Shown in pieces: positions 1-64,000 of a stretch of 64,000 nt of DNA. The translations under genes and the position numbers were made by a program. Origin of the DNA: Paenibacillus sp. FSL H8-0537 (GTDB taxonomy: Bacteria > Bacillota > Bacilli > Paenibacillales > Paenibacillaceae); assembly GCF_038051995.1 (NCBI RefSeq), contig NZ_CP150290.1, positions 5,761,001 through 5,825,000 on the forward strand. The letters are read 5' to 3'. Within the stretch, counting starts at the first letter, position 1. Each line of letters opens with the position of its first letter. The notes beneath the pieces were generated by a model, which did not search any database, was not told the origin of the DNA, and was given only the letters and a program-made list of their open reading frames with translations.

Positions 1-2
1 AG

Positions 3-49
3 AAAAATCCCCGTGTCCACTGCTATGAAAGCAATGGAAATGGGGATTT
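3..49 (-). terminator. Rho-independent terminator of tatA-tatC
   Basis: Read on the minus strand, AAATCCCC pairs with GGGGATTT around an imperfect inner stem (TTGCT with AGCAG), followed by a T run. It lies 25 bases past the tatC stop codon and would end the tat transcript. Confidence 0.75.
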
Positions 50-73
50 ATGTAATGATGCTCGCACACGAAG

Positions 74-889
74 CTATGAGGCTTCTTCGTTCATTTCCTC
101 TTCCCGCAGCTTGTCTGCAGCAAGCTGCCTGCGGTATATTGCAGCGGACAGGAAAACGCTCATTTCATATAAACCGAGTAATGGGATGGCCACGAGCGCA
201 TCCGATACAAAATCGGGCGGCGTCACTAAGACCCCAATAAAAATCATAATGAAATAAGAAATGCGGCGCATTTTGCGCAAACGGATCGGATTCAAAATCC
301 GGATTGCGGTCAAAAACATAATGACCAGCGGCAGCTCAAATAACAGCGAAATGGGAATCAATATATTAAACATAAAGGTGAAATATTGAATAATTCCGAA
401 CGTCTCCACCAAGTCCAAACTGTCCGAAATATTTCTGGTGAAATGAAACGCGAGTGGAAAAACGACAAAATAAGAAAACGACAGCCCTACCAAAAACATC
501 AATAAAGCGAATGGAATATATTTAAGCGTCGCCCGCTGTTCCTTGACATGCAAAGCTGGCTTTACGAAAGCCCATAGCTGATACGCGGTAAATGGAATCG
601 TAATAATAAGCGCTATGACGAGCGCGAATTTCATATAGACGCCGACCCCGTCCCACAAGGAGAACGTATGCATCGGCAGAGAGCGCGCTGGCTCAAGGCT
701 CATAATGAAATCATAAGCAGGCTTCGCCACAAACAAACCGGCAATGAGGCCCACCAAGATAACGAGCAGCATATAAAAAATCCGTTTGCGAAGCTCTCCG
801 ACATGCTCCAGCAGCGGCATCAGGCCTTCCTCACGCAGCCGTTCGCGATTAAAGGGTTGCTCAGTAGCTTCGTCTTGCCTGATTCCCAT
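74..889 (-). CDS. tatC: Sec-independent protein translocase subunit TatC
   Basis: TatC is the polytopic receptor of the twin-arginine translocase in the cytoplasmic membrane; it recognises RR signal peptides of folded proteins. The 271-aa protein has the family N-terminal signature (LLEHVGELRKRI at about residue 24), the conserved FV-KPAL loop near residue 107, about six hydrophobic segments and a basic C-terminus. The length is slightly above the usual 240-260 aa because of a hydrophilic N-terminal extension. It follows tatA by 37 bases in the same orientation, so the two form a minimal TatA-TatC system as in Bacillus. EfeB at 42520-43860 is an obvious client. The gene position next to molybdopterin genes and an ABC-F gene matches tatAy-tatCy in B. 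subtilis. Confidence 0.97.
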   Translation of the reverse strand: MGIRQDEATEQPFNRERLREEGLMPLLEHVGELRKRIFYMLLVILVGLIAGLFVAKPAYDFIMSLEPARSLPMHTFSLWDGVGVYMKFALVIALIITIPFTAYQLWAFVKPALHVKEQRATLKYIPFALLMFLVGLSFSYFVVFPLAFHFTRNISDSLDLVETFGIIQYFTFMFNILIPISLLFELPLVIMFLTAIRILNPIRLRKMRRISYFIMIFIGVLVTPPDFVSDALVAIPLLGLYEMSVFLSAAIYRRQLAADKLREEEMNEEAS

Positions 890-926
890 CTGTCACAATC
901 TCCTTCCAGAAAAAAAGCGGGCCCGA

Positions 927-1157
927 TTAATCCGGCAGCCGCTTGTTATTCGACTCAGTATTGTCTGATTTGGAAACGTCGATCCGTTTCTCCTCTTTGT
1001 CCTTTGGCTCGTCATCCATTACATCTCTTGCACCCGCTTTAAACTCCTTAAGCGTCCGACCGAAAGCTCTGCCCAATTCAGGCAGCTTGTTAGGACCAAA
1101 CAACAGCAGGGCCACTAGCACCAGCAAAATAATTCCCGTTGCACCAATAGATGGCAT
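927..1157 (-). CDS. tatA: Twin-arginine translocase subunit TatA
   Basis: TatA forms the protein-conducting oligomer of the Tat system. The 76-aa product has the usual plan: one N-terminal membrane helix (residues 7-20), the FGPNKLPELGRAFG hinge with an amphipathic helix, then a charged Lys/Asp/Glu-rich tail. In Gram-positive TatA-TatC systems this single protein does the work of both TatA and TatB. The start codon follows GAGGTAG at a suitable distance. It is upstream of tatC in the same operon. Confidence 0.96.
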   Translation of the reverse strand: MPSIGATGIILLVLVALLLFGPNKLPELGRAFGRTLKEFKAGARDVMDDEPKDKEEKRIDVSKSDNTESNNKRLPD

Positions 1158-1198
1158 AATCGTCTACCTCCTTCTCACTCTTGGATGTCTGTTCTAAC

Positions 1199-2275
1199 TC
1201 AGCATCCGTACAAACCGCCATAACCGAGCTGTGTAATATCTTCCTTCACAATTTGATGCCCAGCAAGTATGCGTGCCAGCAGGACATCGAATGAAGTAAA
1301 CGGGTCATGCATGACGCATCCCGGTAAGCCGAGTATTGGCACTTCGTTCAAATAACCCATTAACAGCATGGATCCAGGCAGCATTGGCGTTCCATAGCTA
1401 ACGATGTGTGCACCCGACGCCTTAATTGCCCCTGGTGTGCGGTCGTCAGGATCGACAGACATTCCGCCTGTTACCAATATCATATCATAATCTTGCCTAA
1501 GCAAATAGTTAATTTCATTAACAATCACCTGCTTGTCGTCGGGAGCAAAACGCTGCTCGATGACCTCTGAGCCGAAGGCTTCCAGCTTGCTGCGGACAGC
1601 GGGACCGAATTTATCCTCGATCCTCCCGCCGAATACTTCCCCGCCCGTCGTCAGCAGACCAACTCGCAGCTTGCGAAATGGCTTTACACGAACGGGCGCT
1701 GCGCCCTCATGTGCCGAGCGATACTCTGCTGCCAAGCGCTCAACTTCCTCTACCTTGGATTCCGGCACGACAAGCGGAATAGCGCGAGTAGCCGCAAGCT
1801 GTCCATCCTTCTTCACTACGCTATTCGTCTTTACCGTCGCAAGCGCAATTTCCCCGAGCGAATTAATGGCATGCACCAGCGCTTCGTCAACCTCAACAAG
1901 CCCAAGCAGCTCGGATTTCATGCTTACTTTACCTTCATGCGGTTCGCTTAGCCAAATGCCGTCTCCGCAAAGCGCCTTTGCCATCCTGCTTGCAGCATCA
2001 TCCTCGTGCAGCTCACCAGGAGCAAGCTCCATAATGTAAATATGCTCCTTGCCAATATCGAGCAGATTCGGAATGTCAGCTTCGGTTATAATATGGCCTT
2101 TTTTAAAAATCCGGCCTTTAAACTCACCCGGTACAATGCGGGTGAGGTCATGAGCCAGCCGCAAACCAATGGCATCGTAGACGGATACTTCCTTTAGCAC
2201 CGTCTTGGTTTCCAAACTCAGCTCGGCCGCTGTGGCTGCTTGCCCTTGCTGCTTATGCTCCCCGGCGCTGCTCAT
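1199..2275 (-). CDS. MoeA-like molybdopterin-binding protein
   Basis: A 358-aa protein with the MoeA/MogA molybdopterin-binding fold in its second half: VGLLTTGGEVFGG near residue 208, VTGGMSVDPDDRTPGAI near residue 268, then GSMLLMGYLNEVPILGLPG. It resembles the stand-alone molybdopterin-binding proteins of Firmicutes rather than full MoeA, which is usually about 400 aa or more. The N-terminal 60 residues contain a SAF-like segment (GLRLAHDLTRIVPGEFKGR). Its ATG overlaps the stop of the upstream mogA-like gene (ATGA), so the two are translationally coupled. The likely role is molybdenum insertion or handling of the cofactor intermediate. No molybdoenzyme gene is present in the window. Confidence 0.88.
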   Translation of the reverse strand: MSSAGEHKQQGQAATAAELSLETKTVLKEVSVYDAIGLRLAHDLTRIVPGEFKGRIFKKGHIITEADIPNLLDIGKEHIYIMELAPGELHEDDAASRMAKALCGDGIWLSEPHEGKVSMKSELLGLVEVDEALVHAINSLGEIALATVKTNSVVKKDGQLAATRAIPLVVPESKVEEVERLAAEYRSAHEGAAPVRVKPFRKLRVGLLTTGGEVFGGRIEDKFGPAVRSKLEAFGSEVIEQRFAPDDKQVIVNEINYLLRQDYDMILVTGGMSVDPDDRTPGAIKASGAHIVSYGTPMLPGSMLLMGYLNEVPILGLPGCVMHDPFTSFDVLLARILAGHQIVKEDITQLGYGGLYGC

Positions 2276-2766
2276 AATACGTCCTCTCCCTGTGTACCGG
2301 AAATAATCTCAAGGGCTTGAGGCAGTTGATCCATAATGGCCATTAAGCTTTCATGGACACCTTTCGGGCTACCCGGCAAATTAACAATCAGCGACTTGCC
2401 ACGGATGCCGCATACACCTCGGGACAGCATGGCGCTTCTCGTCTTTTGAATAGCGCCAAACCTCATCGCTTCTGAAAGACCTGGAATAACCCGATCGACC
2501 ACCCGCAATGTTGCATCGGGCGTCACATCACGAATCGCAAGTCCTGTCCCTCCTGTCGTCAGCAATAAATCCGCTTGATAATATTCGGTCATCTCAATGA
2601 TGGCTGCCATAATTTCATCCTGCTCATCCGGAACGATGCGATAATCGACAATTACGCCGCCAAGCTCTTCCTCTACCAGCTCCCTGATAACTTGTGCGCT
2701 TGTATCTTCACGTTCACCGCGCGAGCCTTTATCACTAGCCGTCAAAATAGCCACTTTCCACTGCAT
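2272..2766 (-). CDS. mogA: MogA/MoaB family molybdenum cofactor biosynthesis protein
   Basis: A 164-aa single-domain protein of the molybdopterin adenylyltransferase type, which activates molybdopterin by adenylylation before metal insertion. Visible signatures are AILTASDKGSRGEREDTS at the N-terminus, LLTTGGTGLAIRDVTPDAT near residue 89 and IVNLPGSPKGVHE near residue 131, all typical of MogA/MoaB. GGGAGGAACGGTAA precedes the ATG. MoaB and MogA cannot be separated confidently from sequence alone. It sits between moaC and the moeA-like gene. Confidence 0.93.
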   Translation of the reverse strand: MQWKVAILTASDKGSRGEREDTSAQVIRELVEEELGGVIVDYRIVPDEQDEIMAAIIEMTEYYQADLLLTTGGTGLAIRDVTPDATLRVVDRVIPGLSEAMRFGAIQKTRSAMLSRGVCGIRGKSLIVNLPGSPKGVHESLMAIMDQLPQALEIISGTQGEDVL

Positions 2767-2831
2767 TTACCGTTCCTCCCATCCCTTGTCCGATCATGGG
2801 TGATTCCATCGCTGGAAACAGCCGCCTTGCT

Positions 2832-3326
2832 TTATTTTTCTATCGAGTCTGCTTCCGCTTGAAACTGGTAATCGCCGTTTTTGCCACCGGTCTTTGCAAC
2901 AAGATGTGTCGGGCCAATCACCATATCCTTCTGAATTGCTTTGCACATATCGTAAACGGTAAGAGCGGCGATCGAAACTGCTGTCAGCGCCTCCATTTCG
3001 ACCCCTGTTTTACCTGTTGTTTTCACGGTTGCCTGTATGTATAACTCATCTGCACCATTGTCATCAAAGCGCACATCCACGCCAGTCAAAGGAAGCGGAT
3101 GGCACATCGGAATGACGTCCGATGTTTTTTTCGCGGCCATAATGGCTGCAACCTGTGATACGGCCAGCACATCGCCTTTGCCTATCGTTCCCGCTTTAAT
3201 CCGTTCTAACGTCTCGCTGTGCATCGTAACGGTCGTCTGTGCTGTAGCACTGCGAGACGTCACGTCCTTATCGCTTACATCCACCATTTTGGCCCTGCCC
3301 TGCTCGTTAAAATGCGTCAATCCCAC
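2832..3326 (-). CDS. moaC: Cyclic pyranopterin monophosphate synthase MoaC
   Basis: MoaC converts the MoaA product 3',8-cyclo-7,8-dihydro-GTP to cyclic pyranopterin monophosphate in molybdenum cofactor synthesis. The 164-aa sequence carries the family hallmarks: [16 protein letters not shown] at the N-terminus, [16 protein letters not shown] in the middle (the MCHPLP active-site region), and [24 protein letters not shown]. The start is a GTG preceded by GGGGGAGAG. moaC is also a neighbour of ydiF and tatAy in B. subtilis, so this is conserved synteny, although rex is not between moaC and tatA here. Confidence 0.97.
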
Positions 3327-3350
3327 AGCACTCTCTCCCCCTTACGGCTT

Positions 3351-3962
3351 CTATAGCAAATGAATCCCGGATTCCGTTACGATTCCGTTCATCTTCAAAT
3401 CATGCTCCTGCATCGGAACCTGCTCTGCAACCTGCACCTCGAAAGCTGCGCCAATCCACATCGCGCGCTTCCCGGTCTCTCCTGCCCGCTCCGCAAATCG
3501 GTCATAATAACCTCCGCCATAGCCCATTCGTCCGCCTATGCGGTCAAACTGAATGCCTGGGACGATGATGATGCCTGGCACATGCCCCTGCGGAAGCTCC
3601 TCGCATTTCGCCGGGTCAGGCTCACGGATTCCATATGCACCCTCCATTAAATCCGCTGGCGATTGCAGCCGGTACAGTGTCATCGAGCGATCAAGCGGGT
3701 GACAACGGGGTACGATTACCTCACGCCCGGTTGACCACGCCCATTCCATTAGCGGCCACATGTCCAGCTCAGAGCGAAATGGAACATAACACATGATTTC
3801 GCGCTGCTCCGGATGTTCTTCCAGCCATACGCTTAATGCGCTGCAAGCAAGCTCAGACCGTAATGTCCGATCCTGCTTGGACAAGCGATCGCGAGCTTTA
3901 GCAGCATCCGCTCGAATACGCTGTTTTTCCGCCTTTATTTGCGATTTTTCATTGTCCGTCAT
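3351..3962 (-). CDS. 5-formyltetrahydrofolate cyclo-ligase
   Basis: This enzyme converts 5-formyl-THF to 5,10-methenyl-THF with ATP, in folate one-carbon recycling. Signatures seen are LRSELA and CYVPFRSELDMWPL in the N-terminal half, and the GRMGYGGGYYDRF loop (about residue 155) that binds nucleotide and substrate. The 203-aa length from the ATG at 3962 is normal. A longer reading frame begins at a TTG further upstream, but there is no clear ribosome site there. It lies 24 bases upstream of moaC and is probably in the same transcript. Confidence 0.93.
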   Translation of the reverse strand: MTDNEKSQIKAEKQRIRADAAKARDRLSKQDRTLRSELACSALSVWLEEHPEQREIMCYVPFRSELDMWPLMEWAWSTGREVIVPRCHPLDRSMTLYRLQSPADLMEGAYGIREPDPAKCEELPQGHVPGIIIVPGIQFDRIGGRMGYGGGYYDRFAERAGETGKRAMWIGAAFEVQVAEQVPMQEHDLKMNGIVTESGIHLL

Positions 3963-4117
3963 AATCGCTATTCTGCCTTTCCAATTCCTCAATTTCAATT
4001 ATGTTCAGTTTACCATTGTTATGCAACTTTCGCCAATGGCGGCTTGCATTTGTGGTAATATATAATGAAATAGCAAGCAAGCCAAAGCTAAGCAATTATT
4101 CGTTGGAGGTATTTTTT

Positions 4118-6049
4118 ATGCTGCTTCAAGTTTCTAATATAAGTAAAAGCTACGGTGTAGATCCCATATTGTCAAACATTACGATGCAGGTGCTTGAACG
4201 CGAGCGTATCGGACTCGTTGGCGTCAATGGCGCCGGCAAGTCCACGCTGTTAAAAATCATTGCGGGAGAGATTTCTTTCGACTCCGGTGCCATCCACAAG
4301 GCCAAGGAAACGCGGCTCGGCTACTTGGCTCAAAACAGCGGTTTGCAATCCGACCGCACCATTGAAGCCGAAATGCGCGCCGTATTTGCTCACTTGCTGG
4401 AGGCCGAGCAGGAGCTGCGCGATCTGGAGCAGCAAATTGCTGATCCCGTGCTGCATGAACAGCCAAAGCGTTATGAAGAGGTACTCGACCGCTATTCCCG
4501 CCGCTCTGACTGGTTTCGCGAGCAAGGCGGCTTTGAAATCAATACGCGCATCAACAGCGTTCTTCACGGCATGGGCTTTGGCACTTTTCCGCCAGATACA
4601 CCTATCCATACGCTCAGCGGCGGTCAAAAGACGAGGCTGGCGCTCGCCCGTATTTTGCTTCAAGCTCCTGATTTGCTCATGCTCGATGAGCCCACCAACT
4701 ATTTGGATATTCCGACGCTCACTTGGCTTGAAGGCTATTTGCGCAGCTATTCCGGCGCGATTCTTGTCGTCTCTCATGACCGATATTTCCTCGATGCGCT
4801 TGTGCAGACGATTGTCGAAATCGAACGGCATTCTGCTAAACGTTATACAGGAAACTACAGCCGATATATTGACCTGAAGGCTGCAGAATACGAAAGCGAT
4901 CTAAAGCAGTTTGAGAAGCAACAGGACGAAATTTCCAAGATGGAGCAATTCATTCAGCGTAATATTGTCCGTGCCTCTACTACGAAACGCGCTCAAAGCC
5001 GCCGTAAAGCGCTCGACAAAATGGACGTGCTCGATAAACCACTGGGTGATTTAAAGAAAGCCAATTTCACGTTCCAAATTGAGCGTCAAACCGGCAAAGA
5101 TGTTTTGCAGGTATCGGATTTATCCGTACTGTTTGACGAGAAAAACAAGCCCTTGTTCCAGCATGTCTCCTTCCGCTTGCAGCGTGGCGAGACGGTGGCT
5201 CTTATTGGACCTAACGGTATCGGCAAATCGACACTGCTCAAAACGATTGTCGGACAGCGCCAGCCTTCGAGCGGCACCATCGTCTGGGGGTCCAACGTCA
5301 AGCTCGGATATTACGACCAAGAACATACTGGACTTAATCAGACGAATACTGTATTGGAAGAAGTTTGGGGGCTCTACCCCCATATGGAGGAATCACGTAT
5401 TCGAACTGTTCTTGGCAGCTTTCTATTTAGCGGCGAAGATGTGCTTAAACGCATTTCGGCGCTCAGTGGCGGCGAGAAAGCTCGTGTTTCGCTTGCCAAG
5501 CTCATGCTGGCTCAAGCCAATGTGCTCATTTTGGATGAGCCTACCAACCATTTGGACTTGTACAGCAAGGAAGTGCTGGAATCCGCTTTGCTCGATTATG
5601 AAGGCACGCTGCTCTTTATTTCTCATGACCGTTATTTCCTTAATAAAATGGCGGAGCGCATTGTCGAACTGACACCTGCGGGCACCGAACATTTCCTAGG
5701 AAATTATGACGAAATGATAGAGAAAAAGCATGAACTCGAAGAAGCACGGCTGGAGGAAGAAGCTAAGCGGACTGCTAGCAGTAAAGCGACTGCGCCTTCC
5801 GACAACGTTAGCGATTACGCGTTGGACAAGCAGGCAAAGCGTGAGGAACGCAGCCGTCAGCGCAAGCTGGAGCAGGTCGAAGCCGATATTGCCGAGCTAG
5901 AGCAAGCCATTGCGGATCTGGAGCTGCAACTGACAGACCCAGCTATTTTCAACGATTACATGCGTATACAGGACATCCAGTCACAAATCGACCAGAAGCG
6001 CACCGCATTAAGCGAAGCCTATGAGCAATGGGAAACGCTTAGTGAATAG
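4118..6049 (+). CDS. ABC-F family ATP-binding protein (YdiF-like)
   Basis: ABC-F proteins are soluble twin-ATPase proteins that bind the ribosome E site and rescue or tune translation; some give antibiotic resistance. The 643-aa product has two ATP-binding cassettes: the first with GVNGAGKST (residues 35-43) and LSGGQKTRLALARIL, the second with GPNGIGKST and LSGGEKARVSLAKLM. A linker between them contains the RSRRKALDKM-type basic segment, and a C-terminal coiled-coil tail occupies about residues 560-640. The start was set at the ATG behind GGAGGT, not at the longer frame. Length and position near moaC and tatA match B. subtilis ydiF. It has no membrane segments, so it is not a transporter. 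Confidence 0.93.
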   Translation: MLLQVSNISKSYGVDPILSNITMQVLERERIGLVGVNGAGKSTLLKIIAGEISFDSGAIHKAKETRLGYLAQNSGLQSDRTIEAEMRAVFAHLLEAEQELRDLEQQIADPVLHEQPKRYEEVLDRYSRRSDWFREQGGFEINTRINSVLHGMGFGTFPPDTPIHTLSGGQKTRLALARILLQAPDLLMLDEPTNYLDIPTLTWLEGYLRSYSGAILVVSHDRYFLDALVQTIVEIERHSAKRYTGNYSRYIDLKAAEYESDLKQFEKQQDEISKMEQFIQRNIVRASTTKRAQSRRKALDKMDVLDKPLGDLKKANFTFQIERQTGKDVLQVSDLSVLFDEKNKPLFQHVSFRLQRGETVALIGPNGIGKSTLLKTIVGQRQPSSGTIVWGSNVKLGYYDQEHTGLNQTNTVLEEVWGLYPHMEESRIRTVLGSFLFSGEDVLKRISALSGGEKARVSLAKLMLAQANVLILDEPTNHLDLYSKEVLESALLDYEGTLLFISHDRYFLNKMAERIVELTPAGTEHFLGNYDEMIEKKHELEEARLEEEAKRTASSKATAPSDNVSDYALDKQAKREERSRQRKLEQVEADIAELEQAIADLELQLTDPAIFNDYMRIQDIQSQIDQKRTALSEAYEQWETLSE

Positions 6050-6099
6050 TAATTGCTGCATCACTTCCTCTATCAAATAATATTAAATAACATTTCAGG

Positions 6100-6146
6100 A
6101 CATTAACGAATCACAAGCTACACGGATTCGTTAATGTTCTTCTTTT
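6100..6146 (+). terminator. Terminator of the ABC-F gene
   Basis: ACATTAACGAATC pairs with GATTCGTTAATGT across an 11-12 base loop and is followed by TCTTCTTTT. It ends the plus-strand transcript before the convergent comQXPA-like unit. Confidence 0.85.
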
Positions 6147-6186
6147 ATATTAGGAAGCACTGGCGAACATGGTCATAAAAGAATAT

Positions 6187-6219
6187 AAAAAGATGCTTGC
6201 GCTATAAAAGCGCAAGCAT
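6187..6219 (-). terminator. Terminator of the comQXPA-like operon
   Basis: On the minus strand a perfect 10-bp stem (ATGCTTGCGC with GCGCAAGCAT, 7-base loop) is followed by CTTTTTATA. It is 128 bases beyond the stop of the response regulator gene and marks the end of the operon. Confidence 0.85.
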
Positions 6220-6346
6220 TGAGAGGGAAACCAATGTTAGGGTATTACTGGGGGGATCAAGTGACTGCAGCTTGCAATGATTGCCACAGCTATCCCAATA
6301 TGAAAATGTCATTGCCTATCGAATATATAGGCAGCAACGGTAAAAC

Positions 6347-7003
6347 TCAAGGGACAAATTGCTCAAGTCGGATAATGCCAAGCCGTTTTGCCTCTGCGAT
6401 CGCTTCCGATCGGGACCTAACGTTAAGCTTTTCAAAAATCCGGGTTAGATGGTACTCTACAGTACGCTGACTCATATGCAGCTTAATGGCAATATCTTTG
6501 TTGCTATTGCCGTACGCGACCTGCTGCAAAATATCCTGATCGCGTTCTTTAATCGATACTTCTTCAATTACTTTCTCAGCACGCGTAATTTTGACTTCGT
6601 TGCGCCGCAGCTGCTTGAGCAGTGAAATCGGAATAACCGCTTCCCCTCGCATAGCGCATCGAATGGCGTTATGCAGCTGTTCTCGCGAGACCGTCTTAGA
6701 GATAAAGCCGGAAACGCCGCATTCTATCAATAAATTATAGTGCGTACTAATTTCATAACCAGTATATATGAGCACTTTGCGATCCGGATCTTGCTGAATC
6801 AAACGTTTTGCAAGCTCAAGACCGCTTATGCCTGGCATGTTCAAGTCACATAAAATAATGTCAAATCCTTCGTTGCTAATCGCATCCAGCGCTTCCATGG
6901 CCGATAATACAACCGTCACCTTCATTTCGGGATCTTGTTCAATCATCGTTTTGGTGCCTTCTCCGACAGATGGATGATCATCAACTAATAAGATACGAAT
7001 CAC
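6347..7003 (-). CDS. ComA-like LuxR/GerE-type response regulator
   Basis: A 218-aa NarL/FixJ-family regulator. The receiver domain (residues 1-120) has the acidic pair in LLVDDH, phospho-acceptor Asp53 in CDLNMPG, the switch Thr in LIYTG and the Lys in ISKT. The C-terminal DNA-binding helix-turn-helix (about 155-205) reads NKDIAIKLHMSQRTVEYHL. It overlaps the kinase gene by 23 bases, so the two are a matched pair. By analogy with ComA of B. subtilis it should activate quorum-responsive promoters. Inverted repeats with the ComA half-site TTGCGG lie upstream of two genes of the same operon (9676-9695 and 11760-11785), suggesting positive autoregulation. DegU- or LiaR-like alternatives exist, but the comQ and comX neighbours favour a ComA role. 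Confidence 0.88.
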   Translation of the reverse strand: MIRILLVDDHPSVGEGTKTMIEQDPEMKVTVVLSAMEALDAISNEGFDIILCDLNMPGISGLELAKRLIQQDPDRKVLIYTGYEISTHYNLLIECGVSGFISKTVSREQLHNAIRCAMRGEAVIPISLLKQLRRNEVKITRAEKVIEEVSIKERDQDILQQVAYGNSNKDIAIKLHMSQRTVEYHLTRIFEKLNVRSRSEAIAEAKRLGIIRLEQFVP

Positions 7004-9377
7004 GCAGCAAACCCCTTTCCGATCGGCCAGTCGTCATATTTTGCGGCAATATAATAATGACCTCAAGACCTTTTCCACGTTTCGACCGGAATGTTATTTC
7101 ACCTTCAAGGCTAGCGACTCTTTCTTTAATACCGGATAAACCCATATGCTCGAAAGAAGCCTCCATGTAATCGACATCCATGCCGACCCCATCGTCCTTA
7201 TAGTGAAAATAAACTATGTTTGTTCTCTGCTCCAACTCTAACGTGACCAGATTGGCACGCGCATGCTTATCAGCATTACGAAGCAACTCTTGGACAATGC
7301 GGTAAATCGCTGTAATCTGCTCTTCGTTAAGCAGGTTGTCGAAAGGCTTGGCCCGAAAATCGACTGCAAAATTGTTTCTCATTTGCGTATGCTCAATGAT
7401 CGATTCCAATGCTTCAACAATGCCCATTTCCTTAAGCAGCGGCGGTCTTAACTCATTGCAGGTTTCCCGAATTTGATGGATGACATCAAGAAGTCCTTCC
7501 TTGATTTCGTCAAGCTCGACTTCAAGCTTTTCCGTTATCGGATGGTCCAGCATGAGTGCTTCCAGCCTTCGGTACCACAATAATTGGTCTTGAAGCGCAG
7601 AATCATGAAGATCGGCTGCAAGCTTCCGCCGTTCATTTTCCGAGAGGCAAAACAACAATCTTAAAATCCAAGGTGTTGTAGCCTGCTCCTTCTTAACCTC
7701 AGATTCTAAATCCTCGATTAAGCTTTCAATCAGATATAAGTTTTCAAACACGATACTTGCATAATTCGCAAGTGTCTTGAGCCAACGAAGCTCATCTGAA
7801 TTGAAACGGGTATGGTTGGTTTTGGAGCCAATCCATACGATGTACTGCTTTGACTTCTGACAGCCAATAATTAGTCCCAGACCATGAGGCAGCTCAACGA
7901 CTTCCCCGACTTGAAGCGATTCAGTCACTTGCAGCAGAAAAATAGCGGTACTCTGCTCATCATCCTGCTCTCCTGCCGGAATAACCAATGCTTCAATCTG
8001 GTCTACAATGAGAAAATCAATTCGGCTAGCCGGAATCAGTGCCCCAATTTCTTCTTTCAGCACCATCTCCAGATCATCCCGCTTCATGACTCGTGCAATT
8101 TTGCGTGAGAAACGATCAAGGCTGTCTTGGTAGCTGTACATCGCTTTAAAAAGCTTGGGACGAAATTTATGATCAATCTGCTCCTTGGAATAAAGAAACA
8201 GGGTCATAACAGCGTAATTAATGATAAAGATTTGAAGCCATCTGACCCAAGAGAATACAGTGTCACTACTTACAATCGCAGCAATCATCATCGTAACGAC
8301 AAGCGCCGGCAATAAGGACAGCAATGTATAATACTTAAATCGGGTCAATATAAAATCAACATCAAACAATTGGTTGGATGTTAATAAATAAAAGTAAACG
8401 ATCGGCAGCACGAACAAAAAAGGTGCTGTGAACGCCGCTGGCAAAATTTGAATGTTTCCTCCCAACAACGGCAATAAATTCATTGTCGTAAATGGAGTGA
8501 ACGCAGCCAAATGCGAAGTCAGCGTTATTTTGAACAAAGAGTTGAACCTGCTATTCCGATAATAAAAGAATTTTCTAAACAACTGGTAGACGCAAATGAA
8601 ATTACCAACTATCAGTGTGGCATGGTATACCATTCTAGCGTTTAAAAATAATTGTTTCGGAATAAAATTCGTCCAAATGTAGACGAGGCAAAACAATGAA
8701 ACGACGCTGAATGCTGCTGATAAACACCATATTAGCTTAGGGCTAATAAAGATAATACCATATCTTCGCAGGTACATATTCATAAATAACAAGAATAAAA
8801 TAGCTACAAATGGAATTACCGCATACATAACGGTAACACCTACCAAATCATTTCGATAGGCTGCGGCTGAAGAAAAATAACTCAACCCAATCGCTAAGAA
8901 AAATAATATAAGCATAATAGCAGCACTATCATTTTTCCTTTTCTTATACAAAAAGGAGGATAAACCGAGAAACAATAGCAGTGAAGCCCAAGGAAGATAA
9001 AGTTGAATGAGCAGTTCCAAACCTGTATGATCACCATTCCATCCTCGATTGAAAGTCACTTTTCTTGATTCGCCAGTTTTTCCACCAACGACAATACTTT
9101 CGACTCTCTCTACGGAAGAAAACTTGATGATATTCACATTCTGATCTGCCGGTTTTCCATTCACTTCCTCAATGACGTCCCCAACATGAATGCCCTTCAG
9201 AACAGCTTGTCCTGCTGGCTGAAGGGACTCAACCAAGTACTCACCTTGTGAATTCTTCACAGTTACTACACCAATAAACGGATCACTAATTATAACCATT
9301 GTAAGGTAACCAAGTAAAGCGAAAAGCCCACTCAGGAAGAGAAAAAGCAATAGTGTCCTTGAGCGCAACAACTTCAT
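6981..9377 (-). CDS. ComP-like membrane histidine kinase with PDZ domain
   Basis: A 798-aa sensor kinase of the HPK7 (HisKA_3) class. Order: one N-terminal membrane helix (residues 8-30), a periplasm-side PDZ-like domain (about 35-105, with GIHVGDVIEEVNGKPAD), then about eight to nine further membrane helices to residue 400, a GAF-like cytoplasmic region, the H-box ADLHDSALQ with His591, and a HATPase domain with LLRNADKHA (N box) and DDGVGMD. The H-box closely follows ComP/DegS/LiaS kinases. It lies between the comX-like gene and its response regulator, the same order as comP in Bacillus. The expected ligand is the processed ComX-like peptide; this is inference from context. Confidence 0.88.
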   Translation of the reverse strand: MKLLRSRTLLLFLFLSGLFALLGYLTMVIISDPFIGVVTVKNSQGEYLVESLQPAGQAVLKGIHVGDVIEEVNGKPADQNVNIIKFSSVERVESIVVGGKTGESRKVTFNRGWNGDHTGLELLIQLYLPWASLLLFLGLSSFLYKKRKNDSAAIMLILFFLAIGLSYFSSAAAYRNDLVGVTVMYAVIPFVAILFLLFMNMYLRRYGIIFISPKLIWCLSAAFSVVSLFCLVYIWTNFIPKQLFLNARMVYHATLIVGNFICVYQLFRKFFYYRNSRFNSLFKITLTSHLAAFTPFTTMNLLPLLGGNIQILPAAFTAPFLFVLPIVYFYLLTSNQLFDVDFILTRFKYYTLLSLLPALVVTMMIAAIVSSDTVFSWVRWLQIFIINYAVMTLFLYSKEQIDHKFRPKLFKAMYSYQDSLDRFSRKIARVMKRDDLEMVLKEEIGALIPASRIDFLIVDQIEALVIPAGEQDDEQSTAIFLLQVTESLQVGEVVELPHGLGLIIGCQKSKQYIVWIGSKTNHTRFNSDELRWLKTLANYASIVFENLYLIESLIEDLESEVKKEQATTPWILRLLFCLSENERRKLAADLHDSALQDQLLWYRRLEALMLDHPITEKLEVELDEIKEGLLDVIHQIRETCNELRPPLLKEMGIVEALESIIEHTQMRNNFAVDFRAKPFDNLLNEEQITAIYRIVQELLRNADKHARANLVTLELEQRTNIVYFHYKDDGVGMDVDYMEASFEHMGLSGIKERVASLEGEITFRSKRGKGLEVIIILPQNMTTGRSERGLLRDSYLIS

Positions 9378-9410
9378 CTTTCTCCCCCTAAATTCTTGCA
9401 GAACATTACC

Positions 9411-9584
9411 TTAAGTCCAATAGACCATTTGGTAATTATCCTTCTTATCTGCTTGAATGCTCAGGGTTTCAAAAATCGCTTTTTTCTCCGCTGGAGTCAC
9501 TCCAGCCATTTGCAAGTTCCCGCTCATTGCTAAATCCATCATATGCGAGTCTTTGGCTAAAGAACGAATAAATTCTTTCAACAC
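9411..9584 (-). CDS. comX: ComX-like prenylated pheromone precursor (57 aa)
   Basis: A short gene between the ComQ-like and ComP-like genes. The predicted 57-aa peptide starts at GTG (9584) or the adjacent TTG (9581), behind the strong site AAGGAGGAG. It begins LKEFIRSLAKDS, contains the ComX-family-like middle GVTPAEKKAIFETL and ends YQMVYWT, so the only Trp is the penultimate residue (56). In ComX pheromones a C-terminal-region Trp is isoprenylated by ComQ and the last few residues are released as the signal. The family tie rests on position, size, the EKKAI pattern and the terminal Trp; sequence conservation in ComX is always low. It has its own promoter and a ComA-like box. Confidence 0.85.
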   Translation of the reverse strand: MLKEFIRSLAKDSHMMDLAMSGNLQMAGVTPAEKKAIFETLSIQADKKDNYQMVYWT

Positions 9585-9626
9585 TGGAACTCCTCCTTGG
9601 AATGTGTAAGGATCTTTCTGTAGTTA

Positions 9627-9654
9627 ACTATAACAGGAAATGATAGCCAAGCAA
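9627..9654 (-). promoter_or_regulatory. Sigma-A promoter of comX
   Basis: On the minus strand, TTGCTT (-35, 9649-9654) and TATAGT (-10, 9627-9632) are separated by 16 bases. The -10 lies about 45 bases upstream of the comX start. The non-consensus -35 fits an activator-dependent promoter. Confidence 0.6.
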
Positions 9655-9675
9655 ACGCAAATCTAGTTCGTATTT

Positions 9676-9695
9676 ACCGCAACTACCATTGCGGT
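9676..9695. promoter_or_regulatory. ComA-box-like inverted repeat upstream of comX
   Basis: Perfect 7-bp inverted repeat ACCGCAA - 6 bases - TTGCGGT, centred about 34 bp upstream of the comX -35 element. TTGCGG is the half-site of the B. subtilis ComA box, but the half-sites here face the opposite way from the published arrangement (TTGCGG-N4-CCGCAA). It matches a second site at 11760-11778. Confidence 0.6.
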
Positions 9696-9707
9696 GTTAT
9701 TCGCAGG

Positions 9708-10631
9708 CTATTCTTTAGCCAATATGCTTAACAGCATTTCCTTATGCCCGGCCACCTCAGGAACCGAATCCATGAGCTCCATAAAACGGTTATAATGTGT
9801 GCGCATCACAACTGAACCGTACAGCATGGCACCGGATTTTTCATAAGCTTCCTCAAGCAGGCCGCGCTTATCCGCTACATCAGCCTCATTCAAGCGACCT
9901 TCAAAATAATCCCTAATCCAATTATGCTGGTCTACAGCATCCTCAAGCATGTACAGAGTAAGAAGCGTTTTCTTCCGCTGCAAAAAGTCATTTTTCTCAT
10001 CCCAGCGAAGCAGATCGCGAATGTCATTTTTAATTTGAGCCGCCATTCCCACCTCAACCGCATATTCCGCTACAATCGGATGCCAGCCTCGGCCGGTCAG
10101 CATAACGCCCGTCATACAGGCATGAACGATTAAAGCAGCCGACTTTTGCTTAATCGACTGAAAATAAGACTGCTCGTCGGACACAGCGTTCATTAAATCC
10201 ATCATTTGCCCGTTCGCCGCTTGCAGCAATTGAAGATTCATCATTTTCATTGTTGTTTGGACATGGGAGCTATCGAATTCAGAATCCATCATCGCTTGCT
10301 GCGAAAGGGTCAAAAAAGCAGCTGCAAGATGCAGTGCTATAGGCAGAGGAGCTTCAGACCAGGCCTGCTTTGGCGCATCCTGATCCTGCAAATCATCGAA
10401 AATATCGGTCGCCAGAATAAGAAATTCAACCGCTGCCGCCGCACGATACACTGCCGCCCCTTCACCGCCGAACATCCGGTAGTGGAGCACCGTCAAGCGT
10501 CCAAAAGGAAGCTGCTCATTCAGCCTGTCCATTAAAAATAAGTAGGCGTACTGAATCAATGAGTCCACTGTAAAATGTCGTCTGACCATCTCTCGCATTT
10601 CAAATTCGATTTTAGGTACACAGTCCTCCAA
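9708..10631 (-). CDS. comQ: ComQ-like isoprenyl transferase
   Basis: A 307-aa protein with the trans-isoprenyl diphosphate synthase fold. The first Asp-rich motif is DDLQD at residues 79-83 (within DIFDDLQDQDAP). The second is reduced to NDIRD at 202-206, followed by WDEKNDFLQRKKTL, the segment that in polyprenyl synthases and ComQ precedes a KKT-L turn. The alternative, an ordinary polyprenyl synthase, is less likely because the gene lies directly upstream of a ComX-like precursor and a ComP/ComA pair. The expected reaction is transfer of a farnesyl or geranyl group onto the Trp of the precursor. A short gap separates it from the upstream 67-aa gene. Confidence 0.85.
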   Translation of the reverse strand: MEDCVPKIEFEMREMVRRHFTVDSLIQYAYLFLMDRLNEQLPFGRLTVLHYRMFGGEGAAVYRAAAAVEFLILATDIFDDLQDQDAPKQAWSEAPLPIALHLAAAFLTLSQQAMMDSEFDSSHVQTTMKMMNLQLLQAANGQMMDLMNAVSDEQSYFQSIKQKSAALIVHACMTGVMLTGRGWHPIVAEYAVEVGMAAQIKNDIRDLLRWDEKNDFLQRKKTLLTLYMLEDAVDQHNWIRDYFEGRLNEADVADKRGLLEEAYEKSGAMLYGSVVMRTHYNRFMELMDSVPEVAGHKEMLLSILAKE

Positions 10632-10660
10632 CTTTAGACCCCCATCGTTTCAAGATTTTT

Positions 10661-10864
10661 CTATTTTACACGATGGAGTAAAAACGCACCAACATTTTTC
10701 AATATTTTAGTAATAAAACCCGCCTTCCTCTTTGAATTCAGCCGCTCCTGTTCCATCTCCTCCTCGTTTATTCGGTTCACCAGCACAGCGATCATTTCCA
10801 TTCGTTTCCTGAGCATGTCGGCACGATTGACAAATGGGCCTGTGGGGTCACGATCCCGGTTCAT
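10661..10864 (-). CDS. Hypothetical basic protein (67 aa)
   Basis: No family recognised. The start was placed at the ATG behind GGAGGGCTTAACATTC; a longer frame would run into the ABC gene. The protein is highly charged, with a heptad-like Glu/Arg-rich middle (about residues 15-45) and a basic, amphipathic C-terminal segment (GFITKILKNVGAFLLHRVK, the last 20 residues or so). It has no membrane helix or signal peptide. It lies between the ABC ATPase and comQ with small gaps, so it is co-transcribed with the quorum genes. It could be an accessory factor for export or a regulator; the function is unknown. Confidence 0.6.
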   Translation of the reverse strand: MNRDRDPTGPFVNRADMLRKRMEMIAVLVNRINEEEMEQERLNSKRKAGFITKILKNVGAFLLHRVK

Positions 10865-10895
10865 GAATGTTAAGCCCTCCTTCCAACTGCTGCTG

Positions 10896-11624
10896 TTACA
10901 CGGCTCCCGCGTAAGCAAAATGGACATATACGGCTTCCATCGTTAAACCACCGGCTGGAATTTGCGAAATTAATCGCTTAGGGGTATCGCATTTCACTAG
11001 ATTTCCTTGGCGCAGCACAGCTATACGATCACAATGATGCTGCATTTCCCCCATATCATGGCAGGACAAAACTATCGTTTTCCCTTGGCGCTTGAGCTCC
11101 AATATAATAGACCAATATTCTTCTCTCGCTTGCATATCCAGCCCGGTAGTCGGTTCATCCAGAAAAATAATCTTTGGGTTGTTGACGACAGAAATCGCCA
11201 GCGCCACGCGCTGCCGCCAGCCGCCAGACAAACGCCTAACGGGACGATCCAAGTAGCTCTCCAAGCCAAAGCGGTCAATAATCTCTTCCATCTCGGTTGA
11301 ACATTTATAGAAGGAGCGGAACATTTCCAGCGCCTCCCTCACATTCAGCTTATCCACCAGCGATATACTTTGCAGATGAAGGCCAATATGCTCCTGAAGC
11401 TCAGTTGTTTCAGCAGCCGGATTAACGCCAAGCACCTCGATTTGTCCCTTGTCAGGCTGACGCAGTCCCATCAGCATTTCGAGCAGCGTCGTCTTTCCAG
11501 CGCCGTTCGTGCCGATAATGCCAAATAACTCCCCTTCTTTTATACGCAAGGATATATTATCGACAGCCTGATTCGAGCCATAAGCTTTACATACCGAGTC
11601 TACCTTAATCATTGTCCTTCTCAC
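10896..11624 (-). CDS. ABC transporter ATP-binding protein without a partner permease
   Basis: A 242-aa ABC ATPase with Walker A GTNGAGKTT (about residue 37), signature RRLSGGWRQRVALAISV, Walker B IIFLDEPTTGLD and switch His in LSCHDMG. It resembles the drug/antibiotic-export (CcmA/DrrA-like) class. No permease gene lies on either side: upstream is more than 800 bp of noncoding DNA and downstream is the 67-aa gene. It is the first gene of the comQXPA-like unit and is preceded by the ComA-like box. It may power export of the modified peptide with a permease encoded elsewhere, or act as a regulator; this is inference. Confidence 0.9.
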   Translation of the reverse strand: MRRTMIKVDSVCKAYGSNQAVDNISLRIKEGELFGIIGTNGAGKTTLLEMLMGLRQPDKGQIEVLGVNPAAETTELQEHIGLHLQSISLVDKLNVREALEMFRSFYKCSTEMEEIIDRFGLESYLDRPVRRLSGGWRQRVALAISVVNNPKIIFLDEPTTGLDMQAREEYWSIILELKRQGKTIVLSCHDMGEMQHHCDRIAVLRQGNLVKCDTPKRLISQIPAGGLTMEAVYVHFAYAGAV

Positions 11625-11704
11625 CTAATTGTCGCCTCCCTGATTAATAAGACGTTTTGGCATAACCCCGTTTCACTGATCTTCTGCCGTAAACCACCGC
11701 TTGT

Positions 11705-11733
11705 CTTATAACCTTACCCCATATGAACGGTAA
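11705..11733 (-). promoter_or_regulatory. Candidate promoter of the comQXPA-like operon
   Basis: On the minus strand, TTACCG and TATAAG are separated by 17 bases, 81 bases upstream of the ABC ATPase start. The -35 is poor, which fits activation from the adjacent inverted repeat at 11760-11785. Spacing between box and -35 is similar to that at comX. Confidence 0.45.
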
Positions 11734-11759
11734 TTTCACCGTAAAAAAACGCAATTACC

Positions 11760-11785
11760 ACCGCAAATTTATTGCGGTTCCGCAA
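11760..11785. promoter_or_regulatory. ComA-box-like triple half-site upstream of the operon
   Basis: ACCGCAA - 5 bases - TTGCGGT (11760-11778), immediately followed by a third half-site CCGCAA (11780-11785). It lies about 136 bp upstream of the first gene of the operon. It is the same inverted repeat as at 9676-9695. Confidence 0.6.
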
Positions 11786-12012
11786 CTTTTTCAGGGATAT
11801 TGATAGATTTATTTGAGTAAAATTCAGAAATATGACTTGTAGTGTGAGTTTTTAATGATTCATTTTTAAAATAAACGATCGCTGACGCCTTTCTTCTATA
11901 TAATTAGCCAGATGAAATATAACTGAGCATGACAGAGAAGGTTCCTTTTTCAACCAACGGGAAGCTGCTCTTGTTCCATTACCTTCATAAACTCTTATTA
12001 ATTCATTTCGGC

Positions 12013-12058
12013 AAAAAAGGCTTTTTCCCTTTTTAATCTCAAAGGAAATAAGCCTTTT
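12013..12058 (-). terminator. Orphan minus-strand terminator hairpin
   Basis: AAAAGGCTT pairs with AAGCCTTTT, with further pairing inside (CCCTTT with AAAGGA); on the minus strand it ends in a run of six T. No recognised gene lies between it and the leuA terminator about 370 bases upstream, so it may serve a small RNA or be a backup terminator. Confidence 0.55.
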
Positions 12059-12205
12059 ATGTCCCCTATTTTTCTGTTAATCAAAGGGTTGCCGCTCTCC
12101 ATACAAGCCGTACACTAATATCGGATCAAAAATGCATAATTTTAGGTTATTAATAAAATAAAAAGGAAACCTATAGGAAATTTTCATTTTTTACATCGAA
12201 AATGG

Positions 12206-12472
12206 TTATCCACAAAGTTGTCCACAATCAGACGCAAATTGTTAGTAAATTCTGTCGACATTTTCCGACGTAAATAAAGGATTTGTAAACGTTAACGTCA
12301 TAAATTTTTAATGCCGTCGATTTTTCTGAAAAATTATTCACATTATCCACAATTCCAGTGTCGATAAAGTGAAAAAACTATCCACTTTCCACGAACAGCC
12401 CCTCCCCAGTCAAACCCTTGATTTTACGCATAAAAAAGGACTTATCCACAAAGCTTACCGCCCTGTGAATAA
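12206..12472. promoter_or_regulatory. DnaA-box cluster outside oriC
   Basis: Three perfect TTATCCACA boxes (12206-12214, 12343-12351, 12442-12450) and three with one mismatch (TTGTCCACA 12218-12226, TTATTCACA 12334-12342, and the reverse-strand copy at 12464-12472) lie in 267 bp of AT-rich noncoding DNA. A weaker CTATCCACT is at 12378. No dnaA or dnaN is nearby. B. subtilis has stable DnaA-binding clusters away from oriC, one of which, as I recall, is next to gcp (tsaD). The last two boxes coincide with the arms of the leuA terminator. Confidence 0.7.
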
Positions 12473-12475
12473 GTC
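12432..12475 (-). terminator. Terminator of leuA
   Basis: On the minus strand GACTTATTCACA pairs with TGTGGATAAGTC (11 of 12 pairs), followed by CTTTTTTA, 18 bases after the leuA stop. The stem arms are themselves DnaA-box-like. Confidence 0.8.
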
Positions 12476-12493
12476 GCTTTCTTGAGCTTGCTA

Positions 12494-14065
12494 TTAAATC
12501 ACACTTTGTTCATTCGCCCGCTTATTAATGCTCAGCATCGCTTGATTGCAGGCTGCCACATATGCCTGTGCGGCTGCATATACGATGTCGCTATGAATCG
12601 AAGTTCCACGATAGCGCTCGCCATTGTTGACTATTGTCACGACCGCCTCACCGTGTGCATCCTCACCTGTGGACAACGAATGGATTTCCAGATCCTCGAA
12701 TTCTGCCGCAACGGGGATCGCTTGCTGAATACAGTGAATAACGGCTTCTAGAGGTCCATCGCCAGTTCCTGTATAGGAATGCTCGGTACCCAGATCATTT
12801 TCACGAATCGTCACGGTCGCAATACGGGATTTATGGCTGCCCGACAGCACCTGCAGATCGGTCAGCATATATGGATCAGGCTGAGTCGCCGTCATTTCGC
12901 CAGCGATGCGAATCAGCTCATTATCCGTCACCAGCTTCTTCTCATCGGCTACTTGCTTGAAGCGATTGTACACATTGACCAGTTCCTCGCCTTCTACGGC
13001 GATCCCGTATTCCGACAGGCGATGCTTGATTGCGTGACGGCCGGAGTGTCTGCCCAGCACGATCATGCTGCGCGGAATACCCATCGCTTCCGGGTCCATA
13101 ATTTCATACGTATTGCGGTTTTTCAGCAGGCCGTCCTGATGGATGCCAGACTCATGCTGGAACGCATTGCGGCCCACAATCGGCTTATTAAATGCAATCG
13201 GATAATGCATTGCCCGGCTGACCATCCGCGACGTTTCATAAATTTCGCTTTGCTCAATCCGCGTCTCCATTTGCAGCACCGACTTGCGTGTTTCGATAAT
13301 CATCGCAATTTCCTCTAGTGAACAGTTACCGGCGCGCTCTCCAACGCCATTGACGGTAACCTCTACCTGCGTCGCACCTGCACGAATGGCCGCCAGGCTG
13401 TTCGCAGCTGCCATCCCCAGATCGTTATGGCAATGAGTGCTGTAGCGAACCGTTTCTCCGCCTCTTGCCAGGCGACGGACAGAGCGGAACATATCATCAA
13501 TTTCGTCTGGCATCGCATAGCCCAGCGTATCCGGCAGATTGATGATCGTCGCACCTTCGGCTATAGCCGCTTCGACCAATTCTATGACAAAATTGCGATC
13601 CGAGCGCGTTGCATCCATCGCTGAAAATTCAATTTCATCTACGAACTGCTTGCCATAAGCAATCATCTCACGGGCGATTTGCACCACTTCCTGGCGCGTT
13701 TTGTTTAGCTGGTGCTGCAGATGAATGTCGGACGAGGAAATAAATAGATGCAGCCTTCTTCTTGCCGCATCCTGCGTCGCCTTGACCGCCGCATCAATAT
13801 CAACCTTCATCATTCGGGCAAAGCCGGCAATTTCAACATGCTGCAGCTCGCGGGAAATTTGCTGAATCGCTGCAAATTCGCCTGGGCTGGAAATAGCAAA
13901 GCCCGGCTCGATGACGTCAATGCCCAGCTTACCCAGCTGGCGGGCGATAATAATTTTACGCTCAGGATCGATGGAAGCGCCCGGAGACTGCTCACCGTCT
14001 CGCAGCGTCGTATCAAAAATTTGAATTTTTCTAATCCCGTTATTCGTCTCATTTACCGTTGTCAT
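12494..14065 (-). CDS. leuA: 2-isopropylmalate synthase
   Basis: LeuA condenses acetyl-CoA with 2-oxoisovalerate, the first committed step of leucine synthesis. The 523-aa protein has the N-terminal catalytic barrel (IFDTTLRDGEQSPG at about residue 16; THCHNDLGMA; ESGIHQDG) and a C-terminal LeuA allosteric domain from about residue 400 (TGDGPLEAV), where leucine feedback acts. The ATG is preceded by CAGGAGGTCATAACG. It is monocistronic here: no ilv or leuBCD genes flank it, and a terminator follows. Expression should be controlled by the two tandem T-box leaders upstream (14217-15090) reading leucine tRNA. It sits between the tsaD cluster and the comQXPA-like unit. Confidence 0.96.
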   Translation of the reverse strand: MTTVNETNNGIRKIQIFDTTLRDGEQSPGASIDPERKIIIARQLGKLGIDVIEPGFAISSPGEFAAIQQISRELQHVEIAGFARMMKVDIDAAVKATQDAARRRLHLFISSSDIHLQHQLNKTRQEVVQIAREMIAYGKQFVDEIEFSAMDATRSDRNFVIELVEAAIAEGATIINLPDTLGYAMPDEIDDMFRSVRRLARGGETVRYSTHCHNDLGMAAANSLAAIRAGATQVEVTVNGVGERAGNCSLEEIAMIIETRKSVLQMETRIEQSEIYETSRMVSRAMHYPIAFNKPIVGRNAFQHESGIHQDGLLKNRNTYEIMDPEAMGIPRSMIVLGRHSGRHAIKHRLSEYGIAVEGEELVNVYNRFKQVADEKKLVTDNELIRIAGEMTATQPDPYMLTDLQVLSGSHKSRIATVTIRENDLGTEHSYTGTGDGPLEAVIHCIQQAIPVAAEFEDLEIHSLSTGEDAHGEAVVTIVNNGERYRGTSIHSDIVYAAAQAYVAACNQAMLSINKRANEQSVI

Positions 14066-14091
14066 CGTTATGACCTCCTGAAATTTTAGTT

Positions 14092-14113
14092 AGCTGTAGC
14101 TATAGCTACAGCT
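14092..14113. repeat. 22-bp perfect palindrome upstream of leuA
   Basis: AGCTGTAGCTA followed by its exact reverse complement with no spacer, starting 27 bases upstream of the leuA ATG, in the leader downstream of the second T-box. It could form a hairpin in the leuA 5' UTR or be a dimeric repressor site. No known consensus was recognised. Confidence 0.6.
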
Positions 14114-14122
14114 GCAACCAAG

Positions 14123-14180
14123 ATGAAACGGCTGTCGCTGTCCTTTGGCGGCGCGGCACGTTTCATTACGAGAAATATAA
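14123..14180 (+). repeat. Dispersed palindromic repeat, copy A
   Basis: Outer arms ATGAAACG (14123-14130) and CGTTTCAT (14159-14166) enclose CTTTGGCGGC and are followed by TACGAGAAATATA. About 85-90% identical to copy B (47125-47180); shorter related copies are at 22103-22135 and 29285-29338. Confidence 0.7.
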
Positions 14181-14216
14181 GCTGTTTATAAGGGTGAAAC
14201 TTATAAATGCTTATAT

Positions 14217-14663
14217 AAAAAAAAGCCTGCCGTCTCTAATTGAAAGAGACGACAGGCTTTTCACCCACCGTGGTACCACTCTAATTGGCTGGACCCTGTG
14301 TGCGCCTTGAGCAGAAAAACCAGATCGGCTTCTCCTTTCACGCTGCTGCTGGATGGATAATTCCATACCTGCTGCATTCGCGCGGGTCCAAACCCGCTTG
14401 ATGCCCGGTCACGGGGGCTGATTCCGTAACGATGTACGCATACCAGGCTCGCAGCTAACCTTAGCCGCCTGCACCGATTGTTCCATCGTTCCGCTCCCAG
14501 GCGAGTTCGAACGTAAGCTTCGACTGCGTCGCACCATCCCGCAGCTCTCTGCAGCGCTTCCTTGTCGACCATACAGCAGCTTGGTTATCCGCCTGCCGCG
14601 TCCCGTTCAAGGTTCCCGCTATTATCCCGCTTTACCGCTCTACTACTCCTGTTCCTTGCGTTT
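14217..14663 (-). promoter_or_regulatory. T-box leader 2 (leucine type), proximal to leuA
   Basis: On the minus strand the leader begins near AACGCAAGGAACAGGAGTAGTAG. It has the distal Stem I loop (AGAGAGCTGCGG and GGTGCGA), a CTC Leu specifier at 14503-14505 directly before GCCTGGGAGC, the T-box motif AGAGTGGTACCACGG (14268-14282) and a terminator AAGCCTGTCGTCTCT with an 8-T tail (14217-14260). TGGT would pair with a tRNA acceptor end carrying discriminator A, as in tRNA-Leu. The T-box core departs from the AGGGTGGNACCGCG consensus at two bases. Stem I appears longer than in leader 1. Confidence 0.85.
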
Positions 14664-14766
14664 ACTGTATGTGATTTCAGCTTCTTATGCTGGTTCATGT
14701 CTAACCTGCCTGTCTGCTTGCTCATTTCATTGCTTGCTTCCAACTTTGAACTTCCAAACAACAAGA

Positions 14767-15090
14767 AAAGCCTGTCGCCTCTTGAATAAATCAAGAGACG
14801 ACAGGCTTATTACAATCCTGCGCGGTACCACCCTTGTTGACCTCCGCTTTGCTATTGCAGCAAATTAGAAAGCCCACCTTAGGCACATCATCAACTCCGG
14901 ATGTTGATCGATGCGCACCCGATTACGGGGGTTAGCCGTGACAGTGTAGTAAATCCGGCTATCCATGGTTAGCCAGCTGTTCCACTGTTCCGCTCCCAGG
15001 CGAGCTTCAGGCTTCCGTCGACTGCGTTGCACTAGCCCGCAGCTCTCTGTTCATTCCGGGAATGGCCCTACTATTCCTGTTCCTTGCGTT
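14767..15090 (-). promoter_or_regulatory. T-box leader 1 (leucine type), distal
   Basis: On the minus strand: AACGCAAGGAACAGGAATAGTAG start, distal Stem I hairpin CTGCGG...CGCAG with AGTGCAA loop, CTC specifier (15002-15004) in GAAGCTCGCC before TGGGAGC, T-box core AGGGTGGTACCGCG (14821-14834) and terminator AAGCCTGTCG...CGACAGGCTT with TTTTC (14768-14808). It reads uncharged tRNA-Leu by alignment of the specifier with the glyQS pattern (GAA-N-codon...TTGAGC); the specifier assignment is inference. Its terminator is almost the same sequence as that of leader 2. Confidence 0.88.
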
Positions 15091-15122
15091 TGCAGAATAT
15101 GAAGTTCAAAGTATTGTTGCCT

Positions 15123-15151
15123 ATTATATGCCTTGAAAAATTAGATGTCAA
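15123..15151 (-). promoter_or_regulatory. Consensus sigma-A promoter for leuA
   Basis: On the minus strand, TTGACA (15146-15151), 17 bases, TATAAT (15123-15128): a perfect match to the vegetative consensus. It sits just upstream of T-box leader 1, so control is expected to be by attenuation and not by initiation. Confidence 0.9.
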
Positions 15152-15187
15152 TCACAGCACTCAAAAAAATTTCGAGCTGCCGTTGGT

Positions 15188-16267
15188 CTAGCTCTGCGCC
15201 TGCGGTGCCATCCAGCCTTCTAGGCTGAAGCTCGGCTCAGCTTTAAGATCAAGCGACGAATATTCGCCGCGCTGCCATTTCAGGAAAGCGGCGGCACCAA
15301 TCATCGCCGCATTATCCGTGCACAGCGTCAGCGGCGGAATGAGCAGCGGCACGCCTTCGGCTTCGCAGCGGGAAGTCAGAGCTGCCCGCAGGCCGCGATT
15401 CGCTGCGACGCCTCCGCACAGCAGCAGCTGCTTGGCGCCATAGGCGCGAACGGCGCGAAGCGCTTTTTCAACGAGAACCTCGATGACCGATTCCTGAAAG
15501 CCCCGTGCCAGCGCCGCTTCATTGAGCGTATCCCCACGCATCTGCGTCTGATTAATAACAGCGAGCACCGCCGACTTCAGACCGCTGAAGCTGAAATCAT
15601 AGGAATCCGCCTCCAGCCATGCCCTTGGCAGCGCCAGCGCTTCCGATGCAACGGATGCCAACCTATCGATATGCGGCCCGCCCGGATAAGGCAGCTTGAG
15701 CGAACGGGCTACTTTGTCGTAAGCTTCTCCAACCGCATCGTCGCGCGTGCGACCAATCATGCGGAAGGAGCCCTCATTTTCGAGCAGCACAAGCTCCGTG
15801 TGACCGCCAGAAACGACTAGCGCCATACACGGATATTCCAGTTCATGGACGAGCTGGTTAGCGTAAATATGTCCCGCTATATGATGGGTGCCGATTAAGG
15901 GCAGGTCGAGAGCCATCGCCAGTGTTTTGGCCGCTACGATTCCAACAAGCAGTGCTCCGACTAGTCCCGGCCCCTGCGTCACCGCAATTGCGGATAAATC
16001 CTTCAGCTTCATACCCGATTCAGCAATCGCCTGCTCAATCATCAGCGTAATGACCTCTACATGCTTGCGTGAGGCAATTTCCGGCACAACGCCGCCAAAG
16101 CGCTGATGCACCTCGATTTGGCTCGAAATGACGTTCGATAATATATGCTTTCCATCCTGAATAACGGCAACGGATGTTTCATCACAGCTCGTCTCAATGG
16201 CAAGAATAAGGCCTGACTTGCTTTCATTTGCCGCTGTCGTCATTCCTTCTTGTTGTTGTATGTTCAA
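15188..16267 (-). CDS. tsaD: tRNA N6-adenosine threonylcarbamoyltransferase TsaD
   Basis: TsaD transfers threonylcarbamoyl from its AMP ester to A37 of ANN-decoding tRNAs, with TsaB and TsaE. The 359-aa protein has the ASKHA fold: [15 protein letters not shown] at residue 21, the metal-binding HHIAGH motif ([13 protein letters not shown], about residue 125), [22 protein letters not shown] and [12 protein letters not shown]. The frame starts at a TTG (AGGAG two bases before it); an ATG at 16243 is an alternative start. It closes the thiL-tsaE-tsaB-rimI-tsaD run, the order seen in Bacillus. Confidence 0.97.
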
Positions 16268-16272
16268 TGCTC

Positions 16273-16770
16273 CTACCCCTCTTCCCGGACGCCCAAGCTG
16301 CTCGTATCAAGCTCCGCCCACATAATGAGCGCATCCTCCTGATTATCTGAATAATAGCCGGGACGAACGCCTGAAGATTCAAAACCCAGACTGCGGTAAA
16401 GCCGCTGCGCCACCTCGTTTGATACCCGGACCTCCAGCGTCATTTTGTTCGCACCGAAAAATACCGCCGTCCGCTGAAGCTCGCCCAGCAGCAGCTTTCC
16501 GAGTCCCTGTCCGCGATGATCGGAACGAACCGCTACATTCGTCACATGCGCCTCGTCCACGATCACCCACATGCCCGCATATCCGATAACTTGCTTCTCA
16601 TATTCCATCACCATATATTTGGCAAACATATTATTCGTCAATTCATTGGTAAAAGCTTCAGCTGTCCATGGGCCCGTGAAAGCCTCATGCTCAATTGCCA
16701 CAATAAACGGTATATCTTGCAACGTCATGGAGCGATAAATAATCTCATCCCGATCGATTTCTCTCATCAT
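16273..16770 (-). CDS. rimI: Ribosomal protein S18-alanine N-acetyltransferase RimI
   Basis: A 165-aa GNAT acetyltransferase: [15 protein letters not shown] near the N-terminus, the acetyl-CoA loop [18 protein letters not shown] (motif A) and the [14 protein letters not shown] motif B. It acetylates the N-terminus of S18 in other bacteria; some homologues act on other proteins. The start was set at the ATG overlapping the tsaB stop (ATGA), which shortens the longest frame by 27 codons and removes a Cys-rich run unlike RimI. It lies between tsaB and tsaD. Confidence 0.92.
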
Positions 16771-17699
16771 GGCTCCGCATCCTTTACTCGAGCCGCATCC
16801 ACATCGGCATTTATGACAGACTCTAGAGAAGCCGATTGAGCGGCTGCCCATTCAGCTTCCTTTGCAGCCTTTAGGGCAGCTTCTTTCTCCTGCAGCTTAA
16901 CTTCCGCCTCATGCAGCTGCGTATAGTTGGGCGCAAGCGTATGGAGGTCATCTGTATCACCTGCAAGCAGCCGTTTCCGCCCCAGCTCAGCTATCGCCCG
17001 GCCTTCCAGCTCATAAGGAAACAGACTGACCTCTACACCCGCTTCTGCACAGCCTTCCACAAGCCGCTGCGCCTCCGCCTCATGAAGCTTAAGATCGCCA
17101 GTGATGTAAATTTTAGTAACATAGTTAGCCTGCTTCTGAACTTGCTCCAGTAACTGATCGATCCAATCCCGCATCAGCCTAATTCCATCCGCCGCCTGAC
17201 GTTCCCATTGATCGCCATATGCATAGGAGAAGCTTGCTGTATATACTTGGCCCCGCCTTGCATCCATGATAGGAATGAACCATACTGCTCCCTTGTTCAT
17301 ATTAGGATCAGCCGACTGAATTTGCTGCGGCACTGATGAAATCAGAGCATCCGTTTGTTTTAATCGCTCACATGCCCCGTAAGCAATCGCTTCAAGGCTG
17401 GACAGCGCTACTAACGGCTTATCCCAGGTCCAAGCAAGCGTCTTAGCCGCCGTTACTGCAATTCGCATACCCGTGTAAGAGCCTGGGCCACCGCCTACAG
17501 CGATGCCTCCAAGCGCATCCTTGCTTACACCGCAATCCTCAAGCAGCTGCTTTAAATGCGTAATAATATAAACGGAGTGATTGCGCTCCGCAAAAGATTG
17601 AATTTCACCTAAAATCCGATCACCTTGAATAACAGCCGCCGCAAGGGCAGCCGTCGAGGTATCAAATGCTAATATGGGCTGCTGCGCCTGTTCAACCAT
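16767..17699 (-). CDS. tsaB: tRNA threonylcarbamoyladenosine protein TsaB
   Basis: TsaB is the inactive-kinase-fold partner of TsaD in t6A37 synthesis. Seen: LAFDTSTAALAAAV at residue 9, GGIAVGGGPGSYTGMRI near residue 64 and the conserved PLVALSSLEAIA. At 310 aa it is longer than the usual 220-240: the last 50 or so residues are a Glu/Ala/Lys-rich, low-complexity extension likely to be helical or disordered. It overlaps tsaE by 8 bases and rimI by 4, so translation is coupled through the cluster. Confidence 0.95.
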   Translation of the reverse strand: MVEQAQQPILAFDTSTAALAAAVIQGDRILGEIQSFAERNHSVYIITHLKQLLEDCGVSKDALGGIAVGGGPGSYTGMRIAVTAAKTLAWTWDKPLVALSSLEAIAYGACERLKQTDALISSVPQQIQSADPNMNKGAVWFIPIMDARRGQVYTASFSYAYGDQWERQAADGIRLMRDWIDQLLEQVQKQANYVTKIYITGDLKLHEAEAQRLVEGCAEAGVEVSLFPYELEGRAIAELGRKRLLAGDTDDLHTLAPNYTQLHEAEVKLQEKEAALKAAKEAEWAAAQSASLESVINADVDAARVKDAEP

Positions 17700-18198
17700 T
17701 TTGCTTCCCTACTTCCCTGTCATTCAAAAACTGGCACCAGCCTGCGTAGACTTCACCGATGCCTTTCAGTCGAATTAGCCGCTGCTCGCCGCCCGTATGC
17801 TCCAAATACAGCTCTAGGCGCTCCTCAGGCAATAGCTCTTCGATCAAGCTTGCCCATTCCACTATCGTCACGCCGCTGCCATAAAAATAGTCGTCAAGCC
17901 CCAACTCGTCCGCTTCTTCAAGAGAAACACGATAAACATCCATATGATAAAAGGGCATATCTGCGCCTTCATATTCTTTGATAATCGTAAAAGTTGGACT
18001 ATTCACTATGCCCTGCACGCCAATCGCTTTGGCAAAAAACTGTGAAAACGCCGTTTTCCCAGCACCAAGATCGCCGTCAAGCGCCAGCAGCGTGCCCGGT
18101 TTTGCCCATGAAGCAATTAGCGTCGCAAGTTCTTCCGTATCCTTCGTGCTGCTCGCCTTCCACTGTGCTTCTCCAATCGCTGTTTGCATCTTATTCAC
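17692..18198 (-). CDS. tsaE: tRNA threonylcarbamoyladenosine ATPase TsaE
   Basis: A 168-aa P-loop ATPase that regenerates the TsaB-TsaD complex during t6A synthesis. Walker A is [13 protein letters not shown] (about residue 42), followed by the conserved [14 protein letters not shown] and FYHMDVYRV with the HxDxYR motif, and FVEWA-like [14 protein letters not shown]. Length and motifs are normal. It is the second gene of the cluster, 6 bases after thiL. Confidence 0.96.
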
Positions 18199-18204
18199 CC
18201 AATT

Positions 18205-19395
18205 TCATTTCTTAAAATGATTATAGCCTCGCTTGGCAAGCGGCATACGTTTGGCAGCGGCGCTGTCCATATTCGTTGCTTTGGCTGGCAACGACAGCTC
18301 CAGCTCCACGGAAGGCGCCCCCTGCCTCACCTCGCCAACCATATAAAATGGCAAGCCTTCAGCACGGAATGCTTCTCGGGCGGCCTGCACATCAGCGGCT
18401 TCCATTGTGCCTAGCAGCACATAATCCTCGCCGCCATAAAGCATCCACTCCAGTGGATCAATTCCGACATCAGCCGCATAAGCAGCCATACTGCCGCTGC
18501 GTGGTAGCAAATCTTCCTTAAGTACAAGGCAGCACTTCGAGGCTTCGGCAATTTCCCATGCTTCACTGGCGAGTCCATCGCTCACATCATTTAGACAATG
18601 GCAGCTGCCACGCTCTAGCAGCAAACGTCCCGCGCGCACGGAAGGCACAGGGCGGCAATGTGCCGCTATAAGCACTGCCGCTCCGCGTTCCTCTTCATGC
18701 TCTGCATTAGCGGAAGCTCCCTCAGAGCTTACTGTTTGCGACTCCCCAGCAGAGTTCATCTCACTGGCATCACCAGCTTCGAACGCTTCCATTGCTTCGC
18801 TCACTGCCTGCTCTTGCCCCTGCCGCTCCTGCTTCCGCGCGAGCAGCAAATGCAGCCCCGCCGCCGACAGACCGACGGCTCCGGTCAGCACAACCGCGTC
18901 TCCGGGCTTCGCCCCGGAGCGCCGCAAAGCCCGCCCAGCTTCGACGGCTCCCGTCACCGTCACCGCAACAACCAAGTGCTGCGGCGAAGACGTCGTATCG
19001 CCGCCAACAATCGCGACGCCGTAATTCGCGGCGCACGCATAAAGCCCATCATAGAGCCGGGCTATCCGCTCCGGCCCATACGCCGCTGGCACGCTCACAG
19101 ACACGAGCGCATGCCGCGGCAAACCGCCCATTGCCGCGATATCGCTTACGTTCGCGGCAAGCGCCTTATACCCGATATCCTCATCCGTCATCGTATAGGC
19201 ATTAAAGTGCACCGTCTCCACCATCGTGTCGACGGCCATCAGCAGCTCCAATGGGCCTTCCAGCTCATCGGCCATCGCCGCAGGAGCAATAATGGCCGTA
19301 TCATCGCCAATACCAAGCGTCACGCCTCTTTGCTGCTGCCAATCGGCCGGTTGCCTGCCCGCCGTCCAATGGCTGATGCTTGCAAACTCATCCAA
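18205..19395 (-). CDS. thiL: Thiamine-monophosphate kinase ThiL
   Basis: ThiL phosphorylates thiamine phosphate to thiamine diphosphate. The 396-aa protein has IGDDTAII at the N-terminus, the [10 protein letters not shown] metal-binding segment, [30 protein letters not shown] and GGEDYVLL, all family hallmarks. It is longer than the usual 320-340 aa because of an Ala/Glu/Ser-rich insertion at about residues 185-245, between the two halves of the fold. The insertion is in frame and does not remove a motif. It is the first gene of the t6A cluster, as in B. subtilis. Confidence 0.95.
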
Positions 19396-19411
19396 AGCTT
19401 AAACCCCTTTG

Positions 19412-20278
19412 CTAATGAATATCACGCTTCTTAAAGCGTCCGCCCTTCACATCATGAATGTTGCCGACGGCCAGAAATGCAGACGGATCAAGCTCCTGCA
19501 CGATCGATTTCATCTTTGCTTCCTCCAGCCGGGTGATCACGCAAAAAATAATCCGTTTTTGCCCGCCCGTAAAGCCGCCCTCGCCGTGCAAATAAGTGAC
19601 GCCGCGCCCGAGACGGCTCATAATTGCTGCGCCAATTTCCTGCCAGCTTTCGCTAATAATCCAGACGGCTTTCGATTCCTGGAAGCCTTCAATTGTAATG
19701 TCGATCATTTTGAAGGCTATGAAGTAAGAAAATAGAGAGTACATCGCCCGATCCCAACCGAATACAAAACCGGCGCTGCACAATATAAAAAGATTAAAAA
19801 ACATGACGACTTCGCCAACCGAAAACGGCAGCCGCTTATTGCTCAATATCGCAACAATTTCCGTCCCATCCAGCGAGCCGCCAAAGCGGATAACGAGTCC
19901 GACACCAGCTCCCAATATGACACCGCCGAAAATAGCGGCCAGCACATATTCGCTCGTAATTGCCTGCACCGGATGCAGTAAAAACGTGCCCAGCGACATG
20001 ACGCTAACGCCATATAACGTCGATAAAGCAAAGGTCTTCCCGATTTGCTTGTACCCTAGCAGCAGAAAAGGAAGATTCAATACAAACAAAAACAAGCCGA
20101 GCGGCAGCCCCGTAAAATGGGATACGATAATAGAAATGCCTACAATCCCGCCGTCGATAATATGGTTCGGCACCAGAAAAATCTCTAAAGCTACAGATAC
20201 TAGGGCAGCCCCAATTGTAATAAATAGAATTCTGCGAATAATATCCAACTTGGATAAAGTATGATGCTGCACACCCAT
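19412..20278 (-). CDS. YitT family membrane protein (DUF161/DUF2179)
   Basis: A membrane protein of about 288 aa with five to six hydrophobic segments, including the conserved VPNHIIDGGIVGISI, GLPLGLFLFVLNLPFL and FGGSLDGTEIVAIL. A C-terminal DUF2179 domain (about residues 215-288, with GRGVTYLHGEGGFTGGQK) is thought to bind small ligands. The function of the family is not known. The start was set at the ATG 11 bases after GGGGGAG; a longer frame begins nine codons earlier. It is upstream of and in line with thiL, with a 16-base gap. Confidence 0.9.
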   Translation of the reverse strand: MGVQHHTLSKLDIIRRILFITIGAALVSVALEIFLVPNHIIDGGIVGISIIVSHFTGLPLGLFLFVLNLPFLLLGYKQIGKTFALSTLYGVSVMSLGTFLLHPVQAITSEYVLAAIFGGVILGAGVGLVIRFGGSLDGTEIVAILSNKRLPFSVGEVVMFFNLFILCSAGFVFGWDRAMYSLFSYFIAFKMIDITIEGFQESKAVWIISESWQEIGAAIMSRLGRGVTYLHGEGGFTGGQKRIIFCVITRLEEAKMKSIVQELDPSAFLAVGNIHDVKGGRFKKRDIH

Positions 20279-20346
20279 ATGTATCAAAGCTCCCCCTTTA
20301 TACATCTATCCCCATATTACATGAAGATAGAGTAGATTCAAAGAGA

Positions 20347-20401
20347 AAGCAAAATCCTCCTGCCCTTTCCGCCTGCCATAAGCGGAAAAAGCAAGAGGAT
20401 C
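20347..20401 (-). terminator. Terminator after the 119-aa gene
   Basis: On the minus strand ATCCTCTTGC pairs with GCAGGAGGAT around an inner CCGC/GCGG-type stem, followed by TTTTGCTTTCTC. It is immediately downstream of the gene at 20407-20766. Confidence 0.7.
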
Positions 20402-20406
20402 TGATG

Positions 20407-20766
20407 TTAGCCGATAACCGCGAAGGTTTGTACTCCTGCCGGAATGAAAGCTGTACGGAACAACACGCCATTCGAATTGTACAAACGAATCGTGTAAGAC
20501 ACAGAAGTCAGCGTCTGAATTTGGTTAAACCTGACGACACCGAAGCGGTCAAACGCCGCAATCGCAACGACATTATTACCTCTAAACAGACGGGCAAAAA
20601 AACCAGTCGTATTAAACGGCACGCCATTGTTCGTAACCCATACGACCATCAGACGGCTAAACGTTGGGCCTCCGCTTTGAAGCCTCTTTGTCCCGGTTAC
20701 CTTGCTGATTACTTTTCCTGTACCCTTAGGGCCTAAAAACGGGGGGGTCAATTTTTTAGACATCAT
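20407..20766 (-). CDS. Hypothetical 119-aa protein, beta-rich
   Basis: No family recognised. The coding frame is supported by AGGAG four to seven bases before tandem ATG codons (20766 or 20763) and by a terminator directly after the stop. The protein is Asn/Thr/Phe/Val-rich with alternating hydrophobic residues, suggesting a small beta-sandwich (WVTNNGVPFNTTGFFARLF; YTIRLYNSNGVLFRTAFIPAG). The Lys/Pro/Gly-rich N-terminus lacks a signal peptide. Its look resembles small spore- or surface-associated subunits of Bacillales, but this is a guess. Confidence 0.6.
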   Translation of the reverse strand: MMSKKLTPPFLGPKGTGKVISKVTGTKRLQSGGPTFSRLMVVWVTNNGVPFNTTGFFARLFRGNNVVAIAAFDRFGVVRFNQIQTLTSVSYTIRLYNSNGVLFRTAFIPAGVQTFAVIG

Positions 20767-20928
20767 ACCACTCCTTTATGCGCTTATTGCCTTAACAGCT
20801 TATGCAGCATAAGGAATGCTCGTATAGTCAAGCCCCCAACCTAGCAAACCCATTTATATCCATGCTTATTAATAGCTCTTTTGAAGCTTATTCATGCATA
20901 TATTTCAAGAAAGACTCGCGCTCTGAAC

Positions 20929-22008
20929 CTATAGCTCTTTGACGATCGTTAAATACATGTCGTCCTTGAGCTCAATTTCAGTAGGAGCAGCCGTATGCGA
21001 GCCGTCGGCTTCACGAATAATGCGTACGCGCGGACGATGCAGGGCCAGCTCATTGTTCGCTGTCACGACGGCGGTCTGTCCCGAGCTGAGCAGCAGCGTC
21101 GTCGCCACCGGATAAATGGAAATATGGCGGCAAAAGAGCTTAATCAGCTCAAAATCAAAGTATGTATTGCCAGCCGCGAATAGAAATTCGATGGCTTCCG
21201 TTGGTGTATACCTTTTGCGATAAGGCCGCGGTGAAGTCAGTGCGTCATATACATCGGCAAGTCCGACTATTTGAGCGAACATATGAATATCATCATTCTT
21301 AAGTCCGCGTGGATAACCCGAACCGTCATAACGCTCATGATGCTGCAAGGCACAATGGGCCGATACGAGGGAAATGTCATGATACTTCCGTAAAATATCA
21401 AAGCCCTCCATCGAGTGGCTCTGTACAATTTTGCGCTCGTTATCGGATAGGGGCCCTTTAGTCGCCAGCAGCGGCTGAGGCAGCTTCGTCATGCCGATAT
21501 CAAACAGCAGCGCGCCAATGCCCAAATCCTCCAATTGATTGCGATTAAAGCCCTTGGCAATGCCAATAACGCCAGAGAGCACCGCCACATTCACCGAATG
21601 CTGAAACAAATAGGCATCCGCCGAATGAATGCTGGTCAAATTGACCGCCATATTCGGCCTGCTCGCGAGATCCTGCATAATGGACCCGAATACCGAGCGG
21701 AATGTCCGGCCAATATCCGGTGCAATCGTCCGCCCCTTTAGGGCGGGCTCTTTGAATGCATTCATCGTTGCAGAAACAGCCTCTGCCGCTTTTTTGCGCG
21801 TCTCGTCGCGTATGCTGTCCTCGGGCATGATATCTTCCGTGTCCTTATCTTCAATAAACACAGAATCATAGCCCAAATTTTCGAGCCTGTTAATAAAACG
21901 GTCATTCATTTCCACGCCTGCGCCGAGCAGCACACTGCCGTTATCTTGAAAAATAGTTTTGGCAAGCCTGTCCCCCGGCTGCACCATGCCAATCTGAACT
22001 TTTCTCAT
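20929..22008 (-). CDS. HD-GYP domain protein, catalytic HD replaced by FD
   Basis: A 359-aa protein with an N-terminal 100-residue regulatory region and an HD-GYP domain (about 125-300). The GYP signature HHERYDGSGYPRGL and several metal-site residues (QHS, SHSMEGFD, LADVYDALTS) are present, but the position that is normally LLHDIGK reads LLFDIGMT, so the catalytic His and following Lys are absent. Active HD-GYP proteins degrade c-di-GMP; this one may be weakly active or act as a receptor. It is monocistronic. A GGDEF-EAL protein is encoded at 44964-47117. Confidence 0.9.
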   Translation of the reverse strand: MRKVQIGMVQPGDRLAKTIFQDNGSVLLGAGVEMNDRFINRLENLGYDSVFIEDKDTEDIMPEDSIRDETRKKAAEAVSATMNAFKEPALKGRTIAPDIGRTFRSVFGSIMQDLASRPNMAVNLTSIHSADAYLFQHSVNVAVLSGVIGIAKGFNRNQLEDLGIGALLFDIGMTKLPQPLLATKGPLSDNERKIVQSHSMEGFDILRKYHDISLVSAHCALQHHERYDGSGYPRGLKNDDIHMFAQIVGLADVYDALTSPRPYRKRYTPTEAIEFLFAAGNTYFDFELIKLFCRHISIYPVATTLLLSSGQTAVVTANNELALHRPRVRIIREADGSHTAAPTEIELKDDMYLTIVKEL

Positions 22009-22102
22009 TTCCTTGTTTCCCGCCTTTAACCATGATAACGCTAGTAATCGGCATCTATAATTAGGTCGCTATCATTCATGCATTAATAAACCAATTCCAC
22101 AA

Positions 22103-22135
22103 GTGTAACGGCTGACGCCGTCCTCTGGCGGCAAA
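22103..22135 (+). repeat. Dispersed palindromic repeat, partial copy D
   Basis: GTAACGGCTGACGCCGTCC followed by TCTGGCGGCAAATA, matching the first half of copies A-C; the right arm is missing or diverged. It lies between the HD-GYP and methyltransferase genes. Confidence 0.55.
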
Positions 22136-22143
22136 TATACTTG

Positions 22144-23319
22144 CTAGTTTGCGGGCAAACGTCCGGCAAGCAGTTTCTCAAGACTAGGTGCTAATTGCAG
22201 AAAATTACGAAACTGCTCGTACTGCTCCCATTTTTTCGCCTGTGTGCCCGACTCGCTGCGAACCGCTCGAATAAGGAGATTTTTTGGCGTATGCTCCGGA
22301 TCAACAAACTCCAGCATTTGTACTTTATAACCCAGCACCTCAAGCAGCGTGCCGCGGGCCGCATCGGTTGCAATTGCAGCAAACCGTTCTTTCAGCAGTC
22401 CTTGCGATAAAATTGGGGCGAGCGCGTCGCTGCTCACTTGCTTGAACAACTCATGCTGGCAGCAAGGAACGGACATAATAACCGCTGCTCCCCAGCCGAC
22501 AGCCTTTGCAAGCGCTGCATCGGTAGCCGTGTCACAAGCGTGAAGCGTCACAACCATATCCGCTTCGCTCACACCTTCATAATCAGCAATATCTCCTACC
22601 ATAAATGTCAGTTTATCATAACCGAGCGTATGTGCAAGCTCCGAACAAAAAGTGATGACATCTGCCTTCAAATCGAGGCCGATAATGCGGATATCCCTCT
22701 TCTGCTCTACCGCCAGCAGGTGGTAAAGAGCAAAAGTCAAATACGATTTGCCACAGCCAAAATCAATAATGGTCAGCGGCTTGTCCTGCGGAAGCTGAGG
22801 CAGCACATCGGCAACCATTTCCAGGAAGCGGTTGATCTGCCGGAACTTATCCTGCTTTTTCGCATGGACCTTGCCTTCCGGCGTCATAATGCCCAGCTCC
22901 ACCATAAACGGAGCTGCCTGCCCTTCTGCAATAACGCGCTGCTTCTGGCGGTTGTGCTGCTGCTCCATGCTGGCCGAAGTAGCGGTTGGCGGCTTTCTAA
23001 GCAAAGTCGGCTTGCCTTTTTTACTAAGGAGCAGCTGTATGTCTGCTTCCTGCGTTTTGAGAAGCGCCTGACGATATTGCTCGCCGAGCAGCTCGACAAG
23101 CTTCGGTCCCGCATCCTCAGGAAGCCAATTGTTATGTATAACCTTATTTGCATAATGAGCTTCAAATTGATAATGAAGGCCATTTTTCAACTGGACGGGA
23201 CGTATGATGATTTTGGGCGCTGCATCTCCATCCTTGCGGCGAAGCTGGCTCAGCGTTCCCTGCAAAAGCCCGCCCGATTCTGTCAGGCGGCAAATATCCT
23301 GCTGCCACTGTTCTGTCAT
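22144..23319 (-). CDS. SAM-dependent methyltransferase (Methyltransf_32 type)
   Basis: A 391-aa protein with a class I methyltransferase core in its centre: IIDFGCGKSYLTFAL is motif I (about residue 188), IIGLDLKAD follows, and MVVTLHACDTATDAALAKAV has the acidic motif with the LHACD signature seen in METTL25/GSTCD-like proteins (PF13679). The C-terminal VPCCQHEL motif is also typical of this group. The N-terminal 150 residues are specific to Firmicute homologues. The substrate is unknown, probably RNA or protein. The stop is 2 bases before the start region of the downstream neighbour, so the pair with the 23322-23969 gene is an operon. Confidence 0.88.
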   Translation of the reverse strand: MTEQWQQDICRLTESGGLLQGTLSQLRRKDGDAAPKIIIRPVQLKNGLHYQFEAHYANKVIHNNWLPEDAGPKLVELLGEQYRQALLKTQEADIQLLLSKKGKPTLLRKPPTATSASMEQQHNRQKQRVIAEGQAAPFMVELGIMTPEGKVHAKKQDKFRQINRFLEMVADVLPQLPQDKPLTIIDFGCGKSYLTFALYHLLAVEQKRDIRIIGLDLKADVITFCSELAHTLGYDKLTFMVGDIADYEGVSEADMVVTLHACDTATDAALAKAVGWGAAVIMSVPCCQHELFKQVSSDALAPILSQGLLKERFAAIATDAARGTLLEVLGYKVQMLEFVDPEHTPKNLLIRAVRSESGTQAKKWEQYEQFRNFLQLAPSLEKLLAGRLPAN

Positions 23320-23321
23320 TG

Positions 23322-23969
23322 CTATTGCTCCATCTCCAGGCTGTTAAGCCCTGTTCTGATTTCCTCAATCGGCAAGCCGCCAGCGGCGAGCTTGTCCTCC
23401 TGAAATGGAAGCAGCCGCATATAAAACGCGGCGACCTCGCCTTTGTCAGCTGCGCCGTCCTCAAGCAGCTCGTACCAAATATTTTCAGCGAGCGCAAAAG
23501 CTCCCTCTGATTCATGCCACTCGGCAACCAGCCGCTTCGTTCGAGAGGACAGCTCATATGGCGACAGCTTGCCGAGCAAAATCGCCGCCTCATCGCTCGA
23601 ATTTGCAAGCGTCGGCGGCGCGTCGATGAGGGAAAGCCGCATAAACAAATGCAGAGCCTTTAAACTGTGCGCGAAGCTTTCTGCTTCTTTGCCCAAATCC
23701 TCATACAGCTCCGCCTCCTGCTTGAACAAAATCGCGATTGCCTGGATATTGTCCGTTTCTACGACGCCGTTTTTCGTCATAACCGCGAGCAAATCCTCGT
23801 CTGACAACGTACGGATAAGCTTTCCGCTTAGCCCAAACCTGCGATCCAGCAGCTCGTCAATGACGATAAGCGCGTCCGCCTGCTTCAGCTCTCGCCTCAG
23901 CTGCATCACTTGACCGACCGCTTCCGTCATCTGCTCAATCATGCGCATAAAATAATCCCGTTGAAACAT
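23322..23969 (-). CDS. DUF6483-like helical protein
   Basis: A 215-aa, almost entirely helical, acidic protein (MFQRDYFMRMIEQMTEAVGQ at the start). Helical pairs at about residues 75-180 look like TPR-type repeats (LYEDLGKEAESFAHSLKALHLF; FALAENIWYELLEDG). I believe it belongs to DUF6483, a Bacillales family of unknown function; confidence in the family name is moderate. It is just upstream of the methyltransferase gene with a 2-base gap. Confidence 0.75.
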   Translation of the reverse strand: MFQRDYFMRMIEQMTEAVGQVMQLRRELKQADALIVIDELLDRRFGLSGKLIRTLSDEDLLAVMTKNGVVETDNIQAIAILFKQEAELYEDLGKEAESFAHSLKALHLFMRLSLIDAPPTLANSSDEAAILLGKLSPYELSSRTKRLVAEWHESEGAFALAENIWYELLEDGAADKGEVAAFYMRLLPFQEDKLAAGGLPIEEIRTGLNSLEMEQ

Positions 23970-24023
23970 CGCTTCTTGCCTCCTTCTCTAAGCAAATTCC
24001 CGCTCCTACGCTTGAATTAGTCC

Positions 24024-24899
24024 TTATTTAGTTAGCGGAGCAATAAAGCTGCTGATTGCCTTTGCGCATGCTTCGGGCTGCTCCAGCATGCTCATGTGGC
24101 CGGCATCTTTAAGCAGCACCTGCGTGATGGAGGGGCCATCCCATAACAGCGTCCGCTCCGGTGGAACGATTTGATCCCCTTCTCCGGCAAGCAGCAGCAC
24201 AGGAAGCTTGGCTTCACGCAAAATACTCGTCCGATCGGGCCTTGCTTTCATTCCAGCTGCTGCAGCGATCGCTCCCGTTCCACCCGTCTGATAGCCAATC
24301 GCCTTCACACGCGCCACCTTGTCTGGCAGCTTGTCCAAATTATCCGGAGCAAACAGCTTTTGCGACATGCCGTCAATGACCTGCTCCAACTTGCCCTGCT
24401 TGATTAAATTTATCGTATTGTCCCGATTGTCTTTAGCCGCCTCGCTGTCCGCAAGCGCTGTAGAATGCACGAGTCCAAATGCCGTCAATCGATCCGCATA
24501 CCGCTCTGCAAAAGCCAATGCGATGTAGCCGCCAAGCGAATGGCCAAGCAGGCACACTTTATCTATGCGTTGATGTACAAGAATAGCGTAAAGATCATCT
24601 GCATACACTTCCATAGCAGCTTCAAGCTCTGCGGAAGCCGAAGATAGACCATGACCGCGCAGGTCAGGAATAATCAAGCGCGACTGCTGCGCCAGCATCG
24701 GTGCAACCTCTTCCCAATAAGCCGAGCTGCCGCAGTAGCCATGCAGCAATACAAGCACGGGATGGCCTGCCTCTGGATCTGAACCCGCTGCTCCAGCTTG
24801 CCATTTTAACGCTTCTGAGTCGTAAAAGCTAAGCTCGGTGCCTTCCTCAAGCATCAGCTTTTGATTCGCCAGAGAAACTCCATTAGCCAAAATAAACAC
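24024..24899 (-). CDS. Alpha/beta hydrolase
   Basis: A 291-aa hydrolase of the canonical alpha/beta fold: oxyanion-hole strand LVLLHGYCGSS (about residue 50), nucleophile elbow LGHSLGGYIALAFA with Ser near 120, acid LAGEGDQIVPPER and catalytic His in DAGHMSMLEQPE near the end. Candidate substrates include esters and lactones; no specific function can be assigned. The gene overlaps yyaC by 17 bases, so they are probably co-transcribed. Confidence 0.88.
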   Translation of the reverse strand: MFILANGVSLANQKLMLEEGTELSFYDSEALKWQAGAAGSDPEAGHPVLVLLHGYCGSSAYWEEVAPMLAQQSRLIIPDLRGHGLSSASAELEAAMEVYADDLYAILVHQRIDKVCLLGHSLGGYIALAFAERYADRLTAFGLVHSTALADSEAAKDNRDNTINLIKQGKLEQVIDGMSQKLFAPDNLDKLPDKVARVKAIGYQTGGTGAIAAAAGMKARPDRTSILREAKLPVLLLAGEGDQIVPPERTLLWDGPSITQVLLKDAGHMSMLEQPEACAKAISSFIAPLTK

Positions 24900-25431
24900 G
24901 CTCCTCTTCGGTCCATTTTAATAAGCGTTTGCTGCCGGGCCATGCTTGTGCTATCGCTGCTGCCAATTGCTCCGCCATTCGCATGACGTGATACAGCGAT
25001 GTCGTCTGAATCGTTATGTAAGGCTTGTGGCTCAATGCATTCACAACGCCTGCAATGCTGTAATGTCCAACAGGAGGCAGTCTTCGGCCCGTTGCTGCTC
25101 CCGGCTGGAGCGGACCCGACATCGCCAGAAAGGTTCCAACCGACTGCGGCTTGCCTAGGCAAGCATCAATCGCAATGACGACTGCACGATTTTCAGCCAT
25201 GAGAACTGCCTGTTCTACTGCATAAGCATCACATGGCTGCTCCATTGTGCCAATTACATGCTCCCAGCCCTGCTCCCGCAGCAGCGTGCCAACGAGGGGC
25301 CCGAAGCAATCTCCTGTTGAACGGTCTGTACCAATACATACGAAGGAAACCTCGCTTCTATTCGGGTACTGGCTGGCAATCGGAGCCAGAAATTCAGCTA
25401 TTTCGAGATTGAAACGATCTGCCTGCTTCAT
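24883..25431 (-). CDS. yyaC: Spore protease YyaC
   Basis: A 182-aa protein of the GPR-related YyaC family of spore formers. Family features seen are FVCIGTDRSTGDCFGPLVG at about residue 30, ALDACLG-like VVIAIDACLGKPQSVG at about 85 and GVVNALSHKPYITIQTTSLYHVM near 128. Found only in endospore-forming Firmicutes, it supports the organism assignment. The last residues overlap the downstream alpha/beta hydrolase gene. Confidence 0.9.
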   Translation of the reverse strand: MKQADRFNLEIAEFLAPIASQYPNRSEVSFVCIGTDRSTGDCFGPLVGTLLREQGWEHVIGTMEQPCDAYAVEQAVLMAENRAVVIAIDACLGKPQSVGTFLAMSGPLQPGAATGRRLPPVGHYSIAGVVNALSHKPYITIQTTSLYHVMRMAEQLAAAIAQAWPGSKRLLKWTEEERVYFG

Positions 25432-25647
25432 CTTTCTGCTCCTTTTAGCTTTACTGCCTAATTCAATTTATCTGCGTTCCTTCATGCTCTAAATGATGAT
25501 TATCCATCCTGCTATTAATTGTATCGGATTTATCGGCTCTATTCAATTTATCTGATGCCCATTCTTAAATTATGTTACAATGACGGCATTAGTATGAAAC
25601 AGCAGGCGCATGCATTCATGCCCTGAATGATGAAGGAGGATTTACAC

Positions 25648-25875
25648 ATGCTTGATCTTGAACAGCAAACGCCGCAAAATATTGAATTTATGATTGATAC
25701 CATCAAAACAAAATTAAAGATGGCTTCGGCTGCCGCTATGCAGGCTTCCCATTTCAATATTACGCAATACGAAGACATTAAGGAATTGTATGAGGTTGTT
25801 GCAGGCAAAGAGAAATTCAGTATCAGTGAAGTAGAAGCCCTTGTAACAGAGCTAGGCAAGCTAAGGAACAAGTAA
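25648..25875 (+). CDS. DUF1128 family protein (YfkK-like)
   Basis: A 75-aa Bacillales protein of unknown role (YfkK in B. subtilis), with an all-helical fold. Seen: NIEFMIDTIKTKLKMASAA and HFNITQYEDIKELYEVV. The start was set at the ATG behind AAGGAGGATTTACAC. It is monocistronic, with a terminator at 25933-25978. Confidence 0.88.
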   Translation: MLDLEQQTPQNIEFMIDTIKTKLKMASAAAMQASHFNITQYEDIKELYEVVAGKEKFSISEVEALVTELGKLRNK

Positions 25876-25932
25876 TACAGCGCTTCAAGTAATACCATTA
25901 AAATACATTATATTACTCCCATCGACAACACA

Positions 25933-25978
25933 AGAAAACCGGTGCACTCGCTAGAGCTGCCCCGGTTTCTTTGTTTTT
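25933..25978 (+). terminator. Terminator after the DUF1128 gene
   Basis: AGAAAACCGG pairs with CCGGTTTCT, followed by TTGTTTTT. It also ends the convergent 158-aa gene in the opposite direction. Confidence 0.75.
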
Positions 25979-26450
25979 ATTCTTCTGTCGTTTCGGATTC
26001 CTTGACTGCTACAGCTGCTGCAGCTTCAAGGGACAGTGAAATGGCAACTTGTTTCTGCTCGCCCTTCAGGAAGAAAGCAAGGCGCTCCAGTTTCTCAGCA
26101 AGTTCAGCACCGCTGAGCGTTATGTTCAAGTTGTAGTTGAACTGGTCTGCTGGAAGCTTAAGCTCCTGCTGAGCGTAAGAAGGCTGGCCTCTCCATCCAC
26201 GTTCAAATCCACCACCCGATTGTGAGGACAAATGATCAGGAACCGGGTAGAACTTGTCCGACTTATTTACAACCCGCTCATAGATGCGGAGTTTCTTAAG
26301 GAGCATGTAATACTGAGCGGAATGTTTGAAATCCCAAGCTTCACGAATATCCTTAAGCGTATAATCCATTTTCCATCTTTTCAGCTTTTCCACTTGCTCA
26401 TCCGAATTCAACTGCAAAAAGTCATCTAACGGCATAATAGTTTCTGGCAT
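25977..26450 (-). CDS. Hypothetical protein (157 aa)
   Basis: No family recognised with certainty. The start was set at the ATG behind GGAGGAGTTTAT. The N-terminal part (LDDFLQLNSDEQVEKLKRWK; TLKDIREAWDF) looks like a small helical DNA-binding or regulatory domain, with AEFLK-like segments around a predicted helix-turn-helix (residues 25-60). The C-terminal part is Ala/Glu/Val-rich (LEAAAAVAVKESETTEE). An orthologue is likely in other Paenibacillus. Confidence 0.65.
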   Translation of the reverse strand: MPETIMPLDDFLQLNSDEQVEKLKRWKMDYTLKDIREAWDFKHSAQYYMLLKKLRIYERVVNKSDKFYPVPDHLSSQSGGGFERGWRGQPSYAQQELKLPADQFNYNLNITLSGAELAEKLERLAFFLKGEQKQVAISLSLEAAAAVAVKESETTEE

Positions 26451-26574
26451 ATAAACTCCTCCATCTAACTTGTAATATTGACGATCACAATAAAGCATTA
26501 GTAACGTAAATAGTATTTTTTATCATATAAAAAATACCATAATTTTTTACACTTTTCAAATTAATTATTTCACA

Positions 26575-26618
26575 GATTAAAAGCTGGCTCTCAACCCCCT
26601 CAGGATTAAAAGCCAGCC
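26575..26618 (-). terminator. Terminator after galT
   Basis: On the minus strand GCTGGCT pairs with AGCCAGC across a 21-base loop, followed by TTTTAATC, immediately downstream of the galT stop. Confidence 0.65.
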
Positions 26619-26635
26619 TCACCGTTTAGCCTACA

Positions 26636-28225
26636 TTATTCAGTTTGCAAACCTATGAAAAACAGGAACTTTTGGAAGCTTGCTTTTCCGGCATCGTTGC
26701 GTTTGTACACGCCCGCATCCTTCAGCACATCGAGGAACTTCGCGCCTGTCTGTGCCTCCACATACGCCTGAGCTTCGCTCTCCAAGCAGGACGTTCCATA
26801 ACGCGCTACCAGCTCTCTAATCCACTCTGCATGCTTGTGAAGCGGATGAGCGCTTTCCTGCAGGGAAGCATCCATAGTCGCCGCTCCCGTCAAGTAGGCG
26901 GCAATTTGAGCGAGCTCCGTTGCCAGTCTGCCTGGCAGCACAGCAAGACCCATCACTTCAATCAGGCCGATATTTTCTTTTTTGATATGATGCAGGTGCT
27001 GATGGGGATGAAAAATCCCGTCGGGATGCTCGTCGCTCGTCCGATTGTTGCGAAGCACAAGATCGACCTCGTACTCTCCGTTGTCGCGCAGCCTCGCGAT
27101 CGGTGTAATCGTATTATGCGGCGTTGGTGCCGCATCCAAAGCACCTGCGGTAAATGCGAGAACGTCCGCATCCGCATCGCTATATCCGCGCCAAGCATCA
27201 AGCAGGCTGCAGGCTGCCTTCAGCACATCAGCCTTCGAAGCGCCATTGACCCGAACAACGGACATTGGCCAGCTTACGATACCGTATTTGACGCCTGGCA
27301 GCTCCGGATTAACGAAGCTCGCTTCCACCCCTGCCGCTTCCATCGGAAACGTATGACGTCCGGCTTGGAAGTGGTCATGGCTTAGAATTGAGCCGCCCAC
27401 TATCGGCAAATCAGCATTGGAGCCGATAAAATAATGCGGATACTGTTCGACGAAATCGAGCAATCTCGCAAACGAGGAATGCGAAATCGCCATCGGCTCA
27501 TGCGCGCCCTTGAATACGATGCTGTGCTCATTGTAATACACATAAGGCGAATATTGAAAATACCATTGCTCGGCCTGCAAGGTCAGCGGAAGGACGCGCA
27601 GATTTTGCCGTGCAGGATGATCGGCGCGTCCGGCGTAGCCTACATTTTCAGCACAGAGCAGGCACTGAGGATATTTGGCTTGCGGCAGCGTCTTGAGCAG
27701 CGCAATTTCCTTAGGATCCTTTTCCGGCTTGGACAGGTTGATTGTAATTTCCAGATTGCCATAATCCGTATCGTACAGCCAATATTTATTTTTGCGAATG
27801 CGATCCATACGGATGTAGTTGGAGTCAATATTCAGCTTGTAGAAAGCATCCGTCGCCTCGGAAATGCCCTCTGCTTCTGCTGTCCGATTGAAAGCAGCTA
27901 CTGCTTCCGAGGGACGCGGCATGAGCAAGCCCATAATGCGAGCATCCAGCAAATCGCGATAGGTCGTAATATTTTCCTCAATCAGGCCAATGCTGTGGCC
28001 ATAATCGAGAAGATCCTCCAATATCGTTACTGCGCTATCCAGCTGCTCATCAGCTATTTCGCCTTCATACGGCTCCGTAAAGCCGAATAAATCAAGCAGC
28101 GCATTGCGGGCTGCATGAATGTCCAGCTTGTGAATCAAGCCCTGGTGCTCAGCAAAACCAATTAGTCGTTCAATATTTAAAAGCGCCTTCGCCGCATTAG
28201 CGGCGGCTGTCTGGCTGTCTGTCAT
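26636..28225 (-). CDS. galT: UDP-glucose--hexose-1-phosphate uridylyltransferase (GalT)
   Basis: GalT exchanges UMP between UDP-glucose and galactose-1-phosphate in the Leloir pathway. The 529-aa protein is of the Firmicute type (about 500 aa, distinct from the 350-aa E. coli enzyme). Features include LCAENVGYAGR (about residue 205), the SHDHFQAGRH motif with the catalytic-type His residues (about residue 345), and HPDGIFHPHQHLHHIKKENIGLIEVMG near residue 420. The start was set at the ATG behind AAGGAG; the longest frame adds 27 codons overlapping the upstream gene. It is the third gene of the galK-galE-galT operon. Confidence 0.95.
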   Translation of the reverse strand: MTDSQTAAANAAKALLNIERLIGFAEHQGLIHKLDIHAARNALLDLFGFTEPYEGEIADEQLDSAVTILEDLLDYGHSIGLIEENITTYRDLLDARIMGLLMPRPSEAVAAFNRTAEAEGISEATDAFYKLNIDSNYIRMDRIRKNKYWLYDTDYGNLEITINLSKPEKDPKEIALLKTLPQAKYPQCLLCAENVGYAGRADHPARQNLRVLPLTLQAEQWYFQYSPYVYYNEHSIVFKGAHEPMAISHSSFARLLDFVEQYPHYFIGSNADLPIVGGSILSHDHFQAGRHTFPMEAAGVEASFVNPELPGVKYGIVSWPMSVVRVNGASKADVLKAACSLLDAWRGYSDADADVLAFTAGALDAAPTPHNTITPIARLRDNGEYEVDLVLRNNRTSDEHPDGIFHPHQHLHHIKKENIGLIEVMGLAVLPGRLATELAQIAAYLTGAATMDASLQESAHPLHKHAEWIRELVARYGTSCLESEAQAYVEAQTGAKFLDVLKDAGVYKRNDAGKASFQKFLFFIGLQTE

Positions 28226-28251
28226 GCGAAAACCGCTCCTTCCTCTTGCTC

Positions 28252-29250
28252 CTACTCCTGTGCTTTGCCTTTGTAGCCTTGCGGGTTTGCCACATGCCAG
28301 TTCCATGCGCTGCGGATAATATCCTCAAGCTTGTTGCGTTTCGGATTCCAGCCCAGTTCACTGCGTGCACGATCGGATGCGGCTACCAGCACAGCTGGGT
28401 CGCCAGAACGGCGTGGCTCAATTACGGCCTTGATCTCGCGTTCGGTTACGGAGCGCGCAATGTCAATCACTTGCTTAACGGAGAAGCCTTGTCCGTTGCC
28501 AAGGTTGTAAATCGAGCTGTCCGCACCTGTACGCAAACGTTCTACGGCGAGCACATGCGCATCGGCTAGATCGCTGACATGGATATAATCGCGGATGCAA
28601 GTGCCATCCTCCGTCTCATAGTCTTCGCCGAACACAGAAATATGCGGACGCTGTCCAAGCGCTGCCTGCAGCACGATAGGGATAAGATGCGATTCAGGGT
28701 TGTGGTCCTCGCCGATTACTCCGCTCTCATGCGCGCCAGCTGCGTTGAAATAACGTAAAGATACGAATTTCAAGCCATGCGCGACATCGAACCATTTCAT
28801 CATTTTTTCCATTGCCAGCTTCGTTTCGCCATAGGCATTAGTCGGCAGCGTACGGTCGTACTCGTCGATTGGCACGTTTTCCGGCTCGCCATAGGTAGCT
28901 GCTGTGGATGAGAACACAATCTTAAGCACGTTGTGCTCAATCATTTTTTCAAGCAGGCATAATGTGCCATAAACATTGTTGTGATAATACTTGCCTGGGT
29001 TTTGCATGCTTTCCCCTACGAGCGAATTAGCTGCAAAATGAATGACCGCATCAATGCTGTTTTCCTTAAATACCGTTTCCAGAAAATCCTTATCGCGCAA
29101 ATCGCCAACGTACAGCTTTCCGCCCGTTACCGCCTCGCGATGTCCCTGCTCCAAATTGTCGACCACAACGATTTCTTCGCCGCGCTCTTTAAGTGATGCT
29201 ACGGCATGCGAACCAATATATCCTGCTCCACCTGTTACTAATACTGCCAT
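28252..29250 (-). CDS. galE: UDP-glucose 4-epimerase
   Basis: GalE interconverts UDP-galactose and UDP-glucose. The 332-aa SDR enzyme has the NAD-binding motif VTGGAGYIGSH at the N-terminus, the Ser of FSSTAATYG, the catalytic YGETK motif (AYGETKLAMEK), and the conserved RDYIHVSDLADAH. The start was set at the ATG behind GGGAGGGATAACACA; the upstream longer frame runs into galK. It lies between galK and galT, with a dispersed repeat in the galK-galE gap. Confidence 0.96.
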   Translation of the reverse strand: MAVLVTGGAGYIGSHAVASLKERGEEIVVVDNLEQGHREAVTGGKLYVGDLRDKDFLETVFKENSIDAVIHFAANSLVGESMQNPGKYYHNNVYGTLCLLEKMIEHNVLKIVFSSTAATYGEPENVPIDEYDRTLPTNAYGETKLAMEKMMKWFDVAHGLKFVSLRYFNAAGAHESGVIGEDHNPESHLIPIVLQAALGQRPHISVFGEDYETEDGTCIRDYIHVSDLADAHVLAVERLRTGADSSIYNLGNGQGFSVKQVIDIARSVTEREIKAVIEPRRSGDPAVLVAASDRARSELGWNPKRNKLEDIIRSAWNWHVANPQGYKGKAQE

Positions 29251-29284
29251 TGTGTTATCCCTCCCAAATTTGCTTGCATATAAG

Positions 29285-29338
29285 CGTAAACGGCTATCAC
29301 TGTCCTCTGGCGGCAAAGCTGCCGTTTCGAGGGTGAAA
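29285..29338 (+). repeat. Dispersed palindromic repeat, copy C
   Basis: GTAAACGGCTATCAC, TCTGGCGGCAAAGCTGCCG, TTTCGAGGGTGAAA in the galK-galE gap. Its inner part (GGCGGCAAAGCTGCC) differs from copies A and B, but the order of blocks is the same. Confidence 0.6.
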
Positions 29339-29393
29339 TTAAGTCGTTTCACTCGTTTCAGTTGATAAGACTGCTTAAGCCAGTTGCTGTTGA

Positions 29394-30572
29394 CTAAAAC
29401 AACTGCTCCACGCCATTGCCGATGCTGCATACGTAGAAATCCGCTACAAGTCCGGTTGCCGCCGTATATTCCTCGCCCACTTGCTGCTTGAAGCTCTCGA
29501 TGCTGTCTTCATGAACGAGCGATACGGTGCAGCCGCCGAAGCCTGCGCCTGTCATCCGCGAGCCAAGCACGCCGTCTACTTTGCGAGCCGCAGCTACCAT
29601 CGCGTCCAGCTCCGCACCGGTTACTTCATACAAATCGCGCAGCGAATCATGCGAGCCATTCATCAGCTGGCCGAACAATGCGAGATCGTCTTTTTTCAGA
29701 GCTTCCATCGATTGCAATACCCGGTCGATCTCTTCGACAACGTGCTGGGCGCGATTGCGGACGATATTTTCTTTGATCAGGTGCTTGTTTGCATTGAACT
29801 GCTCCAAGTTAATTTGGCCAAGCAGCGTCAGCTCAGGGAACGCCTGCTTTAAGTCCTGAACCGCCTGCTCGCATTGGCTGCGGCGCTCATTATAAGCGGA
29901 ATCCACCAATCCACGGCGCTTGTTCGTGTTGCCGATAACGAGCTTGTAGCTGCCCGATTGGAACGGAACGAGATCGTATTCAAGCGTGTCGCACATAAGC
30001 AAAATCGCATGATCCTTCTTGCCATTTGCCACAGCAAATTGGTCCATAATGCCGCATTGCACACCGTTGAATTCATTTTCTGATTTTTGTGAAAGCAGCG
30101 CAATTTGCACCTTGTCGATCGGCTGTTTTTCAAGCGTCAGCAGGGCATAAGCCGTGACCACTTCAATGGAAGCCGAGGAGGATAGGCCCGCTCCGTTCGG
30201 AATTTCGCCATGGTACAGCAGATCATAGCCGGAAGTATAGCTCACGCCGCGCTGCTGCAATTCGTGGAAAATCCCTTTTGGATAGTTCATCCAGTCATCC
30301 GCTTCGTCATAAACGATATTTTCAAGGTCGAACTCCCGGCTTATTGGAAAATTCGTCGTTGCCAGCCCAAGCTTGCGGTCTCCGCGTGCACGAATGAGCA
30401 GCGTTGTGCCAAACGTTAAAGCAGCCGGAAAAACGTACCCGCCGTTATAATCGGTATGCTCGCCGATCAGATTCACCCGGCCCGGAGCATGAAATACTTG
30501 AATGGCGGAGGCGTCTCCACCATATTGTTGGATAAATTTCTGTGTAAGCTCTTGAATATTTGCCACTTGCAA
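29394..30572 (-). CDS. galK: Galactokinase
   Basis: GalK phosphorylates galactose with ATP. The 392-aa GHMP kinase has the GRVNLIGEHTDYNGG galactokinase signature (about residue 31), the PNGAGLSSSASIE ATP-binding motif (about residue 125) and MTGAGFGGC near the C-terminus (about residue 341). The frame opens at a TTG (30572) with an alternative GTG six bases downstream; ribosome-site quality does not decide between them. It is the first gene of the gal operon, divergent from the AraC regulator. Confidence 0.95.
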   Translation of the reverse strand: MQVANIQELTQKFIQQYGGDASAIQVFHAPGRVNLIGEHTDYNGGYVFPAALTFGTTLLIRARGDRKLGLATTNFPISREFDLENIVYDEADDWMNYPKGIFHELQQRGVSYTSGYDLLYHGEIPNGAGLSSSASIEVVTAYALLTLEKQPIDKVQIALLSQKSENEFNGVQCGIMDQFAVANGKKDHAILLMCDTLEYDLVPFQSGSYKLVIGNTNKRRGLVDSAYNERRSQCEQAVQDLKQAFPELTLLGQINLEQFNANKHLIKENIVRNRAQHVVEEIDRVLQSMEALKKDDLALFGQLMNGSHDSLRDLYEVTGAELDAMVAAARKVDGVLGSRMTGAGFGGCTVSLVHEDSIESFKQQVGEEYTAATGLVADFYVCSIGNGVEQLF

Positions 30573-30694
30573 TCACGTCCCTTTTTATCGTCTTTTGTAA
30601 TTTGATGTAAGGCGATGTCTTCCCCTTCAGTATAGCGCAAGGCTAGCGGCAATTAAAATGGCGCAAAGTGCTATTTACATGGATATATGTGACT

Positions 30695-30723
30695 TTCATA
30701 TCGATCTTAAGACATGCTATGAT
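30695..30723 (+). promoter_or_regulatory. Promoter of the AraC regulator gene
   Basis: TTCATA (30695-30700), 17 bases, TATGAT (30718-30723). It lies in the 207-bp gap between galK and araC-type genes and likely overlaps galK control elements. Confidence 0.5.
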
Positions 30724-30779
30724 TATTAAAATCCGCAAATACAGCAGTCTTTATTCCCAATTGCAGGCAGGTGTAATGA

Positions 30780-31646
30780 ATGACCAGACCAGAGAACTAT
30801 AAAGTCGCCTCAAGCCCTATGATCATCGAAAATGATCTGCTGCACGTGTTGTTCGCAGGGGAAAGCCAGACGAAGCCCGCGCATCGCCTCGGTCCGAAAG
30901 TATATGATTTTTATTTGATGCATGTCGTGCTTGAAGGCAGCGGCATCTTCATTTGTGGCGACAACCGCTACGAGCTGCGGGCAGGGCACACGTTTCTGAT
31001 TGAACCGGAGCAGCTTGTCAGCTATGAATCGGACGTTCAGAATCCTTGGCGCTACCGCTGGGTTGCCTTTAGGGGCAAACTGGCTAACGGGCTGCTCGAG
31101 ACAGCAGGGTTATCTGTGGCACAGCCTGTCGTTGATACCGGCAGCAGCAAGCGGCCAGCCGCGCTTTTTCATCATATCTTCCATATTTTCCGCTCGAATG
31201 AGGCGGCCGCACATTTGAAGGCAAATGGCTATTTGCAGCTGCTGCTCGCTGAATACAGCGCCGTTATGAGCGATACCGCTCGCGGCAAAGCGCTGATGGC
31301 CGATGAAGAAGGGGAGCAATTGCTCCAAAAAATGATCCATTATTTATCAACGCAATATGCCCATCCCGTTTCTATTGAGCAAATGGCGGAGGCACTTGGC
31401 TACAATCGCGCCTATTTATCGCGTTTCTTCAAACGCAAAACGGGAACATCGCCTGTCACCTTCCTGCTCAAGCTGAGAATAGACAAGGCTAGACAGATGC
31501 TTCGCGAGCGTGGTGAACTGACGATTGAGCAAATTTCCGCTTCTGTCGGGCTGCAGGATGCGCTTTATTTTTCCAAGCAATTTCGGCGTTTTTATAATCA
31601 GTCCCCCACCGCGTACCGCGAAGCGATGCGCAGTCTGAAAGAATAG
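30780..31646 (+). CDS. AraC family regulator of the gal operon
   Basis: A 288-aa regulator with an N-terminal cupin-type sugar-sensing domain (about residues 20-170; GSGIFICGDNRYELRAGHTFLI) and a C-terminal AraC helix-turn-helix pair (SIEQMAEALGYNRAYLSRFFKRKTG; about 190-285, with the second HTH TIEQISASVGLQDALYFSKQF). It is divergent from galK, so it is likely to regulate galKET, with galactose or a related galactoside as inducer. The inducer is inference. Confidence 0.88.
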   Translation: MTRPENYKVASSPMIIENDLLHVLFAGESQTKPAHRLGPKVYDFYLMHVVLEGSGIFICGDNRYELRAGHTFLIEPEQLVSYESDVQNPWRYRWVAFRGKLANGLLETAGLSVAQPVVDTGSSKRPAALFHHIFHIFRSNEAAAHLKANGYLQLLLAEYSAVMSDTARGKALMADEEGEQLLQKMIHYLSTQYAHPVSIEQMAEALGYNRAYLSRFFKRKTGTSPVTFLLKLRIDKARQMLRERGELTIEQISASVGLQDALYFSKQFRRFYNQSPTAYREAMRSLKE

Positions 31647-31776
31647 GGCGCAAGCCGCATTCCTTGTAATATGGAGAGGCTGTTATGGGACATATTAGTG
31701 GTACAGCAATTGAATAGATGTGTAATGGTTTCTAATAACGCCATTTAAAATCAAATGAACAGGAGCTGTGCCACAG

Positions 31777-33015
31777 ATGAAGGAGCTGCATACAGGCAGT
31801 CTGTATTGGCCTACGACCTTAAATTCGACGGCAGACTATCCCCGTATTACCGAGAACAAAAAAGTGAAGGTTGCCATCGTCGGCGGCGGCATGTCTGGCA
31901 GCATTTGCGGTTATATTTTGGCGAAAAGCGGCATTGAGGCGGCAATGCTCGAACGGGAAAGCGTCGCAGGCGGCAGTACGTCGGCCAATACGGGCTTGCT
32001 CCAGTTTTCCAATGACATTATGCTGTGGGAGCTCGCTGACCAAATCGGCGAATACGATGCTGCACGATTCTATCGCGGCTGTCTGGATGCTGTGAGGCAG
32101 CTTGGGGAGGTTGCGGCACAGCTCCCCGTAGATGTCGGCTTCATTCCAAGAAGCAGCCTCTATTATGCGACCTCCGAGCAGGATTTGCCGATGCTGCGGA
32201 AGGAATATGAGATGCTGCGCAAGCATGGATTTGACGTCACCTTTCTGGAGGCTGACGATATTTCCCGGCAGTTTCCTTTCCGTAAACCGGGTGCCATTAT
32301 GGCGCAGGGGGATGCCGAGGTTAATCCATTCCAGTTCGTGCAGGGCGTATCCAGCGCTGCGGCGAAAGCCGGGCTGCAAATTTATGAGCATACCGACATC
32401 GTAAAGCATGAACAGACTGCAGAAGGCGGGCAGCTGTTGCGGACTTCCGACGGCTGGGAAATCGAGGCGGAGCATGTGATATTCGCTATTGGCTATGAGC
32501 CTGAGGAATTGCGCGGCCAGCTGGTTAAAGCCGACATTAACCGCTCCTTTGCCGCCGTTACTGGCGTTCAGGATGACGCGAAGCTGCGGGCCAATTGGCC
32601 GGGGCAATGCCTCATTTGGGAAACGGCGCGCCCCTATTTATACTTACGCACGACGGTGGATGGCCGGATCGTCGTCGGCGGTCTGGACGAAATGACCGAA
32701 GCGCCGATTGAAAGCGAGAAGCTAAGGCGCAAGCGAACCGATAAGCTGCTGGAGAAAATAACAGCATTGTTTCCGATGCTGGATCAGCCGCTGGAATTTG
32801 AATGGAGCGCCACGTTCGGTGAATCCCGCGATAATCTGCCCTTTATCGGCGCTGATCCAAAAATGCCAGGCGTCTACTATTGCCTCGGCTACGGCGGCAA
32901 TGGCACTGTCTACAGCACGATGGCTGCTTATATACTGAGGGATATGATTAATGGGGAGGAGCATCCGCTCGCGAGCATCGTGCGCCTTGACCGTCCTTCC
33001 TTATTAAAGGTATAG
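31777..33015 (+). CDS. FAD-dependent oxidoreductase (DAO family)
   Basis: A 412-aa flavoprotein of the D-amino acid oxidase/glycine oxidase superfamily. The dinucleotide motif is VAIVGGGMSGSICGYILAK (about residue 34), followed by a Gly-rich flavin loop GGSTSANTGLL, and the C-terminal FAD-contact segment GYGGNGTVYSTMAA. The DAO-type domain suggests oxidation of an amine or amino acid; the substrate is unknown. Of the two in-frame starts, the ATG at 31777 has AGGAG 11 bases upstream; the GTG at 31768 is too close. A 56-bp palindrome follows it. Confidence 0.85.
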   Translation: MKELHTGSLYWPTTLNSTADYPRITENKKVKVAIVGGGMSGSICGYILAKSGIEAAMLERESVAGGSTSANTGLLQFSNDIMLWELADQIGEYDAARFYRGCLDAVRQLGEVAAQLPVDVGFIPRSSLYYATSEQDLPMLRKEYEMLRKHGFDVTFLEADDISRQFPFRKPGAIMAQGDAEVNPFQFVQGVSSAAAKAGLQIYEHTDIVKHEQTAEGGQLLRTSDGWEIEAEHVIFAIGYEPEELRGQLVKADINRSFAAVTGVQDDAKLRANWPGQCLIWETARPYLYLRTTVDGRIVVGGLDEMTEAPIESEKLRRKRTDKLLEKITALFPMLDQPLEFEWSATFGESRDNLPFIGADPKMPGVYYCLGYGGNGTVYSTMAAYILRDMINGEEHPLASIVRLDRPSLLKV

Positions 33016-33039
33016 GCAAGCATCACAGCGTTATTGAGC

Positions 33040-33095
33040 GTTATATAGACAGGAAGGGCTCCGCCGATCGGCGGAGCCCTTCCTGTCTATATAAC
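33040..33095. repeat. 56-bp perfect palindrome
   Basis: Two 28-base arms (33040-33067 and 33068-33095) are exact reverse complements with no spacer; the centre reads CGCCGATCGGCG and the ends read GTTATATA/TATATAAC. It sits 25 bases after the oxidoreductase stop codon, with no T run beyond. It could act as a factor-independent transcript end or a protected 3' end. Confidence 0.7.
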
Positions 33096-33245
33096 CTAAA
33101 CCTTTTGCTGGTCTTCGTTCATTTATTTGTGTTTATCTTTTGTTTACCTTTGCCGTTTGCTTATCTTTTGTTTGCCGTTTGTTTCTCGCTTGTTATTTCT
33201 TGTCACCTTTAGCATTCATGTTGAACGCTATTTTTCATCTGAGCT

Positions 33246-33785
33246 CTAAAGATCGGCAATATGCACAGCGCCTTGGCTGCGAAGCACAGATTCCGCTACT
33301 GACAGCCGCGCCAGCTTCGGTCCGCCCTCTTTGTTCATCATCGTATGGCTCTCATCCGTCTCGATGACGACGATAATGTGTCCTTCACGAATCGCATCTC
33401 GGCTTTCATCCTCGGCTTTATCCAATCCAAGTGCCCTGAGGGCGTGATTGATGCCGTCATCATCCGATCTTAGATTAGTCGCCAGCAAGCCATCCGTTGT
33501 CAAAGGCACCGCGGCCCAGCCGCCAGCTCCAGTCATGCCAGTCGTAGGGATCGCCGCAGCCGCAGCAATCGCCGTCCCCTCATTGCCCGCATGGCTTCCC
33601 TTGGTCCGCGCCAGCTCCATTACCTCATCGGCATGCACATCGGTTTCCGCCTCGATCCGGCGGGAATGCTCGCCATCCTTGGCAATGATTTGAAGCTCCC
33701 CAGGCACGAATCCGGCTTGCTCCAATGCGGTAATCGTATCAATCACTTCTTGTTCCGTCTTGAAAATCCCCAGCTTCTTAGCCAT
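33246..33785 (-). CDS. YflT-domain general stress protein
   Basis: A 179-aa soluble protein with the YflT/GsiB-like N-terminal domain (LGIFKTEQEVIDTITALEQAGF at the start; about residues 1-90), an Ala/Gly-rich linker (AIAAAAAIPTTGMTGAGG) and a second alpha-beta region (about 125-165) similar to the first. In Bacillus, YflT proteins are sigma-B controlled; a -10-like GGGTAT and a poor -35-like GATTGA are 110 bases upstream. It is monocistronic. Confidence 0.8.
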   Translation of the reverse strand: MAKKLGIFKTEQEVIDTITALEQAGFVPGELQIIAKDGEHSRRIEAETDVHADEVMELARTKGSHAGNEGTAIAAAAAIPTTGMTGAGGWAAVPLTTDGLLATNLRSDDDGINHALRALGLDKAEDESRDAIREGHIIVVIETDESHTMMNKEGGPKLARLSVAESVLRSQGAVHIADL

Positions 33786-33991
33786 TCGAATCTCCTCCTA
33801 AAACCTGATTGTGAATACAAAAGCCCGCTGATTTTGGCATATGATGCATACGCCTTATTATAGCCGGCTTTGACCGAGCGCTCTTAGAATAGTTATACCC
33901 TCAGCGGCAAGGAATCAATCGTATTGCTTAGAGATTCGCCGCTCGGTTGTTGTACAACAATCACTTTCAAGGTATGATGGAAGGAAGTGAA

Positions 33992-35236
33992 ATGGAAATC
34001 GGACAAGCAGGGGGCAAGGCGATGATTCATCGAGTGCTTCGCTATCCCGCGCAGTGGGATTGGCAAATGCTGCAGATCGAAAGGCAGCATGCGGAGTTAG
34101 GGCAGAAACTGCCCAAACGCCAGGACAACAGAAAAAATAATGAAAGCTTCCTTGCTGCGCGGCCATACCCAGTTCAGGCGGGCAGCGGTGCCGATTCGCA
34201 AAAGTTCGAGGCGAAGCTGCTGCTTCCAGAATGCGCCTCCTGGCTTGAGGAATGCAACGGACGAACGACAAATCAAATTACAGTTGCCCCGGCAACTGAG
34301 CTTGGGCCGCTTGTTCATGGCACACTGATGATCCAGATCTCAGATGTGCATACGGATATACAGCCGTTCCACTTTTGGGTATCCGGCAGGCGACTTGTGA
34401 CGATGCATGAGGATATGCGGCTAGCTATACGCTTTCAAGCAGATGATGTAACGAGCAGGCTGGAAACATGCGATACCGCTCCGGAAGCCTTGCTTGTTAT
34501 GCTCGGCGTTATATTAGGCCCTTTTCACGAAGGGCTGGACGGCTTTGAAACACGGCTCGGAGACCTTGAAAATAATATGCGCAGCGCCAATCGTACTGGC
34601 CTGATGGACGTCATCATTGAAAGACGGTATGACCTGCTGCATTGGAGCCATCTGTTTACGCCCGTTCGTGAGCTTCACGGCTCGGTGAAGGAAGCCTTTC
34701 TCGACGGGATTATGGAAAGCGAAGCCTACAAGCGCATTACACACAAGCTGGAACGAATCGATACGCTGCTCAAGCATTATTCACTGGAGATTGACACACT
34801 CATTTCAATGGACGATGCCATCTCCAACTTCCGCGGCAATGATATTATGAAGACGCTGACGATTTTCACGGTGATTTTCACTCCGGCAACGGTCATTTCC
34901 GCCCTTTGGGGTGTGAATTTGGAGCCGCTGCCTTGGGACAATACATGGTGGGGCTTTACGATCCTTTGCGCCTTCATTATCGGCATTACCGTATTCATTT
35001 ACGTGTGGCTATGGAAAAAAGGCTGGACTGGCGATATGCTGATTGGCCGCGGCGGTTCAAGCAAGCTGGCTGCCTCTCGTTCTGATCGCCACAGCCGCAA
35101 GAAGCATAAGGAAGCGCCGGAGGAGGAAGACAGCGGGCGACGTTACTCATCGGAGCGCACATCGTCTGCCAAGACGGCCACGCAGGAGCAGGCTGCACAA
35201 GCAGCCAAGCCATTAACTCGATCACGCCGACTGTAG
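33992..35236 (+). CDS. CorA-like divalent cation transporter
   Basis: A 414-aa protein of the CorA/MgtE-type superfamily (CorA class). It has a long cytoplasmic alpha/beta N-terminal part, helical region (ETRLGDLENNMRS), and two C-terminal membrane helices (about residues 285-345). The pore signature is GVN (SALWGVNLEPLPW) instead of the usual GMN. The C-terminal 60 residues are basic and low in complexity. The start was set at the ATG behind AAGGAAG; a later ATG (34022) is possible. The usual substrate is Mg2+, but variants with altered GMN may carry other divalent metals. Confidence 0.8.
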   Translation: MEIGQAGGKAMIHRVLRYPAQWDWQMLQIERQHAELGQKLPKRQDNRKNNESFLAARPYPVQAGSGADSQKFEAKLLLPECASWLEECNGRTTNQITVAPATELGPLVHGTLMIQISDVHTDIQPFHFWVSGRRLVTMHEDMRLAIRFQADDVTSRLETCDTAPEALLVMLGVILGPFHEGLDGFETRLGDLENNMRSANRTGLMDVIIERRYDLLHWSHLFTPVRELHGSVKEAFLDGIMESEAYKRITHKLERIDTLLKHYSLEIDTLISMDDAISNFRGNDIMKTLTIFTVIFTPATVISALWGVNLEPLPWDNTWWGFTILCAFIIGITVFIYVWLWKKGWTGDMLIGRGGSSKLAASRSDRHSRKKHKEAPEEEDSGRRYSSERTSSAKTATQEQAAQAAKPLTRSRRL

Positions 35237-35259
35237 CCAAACAGGATTTAAGATAAAAT

Positions 35260-35310
35260 AAGCCCCTCCATTGCTCGCTGTTTCAGCGAATATGGAGGGG
35301 CTTTGATTTA
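35260..35310. terminator. Bidirectional terminator between corA-like and Gfo/Idh genes
   Basis: AAGCCCCTCCAT pairs with ATGGAGGGGCTT around an inner hairpin, followed by TTGATTTATTTT. It serves both convergent genes. Confidence 0.8.
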
Positions 35311-35346
35311 TTTTACAGCATCGCTTCATGCCTTCAGCAAAGCGGC

Positions 35347-36327
35347 TTATAAATACGAGGGCAAACGAACAGGAAGGCCCGACTTCGCTGATTGGTTAGC
35401 CGCAACTGTAATTTCCTGCGTCCGCAAAGCATCCGCATAAGTGGAACGAATAAGCGAAGTATCGCCGGTGCGGACGGCATGCAGAAAAGCTTCATTTTCA
35501 AGCTGATAGGGATCGCGCTTATTTACGTACTCAGTTTTGCGGCTGGATTCAATATCGATGAGCCCGTGATGCCCAAGCTCCAATACACCTTTATCCGTAT
35601 ATATGTGCAGTCCGGCACGATCACCAGCGCTGATGGCGCAAGTATTGCTGATGGAAGCAACTACGCCGCTAGCCAGCTTAAAGGTGGCCGTTCCAATATC
35701 GGGAACCTCAACCCCTTCTTCCTTGCCCGCCATAATTCGGTCGCCATAGGCCGCATAAACCTCCGTCACTTCACCGAGCAAATAACGCAGCAAATCGACA
35801 ATATGAGTCGTCTGCTCGACAAACTGCCCGCCAGAGCCCTCCATTTTTCTCCACCAGACAACACCTGGCATACCGCCCATCCAGCTCCCGATAGCCATGG
35901 CAGCCAGTCTGCCCTCCAGCAGTTCTTTCGCTTTATCCGTGCCGTCCATATAGCGGAAATGGTAGCCGACTGATGTAATGAGACCGCTAGCCTGTACCGC
36001 TTGTCCAATAGCTGCCGGTGTTTCGACATCGACGCCAAGCGGTTTTTCGACAAGAAACGGAATTTCGCGCTTCACCAGCTCATTTTCGATCTCTCCATGG
36101 GCAAACGGCGGAACACAAATATAGACCGCATCCAGCTTCCGGTCATCGAGCATATCGGAAACGTTTTCATAACCGCGTGCATCTGTAAACGGCTTTGCCG
36201 CATCGTCTGCCTTCTGCTTGCTTGTAGCCACTAGCGCTGCTACGTTGACGCCTTCCATACGCGCCAGCTTTTCAGCGTGCATTTGTCCAAACCAACCTGT
36301 ACCAATAACACCAATCTGCAAAGTCAT
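35347..36327 (-). CDS. Gfo/Idh/MocA family oxidoreductase
   Basis: A 326-aa NAD(P)-dependent oxidoreductase. The Rossmann motif is IGVIGTGWFGQMH at the N-terminus, EKPLGV follows near residue 95 (catalytic Lys in VEKPLG), and the C-terminal alpha/beta domain (about 130-320) carries a FVEQTTHIVDLLRYL-type segment. The family acts on sugars and cyclitols; the substrate is unknown. The start was set at the ATG 8 bases from GGGAG. Confidence 0.88.
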   Translation of the reverse strand: MTLQIGVIGTGWFGQMHAEKLARMEGVNVAALVATSKQKADDAAKPFTDARGYENVSDMLDDRKLDAVYICVPPFAHGEIENELVKREIPFLVEKPLGVDVETPAAIGQAVQASGLITSVGYHFRYMDGTDKAKELLEGRLAAMAIGSWMGGMPGVVWWRKMEGSGGQFVEQTTHIVDLLRYLLGEVTEVYAAYGDRIMAGKEEGVEVPDIGTATFKLASGVVASISNTCAISAGDRAGLHIYTDKGVLELGHHGLIDIESSRKTEYVNKRDPYQLENEAFLHAVRTGDTSLIRSTYADALRTQEITVAANQSAKSGLPVRLPSYL

Positions 36328-36545
36328 GTGCAAGCTCCCATCGTAAAGCTTTTTCCTATTATTATAACGGCGCAGCTCCGCTCGCGTCCAATGCTACTTT
36401 GCCAAATTTATTTGCTAGTGCATGGCCCAAGCGGTTGCGGGGACGCCCAGCCTTTCATATGCTACAACATCAGCTTCCCACTTGCAGACAGCAATTAGGC
36501 AGAAACTTCTCGCGCAAAGGCGCAATAAGGAGCGGAGGTCGGGCA

Positions 36546-37361
36546 ATGGCAACTTTGAAAAAAAACAACCGGGAATCGCAGCAGTTGGACACTCGGACAG
36601 CTTTGTTTTTGGCCGCGGTATGCAGTCAAACGTATTTGCAATTCACGAACCCAAGCGGGCTGTTTCTCGTGCCGCGCAATTATACGCTGGTCGGGACGTT
36701 CAATGCCAAGGCCTATGATCAGACGGAGGAAGCCTTTGGCTTCCTGCTGACGTCGGAGCAGTCCTCCGTACTCGCTTTTCGCGGCTCGGGCTCCGCCGTC
36801 GATTGGGTATCGGATTTTATCGCCCAGCAAACACCCTATCGTCCCGTGAAAAATAGCGGTTATACGCATAAGGGCTTCACCGATATTTATATGTCCGCGC
36901 GCGATCAAATTTTGACGCTTATAGAGCAGTTGCCCGCTGATAAGCCTTTGTTTATAACCGGGCATAGCTTAGGCGGCGCTTTGGCTACGCTTGCAGCTGC
37001 CGATATTGCCGCGAATACTCCAATAAAATCACCGATTGTCTATACGTTCGGGGCACCGCGGGTCGGCGATCCTAAATTTGTCCGCAATTACAACAATCTT
37101 GTCGGTACCCATTGGCGTTTTCAAAACGAATACGATATCGTTCCCCATCTCCCAACACTTGTGTATCAATCGCCGCAAACGAAAAAAACGTATTATTACT
37201 TGCATGTAAAGGGCGAGGTCAAGCGCTCGTTCAGGCTCGGCTCGGTTGCCGCCAACCATGTACTGCCTAGCTATTTTAACGATCTATATGTCGAGGAACC
37301 CATCTTTGCCCTAGCCATCTGTTCGGAGCCCCCGGGCTGGTGCCCGCTGCTTACGCAATAG
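36546..37361 (+). CDS. Class 3 lipase-like protein
   Basis: A 271-aa protein with the fungal-type lipase (class 3) fold: FLLTSEQSSVLAFRGS early, the nucleophile elbow ITGHSLGGALATLAA (Ser near residue 145), the acid-side FGAPRVGDPKFV and a C-terminal NHVLPSYF with a candidate catalytic His. It has no clear signal peptide. The start was set at the ATG behind AAGGAGCGGAGGTC. Its function may be in storage- or membrane-lipid turnover. Confidence 0.85.
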   Translation: MATLKKNNRESQQLDTRTALFLAAVCSQTYLQFTNPSGLFLVPRNYTLVGTFNAKAYDQTEEAFGFLLTSEQSSVLAFRGSGSAVDWVSDFIAQQTPYRPVKNSGYTHKGFTDIYMSARDQILTLIEQLPADKPLFITGHSLGGALATLAAADIAANTPIKSPIVYTFGAPRVGDPKFVRNYNNLVGTHWRFQNEYDIVPHLPTLVYQSPQTKKTYYYLHVKGEVKRSFRLGSVAANHVLPSYFNDLYVEEPIFALAICSEPPGWCPLLTQ

Positions 37362-37380
37362 ACATTCTTATGTATGCACA

Positions 37381-37436
37381 AAGAAGCTTGGCAACGGGCA
37401 GATGCAAACGCATCCGCCCGCTGCCAAGCTTCTTTG
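37381..37436. terminator. Bidirectional terminator between lipase and hemolysin III-like genes
   Basis: AAGAAGCTTGGCA pairs with TGCCAAGCTTCTT around an inner stem CGGGCAGATGC/GCATCCGCCCG. It is positioned between the two convergent stops. Confidence 0.85.
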
Positions 37437-37441
37437 AACGT

Positions 37442-38086
37442 TTATGACGGGAGCATATAGAGCAGAATCGCAAAGAAATGCAGCACGGACCCGCCTAGCA
37501 CGAACATATGCCATACCGCATGATGATAAGGAAACGCCCGCCACATATAAAAGACGGTTCCCACGGTGTAAAGCAGCCCGCCTGTAATGAGCAGCTGCAA
37601 GCCGCCAGGCGCCAAATGGCTCGTAAGTGGCTTCCAGGCAAAAACAATGAGCCAGCCCATGGCCAAATACACGATAGTCGAGGTAAACAAAAACTTTGAA
37701 GCAAAAAATGCTTTAAATACGACGCCAACGAGCGCAAAGCCCCAGACGATGCCGAAGAGCACCCACCCTAATGTCCCCTGCACAATATGAAGCAAAATGG
37801 GTGTATACGTCCCCGCAATAAATACATAAATAAAGGAATGGTCAAGCGATTCAAAAACACGCTTTGCCTTGCCTTCTGGAAAGCTGTGCACCAATGTCGA
37901 TGCGGCATAAAGCAGCAGCATCGCTGTGCCATAAATCGTAAAGCTGACCACATGAGAAGCTGTACCCTTCTCTACTGCAAATATGATTAAAATAACGAGC
38001 GCAGCAACGCTAAGTGCAGCTCCAATGCCATGTGTGATGGCATTGGCTATTTCCTCGCGTTTGGAATATGTGTGCGTGTTGGCCAT
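37442..38086 (-). CDS. Hemolysin III/YqfA family membrane protein
   Basis: A 214-aa protein of the PAQR/hemolysin III (YplQ/YqfA) family with seven membrane helices. The conserved N-terminal EEIANAITHGIGAALS, the VFESLDHSFIYVFIAGTYTPI segment and a C-terminal PYHHAVWHMFVLGGSVLHF with the metal-site His residues are seen. The physiological role in bacteria is uncertain (membrane lipid homeostasis has been suggested). Confidence 0.9.
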   Translation of the reverse strand: MANTHTYSKREEIANAITHGIGAALSVAALVILIIFAVEKGTASHVVSFTIYGTAMLLLYAASTLVHSFPEGKAKRVFESLDHSFIYVFIAGTYTPILLHIVQGTLGWVLFGIVWGFALVGVVFKAFFASKFLFTSTIVYLAMGWLIVFAWKPLTSHLAPGGLQLLITGGLLYTVGTVFYMWRAFPYHHAVWHMFVLGGSVLHFFAILLYMLPS

Positions 38087-38150
38087 TGCTAGGGTACCTC
38101 CGTCCTAACCACTGAATATCTTGAACACTTACTACTTACAGTGTAGAACA

Positions 38151-38852
38151 TCAGTGCCAGTCTTTCAACCACAGCTGCAGGCGATCGATCGTTTTATCCA
38201 AATTGCAGATGGCATCTTGGTCGCGGAACGCCTCCTGATGGCGGAAATAATGGGCATGCCCGCCGATGACATGAATCGGCTCAACCTTGCCTGGCGCATG
38301 CTTCATCTGCTGCCATTGCGGCAAGCCAGAAGTGCTTCGCGTCCAACCGCCCCAACTGCCGATCCGGCTTACGGGATCATTAAGCTTGCCCGCCTCGTTC
38401 ACGGAATACAAATAACAGACTTTGTCTTTCAGCTTTGGCGCAATATGATTGCGCGGCGAACCGACCTGCAGGACACGGAAATTGGTCATTAGATTGCGTT
38501 CCATCAGCATTTTCGCCGCTTGATAAGCTGCAGCTCCGCCGCCGCTATGTCCGATGAACAGGGAAGGCTCATCAGCGCTCATCAGCTTCTCCTTCACTTG
38601 GCGGTAAGCCATTTGCCCACCGATGCGTCCAGCTGCAATAAAACTGGTTAAATCGCTGCCCACCTCAAGCACCTGACGAAACAGACTGCGGCTGTTATCG
38701 CCATAAGGATGCAAAATATGAATGCGGGGCTCAACGCCGGACGCGCGAAATAATTGGTCAAGCTTGTCCCGACAAACGTTAAAGGCACTCTTAGTCGTAG
38801 CCACACCTGCCAGCAAAAATATGTTAACGGCTCCTCCACCAGCTGCCAGCAT
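38151..38852 (-). CDS. Alpha/beta-hydrolase-like protein
   Basis: A 233-aa protein with the nucleophile-elbow motif LFIGHSGGGAAAYQAA (Ser near residue 143) and strand pattern of an alpha/beta hydrolase, but it lacks an obvious oxyanion loop and acid motif. IHVIGGHAHYFRH near the C-terminus could supply the catalytic His. It is probably a Paenibacillus-specific esterase-like protein; no substrate can be suggested. Confidence 0.7.
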   Translation of the reverse strand: MLAAGGGAVNIFLLAGVATTKSAFNVCRDKLDQLFRASGVEPRIHILHPYGDNSRSLFRQVLEVGSDLTSFIAAGRIGGQMAYRQVKEKLMSADEPSLFIGHSGGGAAAYQAAKMLMERNLMTNFRVLQVGSPRNHIAPKLKDKVCYLYSVNEAGKLNDPVSRIGSWGGWTRSTSGLPQWQQMKHAPGKVEPIHVIGGHAHYFRHQEAFRDQDAICNLDKTIDRLQLWLKDWH

Positions 38853-39081
38853 GCTTCTCCCTCCATTGCAAAGAAATATGGTATAGGTACATTATGCGGG
38901 AAGAAGCTTCGATTCATTCCTGCACGTGCCACTTAAAAATAATCCAAATTTGCCTCAAACACAAACGAGAATGCCAGCCTTCTAGATGCTCTAATTAAAA
39001 ATAAGCCTCCCGCTACGCTGCACATTCCCAGCATAACAAAAGGCTATTCAAACGATTAGGCATCGCCAAGCTGAAAGCTGA

Positions 39082-39282
39082 CTACACGCCCATCTTTTTG
39101 CGTTGATTATTGACCTTCTTCGTGTTCTGGCTCTTCATTTGCTGCGTGTTTGTTGAAAAACCGCCTTGTGCGAAGGCATCTGCTTTACCCTGCTTCTTCT
39201 GGGCCAGCAATTGCTTGGCTTTCTCCGCTTGAGTCAGCTTCTTCGGCTGCTCCTGTACTTCCTTGTTCTCCACGTCCGACAT
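39082..39282 (-). CDS. Hypothetical small Lys/Gln-rich protein
   Basis: A 66-aa, very polar, basic protein (AEKAKQLLAQKKQGKADAF) without membrane helices. No family recognised. GAGGTGATA precedes the start. The neighbouring methyltransferase gene starts 950 bases upstream and ends 17 bases before it, so they could be co-transcribed. It is likely real, given its conserved-looking charge pattern, but unproven. Confidence 0.55.
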   Translation of the reverse strand: MSDVENKEVQEQPKKLTQAEKAKQLLAQKKQGKADAFAQGGFSTNTQQMKSQNTKKVNNQRKKMGV

Positions 39283-39299
39283 ATTATCACCTCGCTTTA

Positions 39300-40232
39300 T
39301 TATTTAACCAACGTAATAAATCTTGTAAAAGCACCCTTATGCAGTTCGCAGCGATCGACCAAGCTGAAGCCGGAAGCTGATAGCTGCGTTTCAATCGGCT
39401 CCGTCGTCACAATGACTGCAAGGTCAGCAATCCGTCTTACACTTTCCAGCATATCAAGCTGCTCGCCAATCGGCAAGACCGAACATAAATTATACGGCAG
39501 ATCTACGATTGCCGCATCATAATGCCCTTCCAGCTCACGCATATCGCCAAGTGCAACGAGTTCCTTGCTATAGCCAAAATGAGCAAGATTGACCCGTGCG
39601 CCCCGTACCGCGAGCGGATTGCGATCCACACCGCGAATATCAATGCCCATCGACAACGCTTCAATGAGCACGGTGCCCATGCCGCAGCAGGGATCGATCA
39701 CCTTCGCCTTGAGCGCCTCGCCTGCTGGCCCCGAAGCTATATTGACTATAGCTCTGGCCACCCTCGTGCCAAGTGCTGTTGAATAATTTTGCGGCTTCTG
39801 CCGATGGGCGAGCCAAATCGCACTCGCTTCCACACAGTCGCCAAACCAATAACGCTGCTGCCAAAAGGTAACGCCCAGCAGACGCTCCGGCTGCCGCATA
39901 TCCGCTACTCCAATTAATGACGCGCCGACGGAACGCTCAAGTCCGCGCTGCTCCTCGTAGCTGTATGGAGAGTCCGCCACAGTGCAAAGCACCTTGAACG
40001 TCGCTCCATTCAAATCAACAAGCGGCAGCTGCTCCAGCAGCTCCGGCAACGTTTCACCTGAAAGGGAGAGCTCTAGGCGACGCTTGAGAAACGGACTGCG
40101 GCTCGGATGAACGTTATGCTCGCTCACGACGAAGCCATCACTGAGCGAAGCTTCCAGCAGTCGCGACAATTCCAGTCGGCATAGCTCCAATTCCTCTTCA
40201 TGACAGCTGTAGCTGTATAAATAGCGAGTCAT
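39300..40232 (-). CDS. TRM11-like RNA methyltransferase
   Basis: A 310-aa putative RNA methyltransferase. The N-terminal part is THUMP-like (about residues 1-120), and the C-terminal Rossmann domain has motif I VIDPCCGMGTVLIEALS (about residue 178), GVDRNPLAVRGARVN and motif IV IVDLPYN, typical of N2-guanine/TRM11-type enzymes. The target is probably a tRNA guanosine, by family analogy. The start overlaps the lapA-like stop by one base. Confidence 0.85.
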   Translation of the reverse strand: MTRYLYSYSCHEEELELCRLELSRLLEASLSDGFVVSEHNVHPSRSPFLKRRLELSLSGETLPELLEQLPLVDLNGATFKVLCTVADSPYSYEEQRGLERSVGASLIGVADMRQPERLLGVTFWQQRYWFGDCVEASAIWLAHRQKPQNYSTALGTRVARAIVNIASGPAGEALKAKVIDPCCGMGTVLIEALSMGIDIRGVDRNPLAVRGARVNLAHFGYSKELVALGDMRELEGHYDAAIVDLPYNLCSVLPIGEQLDMLESVRRIADLAVIVTTEPIETQLSASGFSLVDRCELHKGAFTRFITLVK

Positions 40233-40570
40233 TAATGGTCTACTGACGTCCGTGTCTGAGGAAGCGACTCATCGATGCTGAAAGGTGTAAGCTCCGGCTT
40301 TGCTTTTCTTTCCACCTCAGCGGTTAATTCATTCACCTGTTTATTCAGAAGCTTAACCTGGCGCTGCAAGCGGAACACACGCACCATGCCAAACAATCCA
40401 ATAACTAGTCCGCCAAGGAGCGTCGAAGCGAGAATGACGAGAATAAGCGGAATTTGAGTCTGCGCAAACATAAAATTAACTTGCACCGAATTGACATTAA
40501 TTACGGCAAATAACGCAATAACAAATGCAAACAGCAGTGCGGATATAAGCATCGTCTGAGCCTTCATCAT
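40232..40570 (-). CDS. LapA domain membrane protein
   Basis: A 112-aa protein with two N-terminal membrane helices (LISALLFAFVIALFAVINV and LILVILASTLLGGLVIGLF), the LapA/YrvD-like PF06305 plan, then a coiled coil (QRQVKLLNKQVNELTAEV) and a short acidic tail. LapA helps regulate lipopolysaccharide in Gram-negatives; in Firmicutes its role is unknown. The ATG at 40570 follows GGTGGAG. It is upstream of and coupled to the methyltransferase gene. Confidence 0.82.
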   Translation of the reverse strand: MMKAQTMLISALLFAFVIALFAVINVNSVQVNFMFAQTQIPLILVILASTLLGGLVIGLFGMVRVFRLQRQVKLLNKQVNELTAEVERKAKPELTPFSIDESLPQTRTSVDH

Positions 40571-40645
40571 TTTCTCCACCTTTATCTGGGTTGCTATTAG
40601 TTTATCATATTCCCTATTAAACCAATAGTCGCAGCGCCAAACAGC

Positions 40646-40680
40646 AAGCGGATGCCCGCCTCAAGGGCAAGCATCCGCTT
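40646..40680 (-). terminator. Terminator after efeU
   Basis: AAGCGGATGC pairs with GCATCCGCTT across a 15-base loop (GCCC/GGGC inside), just past the efeU stop. Only a weak T run follows. Confidence 0.6.
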
Positions 40681-40712
40681 AAGATTGTTCCCAGTACAGC
40701 TTTATTGGTTAA

Positions 40713-42497
40713 CTACGCTTTTCTTCTCGCCTGCTGCCATACGAACATAATGATAATGACCACCAATACCGCAAGCTGCGTAAGCGCCGTCTCCAGCGTT
40801 GGATAAATACCAAGGAAGCCAATCGTAGGCCATTCGCTTACCGCATGCGTCGGCAGCCATGCAGCGACCTGCAGCGAGTGAATGCTTTCTCCCATAAAGC
40901 GGAACACTAAATAATAAATGAGCACCGATGCCACAATGAAAAAGGGCCGAATCGGCAGCTTCGTGCTGAAGCGAATAATAACGAAAGCTATTGCTACGAG
41001 CAGCAGGAACGTTACGCCAATACCTAAGATCATTTGGTATGGATCAATGGAAGGCGCCATGCCGACATAAAATATCGTCGTCTCCGCCCCTTCCCGCATA
41101 ATGGCAAGCGCCGACACAGCGAACAGAGACCACAGACTGCCGCGGGCAATAGCGCTGCCCATCTTGTTGTCAATATAGCTGTTCCAGCTTCGCAAATTTG
41201 CTTTGCTGTGCAGCCAGTTGCCGACGGTTATCATCAAGATGACGGAGACAAGACCAGCGATGCCCTCAATCGCTTCACGCGCGCTGCCAGCAGCCGCTTG
41301 AGCAATCGCATAAGTGAGCAGCACAGCCATAACAGCGCTCAGCAGCAGGCCGACCCAGACGCCAGACCATACCCAGATGCGCTTCGACTCGTTGCCCGAT
41401 TTTTTTAAATAAGCCAGTAAAGCTGCAAGCACGAGAATTGCCTCAAGCCCCTCGCGGAGCAAAATCATTCCAGCATCCCATGCAGTATAGCGCGTTTCCT
41501 CCACCATTGGAGCAAGTATCTCTCTGATTTCGGCAATTACGGCTTGGGCTATATCCGGAACCGGTGGATTGGAAAGCAAATAGCCCGATACCGCCGTCAT
41601 TTGAATTTCGATTTTCGTATAAGCATCAGCAGAACGAATCTGCACCTGCCCCTCGACCGACGGCCATTTTGAAATAAAGGCTTGCATTTGGCCATCGGCC
41701 TCACTTAAATTGCCCGCGGCTATGTCTTTAGCTGCTTTATCAACAATTGCAATCAGGTCAGCAATGCCCAGTTTTTCCGCTGGTACAGCAGCCGCATCGA
41801 TTTTGCCTGCCCTATAATCATTAAGCAGCTGAATCATCGCATTCGTTTCCGTCTCGGATTGCTCCGCACGCGGCGGCTCGGCCTGCAGCGCAATCCGGAT
41901 CATGCTCATTGCCGTCTCCAGCTTGCCATAGACGGTGAAATTGTCCGAGCGGATCGCAGGTTCAATCGTCAGCCAATTATCGTTAATCGTCTTATAATCA
42001 GCGCTCGCCTTCCCCCATTGCTCTCCTTGAATTTCGACCAGCAGCTTTGTCGCCATAGGCAGAAGCAGCTTCGCCGCTTCCTTGCCGCTCAGCTTAGATT
42101 GATCGTCCTTCTGGACGCTTTTCACATATTTATTAATCGCCTTTGCCAGCTCGGATAAGGAAGCCTTTGCCTCCTCCGGCTTGCTGTCTCCCTGGTCCAA
42201 GAGCACGATCGCATGAGCCAGCGCGGAGCCGACATCGGCGGATAAATCTGATTTTTTCACGTTTAGCTGCTTCCAGCGCTCATTCGCTTCTTTAATATGA
42301 CCTGATGCCTGTTCCCAGTCGCTCTGGCTTGCCGCTGCAAGCGCTCCGCCAACGAGCGGAAGCAGCTTATCCAAATCGCTGGACGTTTCTGCAAAAACGG
42401 GCCTCACGCCAATCGAGCCTGCAACCATGGCTGCTAAAATAACGATAATGCCGAGCCATTTCCACCCTATGCTGTAACGGCTGCTACCTGAAAACAT
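40713..42497 (-). CDS. efeU: EfeU-type FTR1 iron permease
   Basis: A 594-aa membrane protein of the ferrous-iron permease (FTR1) family. After a signal-anchor (residues 12-32) comes a long extracellular, all-helical region (about 35-330), then about seven membrane helices. REGLE (LLREGLEAILVLAALL) and REGAE (MREGAETTIFYV) are the two RExxE iron-binding motifs of FTR1. The N-terminal extracellular region is much larger than in E. coli EfeU. The start was set at the ATG behind GGAGAAG; a longer frame overlaps efeB. It is the last gene of efeO-efeB-efeU. Confidence 0.93.
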   Translation of the reverse strand: MFSGSSRYSIGWKWLGIIVILAAMVAGSIGVRPVFAETSSDLDKLLPLVGGALAAASQSDWEQASGHIKEANERWKQLNVKKSDLSADVGSALAHAIVLLDQGDSKPEEAKASLSELAKAINKYVKSVQKDDQSKLSGKEAAKLLLPMATKLLVEIQGEQWGKASADYKTINDNWLTIEPAIRSDNFTVYGKLETAMSMIRIALQAEPPRAEQSETETNAMIQLLNDYRAGKIDAAAVPAEKLGIADLIAIVDKAAKDIAAGNLSEADGQMQAFISKWPSVEGQVQIRSADAYTKIEIQMTAVSGYLLSNPPVPDIAQAVIAEIREILAPMVEETRYTAWDAGMILLREGLEAILVLAALLAYLKKSGNESKRIWVWSGVWVGLLLSAVMAVLLTYAIAQAAAGSAREAIEGIAGLVSVILMITVGNWLHSKANLRSWNSYIDNKMGSAIARGSLWSLFAVSALAIMREGAETTIFYVGMAPSIDPYQMILGIGVTFLLLVAIAFVIIRFSTKLPIRPFFIVASVLIYYLVFRFMGESIHSLQVAAWLPTHAVSEWPTIGFLGIYPTLETALTQLAVLVVIIIMFVWQQARRKA

Positions 42498-42519
42498 ATG
42501 CCGCTTCTCCTCTCTCCTG

Positions 42520-43860
42520 CTACAATAACGTCTCTCCAATATAGCCGCCCTCGCTGACGCCAGGGAAACAAGCAAACACGGCGCTGCCCGTATGCACGAT
42601 ATATTCATTCAACTTATCCATTAGGCTCAGCTTGGTCTGCATCGGAATAAACTGCTTGCTCGTATCGCGGTTATAGCAAATAAACAATAGTCCCGCGTCA
42701 AGCTGTCCGGTGCGTTTGTCCAGACCGCTGGAGTAGGAGTACGAGCGGCGCAATATTTTCAAAGACCCGTCCCCTCTAGCAAGTGCCAAATGCGAGTTGG
42801 CTGGAATGACCGGCTTGCCGTTCTCATCCTTTTTATTCACATCGACTGTGTCAAACTCCTTCAAGCTGCCAATTGGAGCACCGCTCTCCCGATGGCGGCC
42901 GAAGGTTGCCTCTTGGTCAGACAGCGTCGAGCGATCCCACACCTCTACCCGCATGCGAATTCTTCTCACGACCATATAGCTGCCGCCCGCCATCCATGGT
43001 ACACCGTCATCGGCGGAAGCCCAGACGACCTGCTTCATCTGTGCTTCATCGCTCGTATCCGGGTTCGCGGTCCCATCCTTGAAGCCCATCAAGTTGCGCG
43101 GTGTCGCGCCCTGCTTATCAGCGCCGGAGGTGCGCTGAAAGCCTTCCGTCGTCCAGCGCAGCACCGCTTTGCCCCGTGCGATCCGCGTCAAATTGCGAAT
43201 GGCATGGAAAGCGACCTGCATATCGTTTGCGCATACCTGCACGCCGATATCGCCACCGCACCATTCCGGCTGCAGCTCATCGCCGCCAAATGCTGGAAGC
43301 TCCTCAAGGGAAGAGGGCTTCTTGCTTGACAGACCGAAGCGCCCATCAAAAAAGCTCGGCCCTACGCCGAACGTAATCGTTGTTTTGGAAGGCGATAAGC
43401 CTGCGGCTTCGCCCGTGTCGGATGGCGGCAGGTTCAAGTTATTATTGTCCGTGCCAATCATCGTTCCTTGCGTCATTGCAGCCGAAGCGGCTGTCCAAAC
43501 TTGAAACAAGGTACGCACCTCATCGATTGAAGCTGCTGTCAGATCAAAAGCGGCAAATAAAATAAAATCCTGTGACGGCGTCGCAATACCTGCCTGATGA
43601 GCACCGTAAAAAGGCAGCACATCTCCATTTGCTCCAGCCCCTGTCGCCGCCGTTGTCGCTGCCGTTGTCGGGGCGGACAGCGTTTTGCTTGCCGCCTGCA
43701 TAATGCCGCCTACGCCAGTCGCGCCGATCAGCAAACCAGCCCCACCAACGCCCATGAGCCGCAGTAAATCTCTGCGGCTCATCGGTTTTTCCAGCACACT
43801 GTCGCCAGCCTGCTTCTGATTATGCTTTTGTTTATCGTCGTTGTTAGTAGTAGAACTCAT
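42520..43860 (-). CDS. efeB: EfeB: Tat-exported dye-decolorising (DyP) peroxidase
   Basis: A 446-aa haem peroxidase of the DyP family that works with EfeU and EfeO in iron uptake. A twin-arginine signal occupies the N-terminus: SRRDLLRLMGVGGAGLLIG (residues 28-46), preceded by a charged region. The DyP signature GFKDGTANP (GxxDG; about residue 262), the haem-side MVVRRIRMRVEVW and FICYNRD are present. In B. subtilis the homologue EfeB (YwbN) is exported by TatAyCy; the same pair may operate here with tatA-tatC at the left end. It lies between efeO and efeU. Confidence 0.95.
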   Translation of the reverse strand: MSSTTNNDDKQKHNQKQAGDSVLEKPMSRRDLLRLMGVGGAGLLIGATGVGGIMQAASKTLSAPTTAATTAATGAGANGDVLPFYGAHQAGIATPSQDFILFAAFDLTAASIDEVRTLFQVWTAASAAMTQGTMIGTDNNNLNLPPSDTGEAAGLSPSKTTITFGVGPSFFDGRFGLSSKKPSSLEELPAFGGDELQPEWCGGDIGVQVCANDMQVAFHAIRNLTRIARGKAVLRWTTEGFQRTSGADKQGATPRNLMGFKDGTANPDTSDEAQMKQVVWASADDGVPWMAGGSYMVVRRIRMRVEVWDRSTLSDQEATFGRHRESGAPIGSLKEFDTVDVNKKDENGKPVIPANSHLALARGDGSLKILRRSYSYSSGLDKRTGQLDAGLLFICYNRDTSKQFIPMQTKLSLMDKLNEYIVHTGSAVFACFPGVSEGGYIGETLL

Positions 43861-43864
43861 GACA

Positions 43865-44776
43865 TTAAGCCCCCAAAATTTTGCCCATTTGTGAAAGCGG
43901 TTCTGCCAAAGCGTCTAGCAGCCGGCTCAGCTTCTTCGTATCTTCTTCTTTCAAATCAAGGTAAGATTTATAGCCGTCGCCATCTTTATAAACAGCAAGC
44001 GCATCGTCCAGGTTTGTGAAGCTTGTGCCAATCAATGTTTCCAGTTCGGCATCATGCTTGTTCAATTGCGGCTTAAGCAGCTCATAAATTTTCTCTGCAC
44101 CTTCTACGTTAGCGACAAAATCATACAAGTCAGTATGCGAATAACGTTCTTCCTCGCCGGTCACTTTAGAGGAGGATACTTCGTTCAGCAGCTCAACCGC
44201 ACCCGTAACGAGCAGGCTAGGCTCAATTTCGACCGTCTCCATAAGTGCGCGAAGCAGCTTGATGTCCTCAAGCAGCGTATCGGCATAACCTTCAGCGCCT
44301 TTTGTAGTATTTTCTTCCCATAAAATTTTCTCGATTCGGTGGAAGCCTCTCCACTCCTTCTCGTCGACATCATTTTCACGGGCATCAATATGCGGGTCAA
44401 AATCGCCCAGCGCTTCAGCAATCGGCTCGATTCTTTCATAGTACATTCTCGATGGCGCATACAACTGCTTCGCCGTCTCAATGTCGCCCGCTTTAACGGC
44501 ATTGACGAATTTTTCGGTTTCAATAACGAGCGAATCCGCCTCTTTAATCGTGAAGGCGCGATATTCGTCAAGAACAGGCTGCCATTCCTCTTCCGTGGCA
44601 GGCGCTATTGTAGCAGCTGGCGACTCCTCCGACGCTGCTGGTGATTCTTCAGCTGTATTTGTTCCTGTCGCTGCCGCAGTGTCTGTTTTTGTATTAGTAG
44701 CAGTATCTGACCCGCAAGCAGAAAGAAATAATAGGCTGGCACAAGATAATGAAATTGCGATTAACTTCCAGTTCAT
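43865..44776 (-). CDS. efeO: EfeO: imelysin-type iron-binding lipoprotein
   Basis: A 303-aa lipoprotein with the M75 imelysin-like domain. The lipobox is LFLSAC near residue 20, followed by a Thr/Ala/Asn-rich linker. FHRIEKILWEE (the HxxE metal motif of EfeO, GFHRIEKIL) and ARENDVDEKEWRGFHRIE are present. This form has no cupredoxin domain, as in Bacillus EfeO. It captures iron at the surface for EfeU. The start was set at the ATG behind AGGGGAAAATCGA. It is the first gene of the operon, under a Fur box at 44840-44854. Confidence 0.93.
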   Translation of the reverse strand: MNWKLIAISLSCASLLFLSACGSDTATNTKTDTAAATGTNTAEESPAASEESPAATIAPATEEEWQPVLDEYRAFTIKEADSLVIETEKFVNAVKAGDIETAKQLYAPSRMYYERIEPIAEALGDFDPHIDARENDVDEKEWRGFHRIEKILWEENTTKGAEGYADTLLEDIKLLRALMETVEIEPSLLVTGAVELLNEVSSSKVTGEEERYSHTDLYDFVANVEGAEKIYELLKPQLNKHDAELETLIGTSFTNLDDALAVYKDGDGYKSYLDLKEEDTKKLSRLLDALAEPLSQMGKILGA

Positions 44777-44839
44777 TCGATTTTCCCCTTTAAGAATCCA
44801 CGTCATGTGAATTTATTCTATTGCGAAGTATATTCCTAT

Positions 44840-44854
44840 TGAGAATCATTGTCA
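44840..44854. promoter_or_regulatory. Fur box upstream of efeO
   Basis: TGAGAATCATTGTCA matches the 7-1-7 Fur consensus TGATAATNATTATCA at 12 of 14 informative positions. It lies 64 bases upstream of the efeO start. Confidence 0.75.
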
Positions 44855-44927
44855 ATTATATTTTTATGGCAACGATGCACTTATCTTTCCTGCATTTCTT
44901 CCTGACAGTCAGCAGGAGGGAAATCGT

Positions 44928-44942
44928 TGACAATTATTCTCA
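44928..44942. promoter_or_regulatory. Fur box upstream of the GGDEF-EAL gene
   Basis: TGACAATTATTCTCA, the reverse complement of the efeO box except at the central base. It lies 22 bases upstream of the 44964 start codon. Confidence 0.7.
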
Positions 44943-44963
44943 TCAAACATAACATAAACATAA

Positions 44964-47117
44964 ATGAACCACATGAGGAAGTGTCAGCAACCCTTGTCTA
45001 TTACCCAACATATAGCAAAAACCATTTATCGGCCTGGTATCGGCAAGCTTATACGACCGATCAGCAGGCTGCTATTTAATCATATGAATGAAGGCATCAT
45101 CATTTATCATACAGATGGACAACTCGTCATGAGCAACCATGTAGCTGAAAAATACGGTTTTCTCGCTACAGCAGCAGCCAAGGTCAGCATGTACCCGCTT
45201 TATTTTAAAATGAACGGGGCAATGCCGCTCCCTTCCGAACAGCAGCCCCTGAACCGCTTGCTTCAGGGAGAGCAGGATATTGTCCAAGAGCTATGGCTGA
45301 AGCCCGGCGAGGGAAAAGCCGGAAGCATCGTGCGAATCGTCGGCAAGGCCCTTCGCTCCTTCCGAGGAACCCCGCTCGGCTTTATGCTCGTCGTCCACGA
45401 TATTACGCTCAGCAAATGGCATGAGAAGCGGCTGGAAGTAAGCGAGCAGCGCTTTAAATCGCTTTTTGAGCATAATCCGGATATGGTACTGTGGTTTGAT
45501 TTGCAAGGAAAGCTGCTGAGCGGCAATGCCGCCATTGAACTAGTCACTGGCTATATAGCTTCCGAGCTTATCGGCCTTTCGGTTGACGAATTGATAAACG
45601 ATGTCGAGACTTGGCAGCTGCAGCACATATTGGAGCAGGTCCATACGGGACGGACTATTAATCAGGAAACGTCTATTACTAATAAAACGGGTGAGCTTGT
45701 TTATTTGCATGCAACGGTCATTCCCATTATTGTCGAGGAGCAGCTCGCAGGTTTCTACATCGTGGCCCAAAATGTGACCGCGCAAAAGCAATCGATGGAG
45801 ACGATTTCCCGCATTGCTTATTTTGATTCCTTGACGGGCTTACCGAACCGCCATTCATTTTTCGAGACGCTGACTGCGACTTTGGCCCAATGCAGCACAT
45901 GCATGGACAGGCAGTTCGCTGTACTTTTCGTCGACTTGGATCGCTTTAAGCTCATTAATGATACGCTTGGCCACCGGGCTGGCGATTTTTTACTTGAGCA
46001 AACAGCTCTACGCATGCGCAAGTGCGTGGGAGAAAGCGGCACGATTGCCCGGCTCAGCGGGGATGAGTTTATTATTTTGCTGACGCATGCCGGAGCTCAA
46101 GAAGCCAAGCAGCTGGCAGAAAAAATACTAGACGAAATCGCCGTTCCCATCGTCTACGACAATAATCGACTGCTCTCTACTGCAAGTATTGGCATCAGCC
46201 TATATCCCGACCATGGCACATCCTCCGAGCAGTTGATTCAATTTGCTGATATTGCGATGTACCGAGTAAAGGAACAGGGAAAAAACAGCTATCTCTTTTT
46301 CACCTCCGAAATGAATGAATCAATCGTACGCCGTACGACGATGGAGAAGCAGCTCGCGATCGCTTTGGAGAAGGAGCAGCTAACGCTGCTTTATCAGCCA
46401 CAGGTGAAGGCGAGTACAGGGGAAATAACTGGCTTCGAGGCGCTTGTGCGCTGGAATATGCCGGAGCGGGGACTCATCTCTCCTTTGGAGTTTATTCCGC
46501 TGGCCGAGGAAACGGGCATGATTATCCAGCTCGGCGAATGGGTGCTGCGCCGAGCCTGCGAGCAGCATAAACGCTGGATAGATGAAGGGCTTATGCCAGT
46601 AACGATTGCGGTCAATATCTCGATGAAGCAATTTGAGGATGACAGCCTGTTCGAGACGATCAGGCATATACTATTCGAAACGAAGCTGCCTCCTGATTTG
46701 CTAGAGCTGGAAATTACCGAGAGCATCGGCCTGCAAGGCGCCGATCAGGTCATTAACAAGCTGAATCGGCTTAAGACACTAGGCGTGCGCATTGCCATTG
46801 ATGACTTTGGAACAGGATACAGCTCGCTGCACTATTTGCAAAAGCTGCCGATTGATACACTTAAGATCGACAAATCTTTTATTCGCGACATGACCAGCGT
46901 CACGCCTGATATTTCAATCGTCCATTCCATCATCAGCCTTGCACACAGCCTCCAGCTTGATGTTTTGGCCGAAGGGGTCGAGGTCGCCTCCCAGCTGGAA
47001 ATGCTGGCTGAGCTCAAATGCGAGCGGCTGCAAGGTTATTTGTTCTCGCGTCCGATTCCGGCTGATGAGGCGCGCACGCTGCTGCACCGACAAAAGCTGG
47101 ATGAATATTATCGCTGA
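44964..47117 (+). CDS. PAS-GGDEF-EAL c-di-GMP turnover protein
   Basis: A 717-aa cytoplasmic protein: N-terminal PAS-like region (about 50-150), second PAS (about 155-270), GGDEF domain (about 285-445) and EAL domain (about 455-705). The GGDEF signature reads SGDEF (LSGDEFIILL) and no RxxD inhibitory site precedes it, so cyclase activity is possible but uncertain. The EAL half looks complete: GFEALVRW, EITES, IDDFGTGYSSL, LKIDKSFI and AEGVEV. The protein could act mainly as a phosphodiesterase. It is divergent from efeO with a Fur box upstream. No membrane helix is seen. Confidence 0.92.
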   Translation: MNHMRKCQQPLSITQHIAKTIYRPGIGKLIRPISRLLFNHMNEGIIIYHTDGQLVMSNHVAEKYGFLATAAAKVSMYPLYFKMNGAMPLPSEQQPLNRLLQGEQDIVQELWLKPGEGKAGSIVRIVGKALRSFRGTPLGFMLVVHDITLSKWHEKRLEVSEQRFKSLFEHNPDMVLWFDLQGKLLSGNAAIELVTGYIASELIGLSVDELINDVETWQLQHILEQVHTGRTINQETSITNKTGELVYLHATVIPIIVEEQLAGFYIVAQNVTAQKQSMETISRIAYFDSLTGLPNRHSFFETLTATLAQCSTCMDRQFAVLFVDLDRFKLINDTLGHRAGDFLLEQTALRMRKCVGESGTIARLSGDEFIILLTHAGAQEAKQLAEKILDEIAVPIVYDNNRLLSTASIGISLYPDHGTSSEQLIQFADIAMYRVKEQGKNSYLFFTSEMNESIVRRTTMEKQLAIALEKEQLTLLYQPQVKASTGEITGFEALVRWNMPERGLISPLEFIPLAEETGMIIQLGEWVLRRACEQHKRWIDEGLMPVTIAVNISMKQFEDDSLFETIRHILFETKLPPDLLELEITESIGLQGADQVINKLNRLKTLGVRIAIDDFGTGYSSLHYLQKLPIDTLKIDKSFIRDMTSVTPDISIVHSIISLAHSLQLDVLAEGVEVASQLEMLAELKCERLQGYLFSRPIPADEARTLLHRQKLDEYYR

Positions 47118-47124
47118 TTTCAAG

Positions 47125-47180
47125 GTGAAACGGCTGCCGCCTTCCTTTGGCGGCGCGGCGCGTTTCATTCCGAGAAATAT
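47125..47180 (+). repeat. Dispersed palindromic repeat, copy B
   Basis: GTGAAACG (47125-47132) and CGTTTCAT (47161-47168) are outer arms around GCCGCC/GGCGGC, followed by TCCGAGAAATATAG. It begins 8 bases after the GGDEF-EAL stop and could fold as a 3'-end hairpin. Confidence 0.7.
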
Positions 47181-47225
47181 AGAAAAAGCCATACAGCGGA
47201 TTGGATCAGCTCCGCTTGTATGGCT

Positions 47226-47609
47226 TTATTTCATTTGGTTTTCATAAAAAAGCAGCCGGTTGCCGAACGGATCCGTCACGACGCATTCAAGTGTATGCCA
47301 AGGCGTCCGTTCCAGTCCAGGCTTGGCGTAACGGTAATCTTTTTCAAGCAGAAGGGTATGATAGGCTTCAATTTGGCTCGTTTCAATACGAATAGCTGCG
47401 CCGGGGCAGCTATCGCCATGATGCTCAGATAAATGCAGCACACAGCAGCCATTAGATACTTGCATATACAATGGAAAATCCGCCTCATAACGATGCTCCC
47501 AATCCAGCCGGAAGCCGAGAAAGTCCATATAGAACGCTTTAGCATGTGCTTCATCAAAAATTCGCAAAATCGGTACGACTGGTTTCATTAATAGCCCGTT
47601 TTGTCCCAT
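47226..47609 (-). CDS. VOC (glyoxalase/bleomycin resistance) superfamily protein
   Basis: A 127-aa single-module protein with paired beta-alpha-beta units. Seen: PVILRIFDEAHAKAFYMDFLGFRLDW at the start, and TPWHTLECVVTDPFGNRLLFYE at the end, a typical VOC metal/substrate strand. Possible roles are drug binding or isomerase activity; the substrate is not known. Confidence 0.82.
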   Translation of the reverse strand: MGQNGLLMKPVVPILRIFDEAHAKAFYMDFLGFRLDWEHRYEADFPLYMQVSNGCCVLHLSEHHGDSCPGAAIRIETSQIEAYHTLLLEKDYRYAKPGLERTPWHTLECVVTDPFGNRLLFYENQMK

Positions 47610-47793
47610 TCGCGACTCCTTTCGGCATTCGCCGCACTCTTTTTATCGTTTTCCCACAAAAAAGTTCCAAGTTTCTACATTTTACTTAACTTCCCCTCTA
47701 TCTTCAACCGCCAAAACAAAGTATAATACTGGAAAACAAATTATTTTATGTGCCTTTAAGCCTATTATATAAAGATAAGAGGACTCTTACCCC

Positions 47794-48711
47794 ATGCCAT
47801 TTATCACCCATTTTGAAGCCAGTCTTCAGGCTGTTTTCTCCAAAGCACAGCAAATAACGGCAAAATTCCCTGCACCGCTAAATCAAACGGGACAAGCGTA
47901 TATTACGCAGATCAATCCTCTGCATCGCAGCGGCAGCCAGAACTATCTCGGCTATTTGCTGCCCTATTGGATAACGGAAATGGCCGATGTGACCGAGGAG
48001 CAATGCGAGCAGCTTGCGCTTGCCAATTTATTCGGCATGCTGCATTTTTTTATTGTGGATGAAGTGATGGATACGGGGAGTGCGGAAAGCAGACAGAAAC
48101 TGGCTTTGAGCCATTTATTTTATACGCAGATGTACGGTGTTCTGCACCGTATGCACACTTCTGACTCTAAGATTTGGGAGTATTACGACCGCTACATGGC
48201 CGATTGGTCGCTTGGCGTGGCCCAAGAGTCCGAGAGCGATTATTTCAATACCGATCCGCTTCGCACCGCTTTAAAGTCGTCACTCGTGAAAATAGCCAGC
48301 ACCGGAGCCTTGCTCCTCTCGGACCAGCACGCCTTCATACCGGCAGTCGAACAGGCTGTTGATTATGTGCTCGTTGCGCTTCAAATGGCCGATGATTGGA
48401 CGGACTGGGAAGCTGATTTGGCCGATGGAAGCTACAATGGATTGCTAGCGTTATTCAGGAATAGATGGCCAGAGCAGTCGCCGATTACAGTCAGTAAAGT
48501 GAGAAAAGCGATATATGTGCAGGGGCTACTAACGGACTATGTGGAGCTCGCTTACCAATATGAACAGGCGCATCTCAAATTAGGCCTTAAGGCTGGTTAT
48601 TTACTGGAATTTCATGGATCCATAACCGCTTCTCTCGCAAATGATGCTCATAATATAGAGCTCAGTCGAAAAAAACAGATGGAGGGCGGACTCTTTCAAA
48701 CACTATCATGA
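47794..48711 (+). CDS. Class I isoprenoid-synthase-fold enzyme beside a RiPP precursor
   Basis: A 305-aa, all-helical protein. The first acidic motif is DEVMD (residues 89-93 in FFIVDEVMDTG); the second is DDWTDWEAD (200-208) followed by a GSYNGLL segment. This pattern is that of prenyl synthase- or terpene synthase-like class I enzymes, which bind Mg-diphosphate. Only about 120 bases separate it from the NHLP precursor gene. It is not similar enough to ComQ in my reading to call it an orthologue; a family of its own is likely. Prenylation or cyclisation of the small peptide is an inference from context. Confidence 0.75.
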   Translation: MPFITHFEASLQAVFSKAQQITAKFPAPLNQTGQAYITQINPLHRSGSQNYLGYLLPYWITEMADVTEEQCEQLALANLFGMLHFFIVDEVMDTGSAESRQKLALSHLFYTQMYGVLHRMHTSDSKIWEYYDRYMADWSLGVAQESESDYFNTDPLRTALKSSLVKIASTGALLLSDQHAFIPAVEQAVDYVLVALQMADDWTDWEADLADGSYNGLLALFRNRWPEQSPITVSKVRKAIYVQGLLTDYVELAYQYEQAHLKLGLKAGYLLEFHGSITASLANDAHNIELSRKKQMEGGLFQTLS

Positions 48712-48769
48712 CAAAATCACCTAAAAAATCTGCTATTAATTAGTATTTTATGAAAATATATAGTAGTTT

Positions 48770-48799
48770 TTGTCGAAATTCCATGTTACAATATATAAA
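48770..48799 (+). promoter_or_regulatory. Candidate promoter of the NHLP precursor gene
   Basis: TTGTCG (48770-48775), then either TATATA (48792-48797, 16-base gap) or TATAAA (48794-48799, 18-base gap). A separate promoter would allow peptide expression above that of the enzyme. Confidence 0.45.
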
Positions 48800-48835
48800 T
48801 GGAACTTATGCATAATACTAGAAAGGTGGAACAGT

Positions 48836-49075
48836 ATGAGCAGCGAAAACAATTTACGACAGGAAATTATTCAGAAAGCATGGGAAGATGAGGCTTTCAA
48901 GAAGCAGCTCCTGGCTGATCCACGTGCCGCTATTAAAGAGGCGTTTCAAGTTGAAATTCCAGAAGACGTTGAAGTAAAAGCAGTAGAAGAACAGACTAAC
49001 AGCTATTATCTCGTTATCCCTGTCAGTCCTGCTGATAGCTCCCAAGCAGCTGTCGCATCTCCACCTTGGAAGTAA
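48836..49075 (+). CDS. NHLP leader peptide family RiPP precursor
   Basis: A 79-aa protein whose first two thirds match the nitrile hydratase leader peptide (NHLP) pattern: QKAWEDEAFKKQLLADPRAA, IPEDVEVKAVEEQTNSYYLVIP. In NHLP precursors the leader is removed after modification of a C-terminal core. The core here is short and neutral (SPADSSQAAVASPPWK) and ends in Trp78-Lys79; it lacks the Cys residues usual in NHLP cores, arguing against lanthipeptide or azole chemistry. GAAAGGTGGAACAGT precedes the ATG. The gene is just downstream of the isoprenoid-synthase-like gene, and a terminator follows. Trp prenylation is possible but unproven. Confidence 0.85.
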   Translation: MSSENNLRQEIIQKAWEDEAFKKQLLADPRAAIKEAFQVEIPEDVEVKAVEEQTNSYYLVIPVSPADSSQAAVASPPWK

Positions 49076-49097
49076 GCCTCTACGTACAGTCATAAAT

Positions 49098-49130
49098 CAA
49101 GCGCCCTGCCAGGACGGCAAGGCGCTTTTA
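49098..49130. terminator. Bidirectional terminator between NHLP precursor and kinase genes
   Basis: AAGCGCC and GGCGCTT with inner TGCC/GGCA, followed by TTATTG. It separates convergent genes. Confidence 0.8.
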
Positions 49131-51044
49131 TTGAATTTCTGCTAAAGGCAAACTTACGAACGCTTCCGTGCCAACTCCTTTTATACTGTTAAAATAGATC
49201 CGACCGTTCATCACTTCAATAATGCGGAAGGTGACCATCAGCCCAAGCCCTGTACCTTTGGACTTATTGGAGAAATACGGCTCGCCCAATCTTTCCAGCT
49301 CGCTCTCCTCCATCCCTACTCCATTATCGCTAATGCGAATAATGACGGTGGAATCCTCCTGATAGGCAATAATGTCGATGCTTCCCTTTGTCGGCAGCGC
49401 TTCGATGCTATTTTTCACAATATTAATAATCGCTTGTTTGAACTTAGAGGAATTTCCCCGCACATACAGCTCAAAATTCGACTCCACCCGCAGTTCTCCA
49501 CCTTGAATCGTAGCAAGCGGAGATAATATCGCTTCGATTTGTCCCAATTCCTCCGCTATATTCAATATCGTCGTCATTTCAACCTGAGGCTTGGCAAAGG
49601 TCAAAAAGTCCGTAATGATGCTGGAGGCGCGATCCAACTCGTCGATAGCCAGCAGCATATAATTTTTATCCTTCTGATCGGCAGAACGATGGCCAATTAA
49701 CTGGAGAAAGCCGCGTGTCACCTGCAGCGGATTGCGCACTTCATGTGCAACCGATGCGGCGAGCTGGCTAATGATTTCCATTTTCTCAGAACGCTGCAGC
49801 TCATTATTGAATACTTCCAGCTTTCGGGAATACAGCAGCATTTGCTCATAGTTATTAATAATCCGCCGGATCAACACCACAATTAAGGAGAAAATGAAAA
49901 ACAGCGTTCCCCATTTCCAATAAAACATTTCATAATCTTTGTGTGTAAAATAAATGACCAGCTCGGATACCACTGTTAGGGCAAACAGCGCAAAACCTGT
50001 AGAAATAATAATACTTTCCCGGTTTCGCTTCATACAATAAAGCGCAAGCACCGAAATTAAGATGATGTTGCCGATCATGACGGACGATGCGAAGATGAGT
50101 GGCACGATGCTCTCATAATAATGCAGAATCCCTCCGCCTAGCAGGATGCTCAGCAGCAGCCACACGCTGCTTCCGATGGAGATGACTAATTGGACGCGCA
50201 AACCATATTTTAATATTCGGCTTGTGCCTTTCCCGATAATTTGCTCAAAAAATAAAAAGATCCAGGTCATAATAAACGTCGAGGATATATCAAACAAATA
50301 ATAATAAACTCGGCTGGATTTGCCGAAAAACGCATACAAATACGGAGAAATCGTCAAAGTCATAACCCCAAGCGACAGCATCAGGAGACATAACGAATTC
50401 CAGCCTGGCCAATATATTTTATTCACAAACAGCATACATATAAGTAATGAAATCGATACAAATACAAGCGTGCCGCCCAAAATAATATCCAAAATATTTT
50501 TTTGCAAATATTTAGAATTCATGCTTTGGAAATCGCCAAGCTTCACGCTACCCTCGATTCCTAGCGAGCTTGCATCTGCGTTGCCTTTTAAATATATGTA
50601 TATCGGCTTATTATAATAATGAGGAGACAGCTTCAGCAAAATATTGTTCGTCTCATAGCCGTAGTTGCGCTCATCCTCATATATAAGATAACCATCGTTA
50701 AATATACGAATTTGCTGCGCAAAGTTCACGTCCAGCATAATACCTGGATTTTCCCACTTCAAATCTGGAACCTCAATCTTGATCCAGGCGGAGTTAAAGC
50801 CGTCCGGCTTGGTGGTTACCCGATCATTGCCTGTTGACCAGATCCATCTATCATTATGCTCCTGATCCATCACATCTGCGAGCACCGGCTCCTGACTTGC
50901 CTCATCTAGCCATTGAATATACCACTGATCAATATGTGTTATTGGTGGAGGAGGAGGACTCGCAAAAGCTCGAGGAACCATTAAACAGATGGATAAAACG
51001 AAGAATAATACGATGAACCTTGCGTATCTCAATACTTCTCTCAT
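49128..51044 (-). CDS. 7TM-type sensor histidine kinase (7TMR-DISM-like)
   Basis: A 638-aa kinase. A signal peptide/N-terminal helix (residues 10-28) leads to an extracellular beta-rich domain (about 35-180) of the 7TMR-DISMED2 type, then seven membrane helices (about 185-400), a coiled coil, HisKA with AHEVRNPLQVTRGFL (His near 435) and HATPase with NIVKNSIEA, DNGVGM and GTGLGLM. No response regulator gene is adjacent. The kinase core resembles KinB-like sporulation kinases, so it may feed the phosphorelay; a link to the convergent NHLP gene is only positional. The terminator at 49098-49130 lies at its 3' end. Confidence 0.9.
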   Translation of the reverse strand: MREVLRYARFIVLFFVLSICLMVPRAFASPPPPPITHIDQWYIQWLDEASQEPVLADVMDQEHNDRWIWSTGNDRVTTKPDGFNSAWIKIEVPDLKWENPGIMLDVNFAQQIRIFNDGYLIYEDERNYGYETNNILLKLSPHYYNKPIYIYLKGNADASSLGIEGSVKLGDFQSMNSKYLQKNILDIILGGTLVFVSISLLICMLFVNKIYWPGWNSLCLLMLSLGVMTLTISPYLYAFFGKSSRVYYYLFDISSTFIMTWIFLFFEQIIGKGTSRILKYGLRVQLVISIGSSVWLLLSILLGGGILHYYESIVPLIFASSVMIGNIILISVLALYCMKRNRESIIISTGFALFALTVVSELVIYFTHKDYEMFYWKWGTLFFIFSLIVVLIRRIINNYEQMLLYSRKLEVFNNELQRSEKMEIISQLAASVAHEVRNPLQVTRGFLQLIGHRSADQKDKNYMLLAIDELDRASSIITDFLTFAKPQVEMTTILNIAEELGQIEAILSPLATIQGGELRVESNFELYVRGNSSKFKQAIINIVKNSIEALPTKGSIDIIAYQEDSTVIIRISDNGVGMEESELERLGEPYFSNKSKGTGLGLMVTFRIIEVMNGRIYFNSIKGVGTEAFVSLPLAEIQ

Positions 51045-51158
51045 TCCTGCACCTCAAAGCTTCGAAAATTCATCACTAGCCCATTTCTCCTAAAGTATTC
51101 GACAATCTTTGATAGCATCCCTGCCTTTTTTACCTATTGGCAAAAAAATTATATAACA

Positions 51159-51186
51159 CAAAAAAAGAGCAGACAAGCCGCTCTTT
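51159..51186 (-). terminator. Terminator after the CheR-like gene
   Basis: On the minus strand AAAGAGC pairs with GCTCTTT across a 9-base loop, followed by TTTTTTTG. Confidence 0.75.
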
Positions 51187-51198
51187 CAATAATATAGC

Positions 51199-52041
51199 TT
51201 ATGTTACGGCATCTCCGCTTAATGTTGGTTTGCGATAGATCCGCTCATTCGGGTTAAATTCGACATATTTCAAATGCTTATCGAGTTGGACAATGGACTC
51301 CTTATTGCCCAAACCGAGAAACCCCTCCGCCGCCAAACTGCTGTAAAACAGCTTATGGACTTGCTGCTGCAGGGTCGTATCGAAATAAATCATCACATTG
51401 CGGCAAAGAATGAGGTGAAATTCATTAAACGAGCCGTCCGTCACCAAATTATGCTGGGCGAACATAATATTATCCCGCAGCTCAGGCAAAAAATAAGCAT
51501 ATTGATGATCCGTTTGATAATATTCGGAAAATGCGCTCATTCCGCCTGCTTCCATATAATTTTTCGTATAGATTTGCATTTGCTTGAGCGGGTAAGCACC
51601 GCGCTGGCACTTTTCAATCGCGCTCTCACTCATATCGGTCGCATAAATTTTGCTATGCTGGGTGAGGCCCTCCTCTTTGAGCAAAATTGCCATTGAATAA
51701 ACCTCTTCGCCTGTCGCACAGCCGGCATGCCAAATTCTAATTTCCGGAAGTCCCCGCAAATAAGGGATTACCTCTTGCCGCAGAGCACGAAAAAAACTAG
51801 GGTCCCGAAACATCTCGGTCACTCTAATAGAGAAATCATGCAGCACCTTGTCCAGCATTTCTTTATCACGAAGCACCTGTTCGAGCAGTCTTGTAATCGT
51901 AGGAATTCCTTCAATACGCAACCGATTTTGAATCCGGCGCAAGAGCGACGAACGAATATAATGCCGAAAGTCAAATCCATAATAACGGTAGATGCCTTCT
52001 AAAAATAATTCCAGCTCTACGTTTTCCACTTCTTGATTCAT
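51199..52041 (-). CDS. CheR-type methyltransferase, RsbM-like
   Basis: A 280-aa SAM-dependent methyltransferase of the CheR family. N-terminal CheR helical domain (FLEGIYRYYGFDFRHYIRSSLLRRI), then a catalytic domain with IWHAGCATGEEVYSMAILL (SAM motif), IYATDMSESAIEKCQRGAYPL and LILCRNVMIYFD. The start was set at the ATG behind GGAGGGCCG, overlapping the kinase stop (ATGA). In B. cereus, RsbM methylates the hybrid kinase RsbK to tune sigma-B activation; this gene is coupled to an RsbK-like kinase, so a similar job is likely. No chemotaxis genes are nearby. Confidence 0.9.
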   Translation of the reverse strand: MNQEVENVELELFLEGIYRYYGFDFRHYIRSSLLRRIQNRLRIEGIPTITRLLEQVLRDKEMLDKVLHDFSIRVTEMFRDPSFFRALRQEVIPYLRGLPEIRIWHAGCATGEEVYSMAILLKEEGLTQHSKIYATDMSESAIEKCQRGAYPLKQMQIYTKNYMEAGGMSAFSEYYQTDHQYAYFLPELRDNIMFAQHNLVTDGSFNEFHLILCRNVMIYFDTTLQQQVHKLFYSSLAAEGFLGLGNKESIVQLDKHLKYVEFNPNERIYRKPTLSGDAVT

Positions 52042-54833
52042 CGGCCCTCCTGCTTCGTCATCCATACGCGCAGCAGCGAGTAAAGCTGCTCCATTTGGAG
52101 CGGCTTGCTAATATAATCCGAGGCGCCCGCCTGCATGCAGCGCTCCCGATCATTCCTCATTGCTTTGGCTGTGAGTGCAATAATCGGCAGCTCCTTCAGC
52201 AATGGATTGCTGCGAATGCTGCGTATAGCTTCCAATCCATCCATAACCGGCATCATAATATCCATAAGAATAATATCAAAATCAGGTTGTTTATTCAAAA
52301 GCTCCAGGCCGAGCTTGCCGTTGCTCGCTGATTCCACGATAACCCCTTTACTGGTAAGCGCCGTCTTGAGCGCAAATACATTGCGATCATCGTCATCAAC
52401 GAGCAGCACCCGTTTTCCTTCAAATAGCCGCGTATCCTCTATGTGAGCTTTAAGCTGTGCCGTCTCCACCTCGCTAAGCTCTTCATCATCCTGTTGCTTA
52501 GAATCGCCTCCAGCAGCATCAGATGCAAGCCATATTACGGTGTTGGCACCAGCCGCCGACTGATCACGACTATTCAGCATTTCCTGGCTGAACGCTATGA
52601 ATTCTTCACTTAGGCTTGGCAAAAACAACGTAAACGTACTTCCCTCGCCCTCCACGCTCTCAAGCTGCAGCCTGCCTCCTAGCAGGCGGGTAAATTCACG
52701 GCAGATGGATAAGCCTAAGCCCGTACCGCCATATTGGCGATTCGTTGTGCCATCCGCTTGCTGGAACGCTTCGAATATAATGGCTTGCTTGTCTGGCGAA
52801 ATGCCAATGCCGCTGTCGCTCACCGAAATCGCAATCATCGTATCCGATGGAGCCTCGCCATTATAAAGCTCTAGTATTCTTGATTGCTCAACAGGAGAAA
52901 CGCTGAGTCGCACGGAACCTCTATCTGTAAACTTGAACGCATTGGACAGCAGATTTTTTAATATATGCTGCAAGCGGTGACCGTCCGTCGAAATAATAGG
53001 CGGCGCTTGCTCATCGAAGTTAGTAACGAAGGAAAGCTGTTTTTTCTCGGCTACAGGATCGAATAACTGGCGCATCAACATTGGAATTTCTGTCATATTC
53101 ACTTCGTCAATCGTTACTTCAAGCTTACCGGCTTCGATTTTCGATAAATCCAAAATATCGTCGATCAGGCTGAGCAAATCCTTGCCCGCCGAATGGATGA
53201 CGTGGGAATAATGCTGTTCTTCCTCCGTCATCGTCTTATTTTCATTCTCATAAAGCATCTGCGACAAAATTAAAATGCTGTTAAGCGGCGTACGCAGCTC
53301 ATGCGACATATTGGCCAGAAAATCCGTCTTGTACTGCGAGCTCTGGACAAGCTTCTCGGAATAATCCTCAAGCTCATGCTTCGTCTGCTCTAGCTGACTG
53401 TTGCGCTGCTCCGCCAAGTCCCGCTGCTCCTGTAAATAATCGTTCGTCAGGCGCAGCTGCTCCTGCTGCATTTGCATTTCTTCAGACTGTGCCTGCAATT
53501 CCTCAGACTGCGCCTGAAGTTCCTCGGTCAGCATTTGTGATTCATTAAGCAGACGCTCGATTTCCATACGTCCTATGACGCTGTTTATTGCTACGCCAAG
53601 GCTTTCCTGCAGCGCTTTAATAAGCGTAAGTTGTTTGTCATCGAAGCTTCCTAAAGAGGCAAATTCCACAACCGCCAGCACTTTGCCCTCGAAGAAAACC
53701 GGAGCCACCAGCAAGCTTCGAGGAGAAGCCTCCCCTAAGGAAGAACGGACTTTAACGTATCCCATCGGCAAATCTGTCAAATGATACAGCCGTTTGTCAA
53801 CGACACATTGACCAGCAATTCCTTCTCCAGGCTTGAAGCTTACAGCTGCTTCTATAGCATGCTCATGCCCGGCAAAAGAAGCCGTCTTCACATAGGTAGT
53901 CACGCCATTTTGTACATGACGCATATAAATAGCGCTATAAGTAGCATCAACCATCGGCGTTACTTGATAAACAAACGCTTCGGACAGATCAGCAATATGC
54001 TTAAAGCCCTGATACATATCCGCTACCTCCACGGTACGCTTCTGTACCCAGCTTTCTTCATTGACGTTGTCCAGCAATTCATTGGTCGCCTCGGCCAACT
54101 CGCGAATTTCATCCTTCGTATTCACGCGAATCCGCTCATTAATATCACCTTCTGAAGCGATGATGCTGCGAATCGTATGTTTGACATCCTTAATCGTACG
54201 AACAATGGCACCTGAGACGAATATAGCAGCAGCAATCGCGCTTATCGTCACTAAGGCAAAGGCAATAAACAGCACATATTGCAAATTGCGATTATTTTGT
54301 GAGAGCGTCTCCACTCTTAGCTTCGTTAGCTCCTTCTCCGAAGTGCGAAGCTGATCCAGTTGGGTACGCACCTTTTCTACAATTTCTTTGCCCAGATCGC
54401 TCGCATAATAGGTCCGAATCGCATCCATCTTGTTTTCTTTACGCAGTTGAACAACGGGCTGCCCTGCAAACTTGTCCCATTGCTCAATATTCGCTTTAAT
54501 TTCTTCTAAATTCGCCTGTTGGGTAGGATTATCATTCAATAGCTCATGCAGCTTATTATAATTGCTTCCCCATACTAAAATAGCATCATTGTAAGGAACC
54601 AAATACTTTTCGTCACCACTGATAACGTAACCCCGCTGCCCATTTTGCATATCAAGCATATTAATTTCAAGCTGATCAACCACTTCATGAACCGTAATAT
54701 CGTGATCTGCTATGAAATTGATTTCGCTCTGCAAAGCATTTATACGCACAACAATAATAACAATAGCAACAGCCAAACATAATAGTATGCTAAGGTAGCC
54801 TAATAAAATTTTCGCTCTTATCGTAAAGCGCAT
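52038..54833 (-). CDS. CHASE3-HAMP-GAF hybrid histidine kinase, RsbK-like
   Basis: A 931-aa hybrid kinase: membrane helix (10-30), CHASE3 extracellular domain (about 35-175, with NMLDMQNGQRGYVISG), second helix (about 180-205), HAMP (about 205-265), GAF (about 285-435), a Gln/Glu-rich coiled coil (EELQAQSEELQAQSEEMQ; about 440-500), HisKA with ANMSHELRTPLNSILIL (about 520), HATPase, and a C-terminal receiver with IILMDIMMPVMDG (about residue 855). It is coupled to the CheR-like gene and close to sigB. The same domain plan and context occur in B. cereus RsbK, which signals to RsbY. Confidence 0.92.
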   Translation of the reverse strand: MRFTIRAKILLGYLSILLCLAVAIVIIVVRINALQSEINFIADHDITVHEVVDQLEINMLDMQNGQRGYVISGDEKYLVPYNDAILVWGSNYNKLHELLNDNPTQQANLEEIKANIEQWDKFAGQPVVQLRKENKMDAIRTYYASDLGKEIVEKVRTQLDQLRTSEKELTKLRVETLSQNNRNLQYVLFIAFALVTISAIAAAIFVSGAIVRTIKDVKHTIRSIIASEGDINERIRVNTKDEIRELAEATNELLDNVNEESWVQKRTVEVADMYQGFKHIADLSEAFVYQVTPMVDATYSAIYMRHVQNGVTTYVKTASFAGHEHAIEAAVSFKPGEGIAGQCVVDKRLYHLTDLPMGYVKVRSSLGEASPRSLLVAPVFFEGKVLAVVEFASLGSFDDKQLTLIKALQESLGVAINSVIGRMEIERLLNESQMLTEELQAQSEELQAQSEEMQMQQEQLRLTNDYLQEQRDLAEQRNSQLEQTKHELEDYSEKLVQSSQYKTDFLANMSHELRTPLNSILILSQMLYENENKTMTEEEQHYSHVIHSAGKDLLSLIDDILDLSKIEAGKLEVTIDEVNMTEIPMLMRQLFDPVAEKKQLSFVTNFDEQAPPIISTDGHRLQHILKNLLSNAFKFTDRGSVRLSVSPVEQSRILELYNGEAPSDTMIAISVSDSGIGISPDKQAIIFEAFQQADGTTNRQYGGTGLGLSICREFTRLLGGRLQLESVEGEGSTFTLFLPSLSEEFIAFSQEMLNSRDQSAAGANTVIWLASDAAGGDSKQQDDEELSEVETAQLKAHIEDTRLFEGKRVLLVDDDDRNVFALKTALTSKGVIVESASNGKLGLELLNKQPDFDIILMDIMMPVMDGLEAIRSIRSNPLLKELPIIALTAKAMRNDRERCMQAGASDYISKPLQMEQLYSLLRVWMTKQEGR

Positions 54834-54929
54834 CGAACGCCAAATAAGTCATTCCTCCATTCCAACCATACCTCTAACTCTATCATCATTGCTTAGAGTA
54901 TGGCAAGAAACGAGGCACCCAAGATGAAC

Positions 54930-55682
54930 TTACAGCCATGCCCGCAGCTTCTCAATCGCACGCTTCTGAATCCGGGAAACACTCATTTGCGAGACTCCCA
55001 GCTTGTCGGCTATCATGCGCTGCGACTGGCCTTCCTGATAGATTAAATGGATGACGGTCTGTTCTTCTTCCTTGAGGCTTTTCATCGCTTCCCCTATATC
55101 CAGCTTCATATCAAGCGCTTTAAATTCATCGGACGGATTAGCGATGAGATCGCCAATCGAAGCACCATCCCCTTCGCTGGTGAGCGGTGTATCCAGAGAC
55201 GTGTAATGGTAATAATCACGTCCTGCCAAAATTTCAATCGTCTCTTCCTGCGTAAGCTCCAGATGGGCCGCGATTTCCTCCACTTTCGGCGAGCGTTCCA
55301 GCTTTACCGTCAGCTCATCAATCGCATGCTGAAGCATGCTGCCTTTTTCCTTTACACGTCTAGGCACTTGAATATACCAAGAGCGGTCACGCAAATAATT
55401 TTTCAAATTGCCGATGACGCTTTTCATCGCATAACCTTCAAACGGAATACCGATTGAAGGATCGTATTGTTTAAAGAGCCGCAGCAGCGACATTTGGCCC
55501 ACCTGATATAAATCCTCATATAAATCCGGGCGGCTGCGAGACATTTTGCCAGCAGCCATTCGAACGATATCCTCATAATGTACCAGAAGCGCCGTAGCCG
55601 CTTCATTACAACCTTCATCACGGTAGGTTTGCATGAAAGCGGCTATTTCACTTGGAGCTTTGGAGGAGGGTTTCGTACTCAT
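54930..55682 (-). CDS. sigB: SigB-family RNA polymerase sigma factor
   Basis: A 250-aa sigma factor of the SigB/SigF/SigG (sigma-70 group 3) type. Regions seen: 2 (YEDLYQVGQMSLLRLFKQYDP), RpoD-like 2.4 (AMKSVIGNLKNYLRDR), region 3 (VPRRVKEKGSML; SPKVEEIAAHLELTQEE) and region 4 HTH (QRMIADKLGVSQMSVSRIQ). Its ATG overlaps the rsbW-like stop by 4 bases (ATGA), as in rsbW-sigB pairs. It should drive general stress genes such as ytxH and yflT. Confidence 0.93.
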   Translation of the reverse strand: MSTKPSSKAPSEIAAFMQTYRDEGCNEAATALLVHYEDIVRMAAGKMSRSRPDLYEDLYQVGQMSLLRLFKQYDPSIGIPFEGYAMKSVIGNLKNYLRDRSWYIQVPRRVKEKGSMLQHAIDELTVKLERSPKVEEIAAHLELTQEETIEILAGRDYYHYTSLDTPLTSEGDGASIGDLIANPSDEFKALDMKLDIGEAMKSLKEEEQTVIHLIYQEGQSQRMIADKLGVSQMSVSRIQKRAIEKLRAWL

Positions 55683-56131
55683 GCCATCTCCTCTTTTCTG
55701 CCAAGCAGTTTGGTAAGAATGACCTCCGTACCGCTAGTCGTATTCACTTCCACATGATCCATAAGCGCCTGCATCATATACAGGCCAAGTCCGCCAATTG
55801 GAGCATCGCTTAGTCTCGTCGTATGGAGCGCCCCCGCTGTACGGTTGACTGCCTGCTCATAATTAAAGCTGGTGCCATTGTCACGAATACAAATTTTCAA
55901 GCCGTCGAGCTGTTGTTCAAAATTCACTTGTAGCTCGCCAGAGCCAAGCTGCTCATAACCATGTATAATCGCGTTATTGCACGCCTCGCCTACGGCTACC
56001 TTCATATCTTCAATTTGCTCATATTCAAAGCCTAATTTAACGGCCAGACCATATAAGGTTAATCTCACAATATCGAGATAATCTGCCTCCGCTGGAATTG
56101 TCAACTGCACCGATGTTTTCATATCAGCCAT
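55679..56131 (-). CDS. rsbW: RsbW-like anti-sigma factor (copy 1)
   Basis: A 150-aa GHKL-type serine kinase/anti-sigma protein. N box VGEACNNAIIHGYE (about residue 50), G1 DNGTSFN (about 90) and G2 GGLGLYMMQALMD are intact. It is translationally coupled to sigB, so it is the most likely anti-SigB factor. It holds SigB and phosphorylates RsbV in the family model. A paralogue (copy 2) lies at 56881-57336. Confidence 0.9.
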   Translation of the reverse strand: MADMKTSVQLTIPAEADYLDIVRLTLYGLAVKLGFEYEQIEDMKVAVGEACNNAIIHGYEQLGSGELQVNFEQQLDGLKICIRDNGTSFNYEQAVNRTAGALHTTRLSDAPIGGLGLYMMQALMDHVEVNTTSGTEVILTKLLGRKEEMA

Positions 56132-56188
56132 TCTTTCCTTTCTACAGTAAGATGTTATGTTATGTGCGTCATGCTGCTAACGGTCTGT

Positions 56189-56740
56189 TTACTGTCTGCT
56201 TGAAGCCGTATTATGCATACCGGCTGGTCTAGATACACTTTCTGCGGCTCCTGCAGCAGATTTACGCTCTACGATCAGCTGCAGCACTTTCGCTGCAAGC
56301 GTTGCTCCTTGGGCAAGTAATTCCGTCTTTGTATTATTTACTGCCACTTTCGGTCTTGCTGCTTCCGCTTCGGCTTGCACAGCGGCTCTTTCCTTCCGCA
56401 GCTTCTGCCCTGATTTCACAGAGGAAATGAGTGCAACCGCCGATTCCTTAACCGCTGAGGTCGCTTCCTGAACGACATGGCCCACATCATCAAGTGATCC
56501 GAACAGCGAGTCAAGCGATTTGAGCTTCATATTTACATCATCTGCAACAGAGTTCGTGGTTTGAACGACACTCTTCACCTCTGTACCGATTGCCGATATC
56601 TCATGCTTCACTTCGATTAAAGTTACCCTCATCTCATCGAGTGAATACTTAAGTGATCTAAGCGCCTCTATCACATAATAAACGAGTATGGCAAAAGCAA
56701 TTGCTGCTATCAAAACCCCTATCTCCCATAGCATAAGCAT
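56189..56740 (-). CDS. DUF948 (YtxG-like) stress protein
   Basis: A 183-aa protein with one N-terminal membrane helix (residues 5-25) and a coiled-coil tail (YSLDEMRVTLIEVKHEISAIG; about 30-110), as in DUF948/YtxG proteins of Bacillus. It lies between the two rsbW-like genes in the same orientation. In B. subtilis ytxG sits with ytxH in a stress operon, and a ytxH homologue is at 59338-59715. The C-terminal region is Ala/Glu-rich. Confidence 0.85.
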   Translation of the reverse strand: MLMLWEIGVLIAAIAFAILVYYVIEALRSLKYSLDEMRVTLIEVKHEISAIGTEVKSVVQTTNSVADDVNMKLKSLDSLFGSLDDVGHVVQEATSAVKESAVALISSVKSGQKLRKERAAVQAEAEAARPKVAVNNTKTELLAQGATLAAKVLQLIVERKSAAGAAESVSRPAGMHNTASSRQ

Positions 56741-56824
56741 AGCCCCCTTACTTTCCTTGTGCTTCTTGTTACGTTTAAGTTACCCTGCTCTACAAGGAAT
56801 GAAACAGCAGCCGGCTAGCAATAT

Positions 56825-56876
56825 AAAAAAACAAAACCACGACTTGCCGGGGCGTCCCATGCCTTAGTCGTGGTTA
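56825..56876 (-). terminator. Terminator after rsbV-rsbW copy 2
   Basis: On the minus strand AACCACGACT pairs with AGTCGTGGTT, followed by TTGTTTTTTT. It separates the rsbV-rsbW copy 2 transcript from the DUF948-rsbW-sigB group. Confidence 0.8.
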
Positions 56877-56880
56877 TGTG

Positions 56881-57336
56881 TTATTGCAGCGGCAGAAGAC
56901 GCTTGGTCATGACGACCTGCGTGCTTTCAGCGGAATGTATATTAACTTCATCCATTAACGCCTGCATTAAATACAAGCCAAGTCCGCCAACTTCCAAACC
57001 GCTCGCGTCTTCACCTTCAAGCGGCCCTGCCTTTTCCATATAAGCTCCAGCTTCAAAGCCTGCTCCGCTGTTCGTAATTTTAATCGTCAAATGATCGGGC
57101 AGCACTTCAAATTCAACTAAAATTTGAAGCTCGTCCTCCGTTGCTTGAACGGCATCAGCTGCTTGATCTGCCGTATAATGCAAAACAGCGTTATTGCAAG
57201 CTTCTCCAACAGCAACCTTCATATCCTCGATATCCTCAAACGAAAAACCCATTTTAGAAGCAATACCGTATAGGCTAAGCCTGACGATATCCAAATATTG
57301 TGCGTCCGCCGGTATTTGCATCACAATACGCTTCAT
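56881..57336 (-). CDS. RsbW-like anti-sigma factor (copy 2)
   Basis: A 151-aa GHKL-fold kinase paralogous to 55679-56131. The N box reads VGEACNNAVLHYTA, G1 TNSGAGF and G2 GGLGLYLMQALMD. It is co-transcribed with the RsbV-like gene (2-base gap) and shares the N-terminal DAQYLDIVRLSLYGIA pattern with copy 1. It may bind another sigma factor or act as the RsbV kinase; this cannot be settled here. Confidence 0.88.
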   Translation of the reverse strand: MKRIVMQIPADAQYLDIVRLSLYGIASKMGFSFEDIEDMKVAVGEACNNAVLHYTADQAADAVQATEDELQILVEFEVLPDHLTIKITNSGAGFEAGAYMEKAGPLEGEDASGLEVGGLGLYLMQALMDEVNIHSAESTQVVMTKRLLPLQ

Positions 57337-57338
57337 CC

Positions 57339-57665
57339 TTAGCTTACGGTCCCTTCATTGATATAGCCTGAAATGCCGGTAATATCAAATAGCCGCTTAA
57401 TGCTTCTTGGAATATTTTTAACGATAAATTCTGCTTTCTTCTCATCACGCGCTTTAATAACCGACACAACGATGCCGATACCTGTACTATCAATATAAGC
57501 AAGGCGTTCCGTATCAAGAACAAGCGTTTTATCTGTACGATTGACAACCGTTTCGAGCAGGGAGCGCAGCTCAGGCGCTGCGGCCAAATCAAGCTCACCG
57601 CCTACTTGTACAATTATCGCGCTATCCGTTTCATGAATAACTGCCTGAAATTTGTTTAACGTCAT
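57339..57665 (-). CDS. rsbV: RsbV-like anti-anti-sigma factor (STAS)
   Basis: A 108-aa STAS-domain protein. The phosphorylatable Ser is Ser60 in the conserved YIDSTGIGIVV motif. When dephosphorylated it binds RsbW and frees SigB. The start was set at the ATG behind GGGAGTGTGTTCA; the longest frame adds 20 codons. It lies downstream of the RsbY-like phosphatase gene (57971-59113) and directly upstream of rsbW copy 2. Confidence 0.92.
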   Translation of the reverse strand: MTLNKFQAVIHETDSAIIVQVGGELDLAAAPELRSLLETVVNRTDKTLVLDTERLAYIDSTGIGIVVSVIKARDEKKAEFIVKNIPRSIKRLFDITGISGYINEGTVS

Positions 57666-57970
57666 TGAACACACTCCCAAGGCAAATTTTAAGTAGATCA
57701 TATCAATAACACCGTCACTGCACAAGCGGAGAACAGCCGATTTTGAAGATCGGCTGCCCGCTTGCCGCTCGCGGGATGAAAGCGACTATTACATTTATCA
57801 TGCCTACGTTTGCAATAAAGTGAAAGGCAGCCGATCATGCTGTTCATACAAAACCAGCATCTGCTGAAATAGTCAGATATCCTTATATTAAACCGTTTGG
57901 GAATGATTGAAACAGCTCGCGGGCCATGATTTCAAAATTTTTTTCTATTTCTATCTCACTTGTATTTCTA
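57666..57970. other. Intergenic gap with inverted repeats
   Basis: The 305 bp between the RsbY-like stop and rsbV hold an inverted repeat (CAGCCGAT...ATCGGCTG near 57735-57757) without a T run and a GC-rich CCGC/GCGG segment after it. A clear sigma-B promoter was not found. Nothing else is recognisable. Confidence 0.5.
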
Positions 57971-59113
57971 TCACGCCTTCGCTTTTGTTTCGACCATAAC
58001 GAGGCAAATATCATCCTGCTGGCTTACCTGTCCTAAGCCTTCGAACAGATTCAGCACATGATCCTCAAGCTGTTCCCCATTTTCACCTAACCTTGCTTGC
58101 AGCTGCTGGACATCATCCTCTTGTCCTTTGGCGAGCTGATCGAGCAGGCCATCGGTATAGAGCACGATTTTCACCTGATTGCGATAAGCAATCGTGCCTT
58201 TTTTCACTTCAATGTTATCAAAAAATCCTAACGCGCAGCAGCCTTCCGTCAGCAGCTGCGGTTTTTGATCCACAAAGGCAATACCAGCGGGATGCCCCGC
58301 ATTGACATATTCAATCGTCTGCTCGTTCGTGTCCAGCACATAATAGATGGCGGTAAAATAATAGTTCATCAGTTGATTCGAGCCCTGCAGCTGCATCATC
58401 CTCCGGTTCAGCTCAAGCACGACGAGCTCGGGATCGGAAATGCTTTTAATCGTATCCTGCAGCGCCGAATAAATATACATACATACGAGCGAGGAAGAAA
58501 TGCCATGGCCCATCATATCAAGCAAAATAACGCCATATTTTCCGCCGCCTAAGCAGTACCAGGCATAAAAATCGCCTGCCAGCTCAGAGGATGGCCGATA
58601 AATCGCATCGATTTTGACCCGATCATTGTCTATCGGATCGCTCAGTATGCTGCGCTGCACCTGCTTCGCCAAATTCAGCTCAAAGGAAATTCGCTGATCG
58701 CGCTCCTTATGCCAATCCTTTTCATATTTAAGACGCAGCGCTGAGCGGATGCGGGCAAGCAGCTCGACTTTATTGATCGGCTTCATGACATAATCGATCG
58801 CTCCCGCGTCCAGCGCTTCCGCCAGCTTATTCGAATCCCCAAGCGCCGTAACAAAAATAACCGGTATATCGCGGTAGCGCTCGCTTTCCTGAATGCGCCT
58901 GCACGCTTCAATGCCATCGATGCCCGGCATCATTAAATCCATTAGAATGAGAGAAACCGGCGGTTCCGTCGCATTCGGCTCATCTAGCTCCAAAATATCA
59001 AACAGCTCCATTGCTGAGGAGGCTGTTGTTAATTTCGTATATCCGGCTTTTTGCAAGATCTTCTCTATAATGAGCAAATTCGTAGCGTTGTCGTCCACAA
59101 TTGCGATTCGCAT
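57971..59113 (-). CDS. Receiver-PP2C phosphatase, RsbY-like
   Basis: A 380-aa response regulator with a serine phosphatase output. The receiver (about residues 1-125) has VDDN at the start, Asp59 in LMDLMMPG and the Lys of VMKPINK. The PP2C (SpoIIE-type) domain (about 165-378) has ELAGDFYAWY, DMMGHG and YTDGLLDQ metal-site motifs. It dephosphorylates RsbV to release SigB. In B. cereus RsbY is phosphorylated by RsbK; the RsbK-like kinase here (52038-54833) is the likely partner. The gene is upstream of rsbV. Confidence 0.92.
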   Translation of the reverse strand: MRIAIVDDNATNLLIIEKILQKAGYTKLTTASSAMELFDILELDEPNATEPPVSLILMDLMMPGIDGIEACRRIQESERYRDIPVIFVTALGDSNKLAEALDAGAIDYVMKPINKVELLARIRSALRLKYEKDWHKERDQRISFELNLAKQVQRSILSDPIDNDRVKIDAIYRPSSELAGDFYAWYCLGGGKYGVILLDMMGHGISSSLVCMYIYSALQDTIKSISDPELVVLELNRRMMQLQGSNQLMNYYFTAIYYVLDTNEQTIEYVNAGHPAGIAFVDQKPQLLTEGCCALGFFDNIEVKKGTIAYRNQVKIVLYTDGLLDQLAKGQEDDVQQLQARLGENGEQLEDHVLNLFEGLGQVSQQDDICLVMVETKAKA

Positions 59114-59266
59114 ATGTTCGCGCTCCTTTCGTTGCTACAAGTTAATCAACCTTTTTTTTCAAAGTGAAACGCTCTAGTAGTTATATCATATTCGATTATG
59201 CCTTTCCAATCCTATAATTAATGATCCTTCCATAAGCGCGTTTCGCTGCAATTCATTTTAACCATT

Positions 59267-59292
59267 GTTTCAAAACTTGCTAGGCGGGTTAC
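59267..59292 (+). promoter_or_regulatory. Sigma-B-like promoter upstream of ytxH
   Basis: GTTTCA, 14 bases, GGTTAC, compared with the B. subtilis sigma-B consensus GTTTAA-N12-15-GGGTAT (9 of 12). It lies 45 bases upstream of the ytxH ATG, next to the sigB module. Confidence 0.4.
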
Positions 59293-59337
59293 TTAATGAC
59301 ATGAGAGACGATAACCAGATAAGAGGAGAGGATTAAT

Positions 59338-59715
59338 ATGTCGAACCCTGTAAACGAAGCAAAATCAAACGGACTGCTCGCGGGAATTCTGATTGGAGGT
59401 GCGCTCGGTGCTTTGTCGGCCCTGCTGCTAGCTCCAAAATCAGGCTCCGAGCTGCGAAAATCTCTTTCCAATACATGCTCAGATTTATCACAAAAAACAG
59501 GTCGCCTAGCTTCCAACATTAGCGAGAAAACGAGCGATCTCGTTTCAACTATAGGCCATAAAACGCAAGACCTCGCCACCACCGTTCGCGATGAAGCCTC
59601 TGACATAGCCGACCATGCGAAGGAAAGCACCGAACATGTCATCAACGCTGTTACTGAGAAAGCCGAAGAAGCGAAGGAAGGCATTAAGGCGCAGCTTGAG
59701 GCACCTCGTGTATAA
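59338..59715 (+). CDS. YtxH-like general stress protein
   Basis: A 125-aa YtxH/Gas-vesicle-like protein: one Gly-rich membrane helix at the N-terminus (ILIGGALGALSALLLAP) with the characteristic PKSGSELRKSLS sequence, and an amphipathic/disordered Lys/Asp/Glu-rich tail with repeated KTxDLxxT units. In Bacillus ytxH belongs to a sigma-B/sigma-H operon. A sigma-B-like promoter precedes it. It is on the opposite strand from the sigB cluster. Confidence 0.88.
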   Translation: MSNPVNEAKSNGLLAGILIGGALGALSALLLAPKSGSELRKSLSNTCSDLSQKTGRLASNISEKTSDLVSTIGHKTQDLATTVRDEASDIADHAKESTEHVINAVTEKAEEAKEGIKAQLEAPRV

Positions 59716-59744
59716 ATTAACATTTCAGCTTCAGGATATGTAAT

Positions 59745-59788
59745 AAAATCAACCCACACCGTTTATATATTGGTGTGGGTTGATTTTT
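59745..59788. terminator. Bidirectional terminator between ytxH and the AAA operon
   Basis: AAATCAACCCACACC pairs with GGTGTGGGTTGATTT, followed by TTGTG. It ends both convergent transcripts. Confidence 0.85.
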
Positions 59789-59805
59789 GTGATAGGTTAA
59801 GTTAT

Positions 59806-60672
59806 CTAACCATGATCACTGCGTCTATGGTCTCTTTCAAATCGTATAACATGAAAGATATTATTTTCTCGATATCCATAACAACGATATTTTTGACTAG
59901 TTCTAAATTTACTAATTGTTTTCTCTCGATGAACCGAATTTCTGAACCAGTCGTCTTGTTGTCTTGAAGGTGAGTAAGGCTTGTATTGCAAGCCATCATG
60001 AATCAAAATATCATCCCATGACAATTGAATGAAGCTGTCGAATGAGGACAAGAATGCTTTAATCTCTTCTAGCTCCAATTGTTCAAATCCATGCTCTTGC
60101 TCCAGCATTTGAAAGGAAAGATTCGTTTCATCATATCTATATACACAGTAATCTCTTGCATTTACTATGAGTTTATTTTCCCATAGCAGATTAGATAAGA
60201 TTATAGGATTAGTAACATTAATAAGAACAACAGGTGTCCCATTTTTCAATACTTCAACAGTATCCATCTTAAAATGCTCATGTTCAAAAGATAAAATAAC
60301 TTTGTCCCTCTCACATGCCTCTGCCAAGGCGTTTCCGGATGTCAAACCCATTAAATATTCAAAATAATAGCTATCAGCTTTACTATGTTTAGGTGCATAA
60401 GTCCAAAAGGGGTCATCCGACATTAGTTTTTGTAATAACCTCTTAAATACGCGAATTTCATTCGACGTTTTAACACTATTATCTGTTAAGACATGATGTA
60501 ATGTAATATTTAACGTAACTTTACGATTATATAGTTCATGATGACGTAGCATAACGACATTCGTTGACTCAATTATTTTTTGCAATTTAATCATAGGAGA
60601 CAAGGAATCCATAAAGGATTGGACAGAGGTGAATTGACCATCAAGTGAAAGCTCATTTAAGATAAGCTCCAT
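59806..60672 (-). CDS. Hypothetical protein of the DUF262-AAA operon
   Basis: A 288-aa, AT-rich-encoded protein with no family that I can name. It appears cytoplasmic, with no membrane helix or signal. Two parts are discernible: residues 1-200 (mixed alpha-beta, with LSFQMLEQEHGFEQLELEEI) and a C-terminal segment rich in basic and aromatic residues (SQKYRCYGYRENNIFHVIRF). That tail has some likeness to small RNase-type toxins, but this is weak. It is the third gene of a tight operon: the ATPase gene ends 3 bases before it starts. Confidence 0.7.
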   Translation of the reverse strand: MELILNELSLDGQFTSVQSFMDSLSPMIKLQKIIESTNVVMLRHHELYNRKVTLNITLHHVLTDNSVKTSNEIRVFKRLLQKLMSDDPFWTYAPKHSKADSYYFEYLMGLTSGNALAEACERDKVILSFEHEHFKMDTVEVLKNGTPVVLINVTNPIILSNLLWENKLIVNARDYCVYRYDETNLSFQMLEQEHGFEQLELEEIKAFLSSFDSFIQLSWDDILIHDGLQYKPYSPSRQQDDWFRNSVHREKTISKFRTSQKYRCYGYRENNIFHVIRFERDHRRSDHG

Positions 60673-60675
60673 AAA

Positions 60676-61737
60676 TTATAGCCCCAGCATTTCATCCAAA
60701 TCATCATCGAACTGGTCAAAAAGTCCTTTTTGATGATTGGATACGTTTCCATTATTCTGAAATTCAATACGTATAGGCCGACTAACCAAATTCTCATCAA
60801 TATCAAAATAATACACTGCTACTTTCTCTTTTTGTATTCGTTTATGGTATATAGATTTACGAATACCATTAAAAATATGATCGCTATGCGACTCTATAAC
60901 AAAACGGACTCCACGTTCTGCCGCAAAAGAAAACAATTCAGTCAGACGAGACTGTGCTCTAGGATGCAGATGAATTTCAGGATTTTCGATAATTATTAGA
61001 TCATCCTTTTTAGCAGATAAAATACTAATTATTATAGAAATAATATAACTCAGGCCTGAACCAATATTTTTAGGACGAACCTTCCGATTTCCTGCATTTT
61101 GAAATTGTGCTCTAACTTTATCGGTGCCTATTAAATCTTCTGTAGATAGCTGAGCATTAATAATATAACCCAACCAAAAATTAACATTTATATCTAATGT
61201 ACTGCCTATTTCGGGATTTTTAATTAAACAAGGCTCAATTGGATCTTTTTTGTGATTTTCAAAATAATCAATTGCATATTCACCAAGCACTCCAGACTCA
61301 TCATGCTGGCTATAGTTTTTAGAATAGGTGTCTTGAGCACCTAAACGATTTGCCGATAAATATTGAATTTTTTTGTTTTTACGATTTAAATAATCCTCAA
61401 TTAATGTTCCAGTCCTACTTATATTACAAATAGCTTGAGGATCTGCTTGTTCAAAGTCTAGGTTAATAAATGAACTTTGATTCGAGCCTAACTCCAGATT
61501 AATATTGCGGGCATTTGTTCTGAAATTACTAGCTTCTGCAAAGGTTCCTATAGCAACAAGCTGACCATTTAAAGGTGATTTATGTTTATCAGTTACATTT
61601 TGTATAGCAAGCAGCAATGCTTGAATCACGGTTGATTTACCCGAGGAATTCATACCAACCAGTAAAGTTAATGGTTCTACTTCTAAATCTGCTACATCAA
61701 TACTCTTTAAACCATTAATAATAAGCCTATTTATCAT
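60676..61737 (-). CDS. OLD/DUF3696-like AAA ATPase
   Basis: A 353-aa ABC-type (SMC/OLD-like) ATPase. Walker A is GMNSSGKST (residues 28-36), the Q-loop/lid region follows, Walker B is DLIIIENPEIHLHPRAQSRL (about 245-264), and the sensor part is FVIESHSDHIFNGIRK. This matches the DUF3696-type defence ATPases; no TOPRIM nuclease domain is attached. It overlaps the DUF262 gene by 11 bases, so it is translationally coupled. In related systems such ATPases sense infection and activate an effector; that role is inference. Confidence 0.85.
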   Translation of the reverse strand: MINRLIINGLKSIDVADLEVEPLTLLVGMNSSGKSTVIQALLLAIQNVTDKHKSPLNGQLVAIGTFAEASNFRTNARNINLELGSNQSSFINLDFEQADPQAICNISRTGTLIEDYLNRKNKKIQYLSANRLGAQDTYSKNYSQHDESGVLGEYAIDYFENHKKDPIEPCLIKNPEIGSTLDINVNFWLGYIINAQLSTEDLIGTDKVRAQFQNAGNRKVRPKNIGSGLSYIISIIISILSAKKDDLIIIENPEIHLHPRAQSRLTELFSFAAERGVRFVIESHSDHIFNGIRKSIYHKRIQKEKVAVYYFDIDENLVSRPIRIEFQNNGNVSNHQKGLFDQFDDDLDEMLGL

Positions 61738-62872
61738 CCCGTAACCTCCGCCCTAATTCATCCATTTTGTCAAAGACATCTGGTATAACGCTGCCAGTAC
61801 CTCGATCCTTGGACAATAGTTCGTTAAATTTTCCATCTTCGAGTAGTTTATTGGACAATTCACGAAAACGAACTGTATTATTTTCACATGTTGTTTGATC
61901 GAACTGAGTAAATAGATACCCAAATGATTCAAATAAAATAAAATTTACTGGATAACGCCCGTTTGTTCGCCTAAAAGCGCGATTCCCGAATATAATCATA
62001 TTATTACACATAGTTAAATGAAATAGCGTTTTGAGTTCTGCAATATTTTCATCATCCATTTCATTAATATACTTCATAGATCTTCCTAAAAACTCATCCA
62101 GTTCTTTATGTTTATATTCAGTTAATTCTCCATTTCTCCATAAAATAAATGATATTAATCTTAAAATCATATAGCGGTCTTTCATTCGAATGGGTGTAAT
62201 TGTTCGACCTGTCACCTCTAAATAAGAATCACTACTTGACAAATCATCAAGTAATTTGGTTGCTTTGCCTTGATAAAGTGCATTTCGCATCTCTTGTTGA
62301 TTTAACTGTGTTCCTCCTCTGTTAACTCGATCAAAAATATCAAAAATAACTCTATCTGGTGTAGGTGGCTTAATGACCTGTGCAATAATTTGATAATCTT
62401 CTAACTTTGATTGAAGATTATGCTTTAATTCAGAAAATCTTTGCCCCTGCAAATTATTTAATATTCTGAGTTGTTGTAACTCAAACTGATCATCAAAAAA
62501 ACGAAAAAATGTTGTAAGCCTTTGTCTTCCATCTACAACAATTAATTGCCCATCTTTCGTTTCATTAAGATAAAAAACTGGGAGTGGGATTCCCATTAAT
62601 ACGGATTCAATTAATTCTGAACGTTGCTTATCATCCCATACATCATCGCGCTGATAGTCAGGATCAAGCTTAACTTGTTGCGGCTTTTTATCGTACTTAC
62701 GCTTTAATTCAAACAGTGAATATTGCTCTCTCTCTACCTTAATAGTAACATCAGGATAAATGCTCGCTTCTTCTTGGTAATCATTATCAAACAGTTTGTC
62801 TTCTATATCTTTTTCTTCCATAAGTTCTGACTCTAATTCCTCCATTAAATCATCCTGTCTTTGCATTTGCAT
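61727..62872 (-). CDS. DUF262 (GmrSD/ParB-fold) protein
   Basis: A 381-aa protein with the DUF262 domain in its N-terminal half: LDPDYQRDDVWDDKQRSELI, IPLPVFYLNE and VDGRQRLTTFFRFF (DGxQR motif, about residue 114 from this start). DUF262 is found in GmrS-type restriction enzymes and other defence proteins and has a ParB/Srx-like nucleotidase fold. The C-terminal half is helical and lacks the GmrD HNH domain. The ATG at 62872 follows AGAGG; a frame five codons longer lacks a ribosome site. It is the first gene of the operon. Confidence 0.85.
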   Translation of the reverse strand: MQMQRQDDLMEELESELMEEKDIEDKLFDNDYQEEASIYPDVTIKVEREQYSLFELKRKYDKKPQQVKLDPDYQRDDVWDDKQRSELIESVLMGIPLPVFYLNETKDGQLIVVDGRQRLTTFFRFFDDQFELQQLRILNNLQGQRFSELKHNLQSKLEDYQIIAQVIKPPTPDRVIFDIFDRVNRGGTQLNQQEMRNALYQGKATKLLDDLSSSDSYLEVTGRTITPIRMKDRYMILRLISFILWRNGELTEYKHKELDEFLGRSMKYINEMDDENIAELKTLFHLTMCNNMIIFGNRAFRRTNGRYPVNFILFESFGYLFTQFDQTTCENNTVRFRELSNKLLEDGKFNELLSKDRGTGSVIPDVFDKMDELGRRLRDDK

Positions 62873-63381
62873 TTCACTACCTCTCATTGCACATTATATA
62901 TTTATAACTGCTGATTCTATAAGGTACCAAAGAATATCACTCTTCAATATTATACACTCAATCTGGATGATTGTATTCAAAGCAAATGGAAAAAATTGAT
63001 CGTAAGACACCTTATATATTTGATTATTTATTCTACTTCCAAACTCTTTCTCCCACCTTAAGTTATCATTCTGTACAAGGTAAGGGAGGGTATGACGCCG
63101 CTTGCTTATCGTAAACAATAGCAGCCATCATTTATTCGTTAAGCGAAAAAAAAGGAGGCCGCCCTCTCAGTAGTGAAACACTACTGAGAGGGCGGCCTCT
63201 CGCAAGGCATCATGCTTGCTTAATAGAGAGGGCGCTTCGCTCAGAAACGCAATATGAATAGGTAATGAATAAACGGGAGGATGACATCACGTCATTATTA
63301 TTATCTTCTTCCTTTAGATCATAACAACTTCTCTCGCATAAAAATGTAATCCAAATTACATTTTCGCAAAAATAATGGCAA
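62873..63381. other. Gap between the DUF262 operon and crp-like gene
   Basis: About 500 bp. It contains a TATAAT-like element (GTGTATAATATTG on the minus strand near 62950) that may be part of the DUF262 operon promoter, the crp terminator (63146-63199) and an inverted repeat AAAATGTAAT-CCAA-ATTACATTTT (63341-63364) just after the crp-like stop. A 74-codon frame on the minus strand (62894-63118) was not accepted as a gene. Confidence 0.5.
63146..63199 (-). terminator. Strong terminator of the crp-like gene
   Basis: On the minus strand a perfect 21-bp stem (63055-type GAGGCCGCCC with its complement; arms 63155-63175 and 63179-63199, 3-base loop) is followed by C and eight T. Confidence 0.9.
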
Positions 63382-64000
63382 TCAGCCTTCTTGAGCGATA
63401 GATTTCTCATCATTAAGCCTGCTATCCTGGTGGATTCCGCCGATGACCTGCAGCTGCTCTTTGTTCAAAATGCTGATTTTTTTGCTCACAATACGAATAT
63501 AACCTTCATTTTGCATTTCAAGCAGCACCTTGGTCACCGTCTCCCGCACCGTTCCCGTCATATCGGCAATTTGCTGATGCGTCAGCTTCAGACCGATCGT
63601 CGTTCCGTATTTATCCGACAGCCGCAGCAGCAGCCGCGAGATCCGCGTACGAGCATTCGTAATCGTCAGGTCGGTAATCAGCTCATTCGCCTTGCGCAGA
63701 CGTTCCAGTGTAATCCCCAAAATATGAATCGCAATGCCCGGGTTTTCCTTCAGCAGTGCGAAAAATTGCTCGCGCTTCAATACATATAGCTTGCTTTTCT
63801 CCAATACTTTCGCTGACGCAGAACGGAGCTTCGTACTATCAATCAGCGCCATCTCGCCAAAATAGTCCCCTTCATGGAAAATAGCAAGTATAACCTCGCG
63901 ATCCTCCTCATGCCGGTAAATTTGCACAGCTCCGGCTTTAATCATATACAGCTCATCGCCTTCATCCTGCTCCCAGAACAGCTGGGTGCCCTTAGCAAAG
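63382..64000 (-). CDS. Crp/Fnr family regulator (5' end outside the window)
   Basis: The frame is open from the window edge to the stop, 206 codons, and lacks its start. The cyclic-nucleotide-binding fold is visible (GTQLFWEQDEGDELYMIKAG; FHEGDYFGEMALIDS), as is the C-terminal HTH (THQQIADMTGTVRETVTKVL). No Cys cluster of Fnr is seen in this part. The ligand cannot be deduced. Its terminator follows at 63146-63199. Confidence 0.88.
   Translation of the reverse strand, partial: FAKGTQLFWEQDEGDELYMIKAGAVQIYRHEEDREVILAIFHEGDYFGEMALIDSTKLRSASAKVLEKSKLYVLKREQFFALLKENPGIAIHILGITLERLRKANELITDLTITNARTRISRLLLRLSDKYGTTIGLKLTHQQIADMTGTVRETVTKVLLEMQNEGYIRIVSKKISILNKEQLQVIGGIHQDSRLNDEKSIAQEG

Follow-up and report, generated by a model that had tools for sequence, protein, structure and literature searches.

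A PalQ/PalX/PalP-type unit in Paenibacillus sp. FSL H8-0537: a predicted tryptophan prenyltransferase, an NHLP precursor with a penultimate Trp and a convergent histidine kinase

In a window of 64,000 nucleotides (the whole stretch of DNA analysed here) from Paenibacillus sp. FSL H8-0537, a gene for an enzyme with the isoprenoid-synthase fold is followed by a small gene for a peptide with an NHLP-type leader, which raises the question of what the enzyme does to the peptide and what purpose the product would serve. The initial annotation proposed a new prenylated-RiPP system, in which an isoprenoid would be attached to the Trp near the end of the core. Prenylation of this near-terminal Trp is still the best reading, with an in vitro precedent in PalQ and PalX according to the available excerpts of the relevant paper (PMC10853753). 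The claim of novelty has to be given up, since the same excerpts show that a system of this kind was published in 2023 as PalQ/PalX/PalP. The two-gene description was also incomplete, having overlooked a convergent histidine kinase gene that points to signalling. We consider it fairly probable that the locus is a PalQ/PalX/PalP-type unit in which the enzyme prenylates Trp78 and a trimmed lipopeptide is exported as a signal for the adjacent convergent kinase; prenylation by this enzyme is likely, and the signalling role is what we infer from its company.

Miyata, Ito, Fujinami (Adv Sci 2023, PMC10853753) described, in the excerpts at hand, a Paenibacillus alvei cluster comprising the kinase PalP, the NHLP precursor PalX, and the prenyltransferase PalQ, entered in UniProt as K4ZRG6; the cluster is described there as conserved in various members of Paenibacillus. 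PalQ prenylated PalX in vitro with C5, C10, and C15 groups, and NMR of the C5 product placed the group at C3 of the indole in the C-terminal Trp of PalX, with closure to a pyrroloindole. These excerpts mention the kinase once and report a strict C-terminal Trp rule: activity on the core peptide was lost when Ala was added after Trp, a result repeated in a 2026 review (PMC13290415), in the available part of which Gly around an internal Trp is stated to have allowed low PalQ activity. Among the matches listed for the open-licence literature, the PalQ paper and one review dealt with a PalQ-type enzyme, absence from those matches being no proof of absence. Compared by published description, as far as it was available, the unit in the window and the P. 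alvei cluster agree in their three types of gene and in having a conserved Trp close to the precursor end, whereas PalX ends in Trp and the window precursor has Lys after it. The published P. alvei core DNVRRFFW, back-translated, was found in 0/394 genomes of the family, and no P. alvei entry was named among 63 or 73 homologues. By homology the window unit belongs to the PalQ family, but not to the functional class of C-terminal-Trp prenyltransferases, because its predicted acceptor Trp78 is not the last residue (W78-K79). The kind of system is thus already described, and the copy in the window (Table 1) is a variant of it with a penultimate Trp.

Table 1. Features of the Pal unit and of the separate comQXPA-like locus, in window positions.
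Feature	Position	Strand	Remarks
PalQ-like enzyme, predicted Trp prenyltransferase	47794..48711	+	305 aa, class I isoprenoid-synthase fold
First Asp-rich motif D89-E-V-M-D93	48058..48072	+	D89 and D93 in 183/183 aligned rows
Q197-M-A-D200-D201-W-T-D204-W-E-A-D208: Trp-binding Gln and second Asp-rich motif	48382..48417	+	
PalX-like precursor, NHLP leader	48836..49075	+	79 aa, TIGR03793 73 bits, residues 5-67
Trp78 codon, predicted prenylation site	49067..49069	+	invariant in alignment of 9 sequences
Lys79 codon, one-residue tail after Trp	49070..49072	+	three nearest relatives carry identical tail
Hairpin between precursor and kinase genes	49099..49127	.	T-run on + strand; fold -19.2 kcal/mol (49076-49140)
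PalP-like histidine kinase	49128..51044	-	638 aa; HisKA and HATPase_c (Pfam)
comQXPA-like locus, canonical-looking	6347-10631	-	~38 kb from PalQ-like gene
ComQ-like protein	9708-10631	-	PF00348
ComX, ends YWT	9411-9584	-	57 aa; PF05952 30.9 bits, cut-off 25
ComP-like kinase	6981-9377	-	HisKA_3; name from gene order and domains
ComA-like LuxR-type regulator	6347-7003	-	name from gene order and domains

Both genes lie where the initial annotation had placed them, on the + strand, and the enzyme carries the DEVMD and DDWTDWEAD motifs already pointed out there. Q197, D200, D201, and D204 are unchanged in all 183 aligned enzyme rows, the window included, and D89, D93, Q197, D200, and D204 stand at the very residue numbers given for PalQ in the excerpted paper (PMC10853753). 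The predicted structure is all-helical, with the prenyl diphosphate synthase fold. Searches of Pfam and NCBIfam with the 305-residue protein returned zero families at E 0.1. The enzyme likewise lacks a PF00348 match at this threshold, so it does not fall into the housekeeping polyprenyl synthase family, unlike three other genes of the same genome that do match PF00348, one of them being the ComQ-like gene; the earlier expectation that the enzyme would group apart from housekeeping synthases is thereby borne out. The window enzyme combines the class I prenyl-synthase fold with membership in none of the named families, which is one mark of the PalQ/PalX/PalP family. Solved structures searched by enzyme sequence gave chance-level matches (best E 0.15), and a plasmid search gave two distant matches. 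Cyanobactin prenyltransferases also prenylate RiPP precursors, some on Trp, and differ in having an alpha+beta barrel fold, according to the available part of PMC10853753, as against the all-helical model of the window enzyme.

The precursor starts with ATG, preceded by AGGTGG, and follows the enzyme gene on the same strand after 124 bases, close to the 120 or so originally estimated. Its leader is of the NHLP type, as had been recognised, with a score well above the curated TIGR03793 cut-off of 50.9, and the peptide lacks Cys over its whole length of 79 residues and ends in ...VASPPWK, in keeping with the Cys-free core ending PPWK first reported. Promoter-like sites in 47600-49200 numbered 2 against 2.7 in shuffles, with none before the precursor gene, and the notion of an own promoter for this gene was dropped on finding the sites at shuffle level. 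Two more NHLP-like precursors occur in the same genome some 290 kb off, outside the window (G000:C1:5520995-5521713); the search for PalQ-like enzymes matched a single one in this genome.

The enzyme is present in 326/394 genomes of the family, mostly with one match per genome. For its pairing with the precursor, 241 loci were reduced to 196 distinct enzymes by counting identical enzymes once, 80 coming from named genomes, to which the window was added, and the remainder being chosen for score or diversity. An NHLP precursor was found near 188 of these 196 enzymes, always downstream and on the same strand (188/188), and within 1 kb of the matched end of the enzyme for 186/188. The co-occurrence foreseen by the initial annotation therefore extends across genomes. 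For the eighth enzyme without a nearby precursor (L149), the sequence breaks off at a contig end; the genomes of the other seven were searched and all seven hold a precursor elsewhere. In G299 and G302 an extra kinase gene intervenes and the precursor follows some 2-3 kb downstream of the enzyme; in G327 and G394 it shares the enzyme's contig at a distance of 13-34 kb, and in G026, G008, and G034 it is on a different contig. It is accordingly very improbable that the enzyme makes small-molecule terpenes or polyprenyl chains and has the peptide gene beside it by chance. The prenyl diphosphate synthase fold would suit such a role, and some relatives are named "Terpene synthase" or "Polyprenyl synthetase" in databases, but the peptide gene is kept beside nearly all enzymes of the sample, no Pfam or NCBIfam family is matched while PF00348 is readily found in three other genes, and PalQ prenylates Trp in vitro in the published excerpts.

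The kinase gene is convergent to the precursor gene and ends 52 bases away from it. A terminator-like site was also found on the - strand at the intervening hairpin, which is likely a terminator shared by the two genes. Hydropathy suggests an N-terminal hydrophobic segment, a domain of about 155 residues, and then a cluster of membrane segments at 187-396; as is common among kinases, the catalytic part is highly conserved, whereas conservation stays low (0.30-0.50) over residues 1-180. The best model for the catalytic half is the sporulation kinase KinD at 156.6 bits, far under its cut-off of 775, and, as a guess, the kinase might feed the sporulation phosphorelay; among the response-regulator genes of the window, none beside the unit is conserved across loci.

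This arrangement recurs throughout the family. Of 99 distinct loci at least 8 kb long, 96 hold a kinase homologue; it is absent from L006 and L060, whose precursors have moved away, and from L010, which is truncated at a contig end. In loci of that size the kinase is convergent and less than 600 bases from 96/102 complete precursors, with a median gap of 47. The six precursors without an adjacent kinase comprise one with the kinase farther off (L043), three with it upstream of the enzyme (L071, L210, L222), one with it beside a second precursor (L068), and one in which it falls under the length filter (L241). All eight precursors detached from the enzyme, in seven genomes, have a convergent kinase beside them, twice in one genome (L257). 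Precursor and kinase hence look like the tightest pair of the unit, as would be expected for a ligand and its receptor, because the kinase adjoins the precursor even where enzyme and precursor have parted. Co-variation of the two proteins was set aside as main evidence because it was weak and the raw value peaked in the kinase part: correlation with core divergence was 0.60 for the kinase part, 0.55 for the membrane part, and 0.53 for the outer domain, and partial correlations given the kinase part fell to 0.16 for the outer domain and 0.22 for the membrane part. Among 247 close pairs, the correlation was strongest for the membrane part (0.63), followed by the kinase part (0.55) and the outer part (0.43). 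Extra precursors and extra kinases across 78 loci were only weakly associated (3 loci with both, 2 with an extra precursor alone, and 12 with an extra kinase alone; p 0.046).

The ten neighbours scanned (39.3-59.1 kb) comprise an RNA-methyltransferase-like protein, three of iron-uptake type, and GGDEF/EAL, glyoxalase, CheR, hybrid kinase, sigma factor, and SpoIIE-like proteins. None of the ten is a lantibiotic cyclase, LanM, YcaO, or other RiPP tailoring enzyme, in agreement with the earlier remark that the usual NHLP tailoring enzymes are missing nearby, and no exporter or protease gene was identified for the unit. On the - strand at window positions 40713-44806, genes for an FTR1 permease, a Dyp-type peroxidase, and an imelysin lie in a row, which we take to be an EfeUOB-like iron uptake operon. 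When 18 window genes were compared with 78 distinct loci at least 14 kb long, the enzyme recurred in 78 and the kinase in 76, with the next best gene in 25; the 16 other genes tested span 37.4-57.3 kb, and the 78 large loci reach about 8 kb on each side.

NHLP precursors are usually natural-product precursors, and the pair could thus make a prenylated RiPP with another job, such as an antimicrobial or membrane-active lipopeptide, the kinase then sensing envelope stress or serving immunity instead of perceiving a pheromone. Membrane-active peptides prenylated by PalQ did gain antimicrobial potency, according to the excerpts of the review (PMC13290415). Against such a job stands the comparison of large loci, in which only the enzyme and the kinase are widely shared, a statement that covers the window's genes alone. 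The cores, moreover, vary while the Trp stays. Bacteriocin clusters are patchy, quite unlike the spread of this enzyme over 326 of 394 genomes, mostly in one copy each. We therefore regard this alternative as unlikely, and continue with the reading of a prenylated peptide signal.

The Trp itself is a nearly constant element of the precursor end. It lies within the last seven residues of 196/197 complete precursors, as against a chance expectation of about 7% (assuming a Trp frequency of 1.1%), and the sole precursor without it (L142) has a frame running past the usual end; the prediction that a near-terminal Trp would be conserved has thus come true. Its exact place is less rigid. Of 183 paired precursors, 111 end in Trp and 72, including that of the window, carry one to six residues after it, in a sample chosen for diversity, so that this ratio is not a frequency estimate. 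The tree on which the tails were followed holds 184 of the 196 enzymes, 12 having been left out for want of a closed precursor or for a fragmentary enzyme; 183 rows were scored, with L142 unscored and L192, though tailed, counted as untailed on account of an extra terminal Trp. Gain and loss of the tail require 12 changes at fewest on this quick tree, in which 52/181 forks are open, and 8 of them are forced by well supported branches. The shuffled trait averages 56.6 changes, which means that tails are clustered on the tree. The branch of the window, four rows with the window included, ends uniformly in PPWK. In the g5 clade (L150 and L153-L172), the 21 precursors have an unusually constant core with Cys and end in CGPWRS, CGPWRT, CGPWRD, or CGPWRSF, and in L198 a tandem run of at least four precursors following one enzyme ends in KYTWV, KFVWI, KYNWL, and KYVWF, with a different residue after Trp each time.

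Prenylation of a peptide ending in ...PPWK is not to be taken as given, because PalQ lost activity with Ala after Trp in the published excerpts (PMC10853753). The enzyme might need a free C-terminal Trp, a carboxypeptidase first removing Lys79, or the tailed branch might modify its peptide otherwise, which we hold possible but doubtful. Basic residues are easily trimmed, and among 80 tailed precursors Arg and Gln are the commonest residues after Trp (R 22, Q 11, K 4), most of the Arg coming from one clade. The demand of PalQ for a terminal Trp in vitro, as excerpted from both publications (PMC10853753, PMC13290415), would agree with trimming. The tails also begin with Gly, Ser, Asp, Glu, Asn, Pro, Ile, and others, however, which one carboxypeptidase would hardly remove in every case. 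The catalytic residues and Q197 are unchanged between tailed and untailed rows (183/183), and Bacillus ComQ accepts an internal Trp according to the available text of PMC10853753. At one locus (L020, the same contig position as G342, a genome with a single enzyme match), one enzyme stands beside two precursors ending in VPMW and GAAWQ; either the one enzyme serves both, or something trims one of them. No enzyme residue was found to predict the tail, as columns 160, 186, 113, 81, and 194 were the most informative yet did not separate the classes, and the position of PalQ's K39 was rejected as a switch (K in 53/111 untailed and 31/72 tailed rows, Q in the window enzyme). Tolerance of the tail by the enzymes of tailed pairs is, in our judgement, somewhat more likely than its removal by a peptidase.

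A near parallel is the ComQXPA system of Bacillus, which likewise combines an enzyme of the isoprenoid-synthase superfamily, a small Trp peptide, and an adjacent membrane histidine kinase. The parts are nonetheless different: the Pal enzyme, unlike ComQ, lacks PF00348 and has no meaningful BLASTP similarity to the ComQ-like protein of the window; the Pal precursor is an NHLP peptide without PF05952 (ComX); and the Pal kinase is of HisKA type, convergent, and without a ComA-like regulator beside it. The ComQXPA layout, with Q, X, P, and A on one strand and a LuxR-type regulator, is not that of the Pal unit, where the gene beyond the kinase encodes CheR and is found in 2/78 large loci. A prenyl-peptide signalling system of ComX-like kind that was built separately is the best reading.

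The same window also holds a canonical-looking comQXPA-like locus of its own. A peptide of 53-57 aa ending in Trp and one further residue occurs at the corresponding place in 30/30 ComQ loci (L268-L297, the own genome included). ComQ-like genes were found in 133/394 genomes of the family by a single query at E 1e-10, which distant ComQ could escape: in 102/326 Pal-positive and 31/68 Pal-negative genomes. Outside the window's genus they are commoner in Pal-negative (30/64) than in Pal-positive genomes (55/279), a difference driven by few genera and counted regardless of kinship, whereas in the window's genus all 47 Pal-positive genomes carry both systems. Complementarity of Pal and Com was rejected for these two reasons, the neglect of kinship in the counts and the reversal of the trend inside that genus. 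Among the best 30 of the 133 ComQ matches, 29 were in genomes of the window's genus, in 25 of which a single contig carries both the ComQ-like and the PalQ-like gene, with some 35-61 kb between their starts; three of the other four have them on different contigs, and one has no listed PalQ place. A 2014 census names Paenibacillus curdlanolyticus as having an unusual com locus, in the part available (PMC4008528).

The steps envisaged for the Pal unit can be put in order. The enzyme would recognise the NHLP leader of the 79-residue precursor and attach a prenyl chain to the penultimate Trp78, with the Lys79 tail either tolerated or cut off beforehand. The core would then be released and probably exported as a trimmed lipopeptide, which the histidine kinase may sense as its ligand.

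What is added here to the published system is the scale of its distribution, the stable cassette of precursor and kinase, and a terminal-Trp rule that has been loosened repeatedly. There is perhaps an even chance that the Pal unit represents a near family-wide pheromone system of the Paenibacillaceae apart from ComQXPA, in which one PalQ-like enzyme acts on the Trp of a single PalX or of several, every PalX and its own convergent PalP receptor form a movable cassette, the Trp-last rule has been relaxed many times, and the prenyltransferases of the tailed lineages accept a wider range of substrates than PalQ. If the tail reading is true, tailed relatives of PalQ would be possible tools for prenylating non-terminal Trp. 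If the signalling is true, a large bacterial family would possess a pheromone system that could be tested with synthetic prenyl-peptides.
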